Source of the DNA: Periplaneta americana
Lineage: Eukaryota > Arthropoda > Insecta > Blattodea > Blattidae
DNA length: 64,000 bases
Direction: 5' to 3'
Assembly: GCF_040183065.1 (NCBI RefSeq)
Contig: NC_091124.1
Location: 69,635,001 to 69,699,000 of the forward strand
In this document: piece after piece, positions 1 to 64,000 of the stretch
Position numbering within the stretch: position 1 is the stretch's first letter
Layout of the letters: every line of letters starts with the position of its first letter
The notes under the pieces: generated by a model
What the model was told of the DNA's origin: nothing
Database searches by the model: none
The model's input: only the letters and a program-made list of their open reading frames with translations
Position numbers and translations under genes: made by a program

Positions 1-1400
1 CTGAGTGAATAATGCAGTCAAGTACTTGCAACTGGATAGCAAAAATCCCATAAACTATAATTTTCAGTAGTCTAGTGGCTACTATATTTGCCTCTGAACT
101 CATGTATCCTCATGGGAAAGCATGGATTCTTCAGGCAGAACAAACCCAAGTGAAACTTCCAGAGGCTATGGAAATATCGCTAATGATCCCATATTATAGA
201 TTTATTACATGTAAAGAGATTCTTTCTTTTCTTTGTTGATGAATAAAGATGAATGATGAAAAAATACTATTTTCAAGTTCAGCATTACTCTGTCTTCAAC
301 TCTTGGCAACAGATGTAACAATGATAATGTTTATAGAGTGTGACAGAGAAAATGGGAATATGTAAATTAAAAAACTCAGAGGTCCGTATGTGTGACAACA
401 TCCATTATCATATTCGTAAGGTGCACAAATTGGAAATCAGTATCAATTAATTTGAGATCAAAAGAGAAAGTCAAACAAACAGCTGTCAAATGTTCGATCT
501 TGGAAACCAAGTAATCATAATGCACTGTGTATTAAGAATTTATGATCTTGAAAATTGCACAGTTATATAGATATGATTTTGAATTTACAATAGGACATTC
601 CAAAATTAACGGTTCTAAAATTCTCTACATTTCCATTACAATTTCAGGTATACGGTATACTTCTTTAATACTATTTTACTTGAGCAGAAAAATCAGCTAA
701 GATTTAAAAAATGTATTATATTAATTAATTAAAATCTTGATGTTGGATTGTAGCATAATTCACAACAGATTTATTTCTGGGACGAGTGATTAGCCTCTCT
801 GCCTTCCACAGTAATGAAGGAATTTGCGGTGAACGAAATGGGCCAGAGAGGTTTTTCTCGGAGTTTCCCATTTCCTCTCACATTACAATCATCATTCCAC
901 CAATACTCTACAATCACCCTCACTCTGTGAGATCCCAAACTAGGCATCTAGAACTAATAAAAAAAATGGCTGAAAGCCGTACACATTAGTGTCGTGCATT
1001 ACAGGCACTATGTTCAGTTCAAGTTTGTCAAGTATGATCAAGTTCGATATTCGGCAATGTTCGCTCTTAGAAGAAGGCGTGTTCTACTTTGTTATAAAAA
1101 TATTTGCTGTTCTGCACTCTCACCCCTTCATGTTTTAATCACTTGAGTTTTAGCACAGATCTTGCGATTAGTTTTTCATATATAGTAAGATGAATTTTAT
1201 AATATCTTGGTTGCCTCTCTCACGTTCGAACATTGCAGGACACTAGTACACATTCATGCTTAATAAAACCTATTATTTTGTATGCACACACTTCACCTTT
1301 TCTACCTCCCCCAAGATGACAAGTCTCAATTCAGAACTGCATGGTACTCTTTTCAATTCATTGCTGTATAAAGGTATGAAAGAATCAATAATGTCCACTT
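1..1400. other. intronic or 3' flank, no gene seen
   Basis: AT-rich sequence downstream of the last visible exon of the minus-strand host gene. I looked for a further minus-strand exon that continues the phase of exon 5 and found none I could support, so the rest of the gene probably lies beyond the left edge. No repeat family was recognised here. Confidence 0.5.
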
Positions 1401-1413
1401 ATACCAATAACAA

Positions 1414-1823
1414 ATAACCAAAACTATTATCAAGCAACTACAAGTTTTTATTAATAGATGTTTGAAAAACATATTAAAAATATTCTGGCCGGTCCAGATA
1501 TCCAACGAAAACCTATGGTTAAAAATTAAACAAAAACCAGTTGAACTTGAAATTCGGCATAGGAAGTGGGGATGGCTGGAACATACACTTCGCCAACCTC
1601 CAGATGACCCCGCCAGGAAGGCATTGGATTGGAATCCGCAGGGCAGCAGAGGAATTGGCAGACCCAAGATAACATGGAAACGAACTGTTCTCACAGAAGC
1701 AAAAACGATGGGGAAGACATGGAGTGAGATCAAGGAGTTGGCCAGGAATAGAGTCAGATGGAGAAGCTTTCTGAGAGCCCTATGTTCCACGCAGGAATGA
1801 TGGGAATATTGACTGATTGATTG
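1414..1823 (+). mobile_element. 5'-truncated non-LTR retrotransposon, C-terminal end
   Basis: The reading frame 1462-1800 encodes the last ~110 residues of an endonuclease/reverse-transcriptase polyprotein. It shows the typical tail motif: a WLEHTLRQPPDD-like stretch, then LDWNPQGSRGIGRPK and TWKRTV. After the stop codon comes a short TGATTGATTGAT tail. The piece is bracketed by a perfect 13-bp direct repeat, ATACCAATAACAA, at 1401-1413 and 1824-1836, which I read as the target-site duplication. It is therefore a dead-on-arrival LINE insertion in the last visible intron side of the host gene. The LINE clade (CR1/L2-like or other) cannot be fixed from this piece. Confidence 0.85.
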
Positions 1824-1907
1824 ATACCAATAACAACAGTCTGCAAGCTGAAAACAAGCATCATAATATAATATAATTAAAACTTTAGCTTCATAAACAT
1901 AACTTAC

Positions 1908-2153
1908 TTAGCAATAGTGTTCCCTTCACCATGTGCTAATCCCTCCTTTTCTGAATTATCATCCTTCTCAGGTGCGGATTTTTCAAGGAGAGTATCAAAT
2001 AAATCGTCTGTTGTATCCTTCTGCTTTTTAACAGTATTCTTTTCCTTCTTGGAAACATTGATGAACATATCATCATCACTTGGAACATCTCCTGGATCTT
2101 CATATATCGTGTCTACTTTTTGGTGGGCTATTTTTCGATCACGGAAGTTGTAC
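1908..2153 (-). CDS. host gene exon 5 (last visible coding exon)
   Basis: This 246-nt exon encodes residues about 530-611 of the minus-strand gene. The acceptor is TTGCAG before GTACAACTT, and the donor is GTAAGT after GCTAA. It enters with one base completing an Arg codon from exon 4 and leaves with two bases, so the open reading frame continues outside the window. The peptide is acidic and lysine-rich (DTIYEDPGDVPSDDD, then FINVSKKEKNTVKK) with no transmembrane segment or recognised domain. The phase match with exon 4 and the absence of stops support it as real coding sequence. A polyadenylation or stop signal was not found. Family unrecognised. Confidence 0.75.
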
Positions 2154-2450
2154 CTGCAAGTTACATTTTGAATAATAATATAATTACAACTTCCAAAACT
2201 ACACAATAAAATGAAAAAGAAAAAAATAATACTTAATTAGTCATAATTAGGACAAAAAATTTAATATTCTCAGATAAAAAAGTAACATTTTGCTGTGTCT
2301 ATGAATTTTTAAGAAAAACATTTTTAGGTCAATACAGATAGGTCATATTTCAATGTGACAATTTTAATTAAAAATCTGAATTACAAATTTACATTACAAG
2401 AAATTAACGAATTGTAACTGATTTAATTATTTTACTTAATGTAAAATTAC

Positions 2451-2930
2451 AAACAGTTATATTACCGGTTGTTCTATATGGTTGTGAAGCTTGGACTCCC
2501 ACTTTGAGAGAGGAACAGAGATTAAGGGTGTTTGAGAATAAGGTTCTTAGGAAAATATTTGGGGCTAAGAGAGATGAAGTTACAGGAGAATGGAGAAAGT
2601 TACACAACGCAGAGCTGCACGCATTTTATTCTTCACCTGACATAATTAGGAACATTAAATCCAGACGCTTGAGATGGGCAGGGCATGTAGCACGTATGGG
2701 CGAATCCAGAAATGCATATAGAGTGTTAGTTGGGAGGCCGGCGGGGAAAAAGACCTTTGGGGAGGCCGAGACGTAGATGGGAAGATAATATTAAAATGGA
2801 TTTGAGGGAGGTGGGATATGATGGTAGAGACTGGATTAATCTTGCTTAGGATAGGGATCAATGGCGGGCTTATGTGAGGGCGGCAATGAACCTCCGGGTT
2901 CCTTAAAAGCCAATAAGTAAGTAAGTAAGT
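2451..2930 (+). mobile_element. 5'-truncated LINE (family A), 3' end
   Basis: This encodes the C-terminus of the most frequent LINE in the window, recognisable by CEAWTPTLREEQRLRVFE, KIFGAKRDEVTGEWRKLH and LRWAGHVARMGESRNAY, with one frameshift near 2755. It ends in a (TAAG)n tail at about 2912-2930. A 14-bp direct repeat, TAATGTAAAATTAC, flanks it at 2437-2450 and 2930-2943, so both insertion boundaries are exact. Other copies of the same family lie at 12505, 14438, 51410, 55435, 55715, 62913 and 63401. The copy is too short and broken to be active. Confidence 0.9.
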
Positions 2931-3226
2931 AATGTAAAATTACGCCCACTGTCTAGTCATTATAAATGAAAACAAGGAAAGAATTACAACTGGGTATTTA
3001 GTAAAATACCATATTTGTTGGTGCATACAGGCATTTTTTACTCTCAAAATAAACGTTAAAATTAGAGTGCATTTCATAAAGCGAAGGTACAGCCATGTGC
3101 ATTCCTTTGTTTCGAGTTTGTAGCACTGAATTTGTTGTCATACTATGAGGACACTGAACCCTGGGAACGTAGGTCTGAAACTCGAAGTTACTGATGATGA
3201 CTATGAGAACATTCTTCACAACTACT

Positions 3227-3955
3227 GGGTTGGTCATAAATTCATAATTCATAACCTTTGTCCACATAAGAGTAAACCCATACAAACACACTTGGCTTTT
3301 ATAACTTCTTATTCATTTTTATATATATTTCACATCAATAATTTGTGTGCTCACCATTTTCCTACCAGACAGCACGCAATTTTTCAGGATAGGAGCAGAA
3401 TACTGTGACAAAAAGATCTGTATTCCAATTCCATATCATTTAGAACTGCAGTGAGATGTGCCGTCAGTTCCGACAATACTTATGATGTCATCATTTCTGC
3501 ATCATCAGACTCCCTATTGTGTCCTTCAATAATTGCTGCAAAATGCTCGGCCACATTAAAATCTGATGATGAACTAGGTCAGTCTGCATTTTTTGAAGAA
3601 GTGTCATTCTGCATTTTTGAAGAAGTTATTGTTGCTGCTGTGTTGCATTTGCCTTGAACAGTAGTGCTTTATCATGCAGGAAACAAGCCTCCTGATGAGC
3701 AAGAATGTTTGTTACCTGGGTCGCTCTTAAATGGAAATATTTTGTTTTATAAAATGGTATTCCTGGAACAGTCGTCATTCTTCTTTGAAAACCCACATAA
3801 GATTGCATGCTGTCTGGAAGGAAAATGGTAGACAGATTACTGATGTGGAATATGTGTAAAAATGAATAACTGAAGAAGTTATAATATCTAAGTATGTTTA
3901 TATGGGTTTGCTTTTATGTTGGACCACTGAGCAAAGGTTATGATGACCAATCCTG
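3227..3955. repeat. long inverted repeat, arms ~160 bp
   Basis: The left arm, about 3227-3385, reads GGTTGGTCATAAATTC and runs to CCAGACAGCACGCAA. It is matched in reverse complement by the right arm, about 3793-3955, with the same order of blocks (TTGGTCAT, AACCTTTG, AAACCCATA, CCATTTTCC, CCAGACAGCA) and scattered substitutions and indels. The spacer of about 400 bp holds no recognised gene. It may be a decayed foldback element or two opposed copies of an unknown repeat. Confidence 0.65.
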
Positions 3956-4321
3956 TACAGCATTTTGATATATTATTAAATACAGCATTTCAAGTGTTCA
4001 TGATAAAAGAACAAAATACCAGATTACAGACAACAGTGTACTCCTGCTTAAACAATCTACAATCATTTAAGTGTGTGGATTAAAATGTTTCTGGCTAAAG
4101 TTAATAAGAAAATTATTGTGAAATCTCGCCTAATGTGTAACAACAGCAACACCCATGATGGATGCGAGAATCATTTCCTGTATGAAGATGAAGAGATGAT
4201 TCCAACTCTAGTGATGAGTTCTACAGGATTAACTGAGAGAGAAAAATGTATATCTTTTCTACAGACAGTTTCAAATCAAAGGCATTTGCTACTAGTTCCA
4301 AGTTGTAGGCAGCGTGCTGTA

Positions 4322-4560
4322 GGTTATATATATTTTTTAAGTAGGTTATTATACAATGCTTTATCAGCGTCTGAATGAGATGAAGGTGATAATGCCGGTG
4401 AAATGAGTCCGGGGTCCAGCACCCAAAGTTACCCAGCATTTCCTCATATTGGGTTGAGGGAAAACCCCAGAAAAAATCCCAACCAAGTAACTTGTCCCGA
4501 CTGGGAATCGAACCCGGACCACCTGATTTCATGGACAGACATGCTACCGTTACTCCACAT
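4322..4560 (-). mobile_element. tRNA-derived SINE (family 1)
   Basis: Read on the minus strand it has a tRNA-like head with a B box (GGTTCGATTCC), then a body with CGGGACAAGTTACTTGG, GGGGTTTTCCCTCAACCCA, GGGTAACTTT, and CATTTCACCGGCATTATCAC, ending near the left side in a GCGTCTGAAT/TTATAC 3' region. The same body recurs at 21190, 29797, 30092, 36828 and 38248. It is a retroposed repeat, not a functional tRNA gene. Confidence 0.85.
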
Positions 4561-5362
4561 ATTATATAAACTAACTCAGTTATAATGGAATAAACTGAAC
4601 CTAACCTAATGGTAACTATTAATATGAAGTTAAGGAAAAGAAACAACCTTGATATCATTCATAAAAGATTGTTGGTCTAATTATGGATGATAAGGTTCCA
4701 TTTTCAAATAATGCATTACTCTCATAAAAATCCTTTTCCTATCATCTGTTCGTCCATTTTTAAACTACTACATACTTCTAGCTGTTCACAAAGGATGTAG
4801 GTAGCATTTACTGTCAAAAACAGAAAAGGTAAAAATTACACCCTCCTGTCGTCAATCGGTTGTCCTATAAAATTTACTCCAGGAAGCTAAGGTCCTTTTT
4901 CCCCGTGAAACATCACATATAAAGCTTTATTTGTTTTTCAGTGAAGTCAAGAAGTGTAATTACTGTACTTCAAATTGTCCTCAAGCAGTCATATAGAGCA
5001 CTAAAAACAAGACAGATTTACAAAAGGTAATAAATTCAACAGAAGACCATAACAATCAACACGAGAATAAGAATGAAAACCCACAGAACCGAAGCATTTC
5101 TGTTCAAATGGTTCAAGTGTGCATTTTGTTGCAAGTGGAGCAATTTCTTTATTTCTCTAGTGTGGTTTTTCCTAATACTCTACTGAGTGTACCCTTTAAG
5201 TATAAGAAAACTGCATTATATATTTGGTAAAAGAAAATCATTATGTAGAACATGGAGAAAAAATTAGATTATCTGACAGCAAATTTTAAACTGCTAAGAA
5301 AGCAGCTACAATTCAGGTTCCTGTTCCAAATCTAGATAAAAGAGGACGTGATTATTCGTAAT
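4561..5362. other. intron sequence, nothing recognised
   Basis: AT-rich intron sequence of the minus-strand host gene between a SINE and a LINE fragment. I see no convincing exon, tRNA or repeat boundary. Confidence 0.4.
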
Positions 5363-5376
5363 ACTTTAGCAATTGT

Positions 5377-5748
5377 TGTTTTAGCGTTTTGACAATAAAG
5401 TCATTTGACCTCTTGCACTCTAATATTTTTCAAAGATATTGTCATGGTCAACCACTGAAGCACAGACTTTGAGGTGTTCCGGATCCATTTCTTGGTTTGA
5501 GTTGCACACTGGGCAGTTAGGGGACTGATATATTTCAATTCTATGCAGGTGTTTGGCCAAACAGTCATGGCCTGTTGCCAATCTAAATGCAGCTACAGAC
5601 GATTTGCATGGTAAATCAGGAATTAACTGTGGATTATGATGCAAAGAGTTCCATTTTTTCCCTTGAGATTGTGTTATCAAATTTTGTTTGTTGAAATAGG
5701 TAGATTTAATAAATCTTTTACAGAGTAATACATAGATTTAGTAACAGG
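5377..5748 (-). mobile_element. 5'-truncated RNase H LINE, 3' end
   Basis: On the minus strand this encodes the tail of a LINE polyprotein (QGKKWNSLHHNPQLIPDLP, then a Cys-rich CPVCNSNQEMDPEHLKVC zinc-knuckle-like motif). It is a copy of the family at 17322-18555. Direct repeats ACTTTAGCAATTGT (5363-5376) and ACTTTGGCAATTGT (5749-5762) differ at one base and mark the target-site duplication. The insertion lies in intron 4 of the host gene, about 250 bp from exon 4. Confidence 0.87.
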
Positions 5749-6001
5749 ACTTTGGCAATTGTAATGGATATGATTAGTGACAGATTTTACAAATTGGGCA
5801 CAACACAAAGTTCTTAAAGCATTTCTGCACTTTGAGACATCTCCACTGACAAAAGAAATTTTAACAATTTGCAGACAAAGGTCAATGACTTTTAATTGAG
5901 TGTATGTACAAGACAAAGTGTCAAACAATAAAATGTCTGTGTGTAACATGTTCCATTTAATTCGAAATGCCATTTAAATTTATATGATCGACACCACATA
6001 C

Positions 6002-6129
6002 CTCTGTAGGTTTGTTACGCTGTTACTTTTCTGATCTCCTTGGTCTAAGCACACTAATGCTCTGGAATTGGATTCACCCACAACAACAGGATCTCCCCAT
6101 GGCACACATTTGTGATTCTTCCTTTGCAC
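6002..6129 (-). CDS. host gene exon 4
   Basis: This 128-nt exon encodes residues about 488-530 (VQRKNHKCVPWGDPVVVGES and a following stretch to NSVTNLQR). The acceptor is GTTGTCAG before GTGCAAAGG, and the donor is GTATGT after CTACAGAG. It enters at phase 0 from exon 3 and leaves two bases that join the first base of exon 5 to make Arg. It was too short to show up as a long open reading frame and was found by following the splice phases. The peptide has a CVPWGDP motif and no recognised domain. Splice consensus on both sides and exact phase agreement with both neighbours make it convincing. Confidence 0.75.
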
Positions 6130-7789
6130 CTGACAACATACAATATAAAAATAAATTACACAAACACACTACACATATTCCACAATAAAACAGTACTTTG
6201 TTAAATCTGGGACAAGTTCAAATATCAAGAGTTCCGAAGAAGTCAATTAGGATATTACAATCTACATTTTGCTGAAGTGAATGTAGCATGAAATGTTACA
6301 AGCTTTAATGTTCTTGTCTCATACACTTAAGCCAAAATTTATCACAGCACAAGATGGTTATTTCATTTAACATAGCATAGCCAGATAGTGTTTGTCCTTA
6401 GCCAGTAAAACAAGTGTTTCAAGAATGCTTAAAAAAAAATAAAATAAGATATTCCATTATAAAATAATTACAAAAACATACCTATGAGAGGACAGTTGTA
6501 ATTTGAACCTAAATCATTTATTGAGGAATCATTCAATTTCAATACATAGGTACTGCTTCCTCCGACAAGTTTAGTGCTGGGACCTGAAGTATTCTTGCCA
6601 TCGGTGCAGGGGGGTTGCAGGTAGATTCTTTTGTTGCTACAGTCAAGCTGAGCCGAGCGGAGTGGGAAGTATTAATCATCCAAAAATACGCAGTCTTCAG
6701 TTTGTAGTAGTGTGTGACTGTGTGCACATGCTAGGTACTCTATATACGAGTGAAATGTTTTCAGTATGATTGTACTTCCTTCCAGACTGCCGCTGTCACT
6801 GTTCCCTCCCACTCCAGTACCACACTAGGCTAATCGGAATCACATTCCTCTCAGCACTAAACTCCTCAGAGGATGACAGTACCTATTATCATTTGACAGC
6901 AAATGACTTCTTCAATCTATGAAATTTTCTTAATTGTAATAACCACAATGCTTGCTGTACCTAAAGTCAACTGATTTATATTTCTACTTCCCAAAACATG
7001 CCACTTAGAAAATTATCACATAGAAAATTTTCATGTAGCATAATAACATCTCATTTTCCGCAATTTTGTATCATTGCAATTACCCTATTCTGAAATCTGG
7101 TAACAGATGTCTGTGGAGGTCTATAGTTAAAAAGTGGGAGCATGATAATTCAAAATCTCAAGTCATTCACAGTTTTCTATGAGTAATGATAGCTATTAAC
7201 GTACATACACAAGTACACAAATTGAAAAGGGGGTATCAAGTAAGCTAAGAACAGCCAAGAAGAGCCAATGATTTTAGTTCTTAAATGTTTGGCTTTGAAA
7301 ATCCGTTTATTGGATAATTTTCTTTAATAGGTACCTTAGAATCAGCAGATGAGCATTTGATTTTGACTTAAAAATATTAGAAGAGAGGCTGGCAAAAAGT
7401 ACAACTGATTTTATAAAACTCAGTGAATGGTCATCATACATGTAACTGCGTATATCATTTAATTATTTCATGACTTTGGAAGTGTATCTTGATGAAATGA
7501 TTATCCTTTACCAGAAAATATTATGATTGGACATAATATTGTCTGTAAATTTCGAGATCAGAGTTTTATTTCTGTGAAATTTGAGAATCTTACGAACAAA
7601 ATTATTATATTGTTTTTATTCCATCTGTAGTTTTCTTAACTGAACATAACTGTTATCATTCAGTGCCAATATTTTAAATTAAAATAATTTCGAAGTTTAT
7701 TATTAGACTGAGTATAGGACTTGAGGTAGCCAAAAATATAAACATGTATCTTAACATCCATAAGGATTATTACATTTCCTTTTCCTATA
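6130..7789. other. intron 3 sequence, nothing recognised
   Basis: AT-rich intron of the host gene between exon 4 and the first recognisable transposon fragment. No convincing coding segment, RNA gene or repeat boundary was seen. Confidence 0.4.
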
Positions 7790-7792
7790 TTG

Positions 7793-8090
7793 TACAGAGT
7801 AACTCAAAAAGTTTTTATTTACGTTGATGCACATCAGTTTGAGCATCAATTGTCATTCAATAGATGATAACAAAATGATACTAAAGTTCCTGCCAAGTGT
7901 TAGTGACATTTGAGGCCTTACTCATATTAGAGCAATTGTTTCATTAATACATTGTTTCAAATCATCCAGATCTCAAACTTTCCTCCTGTACAGAACATCT
8001 TTAATATAGGCTAGTCCGATGTAGAAAAGATCAACAGTGTTATATCAGCGGATCTAGGTGGGCAGACAGTTGGGCCCTCTCTTTCGATCA
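7793..8090 (-). pseudogene. Tc/mariner-type transposase, C-terminal remnant
   Basis: On the minus strand, broken frames spell the usual end of an insect mariner/Tc3-like transposase: a Pro-rich block around the third catalytic residue (DREGPQLSAHLDP), then YIKDVLYRRKV, DLDDLKQCINETIALI and a terminal KNFLSYS. Several stops interrupt it. No terminal inverted repeats were located, so this is a decayed fragment. Superfamily assignment rests on motif order only. Confidence 0.5.
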
Positions 8091-8387
8091 GTGTTGCCAG
8101 ATTTTTGATTTACCAAAGAGGGACATCCATTTTCCAGCATACCTAATACCTATGTTCAGTCCTTGAGAGTGATATGAGTATGGGCAGAGTTGATATATCA
8201 TGATGGGGGGGGGGGGGGGAGAAAAAAGAGAGAGAAAACTACTTCTTTATATGAAGTTAAAAACTAATATGGTTATCAAAATTACCATTTTAATAAAAAC
8301 ATTCTAGAATTTGCTTCCTTCTTACTGTTAATAGCAGAACATCACAAGACCTGGGAATAACTGAGGCAGCAATAGTAGACCCATAAA

Positions 8388-10123
8388 TAGAGCCCGATGT
8401 TTAGGCATTTATTTTGGTTAAAATAGGCAGGCATATAGGCACTAAAATAGTGAAAAGAGGCAGTGAAATAGGCATTTATTATTCATGGAAACACACAAAA
8501 AAATAGACACATACTTAATAAACTATCTCATATGGTAGGCCTACTCACTTTCCTTGGTTACGTGTCACTACAAGATGCTTTTTTAAGTTGTCAACTGTCA
8601 TAGTGAGCTGTAGTAGGGGAGAAAAGTTTACGACTTCTTGGAAACATATGTATTGCTGGAGAATAAGATTCTCAGAAAATATTTGTGTGAGGTAAATACA
8701 GTGAAACCTGTTCAAGATGGAAGTGACATGGTCCTAATTTTTTTTTTTCCGTTGTGGACAGGTTTCCGTGTTATTCAGGTGTGAAGTTAAACTGGAATAT
8801 TTTATCATTTGCATAAATGAAAAACAAAATGGCATGCCGCAAACTGTAAGAATTACAATATATTCGTTTAACACTACTGACATTAAATCAGCTTCCTGTC
8901 ACTTATTTAATTGGTGAATGATCTTGATGAAAATCTCATTTCCTGTATAAACTGTATCGTAACTCACTCATTAAACACTATAAAGTTTATTACTTACACT
9001 AAATTTAAAATCTAACACTATAATACTGTACTGTATATCACAGCACATTATTTAATTGGACTAGGAGCTTACAAGCTTTGAATTCTGGATTATCTAATTT
9101 CTTTGTCAGTTCAAGGGTTTTCTTTGCAGAATAGGTCCAGAAATTTGCAAGATCTTTGAAAGGGCAAGAACAATCCACTTCCACAACAGTTCATTCATTT
9201 CTATGTAACACTTGTTTTCTGTTTCCTTTTATGTCACCATTATTGACTGCAAGCCACTCACTCATCATACGGCCTTTATTTTTGAAAGTGTTAAGTTACA
9301 CCTGAGTTTTCCATTCATAAATTTCAACATTATTTACCATACTCTTTGTTTCTCATTTTCCTCCATAACTTTTACTTCATCAATTAATGATAGTGCAGCA
9401 TTTTTACGCAACTTTTTTTTTTATCACGAAATCACTACTTGCGTTCTACCCAGCTACGACAGTATACAGGAGTGAAGAATTGAACATCGTTGAAGGGACT
9501 CATCTGTCTAGTCAACAGGGTAATAAAATTTATGACCACCAGGCCAACACACTCTCGCACCCTCAAATATTTTACAAAGAAAACTTGTTTTTATCTTACT
9601 GACCTACGTATTTCATACATTCCTTAAAAGCACATACTGTTTCAAAATATAGTTTACATTAAAGTAGTGTGTCCAAAATATTATTTCCGTTTTGAACAGT
9701 AGCAGACAGTTTCCGTTTTATTCAGGAAAAATTACACATAATACATATGAATTTCGCAGGGACCAATAAATTGTTCCGAAATAGACAGGATTCCGGATTA
9801 TTCAGGTTCCGATTTGAACAGGTTTCACTGTATATATTTTTAATTTGTACAACCGTTCTGTTTTGTTTTTTTTATATAATTCATGTGCGGTTTATTTTAA
9901 ATGCGTTAAGAATATAGAAAATGTACAATAACGATGTAACAATGCTAAAAAAGGCATTTAACCTTAAAATAGGCAACGGGAGCTAAAATAGGTAAAAAAA
10001 AAAAAGGCAAAATAAAAATTGGGCTTATCGTCCCCAAATGTGTAGAAACGTGTTAATCTCTAATAGGTCTTTCATACATACACTCAGTTTATAAAAGGCA
10101 TTTTGCCTAACATCCGGGCTCTA
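8388..10123. mobile_element. hAT-like non-autonomous element (1736 bp, nested insertion)
   Basis: Ends are inverted: TAGAGCCCGATGTTTAGGCA at the left and, in reverse complement, TAGAGCCCGGATGTTAGGCA at the right. An exact 8-bp duplication, CCCATAAA, flanks it at 8380-8387 and 10124-10131, which fits the hAT superfamily. Both subterminal regions are full of AAAATAGGCA-like repeats. No transposase frame is present. A pogo-like element at 8699-9830 accounts for 1132 bp, so the original element was about 600 bp. Confidence 0.85.
8699..9830 (-). mobile_element. pogo/Tigger-like deletion derivative
   Basis: Terminal inverted repeats CAGTGAAACCTGTTCAA (left) and the same in reverse complement (right) are flanked by TA on both sides, as for Tc1/mariner/pogo elements. 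On the minus strand, remnants of a CENP-B-type DNA-binding domain are readable: AALSLIDEVKVMEENEKQ (from around 9400) and ISGPILQRKPLN followed in another frame by DNPEFKA (around 9100-9200). The DDE catalytic part is absent. It is a non-autonomous derivative sitting inside the hAT-like element. Confidence 0.75.
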
Positions 10124-10869
10124 CCCATAAAACTGCCCATTTCTAAGATTCATAAAACTATTTCTCAAATCACGTATTACAGAAAGTAGCTGTACAATCA
10201 GGTAGTTCTCTACAGATTTAAATTTGTTTAATATTTACAAGAAACCCTAGGTAGCATTAAGCAAGTTCTTCTTAAAAAATGTCTAGAGTATTTTAGGTTG
10301 ATTCTCTTGTGGTAGAAAATAAAACAAATACAGCTCTAAAATTCCTTAGCAACCTTTCAATTTCTGGAACCAAAGATAGCCACCCTGTGGGCACATGACG
10401 GATAATTTCAGTTCATTCCATATCAAACGACTCGAAAAATCTTCTTCAACGAGGCTTTTTTCTTGTTAGTTGATCTACTAAACTCATTAGGCCTAAATGG
10501 TTTAATTACAAAGCACTTTATTTTGTATTTAAAAGCATTACAACCATGTATGACACAATTATTGATCAAATTATTGTAACCAATAGCAATTATATTTTTA
10601 TTACATTCTTTCAAAGCAGTATAGACATTTATGTTATTTTCAAAATTCACTGAAGCATTATCAGCACAATAATGTCAACTGTTTGTAAAACTTAAGTTAT
10701 TATCTTTTTTATTTATAATGGACAGTTACTTATAGTTGCAGAATCTTCACTCTATAAATTTTATTATAAAAACAATAATTTTGTTTCTATTCTTTCCTTA
10801 GTAGTAAAATATCTCAACAATAATGAAAATTCTTGAAATAATTATCCCACACAAACAGCTGACAATTGT

Positions 10870-10971
10870 TGTTGTTTTCTAATCCCAGGCGTTTGACAAT
10901 AAAGTCATTTGACCTCTTGCATTCCAATATTTTTCAAAGATATTATCATGGCCAGCCACTGAAGCACAGAT
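10870..10971 (-). mobile_element. 102-bp remnant of RNase H LINE 3' end
   Basis: Nearly identical to the 3' end of the LINE at 17322 (TTGTTGTTTTCTAAT, then GACAATAAAGTCATTTGACC). A perfect 15-bp target-site duplication, ACAGCTGACAATTGT, lies at 10855-10869 and 10972-10986. It is an extreme 5' truncation in intron 3 of the host gene. Confidence 0.9.
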
Positions 10972-10986
10972 ACAGCTGACAATTGT

Positions 10987-11800
10987 GAAAATGCTTGACA
11001 CAGTGATAGAAATTTTAGTTGCACCCTAACTACATCGTCTGCTTCTTTATTTCCACCACTCTTTAAAAAAAAATTATCTTTCTGCATTGTTACGTAAATT
11101 AATTTAAATTTCATGTAATTATTTAGACGAAAACAGCTACTAGGTAATGACAAAATTATACAGGTGATGTTAATTTTCTAAAGGCGGGACTTTTTGGGTT
11201 CACATGATTAACTCAAAAACCTTGGGCAATGGAAACATTTTGTAAACAAATCTAAAACAGTGCGAAGATTTCTATAAGAAGCAACTGTTCTTTCTCTTGT
11301 AACAGACAAATGTAGTGTCGTGAGTCCTTGGCCAAAAGCAAAAACTCTCCTTTAACTTGTCATAACTTGGAAACCATTAAAGATTCTGAGTAGCAACCAC
11401 TTCTAAAAATAATTTCCATTCTTTTTCAAATTTCTCTCACTTGAACTCCCATTTAAAGTGATAAATAAGAAAGTTTGCCGCTTATCAACTTTTTAACTTA
11501 TGACACATACATGCACCTTGTTTTATAGTGGTTCACATTGCACTTTCTTATATACATGTACACCTATATTTCAATAGTTTCATTAACGTATTCATTTGGC
11601 ATGTCTAATCTGAAGATAACTCAATCGAGTCAAAAATGTTCATATCTTAATTTTAAAATGTGTACAAATAACTTTGTTATAGATAAGCATAGATGGACCC
11701 TTGTATTTAACTTAATAACATTATAACTTATTGGATATCCATTATGGCTTTTAAATTTCCAAGTAAGTTAGTTTCATATCTGCTGAATTGTTGTAACAGT
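10987..11800. other. intron 3 sequence, nothing recognised
   Basis: AT-rich intron sequence without a supported gene or repeat; the short open frames here carry no recognisable motif. Confidence 0.4.
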
Positions 11801-12028
11801 AACATGGGTCCTAAAATATCTTCTGAAAAATGAGCAAAATGTTTACCATCACTGTGAGAGCAGCATATCTTCTACTGTTAGCTCTTGGGAAAGAAACGAA
11901 ATATGCGGTTGCATTCTGTTTCCTCATTTGCTTCTTGCCAAAGAGCTCACAGTGAAAGATATGCTGCTCTCACAGTGATGGTAAACATTTGCTCATTTCT
12001 CAGAAGATATTCATTTTAGGAACCATGT
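11801..12028. repeat. 228-bp foldback (MITE-like hairpin)
   Basis: Arms of roughly 90 bp are near-perfect reverse complements: AACATGGGTCCTAAAATATC runs into ATGAGCAAAATGTTTACCAT and CACTGTGAGAGCAGCATATC on the left, and the same order is found reading inward from AACATGG at 12028 on the right. About 45 nt separate the arms. There is no open reading frame. It probably is a foldback MITE, but no clear target duplication was identified. Confidence 0.8.
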
Positions 12029-12504
12029 TTATAGGACTTTTATTTCTTGTTTTAATGCATACTACCTCCTCTATAAATATTGGAATCTTTCTTCAGAACC
12101 TCCTATATACTGTTCATCAACAATAAGCTAGTCTATGCACGTGTGGTGTGAACAATATTAGTTTATAACAATTGTGTTACAGAGCTAGTGGCTAAAGTCC
12201 ATCATGTAAGCATTTCAACAGTGTGCAAATGTCAAATTTTGTCAAATGTTAAGCAAAACAGTAAGCAACATTCTGAAAATGCTACAACAAATATATGGTT
12301 AAGGAACCGTGGCCCATACTGCAGTGTTTATACATCAGAAATCTTTTGTGCAGATACTCTTCCACACTAAGAGTAATCATAACTGATTCCAGAAAATGTG
12401 TTTCAGGATTGTTTCTAGCGTCTGTACAAAGTGGCATAAGTGCATTTTGGCTGGGAAAGATTATTTTAAATGTACATAAATTATCACAACTAAGTCATCA
12501 AAGT

Positions 12505-12984
12505 TAAAATTTATAAAACAGTTATATTACCGGTTGTTCTGTGTGGTTGTGAAACTTGGACTCTCACTTTGAGAGAAGAACAGAGATTAAGGGTGTTTGA
12601 GAATAAGGTTCTTAGGAAAATATTTGGTTCTAAGAGGAATGAAGTTACAGGAGAATGGAGAACGTTACACAATGCAGAACCGCACGCACCATATTCTTCA
12701 CCTGACATAATTAGGAACATTAAATCCAGATGTTTGAGATGGGCAGGGCATGTAGCACATATGGGTGAATCTAGAAATGCATATAGTGTTAGTTGGGAGA
12801 CCAGAAGGAAAAAGACCTTTCGGGAGGCCGACGTAGATGAGAGGATAATATTAAAATGGATTTGAGGGAGGTGACATATGATGATAGAGAGTGGATTAAT
12901 CTCGCACAGGACAGGGACCGATGGTGGGCTTATGTGAGCGTGGCAATGAACCTGCAGGTTCCTTAAAAGCCATTTGTAAGTAAG
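12505..12984 (+). mobile_element. 5'-truncated LINE (family A), 3' end
   Basis: The same C-terminal segment as the copy at 2451 (CETWTLTLREEQRLRVFE, KIFGSKRNEVTGEWRTLH, LRWAGHVAHMGESRNAY) with frameshifts, ending in (TAAG)n. Direct repeats TAAGTCATCAAAGT (12491-12504) and TAAGTCATCGAAGT (12985-12998) differ at one base. It inserted about 100 bp downstream of the exon 3 donor site of the host gene. Confidence 0.88.
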
Positions 12985-13081
12985 TAAGTCATCGAAGTAG
13001 CCTATGCAGTATACGCATTCCATGGCATTATTAATTACAGTGTACAATAAAGAAAAACTGTTACAAAACATGACCTCTTAC

Positions 13082-14344
13082 CTCAATTAAACGTGCAGCT
13101 TGTTCATTAACGCATCTTTTGAAATATGCAATGTAAGTGTGAATGTTCATTTTGTAAGGAGGAATATAAAATGGTTGCCTCGAGCATGTTCTCTTCACCT
13201 TGCGAACCTTCAATGTTCGTTCGTAATTACTCCTATCACAGTTGAAGGCATCAATGTTTCTTTCTTTGTCCTCTCCAATCTTTTTTACATCACTATGACT
13301 ATTGTTTACACCAGAAGGAGGAGGAGATTCATTCAAAAGTGAGTCACTTAATGGAGAAGGCACATTATCACTCGCAGGACCAACAGATGCACTTATTTCT
13401 TTATCCATTTTCACAGTCTCTTCTTCATCTAAGGCACTGATATTACTCTGTTCACTGCAGTTTTCATTATCAACTTCACTTTTCATTTCACATGTTTTAC
13501 TACTTATTTCTTTGCTGACATTTTGCTGAAAGTTCAAGGATGTCTTTAAACTCTGACGTATTTTTCTTACAGGGCTTGACTCATGTTCACTGGATGCTCG
13601 TGATTCAGTTTCATCATGATCGAAATTTTTCGATGACTGACCAGGAACTGGTGATGAGGAATCTTGTTCACAATTATCATCAAGAATTGTAACTTTTATA
13701 ATAGTCTCTTTTCTCGTCTTAGACGCATCTGATTTAAATGAAATACTCAGTGCTTCAGAATCTTGTTCTCTTTCCTTAACTGGTTCCTTGGAATCCAGTA
13801 TAATATCATGAATGATCACTTTGGATGACAGGCTGCCAGGACTAGACTCTCTAATTTCTCTCATTGGACTCAATTTAGAAGAACTCATACCAGTCTGTGA
13901 TCTCAATCCCCTTCTTGCTGATGGTGTCATACTAGATCTAAGTAAAGATGGTGAATGTTCACCATCAAAACCATCTTGCTGGCTTGGAGAGAGAACTTTT
14001 TTAGGGGTTACAGAATGTGATGGTGTTGAAATAGGAAGAGAATTCTCGATATTTTGTGGCTTATCACGAACACCAGAACGATGAAGAGGAGGTACAGTGG
14101 CTGTTGTGCGCGGATTAGGTGTTATACCAGCCTGTGGAGTTGAATGCAGCTGTGGGGCTACAGCTGCGACTTTAGGCCTCCTCTCTTCTTCAGCCTCATC
14201 ATCATCATCGTCATCATCATCATCATCATCTTCTTCATCGTCACCCGATTCATTCATCTTTTCAGAGGAAGTATTGACGTCATTTTCAACATCACTTCCA
14301 GAAGTTGGTTTTGATTCCGATAACGTTTCTGTTCTAGATGATAC
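13082..14344 (-). CDS. host gene exon 3 (large acidic, Ser-rich exon)
   Basis: This 1263-nt exon encodes residues about 67-487, exactly 421 codons with phase 0 on both sides. The acceptor is TTACAG before GTATCATCT, and the donor is GTAAGA after ATTGAG. In order it shows a Ser/Glu-rich lead, an Asp/Glu tract of about 20 residues (poly-Asp coded by GAT/GAC repeats at about 14189-14240), a Pro/Ser-rich linker with TPRT- and SP-type sites (SPSQQDGF, SPSLLRSSMTPSARR, KLSPMREIRESSPGS), and a long low-complexity Ser/Glu region. It closes with a more structured basic segment, YERTLKVRKVKRTCSRQPFY, then PPYKMNIHTYIAYFKRCVNE. The composition suggests a disordered phosphoprotein with a folded C-terminal part. 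I do not recognise the family. Confidence 0.82.
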
Positions 14345-14437
14345 CTGTAATCATTAAAGAAATTAATTAAAAACATGATACCAGTAAAAGGAAAATGAAT
14401 AAGTTTATTATTATATTTATTATTATTATTATTACTA

Positions 14438-15192
14438 TTATTATTTGAACAGGTTAAATCAGCTTCTTGTCTATGTGGATGACGTGAATATGTTTGGAGA
14501 AAACCCACAAACAATTACAGAAAACACGGAAAGTGACCAGAATATTGTACGAAATGGAACTATAAAAATAATTGGAGCTGTGTCCTTTGGAGAGGTGGAA
14601 AAATTCAAATATCTTGGAGCAACAGTAACAAATATAAATGATACTCGGGAGGAAATTAAACACAGAATAAGTATGGGAAATGCCTGTTATTATTTGGTTG
14701 AGAAGCTTTTGTCATCTAGTCTGCTATCAAAAAATCTGAAAGTTAGAATTTATAAAACAGTTATATTACCGGTTGTTCTTATAGTTGTGAAACTTGGACT
14801 CTCACTTTGAGAGAGGAACAGAGATTAAGGGTGTCTGAGAATACGGTTCTTAGGAAAATATTTGGGAGTAAGAGGGATGAAGTTACAGGATAATGGAGAA
14901 AGTTACACAATGCAGAACTGCACGTATTGTAGGAACATGGAATCCAGACGTTTGAGATGGGCAGGGCATGGGCATGGGCGAGTCCAGAAATGCATATAGA
15001 GTGTTAGTTGGGAGGCAGAGGGAATAAGACCTTTGGGGAAGCCAAGACGTAAATGGATGGATAATATTAAAATGAATTTGAGGGAGGTGGGATATGATGG
15101 TAGGGACTGGATTAATCTTGCTCAGGATAGGAACCGATGGCGGGCTTATGTGAGGGCGGCAATGAATCTCTGGGTTCCTTAAAAGCCATAAG
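14438..15192 (+). mobile_element. LINE (family A) copy, longer but internally broken
   Basis: Starts within the reverse transcriptase catalytic region (LLVYVDDVNMFGENPQTI, where YVDD is motif C) and reads through FKYLGATVTNINDTREEIKH and the C-terminal tail. It has an internal deletion after the NPQTI region, and further deletions and stops near 14890-15010. The possible target repeat TATTATTACTA at 14427-14437 and 15200-15210 is low complexity, so boundaries are approximate. It lies in intron 2 of the host gene. Confidence 0.8.
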
Positions 15193-15210
15193 TAAGTCAG
15201 TATTATTACT

Positions 15211-17307
15211 ACTCAATGGCGACCCGCCCATAAGGGCAGCTGCCCTCCCTGAAGTTTTAAAGGAAATCTAAGTACTCTACTTGAATAACTTTTAGGAAAT
15301 TATTTACATTCTTTAAAGACAGGCTTATATAAATAAATTATTATATTTGTGTTCAGCTGTAACTCATGTAGATAGTTGTGTCGAGTATTAACTATTAAGC
15401 TACATAGTTCGGGCTGTGCCTTTCCTAGATAAAATTGCGCATAGCATCTAGGCAGCAAACTGACAGGAAAGAGTGGGAGAGAACACTTGTGAAAAGGCAA
15501 GCGAGGATCTGCATTCAGTGCAGCCCATATAATTGGCTAGTATGGAGTGGATCTGTTGCTAGTTTGCACTATGCCAGATCTGGATGGAGAGTTCGTAGTT
15601 TTCGTGGTGTTTTCTATTGTGCTAAACCCAGGGATAGATAGAACTTCACACTCTTCAGATGCTAGCCCTTTTTTTCAGGAGCCACCACATTTTACACACA
15701 CTTGCAATGATAATATCATTAGAGCTGAGATAAGCATACATTTACTAAAATATATCAGACAGTATTATAACTTGGGGGCGGATGTTGATGAAAAGTCAAG
15801 TAATGGATCCTTCCATTTCCTAGACTAGATTGTTCCACTATTACTTCTTTTGTCAAGTGGGGCTGGGTTTATGTTGCTGAATGCTCGACCCTATTTTTTC
15901 TATTAGGTAGACCTTTAAAGTGGGTTTGCATTGCCTGGAATTCACAGAATTGGAATCACACGAGGGTAGAAATGAGCATTGTGTGAGTGGTGTTAGCTGT
16001 TATATAGTATGTGAGTACATTATTTGCAGGGATAGACTTATTGAGATTTCACACTTCATTTAGATTCATATTTAAGATATTACAGCCCCTGACAACAGTA
16101 ATAACAACAATAATAGTAATAATAATAATCATCATCATCATCATTAGCACTACAGCCTGATACAAGCCTTGACTTCTCTCGAATTCTCATCCATGACTGT
16201 CTAGTGTCTATTGTTTAAATCTTCCTCCACACCACCCGTCCAATGAAGTTTGAGCTACCCACTTTTCCTTTTTCCTTCTGGCTTTTGATTCTTTTGGATA
16301 TTTTTTTAAAATTTTTTTTTAATCCAATGCCACCAGGTTGTCTTTTCGACATCCAACTTTTGTTCAAGCTTTATCACCTCTAGTTAATAAGCATGGAAAG
16401 CCAAATACCGCATTTTTTCATGACAACCACACAACTGTTTATGCTTAGATTAAAAATAGAAGGATTAAATTTACTAGAATAATTCTGATCTCTGCTTTTG
16501 ATGATGTTTGAACAAATAACTAAATCAGCAGACTCACGGCCTAAATTCCTAATTTCACTCTTCTGTGCAAACGTTAATGGTGAAAAATTTATGTTTTTTA
16601 AATATTTAACACTATTATTTTTTATATTCGTCTTAGAACTGAAACAATTGAAATTAGGACAGTTATAAGATCATGTTGATATAAAATACCGGATTCTTAA
16701 CAGCACATGGGTAAAAAAATATTTGGTCAGTGGTATATAAATCCCAGGTACCAGGTCACCTAAACATGTTTATGTGGCATCTGAGTTCTTTTGTTGAGTT
16801 TAGAATTTTTTAAAACTTAAGATTTCTTTTATGTCACTACTACGTCTAATACATAATGTTAACAGAAGCAGTCATAGGCAGACATTCGAGTGTGCAATGT
16901 GTTTTATTAATTAATAATTATAATTAGGGAGCGGATGTTGATGACCTAAAAATCTACTTAAAATGATTAGAATGCCCTTAAACTAATGAAAAAATTACAT
17001 AAAATTAAAAGAAAATGAAATTTAAATATTATGTACTCGCAATACAACTTCTTAAAAATTAGTCACCTTGTTTCAATGACTGCCCAGCAAATCTCGAAGA
17101 GAGAAGGTAACTTCCTGGAATTCGGCTAAGATAAAGGAAAAGGGCATGCAAAAAATGAAGGTTTTAAGGGAAAACTATAGATTTTAATGAGGGTTTACAA
17201 TGTGTTTCAATTGGTGGTGATCCATGTCAGTGCCTTCATTCTCCATCTCCTCCTCCTTCCGTTCTTCACTTTTGTTAGCAGATCTTCCAGATGGGGGAAT
17301 GTGAATG
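15211..17307. other. intron 2 sequence, mostly unassigned
   Basis: AT-rich intron with short non-significant frames. GGCGACCCGCCCATAAGGGC at 15220 resembles GGGGCGGCTCGTCCATAAGA at 53686 and may be the end of a decayed transposon. A short imperfect AAT/ATC run lies at 16105-16145. No gene is supported. Confidence 0.4.
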
Positions 17308-17321
17308 ACAAAACATATTGT

Positions 17322-18555
17322 TGTTTTCTAATGCCAGGCATTTGACAATAAAGTCATTGGACCTCTTGCACTCCAATATTTTTCAAAGATATTATCATGA
17401 CTAGCTACTGAAGCACAGATTTTGAGGTGTTCCGAATCCATTTCTTGATTTGAATTGCACACTGGACAGTTAGGAGACTGATATATTTCAATTCTATGCA
17501 GATGCTTGGCCAAAAAGTCATGGCCTGTTGCCAATCTAAATGCAGCTACAGACGATTTGCGTGGTAAATAGGGAATCAACTGTGGATTATGATGCAGAGA
17601 GTTCCATTTTTTCCATTGAGATTGTGTTATCAAATTTTGTTTGCTGAAGTCTAAGTATGTAGATTTAATAAATCTTTTCACAGAGAAATATGTAGATTTA
17701 GTAACAGGTCTGTAAGTAGCAGTGCTGCCCTTCTTTGCTAAAGCATCCACATTCTCGTTTCCCAGGATTCCACAATGGGATGGTATCCATTGGAAAACAA
17801 TTCTTTTATCGAGTGTTATTAGTTGAGAGAGCATTTTATTTATTTCTGCTATTTGAGATGAAGGTGTGTGGCTATAGACTATTGACAGAATAGCTGCTTT
17901 GGAGTCTGACAATATAACTGCATTTTAAAATTTATTGATGTGGCAGAGAAGATTCCTGTGACTTTCACTTATTGCAGTGATTTCTCCATCAAAACTTGTT
18001 GTTCCATATCCAAGAGATCTATAAAGTAAGAAGAGACAGCACGTAACACCTGCACCTTGTTCCCTGGAGATCAAGGATCCATCGGTGTATAAATGAAGCC
18101 AGTTTTGTGGAGGGTACCTAATATTAATTGTCTCTAAAGATAATTTTTTCATTATTTCAGTGTTCACTTCTGATTTCAGTATTTCTTGTGTTAAATTTAG
18201 ATTATACTCTATATTTAATAGTGTTAAAGGGTTCGGTTTAATTTGTAAGTTTCTTTTAAATTTGGGACGTTGATTTTCTGTTTTAATTCTTGAACCATGG
18301 ATATGAAACTTTTTTTAGTTTTTAATCTACGGAGAGGACTGTATGAATGCCAATTGTTTCCTGGTAATCTGATAAGTTTTTCATATTGAATCAGTGTTTT
18401 CTTCTATTATCATTTCGATGCTGTTAATATTAGTGAGGAATCTCATAGAATCTATTGGAGTTGTTTTGATTCCACCAGTAATGAGCCTGAGAGCTTGGTT
18501 TTGAACATGTTCTATTTCGTTTATGAAAGGTGAAGTAATTAAACTTTCTCAAAAA
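17322..18555 (-). mobile_element. 5'-truncated non-LTR retrotransposon with RNase H domain
   Basis: Minus-strand frames give the end of the reverse transcriptase region (HVQNQALRLITGGIKTTPID near 18500), then an RNase H domain: LYTDGSLISREQGAGV carries the first catalytic Asp, and a downstream SDSKAAILSI and WIPSHCGILGNENVDALAKK carry the later Asp, the SHCGI motif and the final Asp. A Cys-rich CPVCNSNQEMDSEHLKIC end follows. The copy is split into two frames with a stop near 17915-17925. A perfect 14-bp duplication, ACAAAACATATTGT, lies at 17308-17321 and 18556-18569, fixing a 1234-bp insertion. Presence of RNase H places it among jockey/I-like superclades; the clade is not settled. Confidence 0.9.
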
Positions 18556-19002
18556 ACAAAACATATTGTGGGTGCAGCTTGCATTTTTGCAATCTTTGTG
18601 TTAAAAATACTGTCCTTCCCTGTGGGGACACAATATCCTGTCCAGAATACGGTGAAAGTTTCTCCCCTTCCAAACATAAATTCTAAAGACACCCTCGTAT
18701 GGACAAAAGAACAGTAGTGGTCAAAGCCCTCACTTAAACTAAGCTGTTGTCAAGCATTTTATATTACTTCCGTTGTGTGATGAGTGGAATGAGGGATGGT
18801 CTTTACAGTTTTTTTTTTGAAATCATAAAACTCAAACTTCGCTGTTATTCACTTATTCAGTAGGTAATTACTACTGACCTATTTGCTTAGAACAGACCTA
18901 TCAGTAAAGAAGAAAGTAAAATGCATTCCAAATGTTCTAAAAGTTCTACAAGACCCCACATTGCTACTAGTGTGCAGATTAAAATTAAGTTGTTGAATTC
19001 AC

Positions 19003-19142
19003 CTCATCAAATTGAAGGTTTCGTCGTGCTCTCTTCTGGCGATCTTGTTCCTCTGCATGGGCTGTATCTTTGGAAATTTTAATAACAGCCCACAAGTTCC
19101 GTTTGTCCTCTGGTGTCATTCCTTCCTCTAGTAATCCCAGAT
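19003..19142 (-). CDS. host gene exon 2
   Basis: This 140-nt exon encodes residues 20-66 (LGLLEEGMTPEDKRNLWAVI, then a Lys/Arg/Glu-rich helix ending in RRNLQFDE). The acceptor is TGCTTTCAG before ATCTGGG, and the donor is GTGAAT after GATGAG. It takes one base from exon 1 to complete an Asp codon and ends at phase 0, matching exon 3. The peptide is predicted to be helical and highly charged. A SINE lies only about 50 bp upstream of its acceptor. Confidence 0.78.
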
Positions 19143-19192
19143 CTGAAAGCAATATGAATACATTCAAATTAGCCTATGCTATTTTGTTATGT

Positions 19193-19537
19193 GTCCTGCG
19201 ACGTGGCATCATGGTCATGGCATACTGCCTTGGACTCGCGTTATGGAATGCATGCTGGTTTGAGTCCTCACAGGGGAAGAAATTTTCTCGTGAAATTTCG
19301 ACCAGTGTATGGGACCAGTATCCACACAGAATCGTGATGCATTTGGAGAGCTACGATAGGTAGTAAAATCCGGTTGTGAATGCCAGCTATAACAGCTGGG
19401 GGGATCATCATGCTAACCACACGATACCTCCATTCTGGTTGGATGATCGTCCACCTCTGCTTCGGCATGTGGGCGTGAGGCCAGCAGCCAGTTGGTCGGT
19501 CTAGGCCCTTCATGGGCTGTAGCGCCACGGATTATTA
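19193..19537 (+). mobile_element. tRNA-derived SINE (family 2), full length
   Basis: A 345-bp repeat with a tRNA-like head (B box GGTTTGAGTCC at about 19258) and a body with GGGACCAGTATCCACACAGA, GGAGAGCTACGATAGGTAG, AACAGCTGGGG, GGTTGGATGATCGTCCACCT and a GGGCTGTAGCGCCACGGATT 3' end with ATT repeats. Direct repeats TTTTGTTATGT (19182-19192) and TTTCGTTATGT (19538-19548) mark the target. A second copy, lacking the tRNA head, lies at 36722-37168. Confidence 0.85.
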
Positions 19538-19548
19538 TTTCGTTATGT

Positions 19549-20229
19549 ACTGACTACTTAAAATTAAAGACGTAACTCAAAATGAACGAAACGATTCATT
19601 AGATGAACAGCTACTTCATCAGATTTACACTTCCGATATCTAGGTTTAAACCCTGGTAAACCAAATGGATAGATGGATGTTAAGGCAAGTTTTTAATAGA
19701 ATACTCCCATCTCTCTTCCAACAATCACTACATCATATCTCACAATTCACACTTACATACATTATCAGTGTTGAAAACAAGAATAAACCATTCCACTGAA
19801 TCATTTCCACAGGAAATCAACTCCATGGGATCCTATGATGAACGCTTCTCTGATCAGATCACTTTTGAAATGAGGAATAAGCTTCTATGAATGTTACCTG
19901 TCGACGTTTTGTATGCTAAGTTCTGAATTACAGTACCATGGCAACCATTCAAATCAACCAATCACGAGAGATGCATAACCATGGGAAAAGGACAATGTTG
20001 CCATGTCTATGTTTACAAGTTGCACGTGTATATGATGCCTGGAATGACATTGAGTTGGCTGGTTAGCATATGTGTTGTGTGAATTAAAAATATTGTTTAG
20101 TTTTAGTATTGTTTTAGTGTATAGATAATTATTGTGTTTAAATTATATTACACGTATTATCTTCGTTGTCATTGGTAGAGTGTGTGTTTTCTAGTTTCTG
20201 CAAGAGTTTCTAAACAGGTGACTTGTGCA
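19549..20229. other. intron 1 sequence of the host gene
   Basis: No exon found. The part from about 19850 to 20229 contains CCATGGCAACCATTCAAATC and a later GTTGCCATGTCTATG, and leads into a plus-strand transposase-like frame, so it may be the 5' region of that element. Confidence 0.4.
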
Positions 20230-20640
20230 ATGTTGGAAGAAAGGAAAGGCAGGCGGAGAACAAAGAATATTGTACAAGGAGTCCCGTTAAAGAGTCAAGC
20301 GCGAGAGATGGTGTGTAACGTAAGAGAGTATTTTGAGAGAGAAAAAGATAATGGCGGGCCTCTTTTACCTTTGGCGCAAGTCATAATGAGAAGTGCTGCT
20401 TGTGTTAAAATTAATAAGAGCACTGTTATCGATAAAGGAGAAGAAAAAGGCCGTGTAAATGAAGATGACGCAGGGTTCTCAAGATTTGTAACTCTGGGAA
20501 AAGGGAAAAGTGGAGAAAAGTATAATAAATATAAATACTTTCCTGCAAGATGTTTTTCTAACAATATTATATGGACGAATACTGGCACACATAAAAGTAA
20601 AGGTATAGACATTGTATTAAATTTAAACTTGTTTTTATAG
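20230..20640 (+). pseudogene. transposase N-terminal fragment, Tc1-like family (tentative)
   Basis: An open frame of about 136 codons starts at ATG 20230. It has an Arg/Lys-rich lead (EERKGRRRTKN), then a helix-turn-helix-like stretch (QAREMVCNVREYFEREKDNG, LLPLAQVIMRSAACVKINKS) and GKGKSGEKYNKYKYF. This resembles the N-terminal DNA-binding part of the insect Tc1-like transposases whose later part is seen on the minus strand at 21640-22700. The catalytic domain is absent. It sits antisense in intron 1 of the host gene. A 15-bp direct repeat, TTTCTAACAATATTA, occurs at 20554 and 20661 across its end. A domesticated exon cannot be excluded. Confidence 0.45.
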
Positions 20641-20732
20641 TTAACAGTTGTTTCAATGCTTTTCTAACAATATTAAATTACATTGAAGATGACTACCACC
20701 ACCTTTGATATAATAATGAAAATGTTACAAAC

Positions 20733-20813
20733 CTTCAAGATGCTGGTTAATGGCCTCATCTGATTCCTCTGTATTGTTGTTCCCACTCATTTTGTTTCAA
20801 TATCTGTTTACGC
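20733..20813 (-). CDS. host gene first coding exon (start codon at 20790)
   Basis: The coding part 20733-20790 encodes MSGNNNTEESDEAINQHLE plus one base. The donor is GTTTGT after CTTGAAG. Upstream of the ATG, a polypyrimidine tract and CTTATAG precede GCGTAAACAG, so this exon has an acceptor at 20813 and 23 nt of 5' UTR; at least one non-coding exon must lie further right. The start is chosen because it is the first ATG in the exon and gives phase agreement with exon 2. The promoter was not identified. Confidence 0.72.
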
Positions 20814-20879
20814 CTATAAGAAAAAAATAATGTTATCAAAATGATCAAAATAAACACTGATTTATTCAACAGGCCATTG

Positions 20880-21130
20880 GAAGTACAAAAGTAATCTAAG
20901 TTACGTCTTAACCTAATGTTAAGTAAGCATATTCGTACAGTTCAGCTATACTTCTACCATTTTTCAAGGTCGAAAAGGGACCAGTACCAGGGTCAATTTC
21001 ATTTAAGTGTATAATTTAAGTGGCAGTTAATGAATGTTATGTGCTATAATTAAAATTACACTTCATACAACATTTGTACATGGTGCTGTCAATCCTTATG
21101 TACACAATACAAATACGGACAACATTCTTA
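20880..21130. repeat. diverged direct repeat, copy 1
   Basis: The order CTTAACCTAA, CATATTCGTACAG, AGCTATACTTCTACC, TTTTCAAGGTCGAAAAGGG, TAAGTGGCAGTTAA, GTTATGTGCTATAATTA, CTTCATACAA and CCTTATGTACACAA is repeated in the same orientation at 28450-28680. It lies just upstream of the host gene's first coding exon. Its nature is unknown. Confidence 0.7.
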
Positions 21131-21189
21131 CCAACTATTCAAACAAGGCATTCTTCCTTGGACACTTTCTATTTTGTACATTTTTTTAG

Positions 21190-21428
21190 TGGGTTATATT
21201 ACGACCCTGTATCAACGTCTCAGGTTAGTTAGCATCGGAATGGAATAGTGACAATGCTGGTGAAATGAGTCTGGGATCCAGCACCGATAGTTATCCAGCA
21301 TTTGCTCATATTGGGTTGAGAGAAAAACCCCAGAAAAAACATCAACCAGATAACTTGCACCAACTGGGATTAGAACCAAGGCCACCTGGTTTCGCGATCA
21401 GATGAGCTAACTGTTACTCCACCAGAGA
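21190..21428 (-). mobile_element. tRNA-derived SINE (family 1), diverged
   Basis: Minus-strand copy of the family-1 body: GGTGAAATGAGTCTGGGATC, ATATTGGGTTGAGAGAAAAA and a degenerate tRNA head with ACCTGGTTTCGCGATCAGA. A TTTTTTTAGTGGGTTATATT end lies on the left. Confidence 0.8.
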
Positions 21429-21518
21429 TTTAAAGAAATTGGTCGGGTAGAATGGGAGAATGTGTCCTTATTCAAAGTAAAGGCACTGAAAGCAGTGATA
21501 GCAGCAATGACCCACTAA

Positions 21519-21606
21519 AAAAAAAAAAAATAAAATAAAAAAAAAATAAATAAATAAAAATAAAAATAAAATAAAAAAAAAATAAAATAAATAAATAAAT
21601 AAAAAT
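21519..21606. repeat. A-rich low-complexity tract (AAAT-type)
   Basis: Run of poly-A and AAAT/AAATA units on the plus strand between the SINE and the Tc1-like remnant. Confidence 0.9.
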
Positions 21607-21639
21607 TAAATCTCTGGCAACATAGTAGTTGTACATCTT

Positions 21640-22700
21640 TCAATTTGAATGTTGTGCTTCTGTTTCCGACCCACTGTTTGACATCCCTCTATCCCACAGA
21701 AATTCGATTGGATTGAGGTCGGGATGGTAAGGTGGAAGTCTGAGAATTGTAAGACTATATTTGGATAATAGTTTGTCAATTAGAATTTTTGTACAGGCTT
21801 GTTTGCTTTGATTAAATCATATGGGTCTTTTTTTTTTTCCTAGAAAGGGGATTTTTTTTTCACTAATCTGGTTATCATATTGGATTTTAAGGAATTGGAG
21901 GTTAGTGGTTTATCTATTTCAGTGTTATGACAGTAAGCATTGTCAATTACAAGGACAGAATTAGGAGGTAAATTAGAAATTAGCATTGTTCTGAGACATT
22001 TCATGAAATTTTCGGCTCCATTTTTTTATAGAAATCTCCAGTTTTCGAGACTCTCTCCTCTTGCTCCAGGTACTACCAAACCGGTGTTGCTATCATCAAT
22101 TTAACTTTCTGGAGTGGTATGGTTACTGTGTATGTATGTCTCATCTGCAAATATATTCAATCTTTTATCTTCTCTGTGACTTTGAAAGCATGTCAGGTTT
22201 TGCATTGAGAAAGTATACCATATTGCTCTACTTGATCTTGGTTTTTCCCCGTCTAAAACTGAAACTTTTTATTAATCATCTGAGGCTTCTATAACTTCTT
22301 GAAAGTTAATATCTTCCTTTAACTTCGACAATAATTTCTTTATCTTTGGTATAGAATCCTCTTGAACACAGAAATTTTGAATTGTTGGCCAAATAACAGT
22401 TTTATCGAAATCATCAATTTCAGTAATTTTCTTAGGGACATTAGGCTTATGTTTCTTCCTATATGTGTCAAACAAAGTCCCTGCTTTCTCATGTTTCTTT
22501 CGATCCCTTATGATTCTGGAAACAGAAATCACTGGCACCCTGGTTGCTTTGCTGACCTTTTCTTGCACTCTCTAAACACCTTCGAAAATCCTGGTATAAT
22601 TCTTTGCTTCTTCTTTCACAAAATCATAAACATTTTCAACAATTTCCTTGCTTTTACTATGTAATGAATCACCTTCCAATTTTGATGCAACAGGAGGCAT
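21640..22700 (-). pseudogene. Tc1-like (DDE_3) transposase pseudogene
   Basis: Minus-strand frames run from a start region at about 22699 (MPPVASKLEGDSLHSKSKEI) through TRVPVISVSRIIRDRKKHEK and KKITEIDDFDKTVIWPTIQN, to three catalytic blocks: DETYIHS near 22145, SVLVIDNAYCHN near 21955, and LPPYHPDLNPIEF near 21730. These are the D, D and E motifs of a Tc1/mariner-type DDE nuclease. At least four stops or frameshifts break it. Terminal inverted repeats were not found. The longest intact frame is only 22272-22568, so it is inactive. Confidence 0.82.
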
Positions 22701-23046
22701 AATAATTGTAGAAATCAATTAAATATTAACACATCAGTTTCACAATGGATTAGCTCGTATAGAATATATATGTCTCACTCTGATTTCAACACAAATACTT
22801 GTAGCACAATAGTCTCACCTCAGTTTCAACAAACTGTACAACATTCAGGGAATAAGGAAGTTTACAGACAGGTATGTGTTTTGGTTCCTTGTGTCAAAAC
22901 AGGTAAACAATGTGGGTGCGCAATGATGACAGCCATAATATTTCCTCACAGACTGGACTAAATTTGACTGAATGCTTAAGGGTAAACATTAAAATCAATG
23001 CTTCAAAATATACTCAGATGATATTTTCCCTCCAGAGTGATTCTAA

Positions 23047-23718
23047 AGGTGGGTTTATCTTGTGACATGTTGGGCCAACAGTGTTGGACAATATTGCTGG
23101 GGCCGACAAATTGGTATATTTGAACATTAATTTATCATGAAATATTTGTCCAGTCCAACATATCAGGAATGCTGGAAATTAAGCATGTAGCATCACTCAA
23201 AACAGTCTGTTTCATGTGCATGATGGACAAACATCACTTCGTTAGCTCTTCTATATATGTTATTCTAGCAGACAGATTACTTTTTTTGAAGAGAAGAAAA
23301 AGTGATACTCCATAAGGAAAGATGGGGAGTGACGAGTTTTCTTGCTAAACATCATCTTGAAGTAACTATAGCTTATAGCTCCTTAATGAACGACTTCCGA
23401 CTACAAAGTGGCCATGATCATTTTGTGCAAATGACTTTATCGAATAAACCAAACAATAAGAGACATGTAAAGCACAATCAGTAAGGAGACAGTTGGGCAA
23501 CAACTACTAATAGACGGAGAATCTGAGCACACACAAGTTCCTGACATGCAAGTATACTGAGTTGGCTGTTTATCTTGATACACTAAGGAGTCAGCCCAAC
23601 CCTACTGGTCAAATATTTGGTCCTAACATCAACACGTCAGCCAATGGCTCAAAAAATATGCACCACTATTTATCTTTATATACAACTTGTCAGCCAACAT
23701 ATGAAGATAAATTCACCT
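23047..23718. mobile_element. Harbinger-like element (672 bp)
   Basis: Ends are inverted repeats beginning AGGTGGGTTTATCTT (left) and AGGTGAATTTATCTT (right, reverse complement), each flanked by TAA, a typical PIF/Harbinger 3-bp duplication (23044-23046 and 23719-23721). Inside, the frame 23302-23484 (WGVTSFLAKHHLEVTIAYSS, then LMNDFRLQSGHDHFVQMT) resembles the N-terminal part of Harbinger nucleases. It lacks the catalytic domain. Confidence 0.65.
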
Positions 23719-24276
23719 TAAGGATATTTTACTATAGGCTAAAATAAATATAATTATGCCAACTTTAGGAAAAATTACCCAATGCACTAATTTAAATAAC
23801 TGTGTTCCAACGTACAAGCTATACCAAGGTACTAGAATCTCCCTTGTAACTAAACCATCATCTATGCAAAAATAGATAAAGGTTGGAACACTTGAACACA
23901 ATCTTTAACTTAGCTTATTGAGTACTGCATTTTTTTCTTTGGGTGAGGGATGAAGTAGGCCTACTGGATAGGATGGAATATGAGTGGAGGGTGGGAGAAA
24001 AACGCACACATAGACTGCTCATACAGGTCCATTCTATTACCTCCAAAGTTGAATTTTGAAGGCCATGGAGCTCTATACTTACGATTCAGATCTCCAAAGC
24101 TTTAACTTCCTTTCAAAGGAAGCCATGCTAAAGATTTTATCATCCTTAAAAATTCATTGCTCTTCACTGAATTTGAGTTCACGGAGCTCAGACACAGTGG
24201 TAACCACTAATGACTGAGGAAGACAAGAGTATTGAAATATTCCCACAAGAGTTTGAGTCTATCCTAATTTGTACTA

Positions 24277-24676
24277 TAGTCCCGACACTGTTATTTCCGG
24301 CATGACTCCACCTCTTTGCTTACGTCTTAGAAAGTGAAGGCTCTATAAAGTCTAGGTAGGTAGATCGTTAGCCATTTTTGTTCTTATGTTGCCGAGCTAC
24401 CATACGAGAAATCTATTTGCCACACCGTTAAACATTATCATGTCGTAGCTCCTATGATAATAAATCAAACGCAATGTAATTCAGCAAATAATTGAGCGGC
24501 AAATAACGCCTTCGTGTGCTTTCTGCGAACGCCAACGAAAGAGCTAAAATGGTGGGCGATTATATTAAGTATTTATAGAGCCTCAAGAAATGAATCAGCG
24601 AATCACAAGATGCACACGTTTAAATGTAGCCAACCTGCAATGCAATTGGCTGCCGGAAATTAGAGCGACGGGACTA
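24277..24676. mobile_element. 400-bp MITE with TA duplication
   Basis: Terminal inverted repeats TAGTCCCGACACTGTTATTT and TAGTCCCGTCGCTCTAATTT (right end, reverse complement), both continuing TCCGGCA, match at 22 of 26 positions and are flanked by TA. No coding capacity. Confidence 0.75.
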
Positions 24677-24835
24677 TAGATGAGCACATGGTGCTTTTGA
24701 ATGAAAAAATTATCTAAAAGCACGATGTTTAAAATATGAAGATTTACAGAGTAGGTGTATAAAGACTTTTGTTTTACTTAGCTACTGCAATAGGTCTAAA
24801 AATGGGGAAAAGTGACTATAACCTATATGACATTT

Positions 24836-25112
24836 TGCCATCCCTTCACGGCTTCACCTAATACACTCAAACCTTGTCACAGTCCTTGCTTCCTGTCATT
24901 TCCCTCTTCTAACTCACTCTGTCACAGTCCTCAGCTCAATCACTTAGCTATTCCCTCATCTAACTTAGCCTAACCTTGTCCCATCATTTGGCTATCCCCT
25001 TATATAATTTACTCCAACCTTATCACAATCCTAGACTCTGTCACTTATCTATCCCCTCATCTAACCCACTCTAACCTTGTCACAGTTCTCGCTTCTTCTC
25101 ACTTAACTACCC
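24836..25112. repeat. minisatellite, left part (unit ~55-65 bp)
   Basis: Imperfect tandem units of the form ACTCTAACCTTGTCACAGTC, CTNGCTTCCTGTCACTTA, GCTATCCCCTCATCTAAC. The array is interrupted by the hAT element and resumes at 26643. Confidence 0.8.
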
Positions 25113-26642
25113 CAGGGCTGGTTGTTTTTTTTTTCCCCTTGTTATTAGCGATAAATGCGAAAAATGTAATAGAGAGATGCAGCAAGAAGTATAAGTACGA
25201 TTTATCACAAATGTGACTGATTTATGGCTGTAATTTTGTCGCGAATTTTCGCGAAAATTGACCGTTTCTGCAAAAATCTTCATTTTTACGATAAAACCGA
25301 AAAATTGGTATTTTTGTTAAAATTTTATTTTTAAGAAATAAGCTTATATTCGTTTTGAAGATGTTGGCTGCAAAGGAATGAGAAATCTTTTGGAAAGGTA
25401 CATTAACCCGAAAATCTATTATTCTCTTTTATGACCAGCAGAACCATCGATGACTGGCTTTTCCTGATCCTTTGAAACATTCTGTTTATATAGAAATACA
25501 TTCTTTTAAGTTATTATTAGCTGCAACAGTAATGGAAGACATGACTGCATGAACTTCTATTATTCTCCTGGGTTTCCCCTTTGCCTCCATGACCATTTTC
25601 ACCATTGGTTTTCCAGTTTCCTAATCCGCAGGTACAGCGAACCAAGGGCAACCGTCCAGCCCGGCAATGTTAACACAGTTCAGATGAGGTGGGGTGAAGC
25701 AAAAATAAAATAAATGTGAGATTAAATAAAATTTTCAAGGAAACACTAAAGGGGGTGTATTTCTACATTTTTGAGAAGTTGAGAATTACTTCATACAGGC
25801 CTCTTACTTGATGGGAAATATCAGTTTGTTCCCGTACAAATATGTGTTGAATTAACACTTAAAAAACTAGAAGCTGTGCTGTTAAATGATGAACGTAATA
25901 CTCAAATATTTCGAGCATTAGATTATATTTTTGAACCAACAAAGTTGCTTTCCAAGGTAGGGGTGAATAATTTTGATAGACTTAAAGCAATGTTCAGTAG
26001 ATTACAAGAGTTTGTAAATGTTGGTGAACAATGTGATTTGCTTCTAGGTTATGTAGAGTTATGCAAATTAGCTAAGTGTGTATTCAGTAATAAATCTGAG
26101 CTCAATGTAATTGGCACACTGGAAGCATTAAAAGCAAGAGGTGATGCGTTTAAAGAATTTGTTGATAAGTCTATGCAGTCATTGTGGTTTCAAATGCAGA
26201 TAGTGAACAGGTTTTTTTTTTTCACAGTACAATCTTGTAGTGTCAGATATGACAAGCAGTATGAAGGAGCAAAATCTTGTCACTTGTTATATATTGATGT
26301 TTGAAAAATGAAAATAAATGAGAGACAGATTGTTTTGTATACAACTTTGTTTACACTCCACTTTTTCTAATATACCTATAACCGAGTAAGGCTGCTTTTC
26401 AAAAGGTATAATTATTACTTATGTACTGTTTAAGCTTTATTTTCCCATATATGTTGCAAATATTATGCCTTGTATAAAATCATTCATTGATTTAGTAACA
26501 TTATGACAAAGTGTAAGCTATGGCATTAAAAATTATCTCGAAATTTTCATGAAATTACTGCCATATTTTTAACCATAAGACGATATTTTATATATTTTTC
26601 ACAAAATTTTTTAAAAACTAACACCAAAAAAATTCGGCCCTG
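25113..26642 (+). mobile_element. hAT element with truncated transposase (1530 bp)
   Basis: Ends CAGGGCTGGTTGTTTTTTTT and CAGGGCCGAATTTTTTTGGT (right end, reverse complement) are hAT-type. The possible 8-bp duplications ACTACCCC and GCTATCTC match at 5 of 8 with only transitions, suggesting age. The plus frame 25876-26304 (RNTQIFRALDYIFEPTKLLS, then NVGEQCDLLLGYVELCKLAK) followed in another frame by a MTSSMKEQNLVT-like stretch resembles the C-terminal dimerisation part of a hAT transposase. The catalytic centre is missing. Confidence 0.7.
25876..26304 (+). pseudogene. hAT transposase C-terminal fragment
   Basis: An open frame of 142 codons without start context, ending by a frameshift at a T-run (26212-26222). 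Before the shift it carries a helical, Leu-rich segment with CDLLLGYVELCKLAK and LKARGDAFKEFVDKSMQSLW. After the shift the other frame carries a STILVVSDMTSSMKEQNLVT-like block, which corresponds to the conserved hAT dimerisation signature. It cannot make an active transposase. Confidence 0.6.
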
Positions 26643-26900
26643 GCTATCTCCTCAATCTAACCTACCCTAAACATTGTCACAGACCTTCTGTCACTTAACT
26701 ATTTCCTCATCTAACATACTCAAAATCTGTCACAGTCCTTGGCCTCCTGTCATTTATCTCCTCATCCAACACACTAAAAAATGTGTCAGATGTGTCACAG
26801 TTCACAGTATCTTATCATTTAGCAATTCCTTCATCTAACTCACTGTAATCTTGTCAAAATTCTCAACTTCCTGTTACTTAGCTATCAGCGCATGTGTCAC
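26643..26900. repeat. minisatellite, right part
   Basis: Continuation of the tandem units seen at 24836 (CTATCTCCTCAATCTAACCT, CATTGTCACAGACC, CTTCTGTCACTTAACTAT). Related units in inverted orientation occur at 38590-38690. Confidence 0.8.
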
Positions 26901-27289
26901 GTCCTGCAGAACACCCAAAGTTTCTTTTCCACAAATTATAATTGAACTTAATTTTGAAAAACTTAATCACTATCTACTCGCGAACCAGCGCAAAAAAAGG
27001 TCGAAAACACCAGCATAGAACATTTTTGTGAATCAGCAGTGAAAGATAGACTTATAGGTTAATGAAATTTAGAGTAATAAAAAATAGGCCTATGCTCAAT
27101 TTACTGATATCAGAATACAGAGGTTTTTGTAAGATGGTAAGGTAGGCTACCTACTTTTAAACTACTGAGACTAGATTATTGAATCACTGAGAAGAAGATA
27201 TAGCCAATATGGAATCAGGTAAAATGAAAATGACACAGAAAACAAGTAGTCTACTCGAGAAAAACGCCCATAAAACTTGTCTGTTCTTC

Positions 27290-27810
27290 ACGAATTTTTA
27301 CTCCGAATTATCCAGCATTGTGCTTTCAATTTCTTACAACTCTTCGAAATCGGCATCGAGCACTTTTTTCTATTCCTTATTATAGAACTTCTTTATATTC
27401 ATTCTCCTACACTGTACAGAAATACCTCGCCTCTGGAATTCTTTACCTAATGACGTCAAGGATTGCCGAACATTATCACAATTCAAAATTAAATAGGAAA
27501 ATTTTGTCTTATTTCATGGTATTTAAGTATTGCTAGATATGTTGATTTGTGGTTTTGCTCTAGATTTAAAATTGCAAGTTTCTTGTTTATAAATATTCGT
27601 TAACTTAGTCTTGTTAATTAATATGATATAATTACTATAGTTAATCATTCGCTTAAAGTTTGTGTGACTAATCTGTATAATATTTTCGTGTGGTTTTACT
27701 TCGTTTATAGTTTGATGTTCTTTTATTATTGTAGTTGTATTTCTGGTGGTGTGGAAGAGAATGTCTGATGGCTTTAACTACATCAGAATAAATAAATAAT
27801 AAATGAATAA
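27290..27810 (+). mobile_element. LINE 3' end with long 3' UTR
   Basis: The plus frame 27318-27536 shows the typical C-terminal tail of a non-LTR element (FSIPYYRTSLYSFSYTVQK, then a WNSLPNDVKDC-like block in a neighbouring frame). A long AT-rich 3' UTR follows with GGTGTGGAAGAGAATGTCTG, ATGGCTTTAACTACATCAGA and an AATAAATAAATAATAAAT tail. The same UTR ending occurs at 52855-52925. Confidence 0.65.
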
Positions 27811-29796
27811 ATCTTGCACGATCTGCCTTGAACAAACAAATTAAGAAATTTCATCATATAATAACTGAATAAATACTGGACTGGAAACACAGGTACACAT
27901 AAAATACACGTGTTTGTTTTGCATGTACCCATAGGTAGGTAACTCATTAGGCCTAGCTCATTACTTACACATTCTAAGCTGATCATAAATCCTACTTTTG
28001 TAATACATTTTTAGAAATTATTTAGTTTCATGTAGCATAGTTCAAGAGTCACTGATATTATGCCCTTCTTACAAGGAAAGGACATATATCTATTTACTAA
28101 CAAACATGATGCCATCAAATGTCATATCACTGCATTCAAGAAGTTATTCTGAACTAAATATTACGTCACAATAGGGGAGTTAAAAAAACCGTACATTTAC
28201 ATGCCATGAACAGACATCAATCAAAATATGTTAACTTCATTATACATCTAGGCCTACTATTTAAATTATGTTAAACATAAGTTATATCAGGTTACAACGA
28301 TCCCCAGTTTTTACAGAGTAACATTAAGGTTTTACTTTCAACTCGCTTCATAGCTAGATATTAAAAGCTCGATAAAATCTTTGTGCAAGAGAGTCATGTT
28401 TACAGCAGAACCCACCATTTTTATATAATCATGGAGAATATGATTCGAGTAATGTTACATCCTAACCTAAGTACGCCATTCTCGTATATTGCAGCTCTAT
28501 ACTCCTACAATTTTCAAGGTCAAAAGGGCACCGTTTAATGTAAATTCATAATTAAGTGGCAGTTAACTAATGTTATGTGCTATAATTACACTTACACTTC
28601 ATACAAGATTTGTACATGCCGGTATTCCAGTATATAGACAAACACCAGTCATCCCTTATGTACACAAAATGAAATTATGAACATTCTTAACAATTTCGAT
28701 GGTTTAAATGTAATATTATTTAGAGACTAATTTCTGGACAATATAACAGCATATTTTAATAAAAATGACAGTAATAACTTTTATTTTCCATATAAACTTC
28801 CATAAACACAACCACTTTTATTATTATACCAAGACAGAAAATCGACTACAATCACAATAATATCGATGCAAATGTGTGTAATGATGAAATTTCCCACCGC
28901 TGCTTGACAATGTAGCCAACATTAGAATGTAAGCAAACAAAAATTAGTTGCAATAAAACGAGGGGAAATATTTTGTATGACAGTCAATGACAGTATAATT
29001 ATTTAAAAGATTAAATAAACAAATTAAAATGTCGCTAGACTCCAGAATACAACCTCATTGCTAGTAACCGTGTCAATGCTGTCCTAATGCTAAAACCTTT
29101 GGTAGTATTTTCCTTGCACCAAAAAATACAAATGGCGTTTTTACAAAAACACTTGTATAAATATTCAACACTCTCCTAGTCTGGAATGCGTGTGCGAACT
29201 TTGTGATCAGCTCTGCGAAAGATACCACATAATAAAATGCAAGAACAGAATCAAGTCAATTAGCGAATACAGCAAAGAATAATAACAAATCAACTCTTGC
29301 ACACTTGTGCGCATTTCTTATTATAAATATTCAAGTTTTCGTAAAAGGAGAGCATTTTCCGTGAACCAAAAATAGAATATAGCGTTGCTACTAGATCGTT
29401 TGCAGTCTATGATCCTTCACTTCCAGTAAATATTTCCTTAATTTCTTGTCAATATTTTGCTATTATATCTATTTGCTCAATTTTTTAAATTGTTGCCCCT
29501 TGCGCCGTATTGCTTTGCATCAATGTCTACCGTTTTGTACTGGTTTCCTGTTGGCTCTGCGCAGCACGGCACATTCATGAGCAAGTGATCAGATTTTGAA
29601 AGAAAAAAATGGGACACTTCCTCGATGCGAGATATTAACACACACATTTTAGTCAAACTGTAATTCAGGCAATTAAAACTGCAAATTTATGTTGTGATAG
29701 AAGAAATAAGAATAAAAATATTAAATTTGCTCTATTTTAATGCTACTGAAACAACAGCAATACACAGGTACAAATTACCATACCTTAATAAGTTGA
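27811..29796. other. intergenic, one diverged repeat
   Basis: AT-rich sequence. The only structure I can point to is the direct-repeat copy at 28450-28680. No gene is supported. Confidence 0.4.
28450..28680. repeat. diverged direct repeat, copy 2
   Basis: Same block order and orientation as 20880-21130 (AGCTCTATACTCCTACAATT, TTCAAGGTCAAAAGGGC, TAAGTGGCAGTTAACTAATG, TTATGTGCTATAATTACAC, CCCTTATGTACACAA). Confidence 0.7.
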
Positions 29797-30003
29797 TAAC
29801 TCTTTAAACAAGCACACCCAGGTTCAAATCTTGGTTGGGACAAGTTATCTGGTTGAGGTTTTTTCCAGGGTTTTCCCTCAACCCATTAAGAGCAAATGTT
29901 GAGTAACTTTCGGTACTGAACTCATTTCGCTAGTATTATCACCTTCGTCTCACTCAGACGTTAGATAACAATAGCAAATGATAAAGCATCGCCAAATAAT
30001 CTA
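29797..30003 (+). mobile_element. tRNA-derived SINE (family 1)
   Basis: Plus-strand copy with a B box-like GGTTCAAATC, GGGACAAGTTATCTGGTTGA, GGGTTTTCCCTCAACCCATT, and CAGACGTTAGATAACA near its 3' end. Confidence 0.8.
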
Positions 30004-30091
30004 TCGATTTGTGATATTTCCTGTTGAGTTGTATCCAAGTGTAGAAGTCGAGACGAGCGATTAAAATGAGTTTTAACAATTAATTAATGTC

Positions 30092-30868
30092 CACACATGT
30101 GGAGTAGCGGTCAGCGCGTCTGGCCGCGAAACCAGGTGGTCCGGGTTCGAAACCCGGTCGGGGCAAGTTACCTGATTGAGGTTTCTCCGGGGTTTTCCCT
30201 CAACCCAATACGAGCAAATGCTGGGTAACTTTTGATGCAGGACCCCGGACTCATTTCACCGGCATTATCACCTTCATTTCATCATCATCATCATCTTCAT
30301 CATCATCCTTGCATGTATTGGGCCTAGTGGCCCGTTACGATCTCTTGCCAACGCTTGAACGGTCTGCCCAAGGATCTCTTGCCCACAGGATGGTAATTTA
30401 AAATTTGGCGTGGAATTCTAGAACGAGGCATTCTGATGACATGTGATCTCCAGTTTTGTCTGTATTTTTGTAGGTATTCCGTAATCGGTTCAATCTGCAG
30501 TTCTTTCATAATGTCAAAATTTCTAATATGATCCATTCTCGTGTATCCCGCTGTGCGACGCATTCTCATTTCTGCCGCCGTTAATCTTTGTGAATCAATA
30601 TTACGAATCGTCCAAGCTTCATAGGTCTGGCCAATGTTTTATAAATTCTGGTGTGCGTGTGTTTTTGTACTTAGGTTGGTTTGAATATCTGATTAATTAT
30701 CCCCATTACTCTGTTGAATTTAATAATTTTCTCATTCAAATCTTTTTCTTCTTCATATGAAATTTGGTAACCGAGATAACTAAAATTTTTAACTTGTTAA
30801 TTTCATTCAGACGCTAAATAACCTGAGATGTTGATAGAGCGTCGTAAAATAATCCAATAAAATAAAAA
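30092..30868 (+). mobile_element. tRNA-derived SINE (family 1), split by a LINE
   Basis: The best-preserved head: GTGGAGTAGCGGTCAGCGCG (A box region), GGTTCGAAACC (B box), then the family-1 body up to CACCTTCATTTCAT at 30282. The missing 3' part (CAGACGCTAAATAACCTGAG, ATAGAGCGTCGTAAAATAAT) resumes at 30807-30868. The 7-bp repeat ATTTCAT lies on both sides of the interrupting LINE fragment. Confidence 0.85.
30283..30798 (-). mobile_element. LINE fragment inserted in the SINE
   Basis: On the minus strand it encodes FSYLGYQISYEEEKDLNEKI and, after frame breaks, RMRRTAGYTRMDHIRNFDIM, WRSHVIRMPRSRIPRQILNY, GKRSLGRPFKRWQE, the C-terminal tail of a second LINE family. The 3' side ends in a (CAT)n run on the plus strand, read as an (ATG)n tail. 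Confidence 0.82.
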
Positions 30869-30954
30869 ATAAAACAATTAATATTATTTAACTAAATTTA
30901 GGGAAGCACCGTTCCCAAATTGTGGAATTTGTTGTAATATTAATGAATATAGGC

Positions 30955-31115
30955 TATATACGTAATGAAGATGACGTTCAAAACGGCGCACCATGCAGAC
31001 ACACAATCTTCATGCATCTTAATTGAACGCGCGTTTTAAACTTGATTCTTTCAACATTTTTCCCAGATTGCATGCGTACGAGCATGGGGAATTGAACCCT
31101 GCATATGCAGCTTAA
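30955..31115 (-). repeat. 165-bp repeat R, inverted copy
   Basis: Reverse complement of the repeat at 39755 and 40293: GAAGATGACGTTCAAAACGG, CACAATCTTCATGCATCTTA, AACGCGCGTTTTAAACTTGA, CCCAGATTGCATGCGTACG. Confidence 0.8.
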
Positions 31116-31379
31116 GAGTAACAAAATCTACATCGACATAAGGCATAGTCCTTCTACCCCTCCTTCAATATAATCCCTGTGCTTGGTGCTGCGGCACGTT
31201 CGACTTATAATAATGCTATCTTTATCAGCGGTGTAGTGGTGCCAGGGTGCACCAGGGCACCGTCCCGGTACTTTTTTTTTTGCAACTAGCGAGCGCCCTG
31301 CTTCTTTACTTTTACTTTTTAAAATAATAATAATATTGTCTTACTTGCGTGTCACTCAACTTTGTATTTTACATATAAG

Positions 31380-31383
<4 letters not shown>

Positions 31384-31438
<55 letters not shown>
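31384..31438. repeat. (AAT)n microsatellite
   Basis: Uninterrupted trinucleotide run of about 18 units. Confidence 0.97.
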
Positions 31439-31439
<1 letters not shown>

Positions 31440-31638
31440 AGTATTTAGGCCTACCTGCACGCTTAAGCCTGCATAATACCCTAATCTTTTTCCTACTCTT
31501 TCTCATACAGCTTTACTCAGTCAGCCACAATTAAGGAAATTTTTGCTGGTAAGTTTGTTCTCTTTGGTGCATTGAAGTCTCTGTGACTGTGATTCTCATT
31601 ACAATACGCGTAAAACGGAAAGCTCTTGTTCTGTCTTG

Positions 31639-31641
<3 letters not shown>

Positions 31642-31726
<85 letters not shown>
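31642..31726. repeat. (ATT)n microsatellite
   Basis: About 28 units; the open frames across it encode only homopolymers of Leu, Ile or Asn and are not genes. Confidence 0.97.
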
Positions 31727-31727
<1 letters not shown>

Positions 31728-32601
31728 TAATGTTAAACTTTTCGCGAAGAGCCCTGGTTCTATTTTATTTACGACTACACCCACTGATCTTTATTATAGA
31801 GAGACCTACCGCTTAGTACCGACATTGTAATAAAATGAAGCTGACACAGTATGAAATTTAACTTGTGAAACACATTGAAAAGGTTGTTTTGACAGTTCTG
31901 CAGTGCAGATGTTAAATATTGTGCATTGTCGATTTTAAACTCATTTTAAGAGTGGTATTCACCCGTTCATTAGTTTGAGTTTTGACTTTATTGTGAAACG
32001 TTCGTTTAACGTTTTCTGCATTGACAGTTCATATTTTTAATATAAACTTCACATTACCGTTCCGGGTTCTTTGATACGAATATGTCTAAGCAACTGTAAG
32101 CTCAATTTTACAATTTTTTTTAGCAAAAAGTGGCGTAGTGATTCTCGCGAAGTTAGTGAAAATTTCACATTGGCAAATGTTTCTTCGCAGCCGCATCGTG
32201 ACGATGTAGTCGCGAACATTCTTTCCGGAAAGAGTTTCACAACCCCGTGAAAACTCAGCTAATAATAATAATAATAATAATAATACCCTCAATACGTAGT
32301 AAATATGCATCCATAGACAGTTGCTAACCACTAGGATCGCTAATATCGCCTCATTACAGACAATGCGAAATAGTATCGGCACAGTCTATTGTTTCTAGCA
32401 CCCTCACAACTCAAGCTTCGTGACTGTATATATTAGACTGTGATAATACACCAAATTTTAAATACCGATAATGTAAATTGTAAACCATTTTAATAATGAC
32501 CTCCCCTTGACAAAATTCTGCATACCGTACTCCATTGGCTGATAGAATAGTCAATAGGTAGATATATTTGAATGACTCGAGGGATTTCCGAAATTGTCCA
32601 G

Positions 32602-32610
32602 AAATAAAGT

Positions 32611-32641
<31 letters not shown>
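32602..32641. repeat. (GA)n microsatellite
   Basis: Dinucleotide run of about 20 units with one interruption (GAGC). Confidence 0.95.
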
Positions 32642-33378
32642 TTTCGCTGGAAGAAGTTAGCGACCATTTGGAGATTACATATGATCAGTGTTGCCAATAG
32701 TTGTTCATATAATCCCGCTAGATGGCTTTCGAAAACCGGCGATTTCTAACAAAAATCTCTAGATTTAATACTATTTATTATTCAATTTTATAACAATAAT
32801 AAAATAAGTGGTATAGCGCACAAGTTTAACTTTCGCAGATCCTGGTCAGTGAAGCTTTCGTTTCGGCACAATATAAGACATACAATTTTATACGCATGCA
32901 ATTAGCATTGATAAGAAACATGTAATTTAAAAAGCACTCACTCAAATTAGCAGCTCCTCTGGGTCATCTCCATCTGAACCTTCTAACGCAGGAATATAAT
33001 ACTGTGACTGTGAGGTCCCCGGGGTAGTAGTTATTTCTAGCCTGTCCACTTTCATTTTTGTACGTAGACAAGGTAGGCCCAGGTAGGCCCTACCTATTTT
33101 CTCCAAAACCTCTGGTGGTACCTGATAATTCTTGCAACCTTGTTCACACGACCCAGACCTGCCCGTATTGTCAGAATTGCATTAATTAATTCTGTCCCCA
33201 TTCGTTTTCGTAGACTTCACGACATTCATCATACTAAAAAAATATTCTCTTCACTTGAGCATTAGACCAAGAAAACAATAAGATCAAGCAATTCTTGAAA
33301 AGGATTTATATTAGATGCGTCCCTGTAAATGGCTACTTCGCTCCAGAATTCAATTGTTTGTCTTTATGTTACACTTCA

Positions 33379-33632
33379 CCCTAGATCATATAATTATGTA
33401 ACAGATATGTCGGGGTTATAGGCTTTGAGGTTAACAACTTTTGTCTACGCTGCCATCTAGTTGTTATATAAGGAGTCACGTCATAATACCCATTTGAATT
33501 GCATTAGCGACTGTGCTGCCATCTCGTGTTCGTTTACGGCGGACGGGTGGCGATCCTGGCGGTTGTACTCTTCAAAGTGGTGCCGATTTTAACGCAGCGA
33601 GGAGTTATCTGTTACATATAAGATCTAGGACT
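33379..33632. repeat. foldback/MITE of ~250 bp
   Basis: Outer arms CCTAGATCATATAATTATGT (left) and TCCTAGATCTTATATGT (right, reverse complement) both lead into GTAACAGATA. It lies in the hAT element, upstream of the Harbinger copy. Confidence 0.6.
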
Positions 33633-33941
33633 TCACGTAGCCACTCTTTACGAAATCGTTGCTTATCTTGAGGCCCCACATCTCAATTATTTACGGATAA
33701 ATAGCACAGAGAAAGGTTTAACGATATTGTACCGGTGTATTTATAAAACGAGTAATAGTTAACACTGTCATGGTACACGTCTTACACAATTGAATTTAGT
33801 CTGTATGTAATTTGTAATATATTATATTATTAAAGACTTGTTGATCATGTGAAGTACTAGTGCACGGTGACAGCAGATGTTCGATGTTTGACGTTTAATT
33901 AGAATGCCACCACACTTATTTTTTTTACTGTTCGATTGTTA

Positions 33942-35037
33942 AGCTACGGTTTCGCTACGACGATCTTCGTCGAACGAACATCGCTGACGATTGAAATCGC
34001 CAGCGGTCATCGTCAGAGAGTGGTTTCTTTTCCGGCGAACTTCGTAGGTGGATAGTTTATTGTTTTATATAGTTGACCATGTCTGATCAGCTGATAAGTG
34101 GATGACAATATGATAACGTTATAATATGTTTTGCTTTGAAAAACAAGTAGGGATCTTTAAAGTAGTTAATGTCATGTTTAGAAATAGATATACAGAGGGG
34201 TCTTTTAATTAATTGATATTAAGACATCTTGAAAATGAACCCACCAATTTTAAAGAATATTTCAGACTTTCTCCCGAACAATTTCATTGTGTTTTAAGTT
34301 CAATTGAAAATGATATTGTAAAATTACCCACAAAATTTATCCACAAACCATAAGCCCAGCTGAAAGATAAGCATAACTTTAAGGTAAAAACAAATTATAT
34401 AAAAACTTTATTTTTAATTTTTACAATGTTATTTTTTTCATTTAGGAGCATTTATTTAGGAAATAATGTTACAAATAAAAAAAATAATGTGAGAAGGAGG
34501 TTGTTGGACTTCCCTCCTTTGCTCGGAATTCCACTTCACTTACTATTTCACACTCAAACTTTTGCTTCAGTAGCTAAATCTGCCGCATCGTGTGTGTTCT
34601 TCAATTATGAATCATTTTACTCAAATTGTATTAACAGTTCTGGTTGTTGCAAAATATAGATTTGTTATTGTTTACATTGGTTCTTGTTTTTGGCTCATGT
34701 CGAACAGGGATTTGTGTTTAATCAATTAATATATCGTCATCATTAATGAAGAAATTCCAGAAAGATATGTTTAACCGCCATTATGGTATGTATGATGTAT
34801 AAATCACATGTTATTAAATGATTTAATTCATTACCTACTGTAATTTTACAATTGATTTCTCGGCGATGATCGCCAGGTTTTTGCCTCCAAGGCAAACGCC
34901 GACGATGTTCGTCGAGCCCAGCGACGTTCGTTGACGTTCATCGCCGTAAAGAAACCCAAAGACGTTATATAAGAAACCATGCACATTCAAATTAACGGGA
35001 CAGAATCCCAGCGAAGATCGCCAGCCAAACCGTAGCT
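33942..35037 (+). mobile_element. PIF/Harbinger element remnant (1096 bp)
   Basis: Inverted ends AGCTACGGTTTCGCT and AGCTACGGTTTGGCT (right, reverse complement) are flanked by TTA at 33939-33941 and 35038-35040. At 34215-34345 a plus frame reads HLENEPTNFKEYFRLSPEQF, then HCVLSSIENDIVKLP, the N-terminal region of Harbinger nucleases; it stops at 34353. Subterminal parts are rich in GATCGTCGTCG-like motifs. Confidence 0.8.
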
Positions 35038-35232
35038 TTAGAATCGACCGGTATTAAACTTGTAAAAAACAACAATAACGCTAATATGAATATTTTCTTT
35101 TCAGAAACTTCAAAGATTAAAAACCGCTAGTATTCTCGCTATGCGGGATAATATAATTTTACCCGCGAGACGGCTATCCAAAAAAGCTAGATTTAGCGGG
35201 AAAACCGCTGAATTGCCAACACTGCATACAAT

Positions 35233-36265
35233 AATTACAAAGCAACGCTTGCAACATTTGAAAGTCTGATATCCAATGACAATACAGTCTGAATGCATAT
35301 AGCGGAATGGTGCGCACTCTGCAGAAGAAAATTCGTTTCAATGCTGCGAGTTGCGATTGCAGCGCGCCCAGGCGGCCCGGACTACTCCGGTTGTATAGAA
35401 GTGTCGGAGTTGTGTGATAGTTTTTTTTGGCGGGGAATCCCATTTTTACGTTTCATTACGTGGACCAATTCGAGGTGGTAACTACTGTAAATACCTTACA
35501 AATCACAGGACACAAGTAAAGGTGAGTGTAGTAAAAGAAATTGGAAATATCCAGATTAAATTTTAATAAATAATGCTCACTGATGGTGGAAGTATGGCAG
35601 TTCATTGCGTGGTAAGCTTGTTCAGTGTTACGAATGATTTTTTTTATCTTGGCTCTCTTCATTGCATAATCCAAGAATATTATTTTTGCACCTATCACGG
35701 TATATCGAAAATATCATGTTACTGAAAACTCATAAAAAGTGACGGTGAAGTATGACATTACCCTAATACTTGTATTGGAAGTATCAAGATCGATGTGATA
35801 GATAATTGCGAATACTGAAGAACATATTCTTATTCTTAGTTTGGTTATGTAGGTAAGTAAAAACAACACAGTTTCGCAGTTTGTAATTATTTATAGTCTA
35901 TATTTGTTAATATACCCGTGAAACTACATTCCGTATTTTTTTTTTTTTTTTTTGTTATACCGGTATCGGTATGCCACATTTTGTTAAGACACAATTTTGA
36001 CACACAAATACAGTAGGTCTATTGCATCAGAAAAAAATAATTTCATATGCAAAAACATTACTTCTGTATTCATTTGTTGAAATGACTGACAGAACTCTTG
36101 TATTATAACTTTATAAGAACATTTTAACCAAGGCCAACGTAGGTGAATATGTGCCATAAAGCAAACGTGTTGGAACCTGATACTTCGACCCTCGTAACTT
36201 CCCTTACTTTCGTCAGCAGCTTGTTGAAGGTCAAATTTTAATCCAAATGGAACAACAACAAAACA

Positions 36266-36315
<50 letters not shown>

Positions 36316-36721
36316 CTTCAAAGTGGACCTAAGGCTCGTTCCAAACGCGTAATTGAACGAGTTTGTTCATTATTGTTGTTAAAAGTTATCAGCCCATCTT
36401 CTTGGACGTCGCATGCCTCTGTTCGACTGATCAAAAATGTTACCGGTATAGTCTGTTGACGTTCCCTGAAGACAATTTATTCGTAATAGATGTTCATGTC
36501 ACTGGCTCTTTTGCTCACCAATCTTCAGTTTTGTAGATTCCAACTTCTTTCAAGGTGATGGTGTAAATTTCGTTCCACAAAGTACGTATGTATACCCAGC
36601 AGTATCCATAACAACTTCATATTAGGTGTTTCAATTTTGTTAATAAGTATTAATAACCATATTGTAATATAACTTACAGCACAAATTAATTAAAAATGCA
36701 TGTGTGATAAGTAGTCTTCAT
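35233..36721. other. no gene recognised; (AAT)n at 36270-36314
   Basis: AT-rich sequence with a T-run at 35937-35954 and an (AAT)n microsatellite of about 15 units at 36270-36314. Short frames have no motif. Confidence 0.5.
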
Positions 36722-37168
36722 GGGGATTGATTTTTCTCATGAAATTTTAGCCTTTGTATGGGACCAGTGCTCATCCAGTATCGTGATGAACTTGGGGAGC
36801 TACGATAGGTAGCGAAATCTGGTTACGTCCACCGCTGTGGAGTAACGGTTAGCATGCCTGACAGTAAAACGTGCGGTCCCGGGTTCAAATTCTGGTTGGG
36901 ACAAGTTATTTGGTTGAGGTTTTTTTAGCATTATCAACTTCATCTAATCAGACGCTATGTAACAGTAGTAGTTGATAGAGCGTTGTGAAATAATTAATTT
37001 AAAAAAAATGGTTACGAAAACCAACTATTATAACGGCTGGGGAGTGTGGGTCTGAACGTGCTAATCACACAATTACCTCGTCCTGATTGGATGATCGTTC
37101 ACCTCTGCTAAGGCATGAGGACGTGAGGCCTTGGCTTTTTATGGGCTGTTGCGTCATGTATTATTTGT
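36722..37168 (+). mobile_element. SINE family 2 copy, interrupted by SINE family 1
   Basis: The body of family 2 (TATGGGACCAGTGCTCATCC, GGGGAGCTACGATAGGTAGC, then CTGGGGAGTGTGGG, GGATGATCGTTCACCTCTGC, ATGGGCTGTTGCGTCATG) is present without the tRNA head. It is split at 36828-37008. Confidence 0.85.
36828..37008 (+). mobile_element. SINE family 1 inside SINE family 2
   Basis: Head TCCACCGCTGTGGAGTAACG, B box GGTTCAAATTC, and body ending in CAGACGCTATGTAAC and GAGCGTTGTGAAATAATT. The perfect 8-bp repeat TGGTTACG at 36820-36827 and 37009-37016 is the target duplication. It has an internal deletion after GGTTGAGGTTTTTTTAGCA. Confidence 0.9.
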
Positions 37169-38247
37169 GACAGTACCGGTATGTATTTTATTATATGCTA
37201 GAATTATTGGTAGTGGAAGCAGGTTCGAGCCCTGGTAAAAAAGTGAAGCAAATTTCACCAAAGCGGTAAATAGGCCTTAATTATGGCCGCTGCGAGTATT
37301 TTCGCAAAAGAGTTTTTTCACTTGACCAAAAATACAACGCCAAACCTGCTATAATTATTTACCTCTTTGACGAAGGTTTATTGTAATAGGCCTATGTGCT
37401 TTCTTAAGCAGTAACCTTTCGCCATACCGGTACAGGCCAATCACATGCCTAGAGAACCCCGTTGCTTGTAGACCTAACTGCCTAACCCAAACTTAATATC
37501 TATTGATGTTTAAAATAAGGAAAATGAAAGTGGCACAGATTTTCATGATTGACATCTGCCGTACCGCTAGGTACCATAATCAAGAGACCACTCTGTAATG
37601 AATCAATAGAAGTGCATAGTACTAGGCCTAAATCATTCTCTCGTAACTGGTCCTTGTGTGGGCTATGCTTATTTGTACTGTAGTTGTGGTTAATAATAGG
37701 TATGGTTCCCATACGTCAGCATTTATGCATACAAGTTCACTTTTTGATAATAAAAACAGCCGTCCGCATAATTTTTGGAAATCCTCTAATTTGTCCGCAT
37801 TTTCTCATATTGAAATATTAGGCCTATTTATTTCTTGTTTCGCATGGTCTCATGTTGCTGTGAGCTGTGAGAAACATACTGCCATGTGTGTGATTGTTAA
37901 ACGTGTAAAATGCTCTTCATCCAGATACATCTGTCATTTTGTCAACTGTAAATAGCAGTGGACTTATCAAGTAAGTTATTAAATTTCATGGATGCGACTT
38001 ACCATAGATTCCGTGAAAGGACTTGTTTTAGTGAAATGTAATTTAAAAAATTTTAGGCCTACATGTAAACGTGTAGTTGACCACTTGTATAATAACAAGG
38101 AATTGTTAAAGAAAATTAGGTCTAGTGATAAATATGCAGAAACCGCGGATGCGATATAAATGACGAAGTTGGTACAAAAAGCTCGTTAGTGAGAAGAATG
38201 TGCCAACATTTTCACATTTCAAAATATGGTAACCCTAGCTATAGACC
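37169..38247. other. no gene recognised
   Basis: AT-rich sequence with short frames, the longest at 37656-37955, none with a recognisable motif or splice context. Confidence 0.4.
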
Positions 38248-38450
38248 TCGTCTGGCCGCGAAACCAGGTGACCCCGGTTCGGTCGGGGCAAGCTACGGGG
38301 TTTTCCCTCAACTCAATATGAGCAAATGCAGGGTAACTATCGGTGCTGGACCCCGGATTCATTTCACCGGCATTATCACCTTCATCTCATTTAGACGCTA
38401 AATAACCTAAGATGTTGATACAGCGTCGTAAAATAACCTACTAAAATTAT
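38248..38450 (+). mobile_element. tRNA-derived SINE (family 1)
   Basis: Starts CTCGTCTGGCCGCGAAACCA with a shortened B box region (CCCCGGTTCGGTCGGGGCAA), lacks some body sequence, and ends in CAGCGTCGTAAAATAACC. Confidence 0.85.
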
Positions 38451-38589
38451 AGGCCTAACTGTAATTTACAAGACAGTAAGTTATGTCTAAAACAATAAAA
38501 TTCACTTTATTGTTATCGATAATATAAATTTTAGGGCAATCTTTGATATCTCCCCACACCACACAAGGGACTGACGTGCGTTTCGTTAT

Positions 38590-38690
38590 GTGTTAGATGG
38601 GTTAAATAAGGGGATAGCTAAGTGACGTGAGGCCGAGGTATGTGGGTTAGTTGAAAGGATATTTAAAGTGACATGAGGTCGAGGAATATG
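38590..38690. repeat. minisatellite-related units, inverted orientation
   Basis: GGTTAAATAAGGGGATAGCT, AAGTGACGTGAGGCCGAGG and a second, shorter unit are the reverse complement of the minisatellite at 24836/26643. Confidence 0.6.
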
Positions 38691-39754
38691 AAAAGATTTC
38701 AATGATTTAAGTAGAGTACGTTTTCTCTCTCGTGTGTAGTTTAGGCAGATATCGAATTTTCATCAAATTTTAAATAGATCACAAATAGGCTACATCTCTA
38801 ACATGGCAACATCGAACAAGATTTTAAGGGAGATCCAATTATGTCCTTGAGCGCGAAGTGATATAAAATCATTCTGAGGTCTAATTTTAGAGCTGAGTAG
38901 ATAATAGTGTGGTTCAAAATCCCTATAAAAACGATAAGGTAACGAACAAGCCAAAGGATCTGTAGACACTCCCGCTTGTTCTCGTAGGCAATACTAACTG
39001 GCCGATAACACCAGTTCCGAGAATCGTATTCTCGAGATTCCCACTCTCGGGCACGAGGAATACCGGGTTTCGGCTTGTTATCGCACGGCCGACTTATCGT
39101 TATTAAATGCGTACACTGACTGCCTGCTTAATTGCCGCTCATCAATGCAATTCGTGATTTTCTGAAATATTAATGTTCATAAAGTAATTTAAGAAGGCAC
39201 AGCAGTGTGGTACGCAATAATACAGCACATTATGATTGTCGACATTGTTACAGAAGTCACACTATTTTAATGAACTATTTATTATTGTCATTTTGGATAA
39301 GCAAAATAATGCAGCACTTTCAGTCGTTACCTAATCCTAAGCTAGTCTAAAACAGTAACAAGTTATGGTTGGAGCTATGATATTCTTTCTCGCTATCAGC
39401 ATTTCGTTGACATTCCATATTTAATCATTCAATAGTGTTTTGTATACGCTATAATAATGGATGTCACACGACTGTAATATTATATTGGGCGTTCACATCT
39501 GGATGTTTCGTTGTTATGCAACGGCATCTTCATCATCATGGGTAATTATTGCGCTGTGTAAGGACGAAATAAAATAATTAATACTTATTTATATTATTGT
39601 AAAGGACCAAAGACTCTGACAAAATATATTTTTGTTTCTCAACTGATAAAATGCTGAATGCGAAATGGGAACACTTTTGCAAGAGGAAGGACAGAATTAC
39701 GAAATAGAGTAGATCCTTTCACAAATTCATCATAATTACTTACAAATGCGTTTT

Positions 39755-39899
39755 AAGCTGCATCTTCACGGTTCAATTTTTCATGCGCGTACGCATGCAA
39801 TCTGGGAAGAATATTGAAAGAATCAAGTTTGAAACGCGCGTTCAATTAAGATCCATGAAGATTTTGTGTCTACATGGTGCACCGTTTTGAACGTCATCT

Positions 39900-39968
<69 letters not shown>

Positions 39969-40560
39969 TAATAGGCATATATATGCCTATTAATTAATAT
40001 TAAATATCAGTCGTACATGCATTACTTGAATGCTTAAAGTTGAAAGAAAAGTTGAACCGTATAGATGCACCTCGTGTGTGCGATATCAGGGCCTTTTAGG
40101 GGTCAGAAAAATTGTAGATTCGCACATGAACAAGATTCAATTAAAATATTAAATATAAGTTTAGAGCATCCCGAAAGTGTCGAATTTTCGAATCACGTGT
40201 TAAATAAAACTGACAATGAAGAAAACGCAAAACATTTAATTTTTACCTACGAAACTATGGGTATGTTCAGCGTGAATGACTGTGTTAGCCCTTAAGCTGC
40301 ATTTACATGGTTCAATTTTCCATGCGCATACGCATGCAATCTGGGAAGAATATTGAATAAATCAAGTTTAAAACGCGCGTTAAATTAAGATGCATGAAGA
40401 TTTTGTGTCTACATGGTCCGCCGTTTTGAACGTCATCTTCACTACGTAATATAGATATTAATTAATATTAAATATCAATCTTGCATGCATTACTTGAATG
40501 CTTAAAGTTGAACCGTGTAGATGCATCTATGAACTTCTTCGTGTGGGGTTACGTAAAAGC
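39755..40560 (+). repeat. two direct copies of repeat R plus flanks
   Basis: Copy one is at 39755-39903 and copy two at 40293-40445; each holds CATGCGCRTACGCATGCAAT, CTGGGAAGAATATTGAA, AAACGCGCGTT, GATTTTGTGTCTACATGGT and CCGTTTTGAACGTCATCTTC. Each is followed by ATTAATATTAAATATCA and GCATTACTTGAATGCTTAAA, so the duplicated unit extends past the repeat. Copy one carries the (AT)n tract. Confidence 0.85.
39904..39965. repeat. (AT)n microsatellite
   Basis: About 30 units of the dinucleotide. Confidence 0.97.
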
Positions 40561-40804
40561 ATTCTTTATTCGGACTACATCGTTTGAAAGACAGAATCGT
40601 CATAACACCTGGCACAATTCGACGGCATGCTTGAAAGGAAATCTACTGTCGCTTACATGGGATCAACTTTTGTATTCCTATGTCGCAGAAGTCTGTCGCC
40701 TGGAATCAGAATCAATGTGTGACAACCGCCTGCATCTCTCTGTTGCTCCCACAGTAACGTATGACAAATGTCTCAATTCCGGTGGGGAATATGTTGAAAA
40801 ATAA
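40500..40804 (+). pseudogene. mariner/Tc-type transposase C-terminal remnant
   Basis: The plus frame 40481-40804 reads FFVWGYVKAFFIRTTS, then LLSLTWDQLLYSYVAEVCRL, ESESMCDNRLH. The WGYVK motif followed by a TW..L..R.. helix is the usual end of insect mariner/Tc3-like transposases, just downstream of the third catalytic residue. The upstream catalytic part is absent because repeat R precedes it. Confidence 0.5.
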
Positions 40805-42205
40805 CCCAACAGTTGCTGTATCTGTTCCAATAAATCGTTCCATGAAATTGTGTTTTCATTTTGTAAACGGCCCCAGGGAAACTTACTTTCTGAACGGCCT
40901 TCATAATTGCGTTCGAGTGGCCAAAATTTGTATAAGCACTTGTGTCTAACATTACTAACATGGTGGAAGAAATGAAATTAACTTTTTTATCTGCCCCCAT
41001 GAGAGTGTTTGTTTAGATGTCTGCAATACAAATGATGCGTACACTGAGATTTGCTGTTTTGTAGGGAATGAAACGCGAATGACTTGTACACGTTTTAAAA
41101 TATAAATAACTCATTTTGATCTATTATTACTTCGCTAGTTGTCTGAGTAATGAAATCCGTGATAACTCTGTAGGGTATATTATATTATCAGGACGCAGTC
41201 TCTGCTTCTCTGTCTAGTGTGTGGGTGAGGAAGAGGGGAGCAACGAACAAAGATTAGAGTGATACACTGTCAGAGGCGGTGACATGTTTGTCGGCGAAGG
41301 GATTCCTGATAAACACGCATTTAGAGGTTATACAACATTTTAACAGGATTCGAATTTTATGGGCAATTTTCATAGGAAAAAGAGAGGAGAAAAGGTGCTA
41401 AAATAAGACAGGAAGGGGACAAAAGGATGCTGTTTCATTAAACTATTTCGGCAATTTTATCTAATTGAAATGAACTCATTCGAAACTACGTACTGTACAT
41501 CTCTATAATACAGACTATGCAGTATTCAGTATCATTCAGTACAGCAGCCCTGGGCACAACTGGAAAGTGAAACGGAACTCAGAAACCCCCAACCATTTCC
41601 TTTTCGCTTACACTGTCTTATAAACAACACAAAGTAGGCACTGTGCATCAGTGATGGATTTCAGGCGACCAGAGAGAGCCGAAAGTTCGTAAAACCTATA
41701 ATCACTGTCTTATACAATCCGTCACTGAACAGTGTTTAACTTGCTGTCTATTCGTCTTAGCCGGGGAAGTTGAAGTGGGGAGTTAAGGATAAATCTTTAG
41801 TGCCCGGCCTGAACCAGAAGAAACATTTCATCGTATAACAGTTCGATCAGCTTCCATGAAATCCTGCTTGAATTCTTGAGCCAGGATGAAAAATCAGGAT
41901 TTGGACACTTCCGATATGACAAAATCTTATATTAAACTTTTTAGGCAACAAATTTACATTCACTAGCAATATACTACTTCTTGTTGTTTAGTCAACAGTC
42001 CGAACCTTATAAGTGACACCAATAAGTCATTACTCATGAGATAATTGACTAATTGAGTAGAGTGACCAGTTACTTTCCCCTCCATTGCATACATCGCTGA
42101 CGAGTATAAAAATAACATATTTCACTAATCAGACTTGTTCTTCCTGTGACACATAGGCTATCTTCAAATGAGATGTTAACCTACTGCCTGATAATAATAG
42201 ATGTA
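40805..42205. other. no gene recognised
   Basis: AT-rich sequence without a supported exon or repeat boundary. Confidence 0.4.
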
Positions 42206-42357
42206 CAGATACGGAAATAAAATTTGGAGCTTCCTTATTGTATAAGTTTCGCGTACAACACACTGCGCATGTGCAATAAACAAGATCCCCTTGTGGACAG
42301 TCGTGTGAAATTGTTGCCTACATACAAGACTCGCTCCAAATTTTAATTCCGTATCTG
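42206..42357. mobile_element. 152-bp MITE with TA duplication
   Basis: Inverted ends CAGATACGGAAATAAAATTT and CAGATACGGAATTAAAATTT (right, reverse complement), both followed by GGAGC, with TA on either side. No coding capacity. Confidence 0.85.
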
Positions 42358-43077
42358 TACATATCAGCCAGAATCTCAGTCAGAGTTAATAAAAAGAGAA
42401 TCCGCTAGAAACACATTGTTGTTTCACAGATAGATAATGGAGACAACTTATCTAACAACAGTCAGCCAGTGGAATTTTCTATTTTCGCGGAAGATTTTTT
42501 TCACTAAAGTCTGCTAATTGAGTCACAGAGTTAAAATTTTGATAGGTGTGAACAATAATCGTTCTCTAGAAACGTTTTACTTCGCGATTTGTAGCGAATT
42601 TTGCACGTTTTTCTGTCTTTTTCGAATTTGAAAATTATTTGCGTTTTTTATACGAATACTGCTGAATTGTACATTCATCGGCCACGTAATCCTATTATTT
42701 TAGTTTCGACAGTGAAACACTCAAAATAAGTAGGCTACGAAATTAATGGGTTTGTCCTTTATGTTTTATTGTGTGGAAAGCATGTCTGCTCAGCTGTGAA
42801 AAATGAAAATCTGCGTGTTGCGCATGCGTAATGCTTAGGCTCCTTACACACTGAATTAATTAATTAATGGGAGGAGAAACATTTAAAAGGTACGTGAAAA
42901 CGCGTCCTTGCACGGGAGTTTTGGGCTGAGAAAGACTGAATATGTGAGCTCCAAGCCTGTTGGTCACTTGTCTCACTCTGAGTTTCGCCGTTCCACTGAA
43001 GAAACTTTCCAGAATTTTGAAGGGGAAAGCCGAAAATGAGCGTAATTAACACAATAAGAAGAAATGTGTAAAATATA

Positions 43078-43727
43078 CGAGGGTCATTTCATAAGTCATG
43101 GCAACTATGTTATATCTTCCGAATAACCGAAAATCTGTACATTGTACGGGATCCACCGCCAGATTGCGTCTGTGTGCATTGGTGGCTAGTTGACAGCACA
43201 CGCAAAAGTTAGTATGCTAGAGGCTGTGCTCCAAGATGGACGTAAGTAAAGTTGAACAGCATCATACGTGAAAATTGCAGTTCTTCGTGGCAGAAATGCT
43301 CGTCAGTGTCATTCTGAACTACGAGAAGCAACTGAAGAAGCCGTTGCGTGGAAAGCGGTTTGCAAACAGGGAGGATATCTTAACAGCGTTTCGACTAGAG
43401 GTGATACACAGTGGCGAATCACACACAGCCGATGGTATTCAAAACCTACTTCATCGTTGACAAAGATGTGTGGAAGCCTTGAGAGATTATTTTGAAGAGT
43501 TTTAGCTGTGAATAATATGCTTTATTTCCTTTTGTGCATAATGAAACAATGATCACTATTTACACATCTTTCAATTTCCCTTACCCATTGCCTCCTGTAC
43601 GCAGGCTCAATTTGGTATTAACATTGCGAAGCAAATTCCAGTGACCTTCAATCGCATATAGTGAATTTCTCTTCCTGCAGTTTTTTGGCGGATATAATAT
43701 AGTTGCCATGACTTATGAAATGGTATT
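43078..43727 (+). mobile_element. mariner element, internally deleted (~650 bp)
   Basis: The ends share TTTCATAAGTCATGGCAACT in inverted orientation, with TA flanks. One plus frame encodes the N-terminus (KIAVLRGRNARQCHSELREA) and another the C-terminus of a mariner transposase (RGKRFANREDILTAFRLEVI, then HTADGIQNLLHR, and VEALRDYFEEF). The catalytic centre is deleted, so it is non-autonomous. Confidence 0.85.
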
Positions 43728-44530
43728 TACCACATTTTCAACATGTACGCAACTAAAACTAAGGAATAACGTGTTTTGATAATTCCGCAGCCGAGCGGCC
43801 TGTCGTAGTGTGCAAATGAACACCGGCCTAGGTCTAATGTTTTTTTATGTTCACGTAACAATTTTCTCCATCGGGTGTAACTGATTTTATTAATACCGGT
43901 TTGGTCGTCAAGGTCGGCGATTTTTCTGCCAGCGGAAATTCTCTCTGGGTTAAATTTCTAATGGAGTCGTGCCGTGCTGTTCTAATGACGACCAAATTAC
44001 GGAAGTTCTACTGAATGCGATGGTCGATAGAGTGATTTACATATTTCAATTCAAACTTTCCTTTATGATTTACATGTTTAAATAGTGACTTTTTCCATGA
44101 CTTATATATTTAAATAACGATTTTTTTTTCACGAATTGTACTAGTTTTATTTACGACTTTAATGTATATTTTAATCACCATTTTACGATGTTCCTAATGA
44201 TACGATTTACACAATTTTCTACGGAAAATATTAAAAAGTAGCAGTAAAAGTGGAGAATATTATTTTCATTCTGAAACTAAAACCAGGTAGACCTACGACC
44301 ATGACGATGGTTAACTTAAAATAATAGTTATTTACGATACAAATGTTATAAATGGAATTTCGAGTGTAGCAAACATATTAACAAAATTACATCATTTTTA
44401 ACGTGTGTGTAGTACACAATTTTTTAGGCAGCCGTTTGCCCATGCTAGTATAGAGACAATGCTGGCCCCGACATCTTCACTGTTGTATTACTTCTCATTG
44501 TAATAGTGAAACATTTGTATCACTTTAAAG
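43728..44530. other. no gene recognised
   Basis: AT-rich sequence; no supported gene. Confidence 0.4.
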
Positions 44531-44532
44531 CA

Positions 44533-44606
44533 AGCTCAGTAGTAGAGCATTCGACTGCATACCGAGAGGTTCCCTGTTCAAGCCTGAATGCCTCTGATTT
44601 TTTTTA
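44533..44606 (+). pseudogene. tRNA-Cys(GCA)-like pseudogene
   Basis: AGCTCAGTAGTAGAGC (D arm), ATTCGACTGCATACCGAG (anticodon arm with GCA) and GTTCCCTGTTCAAGCC (variable and T arm) follow the tRNA-Cys layout. The T stem does not pair well and no matching acceptor stem is visible. A T-run follows at once. It is probably a decayed tRNA or the head of a tRNA-Cys-derived SINE. Confidence 0.6.
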
Positions 44607-44674
44607 TAATTGCTTTTAATCCTTACTTGTTTCATATAGTTATCAATAAAGTAGTTGTTGAAGCAATTTATATA

Positions 44675-45795
44675 AGGGGTTAAGTACAGCTTACAGGAGT
44701 AAAATTTTGGAAATATTCAACAACATTTTTTTTCTCCATTACTGTATCTTGTATAATAATGAAAATTAGCATGTGTAAAACACTGTCCTACTGCTATATG
44801 AATATATATATATATATATATATATTTTTACGATTAAAATTTTTTTTCTTCCAAAATTCAGTTCACTGTGCAGTGATGAAGCGTTTCCCACATAACTCCA
44901 AAACTATCCAACATTCTGTATGAAAGTTTTTGTGTTTATTTATGCATGTCATATCTACAATATGATGCAAGATTACTTCACTACCCTTGATAGATTGTCT
45001 GATAAAAAATAAATTCATTTAAAAAATGGGTCAAATATCAGTACTTTCTTCTACCACAAAATAAAAAAAAAATATTATTTATTAAGGAATGTAGTTGAAA
45101 GTTGTAAATCTGAGTTTCAGCAATTCAATAAAAGAGAGAGAATATGAAACATTTAACAAGTTTATGAGTTATGAGAGAAACGCTTCATCATTGCACAATA
45201 AACTACCATCATTTTGAATTTTGAAAAAAAAAAAATATATATATATATAATATTTTTAAATCGTAAAAATATTTTTTCATATAGTAGAAGGACAGTGTTT
45301 TACACATACCAATTTTCATTATTGTACAGCAGTGGCCAAAAAAAACCGGACCGACGGAATAATCAAAGTCCCCGAAATAAGCCACTGCGCATGCCACGCC
45401 CGCATTCACAAGATAGCGAGTAATCTTTTGAAATTGTTGTAGTTTCAACTGCTGACGTAGCCCATTTAGAAAGCCATTAGAAAATAAGCTAGTAAAATTC
45501 ATGTTCTGGGAATAATAAGTTAATTAAGTAGTAAAATATCGCTGCAATCGAAAAGTATTGGGAATAAATTTGAATAAGGAACAAAAAACGTTTCCGTCCC
45601 AGGCAGGATTGGAACCACAAAAGTCTTAGTTACCAGTCTATCGTGCTCTGGAGGCAACAAGGCTCTGAAATCAGCTACAAGGGTCGGTCCGGTTTTTTTT
45701 CGCAACTACTGTACAAGATATAGTAATGGAGGAAAAAAATGTTGAATATTTCCAAAAAATTTACTGCTGTAAGCTATACCTAAACCCTTAATTTG
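44675..45795. repeat. ~1.1-kb imperfect palindrome
   Basis: The left arm, about 44675-44935, runs from GGGGTTAAGTACAGCTTACA to GATGAAGCGTTTCCCACATA. It is matched in reverse complement by the right arm, about 45160-45795, once the 385-bp MITE at 45327-45711 is removed. Both arms contain a TA run (44803-44825 and 45235-45249). The central spacer is about 220 bp. Confidence 0.8.
45327..45711. mobile_element. 385-bp MITE in the right palindrome arm
   Basis: Ends CAGCAGTGGCCAAAAAAAAC and CAGTAGTTGCGAAAAAAAAC (right, reverse complement), both followed by CGGACCGAC, match at 26 of 29. TA flanks both sides, and removing the element restores the palindrome arm at TGTACAAGATA. Tc1/mariner-type by its TA target. 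Confidence 0.88.
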
Positions 45796-45799
45796 TGTA

Positions 45800-46889
45800 C
45801 CGTACGTTTCTTAACCAGAAAGTTCTGCTCTGTATAAGGGACACATCGGCGGGAATGAAACTAACTTATAGTTATGTTGATTTGACTAGTTTATTTTTGT
45901 TTCGATTTACAAATGGGAGTCTGGGTCTATTACAAGAGAAGTAATTTATAGGGCATGTATTAGGCTTATACTTTCACTTCTTATGAAGCGACATTCCGAA
46001 ATCAGTCCCAATTCACAACAAATTTTTCACTATGGTACACTCAAAATGTATTTGTGCGAGATCGTGCGTATTTGCTTGTTTTCCGCACAGAACCAATACG
46101 CGGTAAGTGTGAAATACCACATTCAGTATTCCCAACGTAACACACATAACAATTTCCCTCTTCTTACTGCTTAAGCGCGACATTCATTTTACTGCTTTAG
46201 GCTTTTAACATATTATTTTTAGAGAAGTTTAACATAGTAATAATTATAAATTGGAAACTTACCACTGCAATTTTACCTAAATTGCAATGTTAATTATTGC
46301 TTTTAAATATTAAGTAAAGTCTACTACTCCACGAAACTTATTGCATTCCTGATACAAGTAACATTAAGGAAGCCGTGAAAAAATCAACAAGATTCCAGAC
46401 TCATCACAGACTGGGGAAAAAAAAAGACAGACGTACGTATATCACGGCCTGCTGGAGTATAGTAAACACAGAAAACATTTTAAAGCAACAATGTTGAAGA
46501 TAGATATTTTTGTTTTGCAAATTTGCCGTCATTGAATAGAAACCAAGATGGAGATTTCATTGCAACTAATTAGAAATTCCTTTTTCAGGTATGTAATAAA
46601 CGATCTTCGCACAAAATAATGTACGATACACGAGCGGTGTGTTTTCTTTCAATTCTCGGAAATTAAAAAAGCTCAACTACGTTTCGCTTTTTCAATCTTT
46701 TCCTCGACCATGAAAACGTCAACATACCGCTCTTGTAACGTATATTACTATTATGTGTCTATTATCACTTTAATATTGCAGAACTCGCGATTACAAACGA
46801 GTGTCGCACAGGTCTGTAGCTACTCTTGGTGTCGAGATAATTCTGAGAAAGGCACGCTGCGCGCTGATTTTATACGCAACTTCGACACC
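45800..46889. other. no gene; short inverted repeat at 46622-46742
   Basis: AT-rich sequence. TACGATACACGAGCGGTGTG at 46622 pairs in reverse complement with the segment ending TCTTGTAACGTA at 46742 (19 of 22 bases). No gene is supported. Confidence 0.5.
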
Positions 46890-46898
46890 CACACGAAG

Positions 46899-49800
46899 CA
46901 TGGTGGAAACATAGTAAAGGTGTGGGACTGCGCATGCTGTTGCGATAGCGGCCGAGGCATGTGACGTCATCTTTACTGCAGACAGCGATCGCAGCTCATT
47001 GCGTTGAGTACATTTTCTTTAATAAGCCTAACTAGACATTAATTACAATACATAATTTGAACTGATTGTTGCCAATGTTATTCATATCCTTTTCATTGTG
47101 CGTTTAAGTTCATGTACTCTTTAAAGAGTTATGAATAAAATTTAAAAAACATATAAAAAATTAACAGTAATAGCTTAAAAGTCGCTCCCTCAAATCTGCC
47201 GTCCTAGACAGCTGCTTAGTCTGCCGAGGCCTATATACGCCCCTGATTGCATGTAGGCTACTGTACCTATTAACTTTCTTTCACTTCAGCGCAATAGGAG
47301 CATCCAGCATTAATGTAACAATGGAAAATCGCGGAGCCACCGAGTCTACTGTCACAGAGGAATGCCAAATACTAATACAAAGAATTCAAGAATTAGAAGA
47401 GAAGAATTACTCTCTAGAAACGAGGATTAAGGAATTGACAGCTGCTAACAGGAAACATGAAGAAGACAAAGGAAAATTACATGAGGATTTAATTTCATTG
47501 AAAAACATTAGACAAACAGAAGTTAAATCTAAAGTGGCTGAAATTTTGAAACCATTTTTCACTATTGGGCAAATTGATGCTCTTTTGAATAAAAAGCATA
47601 GGGTGAAATGGTCTGTAGAAGATTACGGTACTGCAATAACACTTCGAAACCTAAGTCTAAAAACATACCGATACTTAAGAACAAAATTAAATTACCCGTT
47701 ACCTGATTTGTCAACTCTGAGAAAATGGGCAGTAAAACAATTATCGCTTGAGGAAGGGGTACTTCATGATGTCTTAAAATTAATGAAGACGAGAGCTACA
47801 AATATGTCGGAGTTAGATCGTGTAACAGTATTAGCATTTGATGAAATGTATTTAAATGAGGAGGTTTCTTTTGACAGTAGGGAAGAACAAATAATTGGAC
47901 CTCATAAAGCAGTGCAGGTTGTTTTTGCACGTGGTTTGTTTGCAAGGTGGAAGCAGCCCGTATACTATAAATATGATCAGACAATGACAAAAGAAATCTT
48001 AACAGACATAATTTGCCAGTTAGAAGGCAGTGGTTTTCAAGTTGTGGCCACAGTTAGCTATTTAGGTGGAAGTAACAGAAAATTGTGGCGTGATTTGAAA
48101 ATTTCTACCAAACTAAATTGCAGTTTTCCTAATCCAAATGATTCAACTCGAGAAATATTTGTTTTTTCAGACGCTCCACATTTATTGAAATTACACAGGA
48201 ATCACTTTCTAGATCATGGTTTCAACTTGAACGGATTGAACATTTCATCAGAACCAATTCATGAACTTTTACGTGCATCCTCGTCCTCTGATACAAAATT
48301 AGCTTACAAGTTAACTCCGTTACACTTAAGTGTCCGTGGTACCCAAAGACAAAAAGTTAGTTTGGCAGCACAATTATTTTCCAACAGAGTTGCAAAGGCT
48401 TTGAAATGGTGTGGTGAAAACGAACTGTTGAGATCAAATGAATGGAAAGAAACTTCAAAGGCAATAAAATTAACTAATGATTGGTTTGATTTATTTAATA
48501 CCGTTTCTAAATTCGGTACCCACCGTGGGCTGCATAGTTACGGAATAAACCTTCAAGATCAGAATATTATACTCTCAGAAATGAATGACGTCATGACCAC
48601 AGTTAAAGTAGGAGAAGCAAACAGGAAATTACCTTATCAGGAGGGGATTATAATAAATAATAAATCATTAACATTGTTGTATGAGGCAATGAGGTACAAG
48701 TACAAAATTGAATACATCATCACAAGAAAACTTAACCAAGATCTGGTAGAAAACTTTTTTTCGGAAATTAGAAGCATGGGTAGAACAAACGATCATCCCT
48801 CTGCTTTAGATTTTAAACATAGACTGAAGTGGTACATACTAGGTCGAAATCCATTATCTCAGTTTTGTGAGAACAAAAACACCTCCGATTTGCTTTCGGA
48901 AGAAGAGGCATTAATAGTGGGTCCTAGTACAAGCCAATCAGAAGTCAATGATAATCTGCAGAAAGAACTATGTGCAACGGCAGAATTTCTTAAAGGCATT
49001 CTGAAACCGGTTAAATTTACCAACGATCGAGATCCTGAAGAAAATTTAGGCCTCCCAGAAAAAAATATATGAAATCTCTGCAAGACAGCGGATATCCCAG
49101 GAAGGATTAAAATATATTGCAGGATATGCTGCATCAAAACATATGGAGCAATACCCGAATCTTGGAATTCCCACAAAATTGTCAACTTCTGCTAATCAAA
49201 AACACTGGATTACTACAGTGTCCCGTGGAAACTTAATTCTCCCTTCTAAGGATCTACAATTGGTTGCCATGCTTATTGAAGTATATTCTCAGATGTGCAC
49301 GGAGATTCTGTTTCTCATGAGAAATTTATAATAAAAAAGACTGTAAATTTGGTTAATTCTGCCATGAAAAACGAAGCAGAAATCAGTTCTCCTCTTCCGC
49401 CAGAAGTAATTACGACATTGGTTAGAACAAGAACATTTATTAGAATTAAAGAAATTAATAAAATAATAAAAATGTCTGGAATTTCAAAGAGAAATATTAT
49501 AAAGAAAATGAAAAAGATTGCATAAGAATAAGTATTTACTTAACAGAGTGGGATTTATAATGGTGAAATTATATTATGTCGTGTGTAGAATAATAAGTTA
49601 AATAATGTAGTAGAATATATTATGTCTCCAATAGCCTGAATATATAAAAATATTTGTTTACTATAATGACAAATTATTCCAAGAAATTCATATACATATG
49701 TTAATGAAGGTTTCAAAAGTATTTGAATTCATATACAAAATAATGTACGTTATAAATAACTGTATAGATCTAAGTATGTATATATTTATTACACATTGTA

Positions 49801-50372
49801 TTGTAATTATTATAAAACCACGTGTAGGCCTATATTACAGAAGTCAATATTATTAATGACACACTGCCATATCACATTGTTTCTTGAAACTTGAGTTTAA
49901 TATGTAATAGATCATAATTTTATTACGTTATCATTTCAAGGTAGTTCCTATTGTACTTGAATTCATGTGTAATATAATTTGTGTGATATATGGGCCTAAT
50001 TTTGTGCATATTTGTAGCATAATGTATTATAATTATTATAACAGTACGTGTATATTACAGAAGGCAATTATTAACGTTGCACTACCATATTACATTATTT
50101 CTTGACTCTTGAATTTAATTTATTGTTCACTATTTTATAATGTTATCACTTCAAGATAGACCCTATTATAGCCTATACTGTCAATATTTACTGAATACAC
50201 AAACCATGAGTTTTATTTATTCATTTACATCTATGGACGCTGATCTAACCATCAACAATCTGTTATGTTGACTGTGTCATTCGAGTGCGGCCTGCAGTAA
50301 AGGTGACGTCATGCGCAGACTGAACGAAAACACGCACAGCTTGTCCCACACCTCTACTATGTTTCCACCATG
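46899..50372 (+). mobile_element. P-superfamily DNA transposon (3474 bp)
   Basis: 30-bp terminal inverted repeats start CATGGTGGAAACATAGTA and end GGTGTGGGAC, matching at 29 of 30, and open with the CATG typical of the Drosophila P element. The repeat CACACGAAG flanks it at 46890-46898 and 50373-50381. Subterminal inverted repeats TGACGTCATCTTTACTGCAG (46962-46981) and 50292-50311 match at 19 of 20. The single internal gene is a P/THAP9-type transposase. The 3' non-coding part has an internal direct repeat (49799-49975 and 50029-50190). Confidence 0.93.
47321..49525 (+). pseudogene. P-element-type (THAP9-like) transposase, frameshifted
   Basis: The frame 47321-49072 encodes 583 residues. Residues 12-65 form a Leu/Glu/Lys coiled coil, as expected for P-transposase dimerisation, and the usual N-terminal C2CH THAP zinc finger is absent. 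The RNase H-like core has LAFDEMYLNEEV (Asp174), VSYLGGSNRKLWRDL where families I know carry an Asp in place of Tyr247, FVFSDAPHLLKLHRN (Asp284) and NQDLVENFFSEIR (Glu477). The frame is lost at an A7 run (49059-49065). The conserved EGLKYIAGYAASK segment continues in another frame to about 49290, and the last ~77 residues (from about 49294 to 49525) return to the first frame. Two opposite frameshifts plus a changed catalytic position make it probably inactive. Upstream, TTTCACTTCAG at about 47290 could be an acceptor, so an N-terminal exon is possible but none is visible in the element. Confidence 0.88.
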
Positions 50373-50381
50373 CACACGAAG

Positions 50382-51144
50382 CTAGGGGAGGTGGCGTCAG
50401 TGAGCGTGGTGACAACTTACATTTTGTTCACGGCCTGCCTCATTACTACTAATAATATTAGCGTTCGGCTGTGGGTCATAGTCTTGTAACAATAAATACT
50501 TAAAATTCTGCAATTTCTTATTTCACCACGGATCCCGGTGCCCATTTTCGGTGTGTAGAAAGACGTATAATACGTAAAAACAGTCATTTCTAAAGATCTG
50601 GCATTGTTTGAACCACTTTATTGATCGGTTGCGATTGCTGCCATGTAACATCTGGTGGGAAACAAATTGACAATCGGCGCAAACAATGAAAGTCAGTGGT
50701 TAGAAATACTTTTCGCACGCTGCCGTATATGCCTAATAGTAGGCTAAATTTTAACGCGTTTGTCTAGCGTTACAATATCCACTTTTTGGAATGACTGCCT
50801 GAAAATTATTTTTAGTTGGTTATTTAGCTACGCTGTATCTATTACTAGACTAGTTAGCGTTTATGAAACCCCTGATCACATACTGTATATTATATTATCA
50901 GATTGACCATTCACATGTTATGAAATGACAACATATAAAAGAGAACAACCACTAGGATCTCCACTGTCGAAAATGAATTTTTTTGGTAACAACCGCTAGA
51001 CAGATGTACTACTGCAAACTATTACTCCATGCAATTCCATCAAGGTTATAACATGACTTCTTTGCAGTCGCTAGATGGCAGCGTAGTTAAATTGATGAAG
51101 TTGCCTTGAAAGTGCATTAGGCTGATCAGTCTGTTATATATGAT
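50382..51144. other. no gene recognised
   Basis: AT-rich sequence. CTAGATGGCAGCGTAG near 51070 is the reverse complement of a segment at 33450, so small repeat pieces are present, but no boundaries could be drawn. Confidence 0.4.
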
Positions 51145-51345
51145 CAGGGATGCAACTGGTGATAGCGAGGTGGTATTAGGCGAGCTGTCGAGGATTTATC
51201 ACAGATTACCTGACATTCGCGTTACGGTTGGGGAAAACCTCGGGAAAAACCAACCAGATAATAAGATTCCCAAGAGGGAATCGAACGAACTCCCGAACTT
51301 ACATAGCTCCGGACCAGCAGAAAACATGTCTCCCGAATGAGCTAA
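51145..51345 (-). mobile_element. SINE family 3 copy (tRNA-like)
   Basis: Contains GGTGATAGCGAGGTGGTATT, TTACGGTTGGGGAAAACCTC, GGGAAAAACCAACCAGATAA and a minus-strand B box-like GTTCGATTCCC at about 51270. It is related to a widespread insect SINE type; the start may lie further left. Confidence 0.65.
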
Positions 51346-51409
51346 AATAAATTCATGATATTGAAATAATTACCATATTTTAGGTATATTTGTAAATATT
51401 GTAAGTGAA

Positions 51410-51990
51410 CTTACTTACAAGTGATTCTCGCAGGTTCATTGCCGCCCTCACATAATCCCCACCATCAGTCCCTATCCTGTGCAAGATTAATTCAGCCTCT
51501 ATCATCATATCCACCTCCCTCACATCTATTTTAATATTATCCTCCCAACTACGTCTCGGCGTCCCAAAAGGTCTTTTTCCCTCCGGCCTCCCAACTAACA
51601 CTCTATATGCGTTTCTGGTTTCGCCCATACGTGCTATATGCCCTGCCCATCTCAAACGTCTGGATTTAATGTTCCTAATTATGTCAGGTGAAGAATATAA
51701 TGCGTGCAGTTCTACATTGTATAACTTTCTCCATTCTCCTATAACTTCATCCCTCTTAGTCCCAAATATTTTCCAAAGAACCGTATTCTTAGACACTCTT
51801 AATCTTTGTTTCTCTCTCAAAGTGGGAGTCCTAGTTTCACAACCATATAGAACAACCGATAATATAACTGTTTTATAAATTCTAACTTCCAGATTTTTTG
51901 ACAGCAGACTAGATGACAAACGCTTCTCAACCGAATAATAACAGGCATTTCCCATATTTATTCAGCATTTAATTTCCTCCCGAGTGTCAT
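51410..51990 (-). mobile_element. LINE (family A) copy, minus strand
   Basis: A 191-codon frame on the minus strand reads MGNACYYSVEKRLSSSLLSK, then the CETRTPTLREKQRLRVSKN tail, KIFGTKRDEVIGEWRKLYN and LRWAGHIARMGETRNAYRVL. It is the longest uninterrupted copy of this C-terminal region in the window. The 3' end carries a short TTAC-type tail on the plus strand at 51410. Confidence 0.88.
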
Positions 51991-52255
51991 TTATTTATCA
52001 TACAATATAAAAGTATCTCAAGTAACTTTGTTACACAGCAATAAACTGCTATTGCAAATAAAAAGCAAAACAACTTACACTCGTCAAGAACGACGATTTA
52101 TTTGCTATAATTACTTCACTTTTCGCTTCTTCGTATCTATTTTAAGTCTTTAGAGTAATATGGAGAGAAGTAATGCTTCTGCAAGTTTTTTATTACATAA
52201 TTTGTAGGTCTACTTTATAACATAAAATTACAATTTTAACGTACCATACTATGTG

Positions 52256-53042
52256 CATAGGCGGAGTTATGGTGGGGAAGGGCACGGGTGGGCACTGCCC
52301 CCCCCCCCCAAACTTGTCTGAACTCATTTTTTCTCTTAACATTAGAAAATATTGAATGCAAAAGACTTTTCTTACTTTTGTTTATGATTAAGTTTCTGTG
52401 CTTAAATTGACGAATTAATGTCTACAGACCATGTGTCTAGACTATAATACTTATTTTAAATTTCTGAATGTATAAGAATTTTCTATACCTCGTTTAAGGA
52501 ATGGAAGCACTGTAATGTTTCTTTTGCAACAGCCTGTACTCCTGTGTTAGAAGTCTGCAGCGGCCATCTACTGAATTAGGTGTTAGAGAAAAAAAAACAC
52601 CATAGTCCCATGTTAAAGGAATGAAAATTTTCAGTAGTTTTAATAAAAACAACCATAGTCCAAAGATTTTTTTGCGAAAACAACCATTTTCCAGGAAGAT
52701 GGTACAATGGTAGCATTTACAAATAATATCCCATTCATAAACAATAGTATTTTGTTGTTTAATTTGTAAATAACTTTTGTATACATGTAACTCTCATCTA
52801 AATCAAATTGTTGGATTCTTTGTAAGTTCATGCATATGTATATACACTTTTTGCTGGTTGAGTGGAAGAGAAGGCCTTACGGCCTTAACTCTGCCAGCTA
52901 AAATAAATCATTATTATTATTATTATTATTAAAAGCAAGAAAAGTGTTTTGAATTCAATATTTTGTAATGTTAATAGAAAAAAAAAAGAGTTCAGACAAA
53001 TTTGGGGGGAAGGGCAGTGCTCCCATAACTCTGCCTATGGTT
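52256..53042. mobile_element. element with ~75-bp inverted ends enclosing a LINE 3' end
   Basis: Left end CATAGGCGGAGTTATGGTGG, with ACTTGTCTGAACTCATTTTT 50 bp further in, pairs with the right end CATAGGCAGAGTTATGGGAG (reverse complement) and AATTTGTCTGAACTC. The interior at 52840-52930 holds a LINE 3' end (GGTTGAGTGGAAGAGAAGGC, CTTAACTCTGCCAG, then ATT repeats). No target duplication was established. Confidence 0.65.
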
Positions 53043-54193
53043 ATGCCCTATTATAATTTGTAGTAGACTTACAGTTGAAGCCCTATACAACTCGGTCCGA
53101 AACATCGTGAATATGGATGTAACACTATAAGAAACATGCACCCCAAAAATACTTTTATTAAATGATCATATTCCGATATACTGTACCACGGTCAAGCTAT
53201 AACAGGGGAGTAAGTAAATGATATCCCCCGTAACCTCGTTATATCGGGATTCTGTGGTTTTGCTTTGCCCCCCCCCCCCCCCAAAAGGAAACTGTTCTCT
53301 CTCCGCCTAGGAATTTGTGCTGTCAAAATCTTCCCACACAGAATTGATTGTCTGCGTTTCTAACTCCTGTATTATTTATTTTATAAAGGTAACAGCAACA
53401 TCAGCATTAATAAATCAAGTTAATATAAATAAGAGAATTATCTCAAGCCCACAATTCAATGAGCTAACGTTGTCTGGATTAATCTAATGCTGAGTGTCAC
53501 AGATGTTGATGTGGTTCTTGACTTGTGACCCACTCTTTGTCATACAGTGACATCCGTCTTGCTTCTTTTTTCTCTTTTAACATAGCTTTCAGTTTCAGAT
53601 AACAGGGCATCTGAAGTTACGACGCGTTGTTGCAACGTTCTTGGTTGTGGCAAGCATTGAATTTATAGTTTACATAAACTCAGGGGCGGCTCGTCCATAA
53701 GAGCAGCACTCCCTGCTTTGACAGGAAAATAAAAATAATATTTATTTTAATTTTTAGAAGAATTGTTACGCTTTTATTGGTAAATTGCTTTATATTTCAT
53801 TTGGCCGGGAATATGACTATTATCTTATACGTAATCTTTTTGCGCGTCGATTGTATTGGAATTGACACTGCATTCAAAGTCGTTCTGGGATCTGCAGGGT
53901 GGTCACCTCATAGAGAGCGTGTCTTGCATGGTCAGGGGGTAGAGAGGTGAAGGGAAGCAAAGGGAAACTGCCGCTGTTTAAAACCCATATCTCGCTGCAG
54001 TGACTTGCAGAGCCAGGCCACAAGGGATCTTTCCTCTCCTCCGACACCGCTATTGTAATGCTGCGGCAAATGGATTCTCTATTCCCTTGAAACTTAATGA
54101 CAAAATTTTTATTTTCTTTTCACATACTTATTGTTGTAGAATCTTATCGAGTTAATATAACGAAATTAATATTCTCTTTTGCCTTATTATTAC

Positions 54194-54251
<58 letters not shown>

Positions 54252-55434
54252 AGCCTCCAGCAGAACCTAATATTTGCCTTAACTCAAAATGATTGCACGA
54301 GTAGAATCCTTTTGATATAGCACGTAAAATACGAAAGAGACTTCTTTTCCAGTTTTAGAAAATTGTTGACCATCAGTATATCTGAGTGTTGCTTTGGTGT
54401 GACGTCTTAATACCGTAACTTAACCAGTGCAAATTTGCAAGCATGAGTGTGTGTGTGAATTACAGAATATTAATTTTATTTTTCTCAACTTTCCCTTGCG
54501 GAGAATATTGATGTAATGAAGTGAAATTAAAGGGTCGTCCGTTACCCGACTTAAATCTTACTTAAGCTTCATCCAGCCGAAATAGTGCATACTGTATATG
54601 TAAGTAAGTATAACAATGAAATTTACGCTAAGCATTTGTAGTTACGTGGATGTGAACAAAAAAAATCTGTGTTTTGTTTTCCTTGCCTCCTCTTTGGTGC
54701 TGATGCAGCATAGACTGGGAGTGGTGTGACAGATTTAGGACATTTGCCCCTAAAGAGCAAAATGCACGAATCTTCGCAGTCTCACCTGAAAAATGTTGTT
54801 TCATTGGCTATGTTACGCAACTCATACTGCTGTGCAATTAAGTGAAACGAACAAAACAAACATTCTCAAACATAATCAAGAAGTGAGAAAAAATCGTGAA
54901 ATTATTTAAAAAAAAATATTGTATGTATCAAATTTTGTGGCCAATATGAACTTCCCCTTAGGGGACATGATGAAAAAACGATTCGAAGAACCCTGATGTG
55001 TTTCGTGGATTGCTACAGTTCGCGAGTAATCTAAACGAGCCTCTCAAAAATCATTTGGAACATGCCACTGTTTAAGGTTATTCTAAGACAATTCAGAATG
55101 AACTGGTAGATTGTAAGTTGAGGTCTGTCGATTTGAAATTCAGACTGAAATCGATGGTATTAGTTTTTCTTAAGGATTAGCAAATGGTCCCACAGACATC
55201 TCCCAACTAAGTCTGGCAGTTTTGGTTTTTCGATATGTAGTGCATTTATTTTTGTCCTATACTTATTAGTAATGGTATCAAGAAGTGAAATTTGTATGTA
55301 CCGAAATCTACTGCAGCTCTCCCAATCCACAAGTTCACGAGCTGCCACTGCATAAACTTACAAGATGAAATAATTAAGCAGTAACAGAATTATTATTACA
55401 GATACTGTATTTGTGGTACTAAGCTTTGATTTGA
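53043..55434. other. no gene; (AT)n at 54195-54249
   Basis: Contains a C-run at 53269-53282, a possible transposon end (GGGGCGGCTCGTCCATAAGA at 53686) and a long (AT)n microsatellite. No exon is supported. Confidence 0.5.
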
Positions 55435-55690
55435 TGGGTTACATCAGCTGCTAGTTTATGCAGATGACATGAATAAACCCCGAAAAAACGAAGTATATGA
55501 ATATGTCTCGTGACCAGAACATAGTACGAAATGGAAATATAAAAATTGGAAATTTATCCTTTGAAAAGGTGGAACAATTCAAGTACCTTGGAGCAACAGA
55601 AACAAATATGAATTACATTCGAGAGGAAATTAAACGCAGAATAAATATGGGAAATGCCAGCTACTATTCGGTTGAGAAGCTTCCAACATC
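55435..55690 (+). mobile_element. LINE (family A) 5' fragment
   Basis: Starts GGGTTACATCAGCTGCTAGT (the same point as at 63450), has a deletion after the motif C region, then [20 protein letters not shown] and QFKYLGATETNMNYIREEIK. It ends abruptly near TTCCAACATCC. Confidence 0.82.
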
Positions 55691-55714
55691 CATTGTTTCT
55701 TACTTATAGCTTTC

Positions 55715-56260
55715 AAGGAATTCGGAGGTTCATTGCCGCCCTCACATAAGCCCTCCATCGATGTCTATTCTAAGCAAGACTAATCCAGTCTCTACAATCA
55801 TATCCCACCTCCCTCAAATCCATTTTAATATTATCCTCCCATCTACGTCTTGGCCTCTCCAAAGGTATTTTTCCCTCCGGCCTCCCAACTATCACTCTAT
55901 ATGCATTTCTGGATTCGCCCATACGTGCTACATGCCCTGCCCATCTCAAACGTCTCTATTTAATATTGAAGAATACAATGCGTGCAGTTCCTGTAATTTC
56001 ATACATCTTAGCCCCATATATTTTCTTAAGCACCTTATTCTCGAACACTCTTAACCTCTGTTCCTCTCTCAAAGTGAGAGTCCAAATTTCACAACCATAC
56101 AGAACAACCGGTAATATAACTTGTTTTATAAATTCTAACTTTCAGTATGTTTTGAGAGCAGACAGGATGCGTTTAATTTAATTTAATTTAATTTAATTTA
56201 ATTTTCTCCCGAGTATCATTTATATTTGTTACTGTTGCTCCAAGATATTTGCACTTTTCT
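55715..56260 (-). mobile_element. LINE (family A) copy, minus strand
   Basis: Minus-strand copy covering the 3' end (AATTCGGAGGTTCATTGCCG on the plus strand) to the KYLGATVTN region, with an internal deletion near 55965. A (TTTAA)n expansion lies at 56165-56203. It is tail-to-tail with the plus-strand fragment on its left. Confidence 0.85.
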
Positions 56261-56356
56261 ATTTTATCCACTGCTCGCCGTTGTCAATGCAATGTTCTTT
56301 GTGAGTTCTAAATTATATTGATGAGTGACCATATTGATCATAAATCGTAGAAAGGG

Positions 56357-56630
56357 GGTTAGCGTTTTATTTAACGACGCTTTCAACTACAAAGGTTATT
56401 CATCGTCAAAGACAACGTGGAGGGGAAATAGCCGACAGATTTTGCCCGGAGCCTTCAGTCAAGGGCATGGTTCTTTAACGTGTCGTAAATCTACAACACA
56501 GACCTCCCAGCTTTAGCATTACATCCTTACCGGAGAACGCAATACTCAGAATTTTATTGCCTTTTAAAAAGCCATCGCTTCGGCCGGGTTTGAACACGCA
56601 AAACTTCGGATCCATAGAGGACCATAGAGG
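56357..56630 (-). repeat. SINE-like repeat (family 3 relative)
   Basis: GTTTTATTTAACGACGCTTT at the left and GGCCGGGTTTGAACACGC at the right, a tRNA B box-like motif. Similar sequence is widespread in insects; no boundaries from target duplications. Confidence 0.5.
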
Positions 56631-57343
56631 ATGACAACAAATCATAGGATTCCTCTAAGTATTTGTCTGATGTGTAAGAATGGAATTCCCTAAAATAGCG
56701 CAAAGTCAAACCTTGATAACAATATAATGTAAGAGGAAAATATGAAAAGAAAGACTAAAAAAGAGAGAGAAAATTAGGAAGAGAAAAAAGCATGAAAACA
56801 AAGGAAGGGCAAGAGGAGAGAAAATAATAATAATAATAATAATAATAATATCATCGTCATCAATCTTATGTTCTGGACGGATATAATACCGGTAATTATA
56901 TCACTTGTGTAGCAAATACGAATATGGATTCTAAGTAACATGCGGTAATCCTAGAAGCAGGTGAAATTATCTTCCATGTTGTCCGATTGTTATGAGTAAT
57001 ATTATTTCAAATAATATAATTTCTTATACATTCCAAGTTCTTTCTTGTCCTGGCCTTCTGACAGATTTTGTACTCTTGCGTTTAGCTTCGCCAATTAGCG
57101 AGGTTCTTGTATGCGTTTACCTCTTTGTCAGCCTTCATTCATGATCGCGCAATGTGGCAACATCACTCAGAATGATATTTTAAATTCTAAACTACTGTTT
57201 ACAATGTCCGGGATTATCAGTGTTTCAGTTCAGTGATTCGTGCGTGGTTTGTACGTTTTGTAGGTTACCTTGTTCCGCAAGTTCGAAATGCGCGCGCTGA
57301 ATATAGCTGTCACTATTGCTAAGTGAATCTACCTGCAATATAA

Positions 57344-57344
<1 letters not shown>
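56631..57344. other. no gene; (AAT)n at 56826-56851
   Basis: A purine-rich stretch at 56735-56830 precedes a short (AAT)n microsatellite. No exon is supported. Confidence 0.45.

Positions 57345-57374
<30 letters not shown>
57345..57374. repeat. (ATT)n microsatellite next to a LINE 5' boundary
   Basis: About ten ATT units immediately before the 5' truncation point of the split LINE. Confidence 0.95.
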
Positions 57375-57701
57375 GGAGATGCACTATCACCTTTACTTTT
57401 TAACTTTGCTCTAGAGCAGCGGTTCCCAAACTTTTTCAGCCACGGAGCCCTTTTTGAAGCAAAAGTTTCTCGTGGAGCCCCAAGATATTTGTATTTTTTA
57501 GTTTTATCTGTCTACGTTCTATGAAGCATATTTCACACGATACATAAACGGAAGTATGAATATGTGAATCCTATATATATTAATAAAGGAAACAATAGTA
57601 AAAAAAAAGTACTGGATATAATTTTTTTAAATCTACAAAATGATATTAACAAGTAGTTAAGATATTTAAAAAATGTTACAATGTTACATGTACACCCGAA
57701 G

Positions 57702-58910
<1,209 letters not shown>

Positions 58911-58948
58911 ATTTCAAAGGCATATTGGTTCCGTTAAGTTCAATGTTA

Positions 58949-59126
58949 ATTGAAAAATGAGTTCTATTCAGTCAATACTTAACATAAACACAATAAAACA
59001 TGTTATAATAACATTTACACAGATTTTAAAAACAAACGTTTTCGCCAATTTTGATTGGCATTTTCAGGTCGTGTAGGTCGAATGGAACATGTTATAAAAA
59101 GTGAACACTTGGTATATGACGTTAAA
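58949..59126 (-). repeat. Penelope-like element terminal repeat, left copy
   Basis: Inverted partner of 60783-60960, 177 of 178 positions identical. Contains the hammerhead-like segment on the minus strand, with core CTGAAAA at 59061-59067. Confidence 0.95.
59039..59067 (-). ncRNA. hammerhead-like core, altered
   Basis: On the minus strand CTGAAAA is followed by a TGCCAAT/ATTGGC hairpin and GAAAA. The hammerhead consensus is CUGANGA, stem II, GAAA; here the second G of the core is A, the position known as G8, needed for catalysis. It is the only base differing from the right copy. Confidence 0.6.
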
Positions 59127-59535
59127 AACCAAAGTTACAACTGTAATATCACTTAAAAACAGAGAATAGAATATAGCAAAAAGCCTCCACGATGTGTGTA
59201 GAATCACTGTGTTGATAAAGGCGTGTGTGAACCAAGGAAACAGCAAAACTCTTCTGTCATTGCAGATACAGTTTTCAAGATAGATTTGAAGATGCTACGA
59301 ACAGGTCGGTCGTGTGGCCGTTATGGAGAGCAGGAAAAATCCTGTAAATTGTAAGGTTACAATGAAAGAATATTTAGAAGCATTTAAGTATTATTTAAAT
59401 CTTCTAAAACAATACTTACAAAAAATGGAAGAACGTCTTGAAATCCATGAGGACGGCGACACGACTGATCTTTACATCAAGTGGTAGCGTATGACGAAAA
59501 CTGTATACGTTGCACGACTAGTGGATGAATGACCG

Positions 59536-59895
59536 TTACTTGCGTGTGATTTTAAACAGCGGGTTATTTGAATTTGGGTATTGTTCGTTAAGGAGCGGGC
59601 TATCATTATTATTAGAAAAGGTGGTAATATATAGTTCCTCCGCAGCATTCATATAATGATGATTGTTAATAGTCTTTAAGACCTGAAGGGCTTCTTCTAT
59701 GCCAGTAAGTTCGTGATTAAGGGAAATGAGATGCGTGGCAAACTTTGATTTATTCCTATTGAATTTGAAGTCAGAGACGTGCTCTTTGTAACGCGTGCGA
59801 GTTTGGCCAACGTATTTACTGGCACAGCTTTTACATTGTAATAGATAGATACCGCTATTGGCAAATTTATTGTAATTTTGAATGTTATTGGGAAT
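59536..59895 (-). pseudogene. GIY-YIG endonuclease domain of the Penelope-like element
   Basis: Minus-strand frame: NSGIYLLQCKSCASKYVGQT gives the GIY and YVG motifs, then RTRYKEHVSDFKFNRN (catalytic Arg region), SKFATHLISLNHEL, and a conserved AAEELYITTFSNNN block (catalytic Glu), ending ITRK and a stop at 59536. Family knowledge: this nuclease cuts target DNA for Penelope-type insertion. It is out of frame with the reverse transcriptase: at least two shifts lie between them, near 59900 and 60050, so the polyprotein is broken. The order RT then GIY-YIG is the normal one for Penelope-like elements. Confidence 0.88.
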
Positions 59896-60028
59896 TATAT
59901 TATTAAGTTTGTACGGAATGCTACGTTAATTTGTTCTTTTCTAAAAAGGTTACCTAATTTGTATGACACATTACCGAAAAATGTCATGGGTTTCCAGTGG
60001 GTGGTTTTAGTCTTTTTGACAGAACTTA

Positions 60029-60808
60029 TTAAAGTGCTATTAGTTTGGTTTCTGCTTTAAATTTATTTAAGCGTTTTCTTATCAAATTGTTAATTAAATT
60101 CTTATTAAAGCCATTGATTTGTGCTAAATTTACAATGTATCTATATTCAGCCTGATAATTGTTTCTGTTTAGGGGGACTTTGAGCAACCGATCAACTAGA
60201 AAACGGAAATTACTAATCTTATGTGTGTAGGGGTGATTGGAATCAAATTGGATGGAATGACTGGTGGTTGTAGGTTTCCTATAAATATTATAACAAACAG
60301 TGGAGCCTCGAATGGTTATGTTCAAATCCAAAAAGTTTATAGATCTAATATGTTCTGTCTCACAAGTAAATTTTAAATTAGGATGCAGGTTATTAAAACT
60401 TTTGAGAACATCTTCGTGGATTGCACTACTACTATTGTAAAGTATGAGGGTATCATCTACGTAACGGGCATAAAAGAGTATGTTATACTGAGTAGTTAAC
60501 TTGGGGACTTGTTTACATTCCAAACTTTGTAAGAACACTTCCGAAAGGAGACCAGATAGGGGATCGCCCATGGCTAAGCCTTTAGTTTGTTGAAAAATTT
60601 TGTCATTGAAAGAAAAATAATTCTGTTTTAAGGAAACGGAAAGTAAGTTGGCAATTTGTTCTATGATGTTGTGATCTATGTTCTTCGATCTTAATTTATC
60701 TTTTACGATATCTATGGTTTCCTTAATGGGAATATTGGAATATAGGTTTTCAATGTCCAAAGATATTAATTTGGTATTCTTGTTTAACGTCATATACCAA
60801 GTGTTCAC
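60029..60808 (-). CDS. Penelope-like reverse transcriptase (truncated)
   Basis: A 259-codon frame with the family's RT blocks: KLISLDIENLYSNIP (motif A Asp), QQTKGLAMGDPLSGLLSEVF (motif B), LFYARYVDDTLILYN (motif C, YVDD), SINFLDLNITIRGSTVCYNI, YRKPTTTSHSIQFDSNHP and the thumb-side HKISNFRFLVDRLLKVPL. The N-terminal fingers region is missing: its first codons lie inside the right inverted repeat. The frame ends by a shift near 60050 before the GIY-YIG domain. The start at 60808 is simply the first ATG; the true protein would begin further upstream. Likely inactive on its own. Confidence 0.9.
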   Translation of the reverse strand: MNTWYMTLNKNTKLISLDIENLYSNIPIKETIDIVKDKLRSKNIDHNIIEQIANLLSVSLKQNYFSFNDKIFQQTKGLAMGDPLSGLLSEVFLQSLECKQVPKLTTQYNILFYARYVDDTLILYNSSSAIHEDVLKSFNNLHPNLKFTCETEHIRSINFLDLNITIRGSTVCYNIYRKPTTTSHSIQFDSNHPYTHKISNFRFLVDRLLKVPLNRNNYQAEYRYIVNLAQINGFNKNLINNLIRKRLNKFKAETKLIAL

Positions 60809-60960
60809 TTTTTATAACATGTTCCATTCGACCTACACGACCTGAAGATGCCAATCAAAATTGGCGAAAACGTTTGTTTTTAAAATCTGTGTAAATGTTA
60901 TTATAACATGTTTTATTGTGTTTATGTTAAGTATTGACTGAATAGAACTCATTTTTCAAT
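60783..60960 (+). repeat. Penelope-like element terminal repeat, right copy
   Basis: Inverted partner of 58949-59126, one mismatch in 178 bp. Carries the intact hammerhead-like core. Confidence 0.95.
60842..60870 (+). ncRNA. hammerhead-ribozyme-like core
   Basis: CTGAAGA (CUGANGA core), then stem II TGCCAAT with loop CAAA and ATTGGC, then GAAAA. Hammerhead motifs are known in the terminal repeats of Penelope-like elements. Stems I and III were not worked out with confidence and the extra A after GAAA is unusual, so activity is unproven. Confidence 0.6.
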
Positions 60961-60973
60961 TATCATTAACATA

Positions 60974-61460
60974 GCTAATCCGGCAAGGGCCGTGGATTTG
61001 TCAAGTTGTAACGAAAATTTCGTTTAACTGATACGGGAAGTCATATTTTTTTACGTCTTTTCATAGATTCTGGATTTGATTATGCAGTGTTATTTGATAA
61101 GGACACACTGGAAATCAAGTTTGCAGTTTTCTCGTCCACCATGCACTTCACTACCTTCACTAATAGTGGTTTCATAAGAGTTTCAGCAAGGGTGAGGTTT
61201 ACCACCAAGAGTCTGGTCATGACTAACCAAGTACGACGTTTTCAGTACTTTCTCGTTGTTTGTTTTTACACGAGGTAAAATTTTGTCTCAACTGCATGGA
61301 GTTCGTCACTTTTTCTTTCGAAGTAGTCTGCAGTTTTATTTGTGAATTTTTTAATTGAGAAACGTCTAAGCTTGGCAGTGAACATAGAACTATTGGGAAA
61401 AACTTTGTTACAGATCACACACTGTGGACGTTCATCAACTAACTCAGTGAATGCCATATC
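60974..61460 (-). pseudogene. hAT transposase N-terminal part with BED zinc finger
   Basis: Minus-strand start MAFTELVDERPQCVICNKVF at 61459, then NSSMFTAKLRRFSIKKFTNK. The CVIC pair and following Phe/Lys residues form a BED-type zinc finger; the usual HxxxxH part looks degraded. Downstream pieces in other frames read SFSLQLDKSTALAGLAMLM (first catalytic Asp region, near 61000), where the Penelope-like element inserted. Confidence 0.78.
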
Positions 61461-61502
61461 CAAATATAAATCACAATGAAATATGAACAGTTGTATGAAC
61501 AC

Positions 61503-62912
61503 TAATAAGTAGTGTAGTGTTCATACAAATGTAACATATCACCTTTAATGTATTTCATAAAATCAATGAACACCGTATTGTTGACCTAACATGTGTGTTT
61601 TATCATTAAATATAATCACAATATTTTCGTTTGTTACTTTCAATACCTCTACACTAGGCATCGTAGACTCTGACAAGGAAAGGGTTTCGGCTCGAACAGG
61701 AATTTCGTATCCACAATTTTTATACAGGCCCATCTTTACATCCCTGTAAAGCTCCCAAAAGCATTCGTTTGTGTAATGTGTGGTTTGTCTGTTAGAGCAC
61801 TGTACAAGTTGAAGGGTGGGGAGAGCACTGCACAAGTTAAGGGAATGGGACACCTTACCCGTAAGCCTAGCCTAACTAGAAGCTAGTGCGAGTGGTAAAA
61901 TGTCTAAAACCCATTTAAGAACATTTTTCTCCAACGTTCTGTCTGAAAAATATTGCAGCTAATCAAAAATGTAGACTGTTGTGTGATTCATTGAATACGC
62001 ACACGGACACAACCTTAATAAATGAATAATTCTAAGCTTAGGAAATGGAATGTATGATCATTCCACCTAAAAAAAAACTAAATATATCCAGCCTCTGGAT
62101 ATATATTTCCTTAGACAATACAAAATATATGCTCGGAGGATAACAGATTGCATAAGGACTCTTGCTGAGAATCCAGAACTTAACTTGGGAAATCGAGTGT
62201 TTATAATGAAAATGCAATCTGTTATTCATAATCAGTTGTCTGCTCCAGTGTACCGCCCTATGCTTCAATATTCCTGGCAATCAACTGGTTACGTGAATCC
62301 TGAACAAGTCTCGGACTTCAAAAATGTAATTCAGATAGCATTTTATTTTTGAGCACTGGAGTGTGGTTCAGAAGATCGTTCAGGCGTTGCTTCTGCGTGT
62401 TGTGCTTATTGCTCTGCTCCATGCTATTTCAGGCATTTTATAGAGAATCCTCATGTACATTTTTAAAGAAATGTATGACCAATACCAACCAAACGGAGAG
62501 TTACACAAATGAATGCTTTTATGGTCTTCATCACCATTGTGAGGTAAGTCTCTGTACAAATTTTTAACCAAAAATTCCTGTTCGAGCCGAAACCCTTCCC
62601 TTGTGAGACAGGATCATGTTCAACATATTCCGAACTCAATTCCCCGGAATTCACACTATCTTCTTTGAAAGTAAGGTTATAGCTGTTATCATCTCCCTTT
62701 GACTGGGCACTTGTTGATGGCTAATGACTCTTCGGTCTTAGGGAGCCCGTCTAAAGCCACAGTTCCGGTTCAACGAAAGTTTAGCTAACACATCTGCTAT
62801 AAAATTAGCAGGTATGCAATATATATATTTTTTGAGGTAACGTAACAGTCAATAGATTGTAGATTTCACGTACCACGAATAACAAACGCTGCCTGCCCAG
62901 TACACTTACTGG
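61503..62912. other. 5' region of hAT element with inverted repeats
   Basis: A 12-bp-arm hairpin at 61492-61527 (TGTATGAACACT...AGTGTTCATACA). A ~110-bp repeat at about 61680-61800 recurs inverted at about 62480-62610 (shared GGGTTTCGGCTCGAACAGG and AAGCATTC). Confidence 0.55.
62115..62352 (+). other. exon-like open frame of unknown origin
   Basis: After an acceptor-like TATTTCCTTAG, a frame with no ATG start encodes about 78 residues: QYKIYARRITDCIRTLAENP, LNLGNRVFIMKMQSVIHNQL, SAPVYRPMLQYSWQSTGYVN, then a stop at 62350. The composition is protein-like and there are no stops, but I do not recognise it. It is on the strand opposite the hAT transposase and could be a captured host exon or part of another transposon. 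Confidence 0.4.
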
Positions 62913-63104
62913 TTTTTAAGGAACCCGGAGGTTCATTGCCGCCCTCACATAAGCCCGCCATTGGTCCCTCTTCTGAGCAAGATTAATCCAGTCTCTACCA
63001 TCATATCCCACCTCCCTCAAATCCATTTTAATATTATCTTCCCATCTACGTCTCGGCCTCCACAGAGGTCTTTTTCCCTCCGGCCTCCCATCTAACACTC
63101 TATA
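62913..63104 (-). mobile_element. LINE (family A) 3' fragment
   Basis: Minus-strand MLDGRPEGKRPLWRPRRRWE, MDLREVGYDGRDWINLAQ and RAYVRAAMNLRVP, the last ~60 residues of the family-A polyprotein. It lies inside the hAT element and truncates near CACTCTATATA. Confidence 0.85.
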
Positions 63105-64000
63105 TAAAAATAAAATAAATTTCGAGAATCACTGAGTACTTGGCAAGCAAGAAAGATCGAGATAATTCCAGTGACGAGTAGATCTAATATTAATGCTTCC
63201 ATGTAGCAAGAAGAGCGCAAACTACTTTCTCAGAAAGTATTTTTCGCTTGATGGAAGTAGTTTCCGTTTTTCCCGCTAGAGACTAGATGGAATTAGCAAT
63301 TTTTGTCATCTTCATAACTTCCGCGGACGGAGCCCCTGAGAATCATTCGGGGAGCCCTAAGGGCTCCGCGGAGCACGCTTTGGGAACCGCTGCTCTAGAG
63401 TATGCCATTAGGAAAGTCCAGGATAACAGAGAGGGTTTGGAATTAAACGGGTTACATCACCTGCTTGTCTATGCGGATGACGTGAATATATTAGGAGAAA
63501 ATCCACAAACGATTAGGAAAAACACGGGAATTTTACTTGAAGCAAGTTTGGAAGTAAATCCCGAAACGACAAAGTATATGATTATGTCTCGTGACCAGAA
63601 TATTGTACGAAATGGAAATATAACAATTTGAAATTTATCTTTTGAAGAGTTGGAAAAATTCAAATACCTGGGAGCAACAGTAACAAATATAAATGATACT
63701 CGGGAGGAAATTAAACGCAGAATAAATATGGGAAATGCCTGTTATTATTCGGTTGGGAAAATTTTATCATCCAGTCTTCTATCAAAAAATCTGAAAGTTA
63801 GAATTTATAAAACAGTTATATTACCGGTTGTTCTTTATGGTTGTGAAACTTGGACTCTCACTTTGAGAGAGGAACTTAGGTTAAGGGTGTTTGAGAATAA
63901 GATGCTTAGGAAAATATTTGGGGCTAAGAGGGATAAAGTTACAGGAGAATGCAGAAAGTTACACAACACAGAACTGCACGCATTGTATTCTCCAGAAATG

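What the first reader, a model, noticed from the sequence alone, without database searches (positions are those of the whole stretch)
60783..60960. Hammerhead-like ribozyme core in the Penelope-like terminal repeats, with the only inter-repeat difference in the core
The right repeat has CTGAAGA, a TGCCAAT/ATTGGC stem and GAAAA in hammerhead order. The left repeat (59039-59067) is identical except that the core reads CTGAAAA. Over 178 bp the two repeats differ at one position only, and it falls on the base known as G8 of the hammerhead core. Such motifs are known in Penelope-like terminal repeats; this pair may show one working and one dead copy within one element. Stems I and III are not assigned.
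Basis: partly seen in the sequence, partly recalled or inferred. Interest (0 to 1): 0.82.

Follow-up and report, generated by a model that had tools for sequence, protein, structure and literature searches.

The report
Hammerhead ribozymes in inverted Penelope repeats
Both ends of a broken Penelope-type jumping gene carry a small RNA motif that looks able to cut RNA, of a kind already known from such elements, and one of the two copies has probably lost its activity by an ordinary random mutation.

Summary
In detail: two 179-bp repeats differ at one base, G8 of a hammerhead core. The repeats are inverted. The coding strand is minus, so the sense copy is the left one, with G8A; the intact core is antisense. 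No one transcript holds both in active polarity. The motif is a Penelope-like minimal hammerhead, not a canonical one. A covariance model built without this family finds both copies (32.4 and 28.9 bits) and a third, decayed motif (30.9); the next hit has 12.9. Over 22 sequences, stem II, inner stem I and a palindromic stem III covary. Stem III can form only between two motifs. One relative co-folds as an exact double hammerhead, one nearly so; eight of ten, the window copies included, do not. Rfam reports no hammerhead. G8A is private decay: 681 motif copies lie within 3 mismatches, and 2 otherwise exact ones have G8A. Inverted arms, tail and target duplication match published Penelope architecture. 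Less expected is an extra U after A9: 12,207 pattern matches, against 187 with another base and 10 without. Cleavage is untested.

The parts
60783..60961 (+). Right inverted pLTR arm, antisense to the element's coding strand; intact hammerhead core; no tail
58948..59126 (-). Left pLTR arm, sense with RT/EN; hammerhead core with G8A
60842..60848 (+). Core strand C3-A9 (CTGAAGA), right copy; G8 = 60847
60849..60849 (+). Extra U between A9 and stem II
60850..60865 (+). Stem II, 60850-60855 with 60860-60865, loop CAAA
60866..60868 (+). G12 A13 A14
60869..60874 (+). Palindrome AACGTT = stem III, usable only between two copies
   Evidence: covariation; co-folds do not show it cleanly for the window copy
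60875..60876 (+). Predicted cleavage site, after U17 at 60875
   Evidence: inferred from the motif layout
60834..60893 (+). Stem I: 60839-60841 with 60876-60878 (one G-U), distal UACAC 60834-60838 with GUGUA 60889-60893
   Evidence: inner three pairs; distal part
59034..59067 (-). Left motif from C3 (59067) to H17 (59034); mutated G8 at 59062
58911..58947 (-). 37-nt tail on the left arm only; matches the ORF start of relative L044 but for one base
58899..58910 (.). Target-site duplication, left copy, ATCATTAACATA
60962..60973 (.). Target-site duplication, right copy
60029..60811 (-). 5'-truncated Penelope-like reverse transcriptase (open frame; the element part starts near 60782)
59536..59925 (-). 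GIY-YIG-like endonuclease part, in a separate frame from the RT
   Evidence: Pfam only weak, E 0.064, below cut-off
11602..11648 (+). Third, decayed motif of another repeat family, G12 lost

Best explanation
The repeats are the two head-to-head pLTR arms of a 5'-truncated Penelope-like retroelement. Each carries a minimal hammerhead in type I order: stem I, CUGANGA, an extra U, stem II, GAA, a six-base palindrome ending in U16.1, H17, stem I. The palindrome cannot fold as a stem on itself; two copies pair through it, so that each core cuts the other's UH site. In intact tandem elements of this family this would cut pLTR RNA about 110 nt before the ATG that lies in the tail. The right copy keeps the family core. 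The left, the only one in sense, took a private G-to-A at G8 and is probably inactive. Shown: motif, covariation, orientation, private status of the mutation. Inferred: cleavage, action as dimers, loss of activity.
For: The model built without family A finds both copies, E 3e-6 and 2.9e-5 (rough calibration). Pairing: 85.4% of cells standard against 62.7% shuffled; covariation 0.605 against 0.207, 0 of 500 shuffles; at most 0.100 when slid. Motif in sense in 8 of 8 long relatives and, with a looser pattern, in 13 of 17 3' windows. Exact double-hammerhead co-fold for L046; L051 the same with one extra A14-U17 pair. G8A in 2 otherwise exact copies genome-wide, against 681 copies within 3 mismatches. 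Published: PAc hammerhead, where G8C and C3G abolish cleavage (PMC11167929, passages); minimal helix-III-less type I hammerheads in PLEs that may cleave as dimers (PMC7761336, passages).
Against: No activity test. Rfam reports no hammerhead in the window or in 4 relatives; RF00163 over the genome gives none, though its control rang nowhere. Two of the five measures do not exceed shuffles. Stem I of the window family is weak (one G-U, then a mismatch), and its RNA has competing pairings in single and dimer folds; 6 of the 8 co-folded relatives are not clean double hammerheads either. 4 of 17 3' windows and 11 of 12 5' windows lack the motif. PAc RNA was cut only with protein present, its cleavage was not needed for insertion in vitro, and no RNA-seq reads ended at its cut site. 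A passage says that an extra core nucleotide in a viroid hammerhead goes with weak activity (PMC11014351).
Confidence: 0.86

Rival explanations
1. The motif is conserved for another role, such as a protein-binding hairpin or a short upstream ORF starting at the conserved AUG (A9-U-G), and does not cut RNA.
For: The AUG is nearly fixed. In PAc the ORF starts at this place. No cleavage was shown here, and most co-folds are not clean.
Against: The AUG opens only 3 to 11 codons in the window copy and in one sequence each of families B, C and D (read). Covarying stem I, the GAAA and the palindrome are not explained by a start codon. PAc RNA is cut and depends on C3 and G8.
Confidence: 0.11
2. The left/right difference is selected: the sense copy is silenced to protect the element's RNA.
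For: The only difference lies in the core of the sense copy.
Against: The element is truncated; the variant is nearly private; 3 other arms have single core substitutions (C3, U4, G12), at a rate like the rest of the repeat.
Confidence: 0.02
3. Chance resemblance to a hammerhead in an AT-rich repeat.
For: The loose pattern is expected 2.24 times in the window.
Against: 12,207 genome matches to the stricter pattern with 0 backward-pattern control matches; covariation; model hits.
Confidence: 0.01

Closest known systems
Minimal type I hammerheads of Penelope-like elements (Cervera and de la Pena 2014; Lunse et al. 2017; neither paper is held; seen as citations and in passages of reviews; the figure of about 150,000 variants is recalled)
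   Same: pLTR position, type I order, no proper stem III, likely action as dimers
   Different: Members from one large genome; Rfam does not report them; extra U after A9 near-invariant (whether those papers show it could not be checked)
PAc (Poseidon of Anolis carolinensis), PMC11167929 (passages)
   Same: pLTR hammerhead with C3 and G8 before an AUG at the start of stem II; internal RT start leaves a tail
   Different: In PAc this AUG starts the ORF; here it opens only a few codons and the long ORF starts further down
Penelope of Adineta vaga, PMC3846280 (passages)
   Same: Inverted pLTR arms, most often head to head, 31-bp tail optionally on one arm, 8-10 bp TSDs
   Different: No hammerhead named in that text (0 occurrences); here a 37-nt tail and a 12-bp TSD
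Axolotl and newt type I hammerheads, PMC7229834 (passages)
   Same: Very weak helix III with a palindromic loop, much better cleavage as dimers
   Different: In satellite-like retrozymes, not PLE pLTRs
Viroid hammerhead with an extra core nucleotide (title in the reference list of PMC6155905; one passage of PMC11014351; that it is CChMVd with an A after A9 is recalled)
   Same: Extra nucleotide in the core
   Different: Viroid; the passage says the extra base goes with weak activity

Membership tests
Canonical hammerhead ribozyme, type I | CUGANGA and GAAA core strands | tested here: met
   Right copy meets it; left copy lacks G8
Canonical hammerhead ribozyme, type I | Stem II covaries | tested here: met
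Canonical hammerhead ribozyme, type I | Stem I next to the cleavage site covaries | tested here: met
   Inner 3 pairs: 65 of 66 cells standard, changes on both sides at each; outer 3 pairs fail in 36 of 66 cells. Window copy: 3 pairs, one of them G-U
Canonical hammerhead ribozyme, type I | Stem III within one molecule | tested here: not met
   Only a six-base palindrome, such as AACGTT, AGCGCT or AATATT; so it is not filed as canonical
Canonical hammerhead ribozyme, type I | A9 directly joined to stem II | tested here: not met
   Extra U in 22 of 22 rows; 12,207 U, 187 other base, 10 no insert
Canonical hammerhead ribozyme, type I | Match to Rfam hammerhead models (a check, not a definition) | tested here: not met
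   inconclusive since its control rang nowhere; RF00008 over the genome did not complete
Canonical hammerhead ribozyme, type I | Self-cleavage at UH | not testable with these tools
   bench test
PLE minimal dimeric hammerhead variant | Palindromic stem III kept through covariation | tested here: met
   97.0% of cells paired; changes on both sides at 2 of 3 pairs
PLE minimal dimeric hammerhead variant | Dimer folds as a double hammerhead | tested here: inconclusive
   Exact for L046, nearly for L051 (A14-U17 also paired); not clean for the other 8 of 10 sequences, the window copies included
PLE minimal dimeric hammerhead variant | Sits in the pLTR in sense with RT/EN | tested here: met
   in the window true of the left copy only
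PLE minimal dimeric hammerhead variant | Cleaves RNA as a dimer | not testable with these tools
   bench test
Penelope-like element | RT domain | tested here: met
   RVT_1 E 4.7e-12; that it is of the Penelope kind rests on the layout, no RT tree was made
Penelope-like element | GIY-YIG endonuclease | tested here: inconclusive
   Pfam E 0.064, below cut-off; GIY..YVG read by eye
Penelope-like element | pLTRs, tail and TSD | tested here: met

The most novel reading that the evidence does not exclude
The near-invariant U between A9 and stem II is a functional part of a distinct hammerhead core used by Penelope-like elements, kept while stem II and stem I change completely and although its AUG starts no long ORF in the families examined.
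Probability: 0.3. Interest if true: 0.5.

Novelty: new member of a known kind. Interest (0 to 1): 0.3.

Why it matters
[quoted passage not shown] One genome with over 12,000 pattern matches, many stem II versions and many head-to-head insertions could let one test whether cDNA ends pile up at the cleavage site and whether the extra U matters. The window pair itself is an ordinary decayed insertion.

Tried and rejected
Rfam at gathering and at E up to 10: no hammerhead. Viral contigs by pattern: 2 contigs without apparent relation to PLEs (read by eye); by protein: none. Cleavage-site scars: one arm (L018) begins at q88, near the predicted cut after q93 but not on it, with letters shared at the junction; n = 1, not pursued. 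The idea that the repeat length is a fixed pLTR was dropped: in most arms the sequence runs on past q1 into the same stretch, and the window's right arm stops at q1. Single-strand folding energy is not convincing (window copies z -1.69 and -2.01, four relatives from -1.75 to 0.01) and is not used as evidence. A dimer fold with stem III enforced ended without output; unconstrained co-folds were used. The name of the organism was not sought.

Full report
What is there. The window holds a Penelope-like insertion on the minus strand, from 58911 to 60961, between copies of ATCATTAACATA (58899-58910, 60962-60973). It encodes part of a reverse transcriptase (frame 60811-60029, RVT_1 4.7e-12) and, in another frame, a GIY-YIG-like part (59925-59536, weak in Pfam). 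Two inverted arms close it. The left arm is in sense and followed by a 37-nt tail; the right arm is antisense and has no tail. The tail equals the start of the ORF in relative L044 but for one base. Joining the flanks at the duplication gives one minus-strand frame that is open for 50-odd codons across the joint; stops lie further upstream.

The two motifs. Over 179 bp the arms differ at one base, G8. In motif order the right copy reads stem I (GAC), CUGAAGA, U, GCCAAU-CAAA-AUUGGC, GAA, AACGUU, U17, then GUU. Because the arms are inverted, element-sense RNA carries the left, mutated copy in active polarity and the right one only as its complement. Such RNA could also pair arm to arm over 179 bp (inference).

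Is it a hammerhead? I took relatives from the same genome by RT similarity. Eight of eight long loci carry the motif in sense: four (L046, L048, L049, L050) on both sides of the ORF, four (L044, L045, L047, L051) on the 3' side only; L049 has one more, antisense, at its edge. With a looser core pattern 13 of 17 3' windows carry it in sense, two of them (L076, L079) only because the pattern was loosened; 1 of 12 5' windows carries it, perhaps because many of those elements are 5'-truncated. I aligned 22 sequences; second pLTR copies and L045 and L049 were left out before the count as near-duplicates. L075 is misaligned by one base and was kept. Pair counts: 85.4% standard against 62.7% shuffled, covariation 0.605 against 0.207 with 0 of 500 shuffles reaching it, and at most 0.100 when slid. 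Two measures did not exceed the shuffles: pairs with a change on both sides (12; 106 of 500) and further pair types (24; 461 of 500). Stem II pairs in 94.1% of cells, the palindrome in 97.0%, stem I in 72.0%; its three inner pairs hold in 65 of 66 cells and its outer three fail in 36 of 66. Many rows are related, so the shuffles overstate.

Model test. A model from 15 sequences whose RT is 51-56% identical to the window's found the right copy at 32.4 bits, a third motif at 11602 with 30.9 and the left copy at 28.9; the next hit had 12.9. It also found the motif in 11 of 11 family A-like loci given to it and, more weakly (18.4 bits), one of the two viral contigs fetched by pattern. The model has stems I and II only and cannot tell a live copy from a dead one: G8A costs 3.5 bits.

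Numbers in the genome. The 35-base motif occurs 681 times within 3 mismatches, backward control 0. G8 changed in an otherwise exact motif: 4 places, 2 of them G8A, one being the window's. The general pattern CTGANGATG-N7..14-CGAAAACGTT occurs 12,207 times, control 0. With A, C or G for the U: 187, control 1. With no insert: 10, control 0 (this pattern has a slightly shorter length range and excludes G after the first stem base). These counts cover only motifs with this first stem II pair and this palindrome. Among 52 distinct sequences copied from the 100 places listed, stem II averages 3.98 pairs against 1.51 when the inner letters are shuffled, and 28 different inner 3-bp combinations occur.

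Architecture. Of 34 places examined (33 loci and the window), 20 have two arms in reach, 19 of them head to head and 1 (L014) same strand; 14 show one arm. In 19 of 19 head-to-head pairs exactly one arm has the tail (read). These places are the best-scoring matches (40 scored of 1036 candidates), not a random sample. This agrees with Penelope of rotifers (PMC3846280, passages) and with internal start of reverse transcription in PAc (PMC11167929, passages).

How it would work. Two RNAs, or two pLTRs of one tandem RNA, pair through the palindrome; each core then meets the other's UH and stem I. Co-folding gives exactly this for L046, and for L051 with A14 and U17 paired as well, but not cleanly for the window family, whose U-rich strand competes, nor for the other six relatives. 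L051, a close relative, has a four-pair inner stem I (CGAC/GUCG) where the window family has GAC/GUU. Loss of G8 should stop cleavage: G8C does so in PAc, and a review places the 2'-OH of G8 at the leaving oxygen (PMC6155905, passages). G8A itself was not tested in any passage that I read. Against a simple role: PAc RNA was cut only with protein, cleavage was not needed for insertion, and no reads ended at the cut site.

Verdict. A real but known kind of motif, in an ordinary decayed insertion. What deserves a second look is the nearly fixed extra U and the scale of the set, not the G8A.

Noticed in passing
window 11602-11648 (+): A third hammerhead-like motif (30.9 bits, G12 lost) in an old repeat family: 40 matches scored of 431 candidates, one of them the query itself, the others 75-94% identical, three pairs of them inverted neighbours; probably another Penelope pLTR.
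   Followed up: partly
window 58679-58933 and 61266-61520 (-): The insertion splits a minus-strand frame that by eye resembles a hAT/SCAND3-like transposase (label recalled; Pfam gave nothing for 58679-58933 and only a zinc-finger hit below cut-off for 61266-61520).
   Followed up: partly
window 55474-56259 and 62914-63946: Two diverged copies (86-92%) of another repeat, some parts direct and some inverted; by eye one carries an RT fragment.
   Followed up: no
G000: The base between A9 and stem II is U in 12,207 pattern matches, another base in 187 and absent in 10.
   Followed up: partly
window 61669-61727 and 62550-62608: A 59-nt inverted repeat (80% complementary) to the right of the element.
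   Followed up: no
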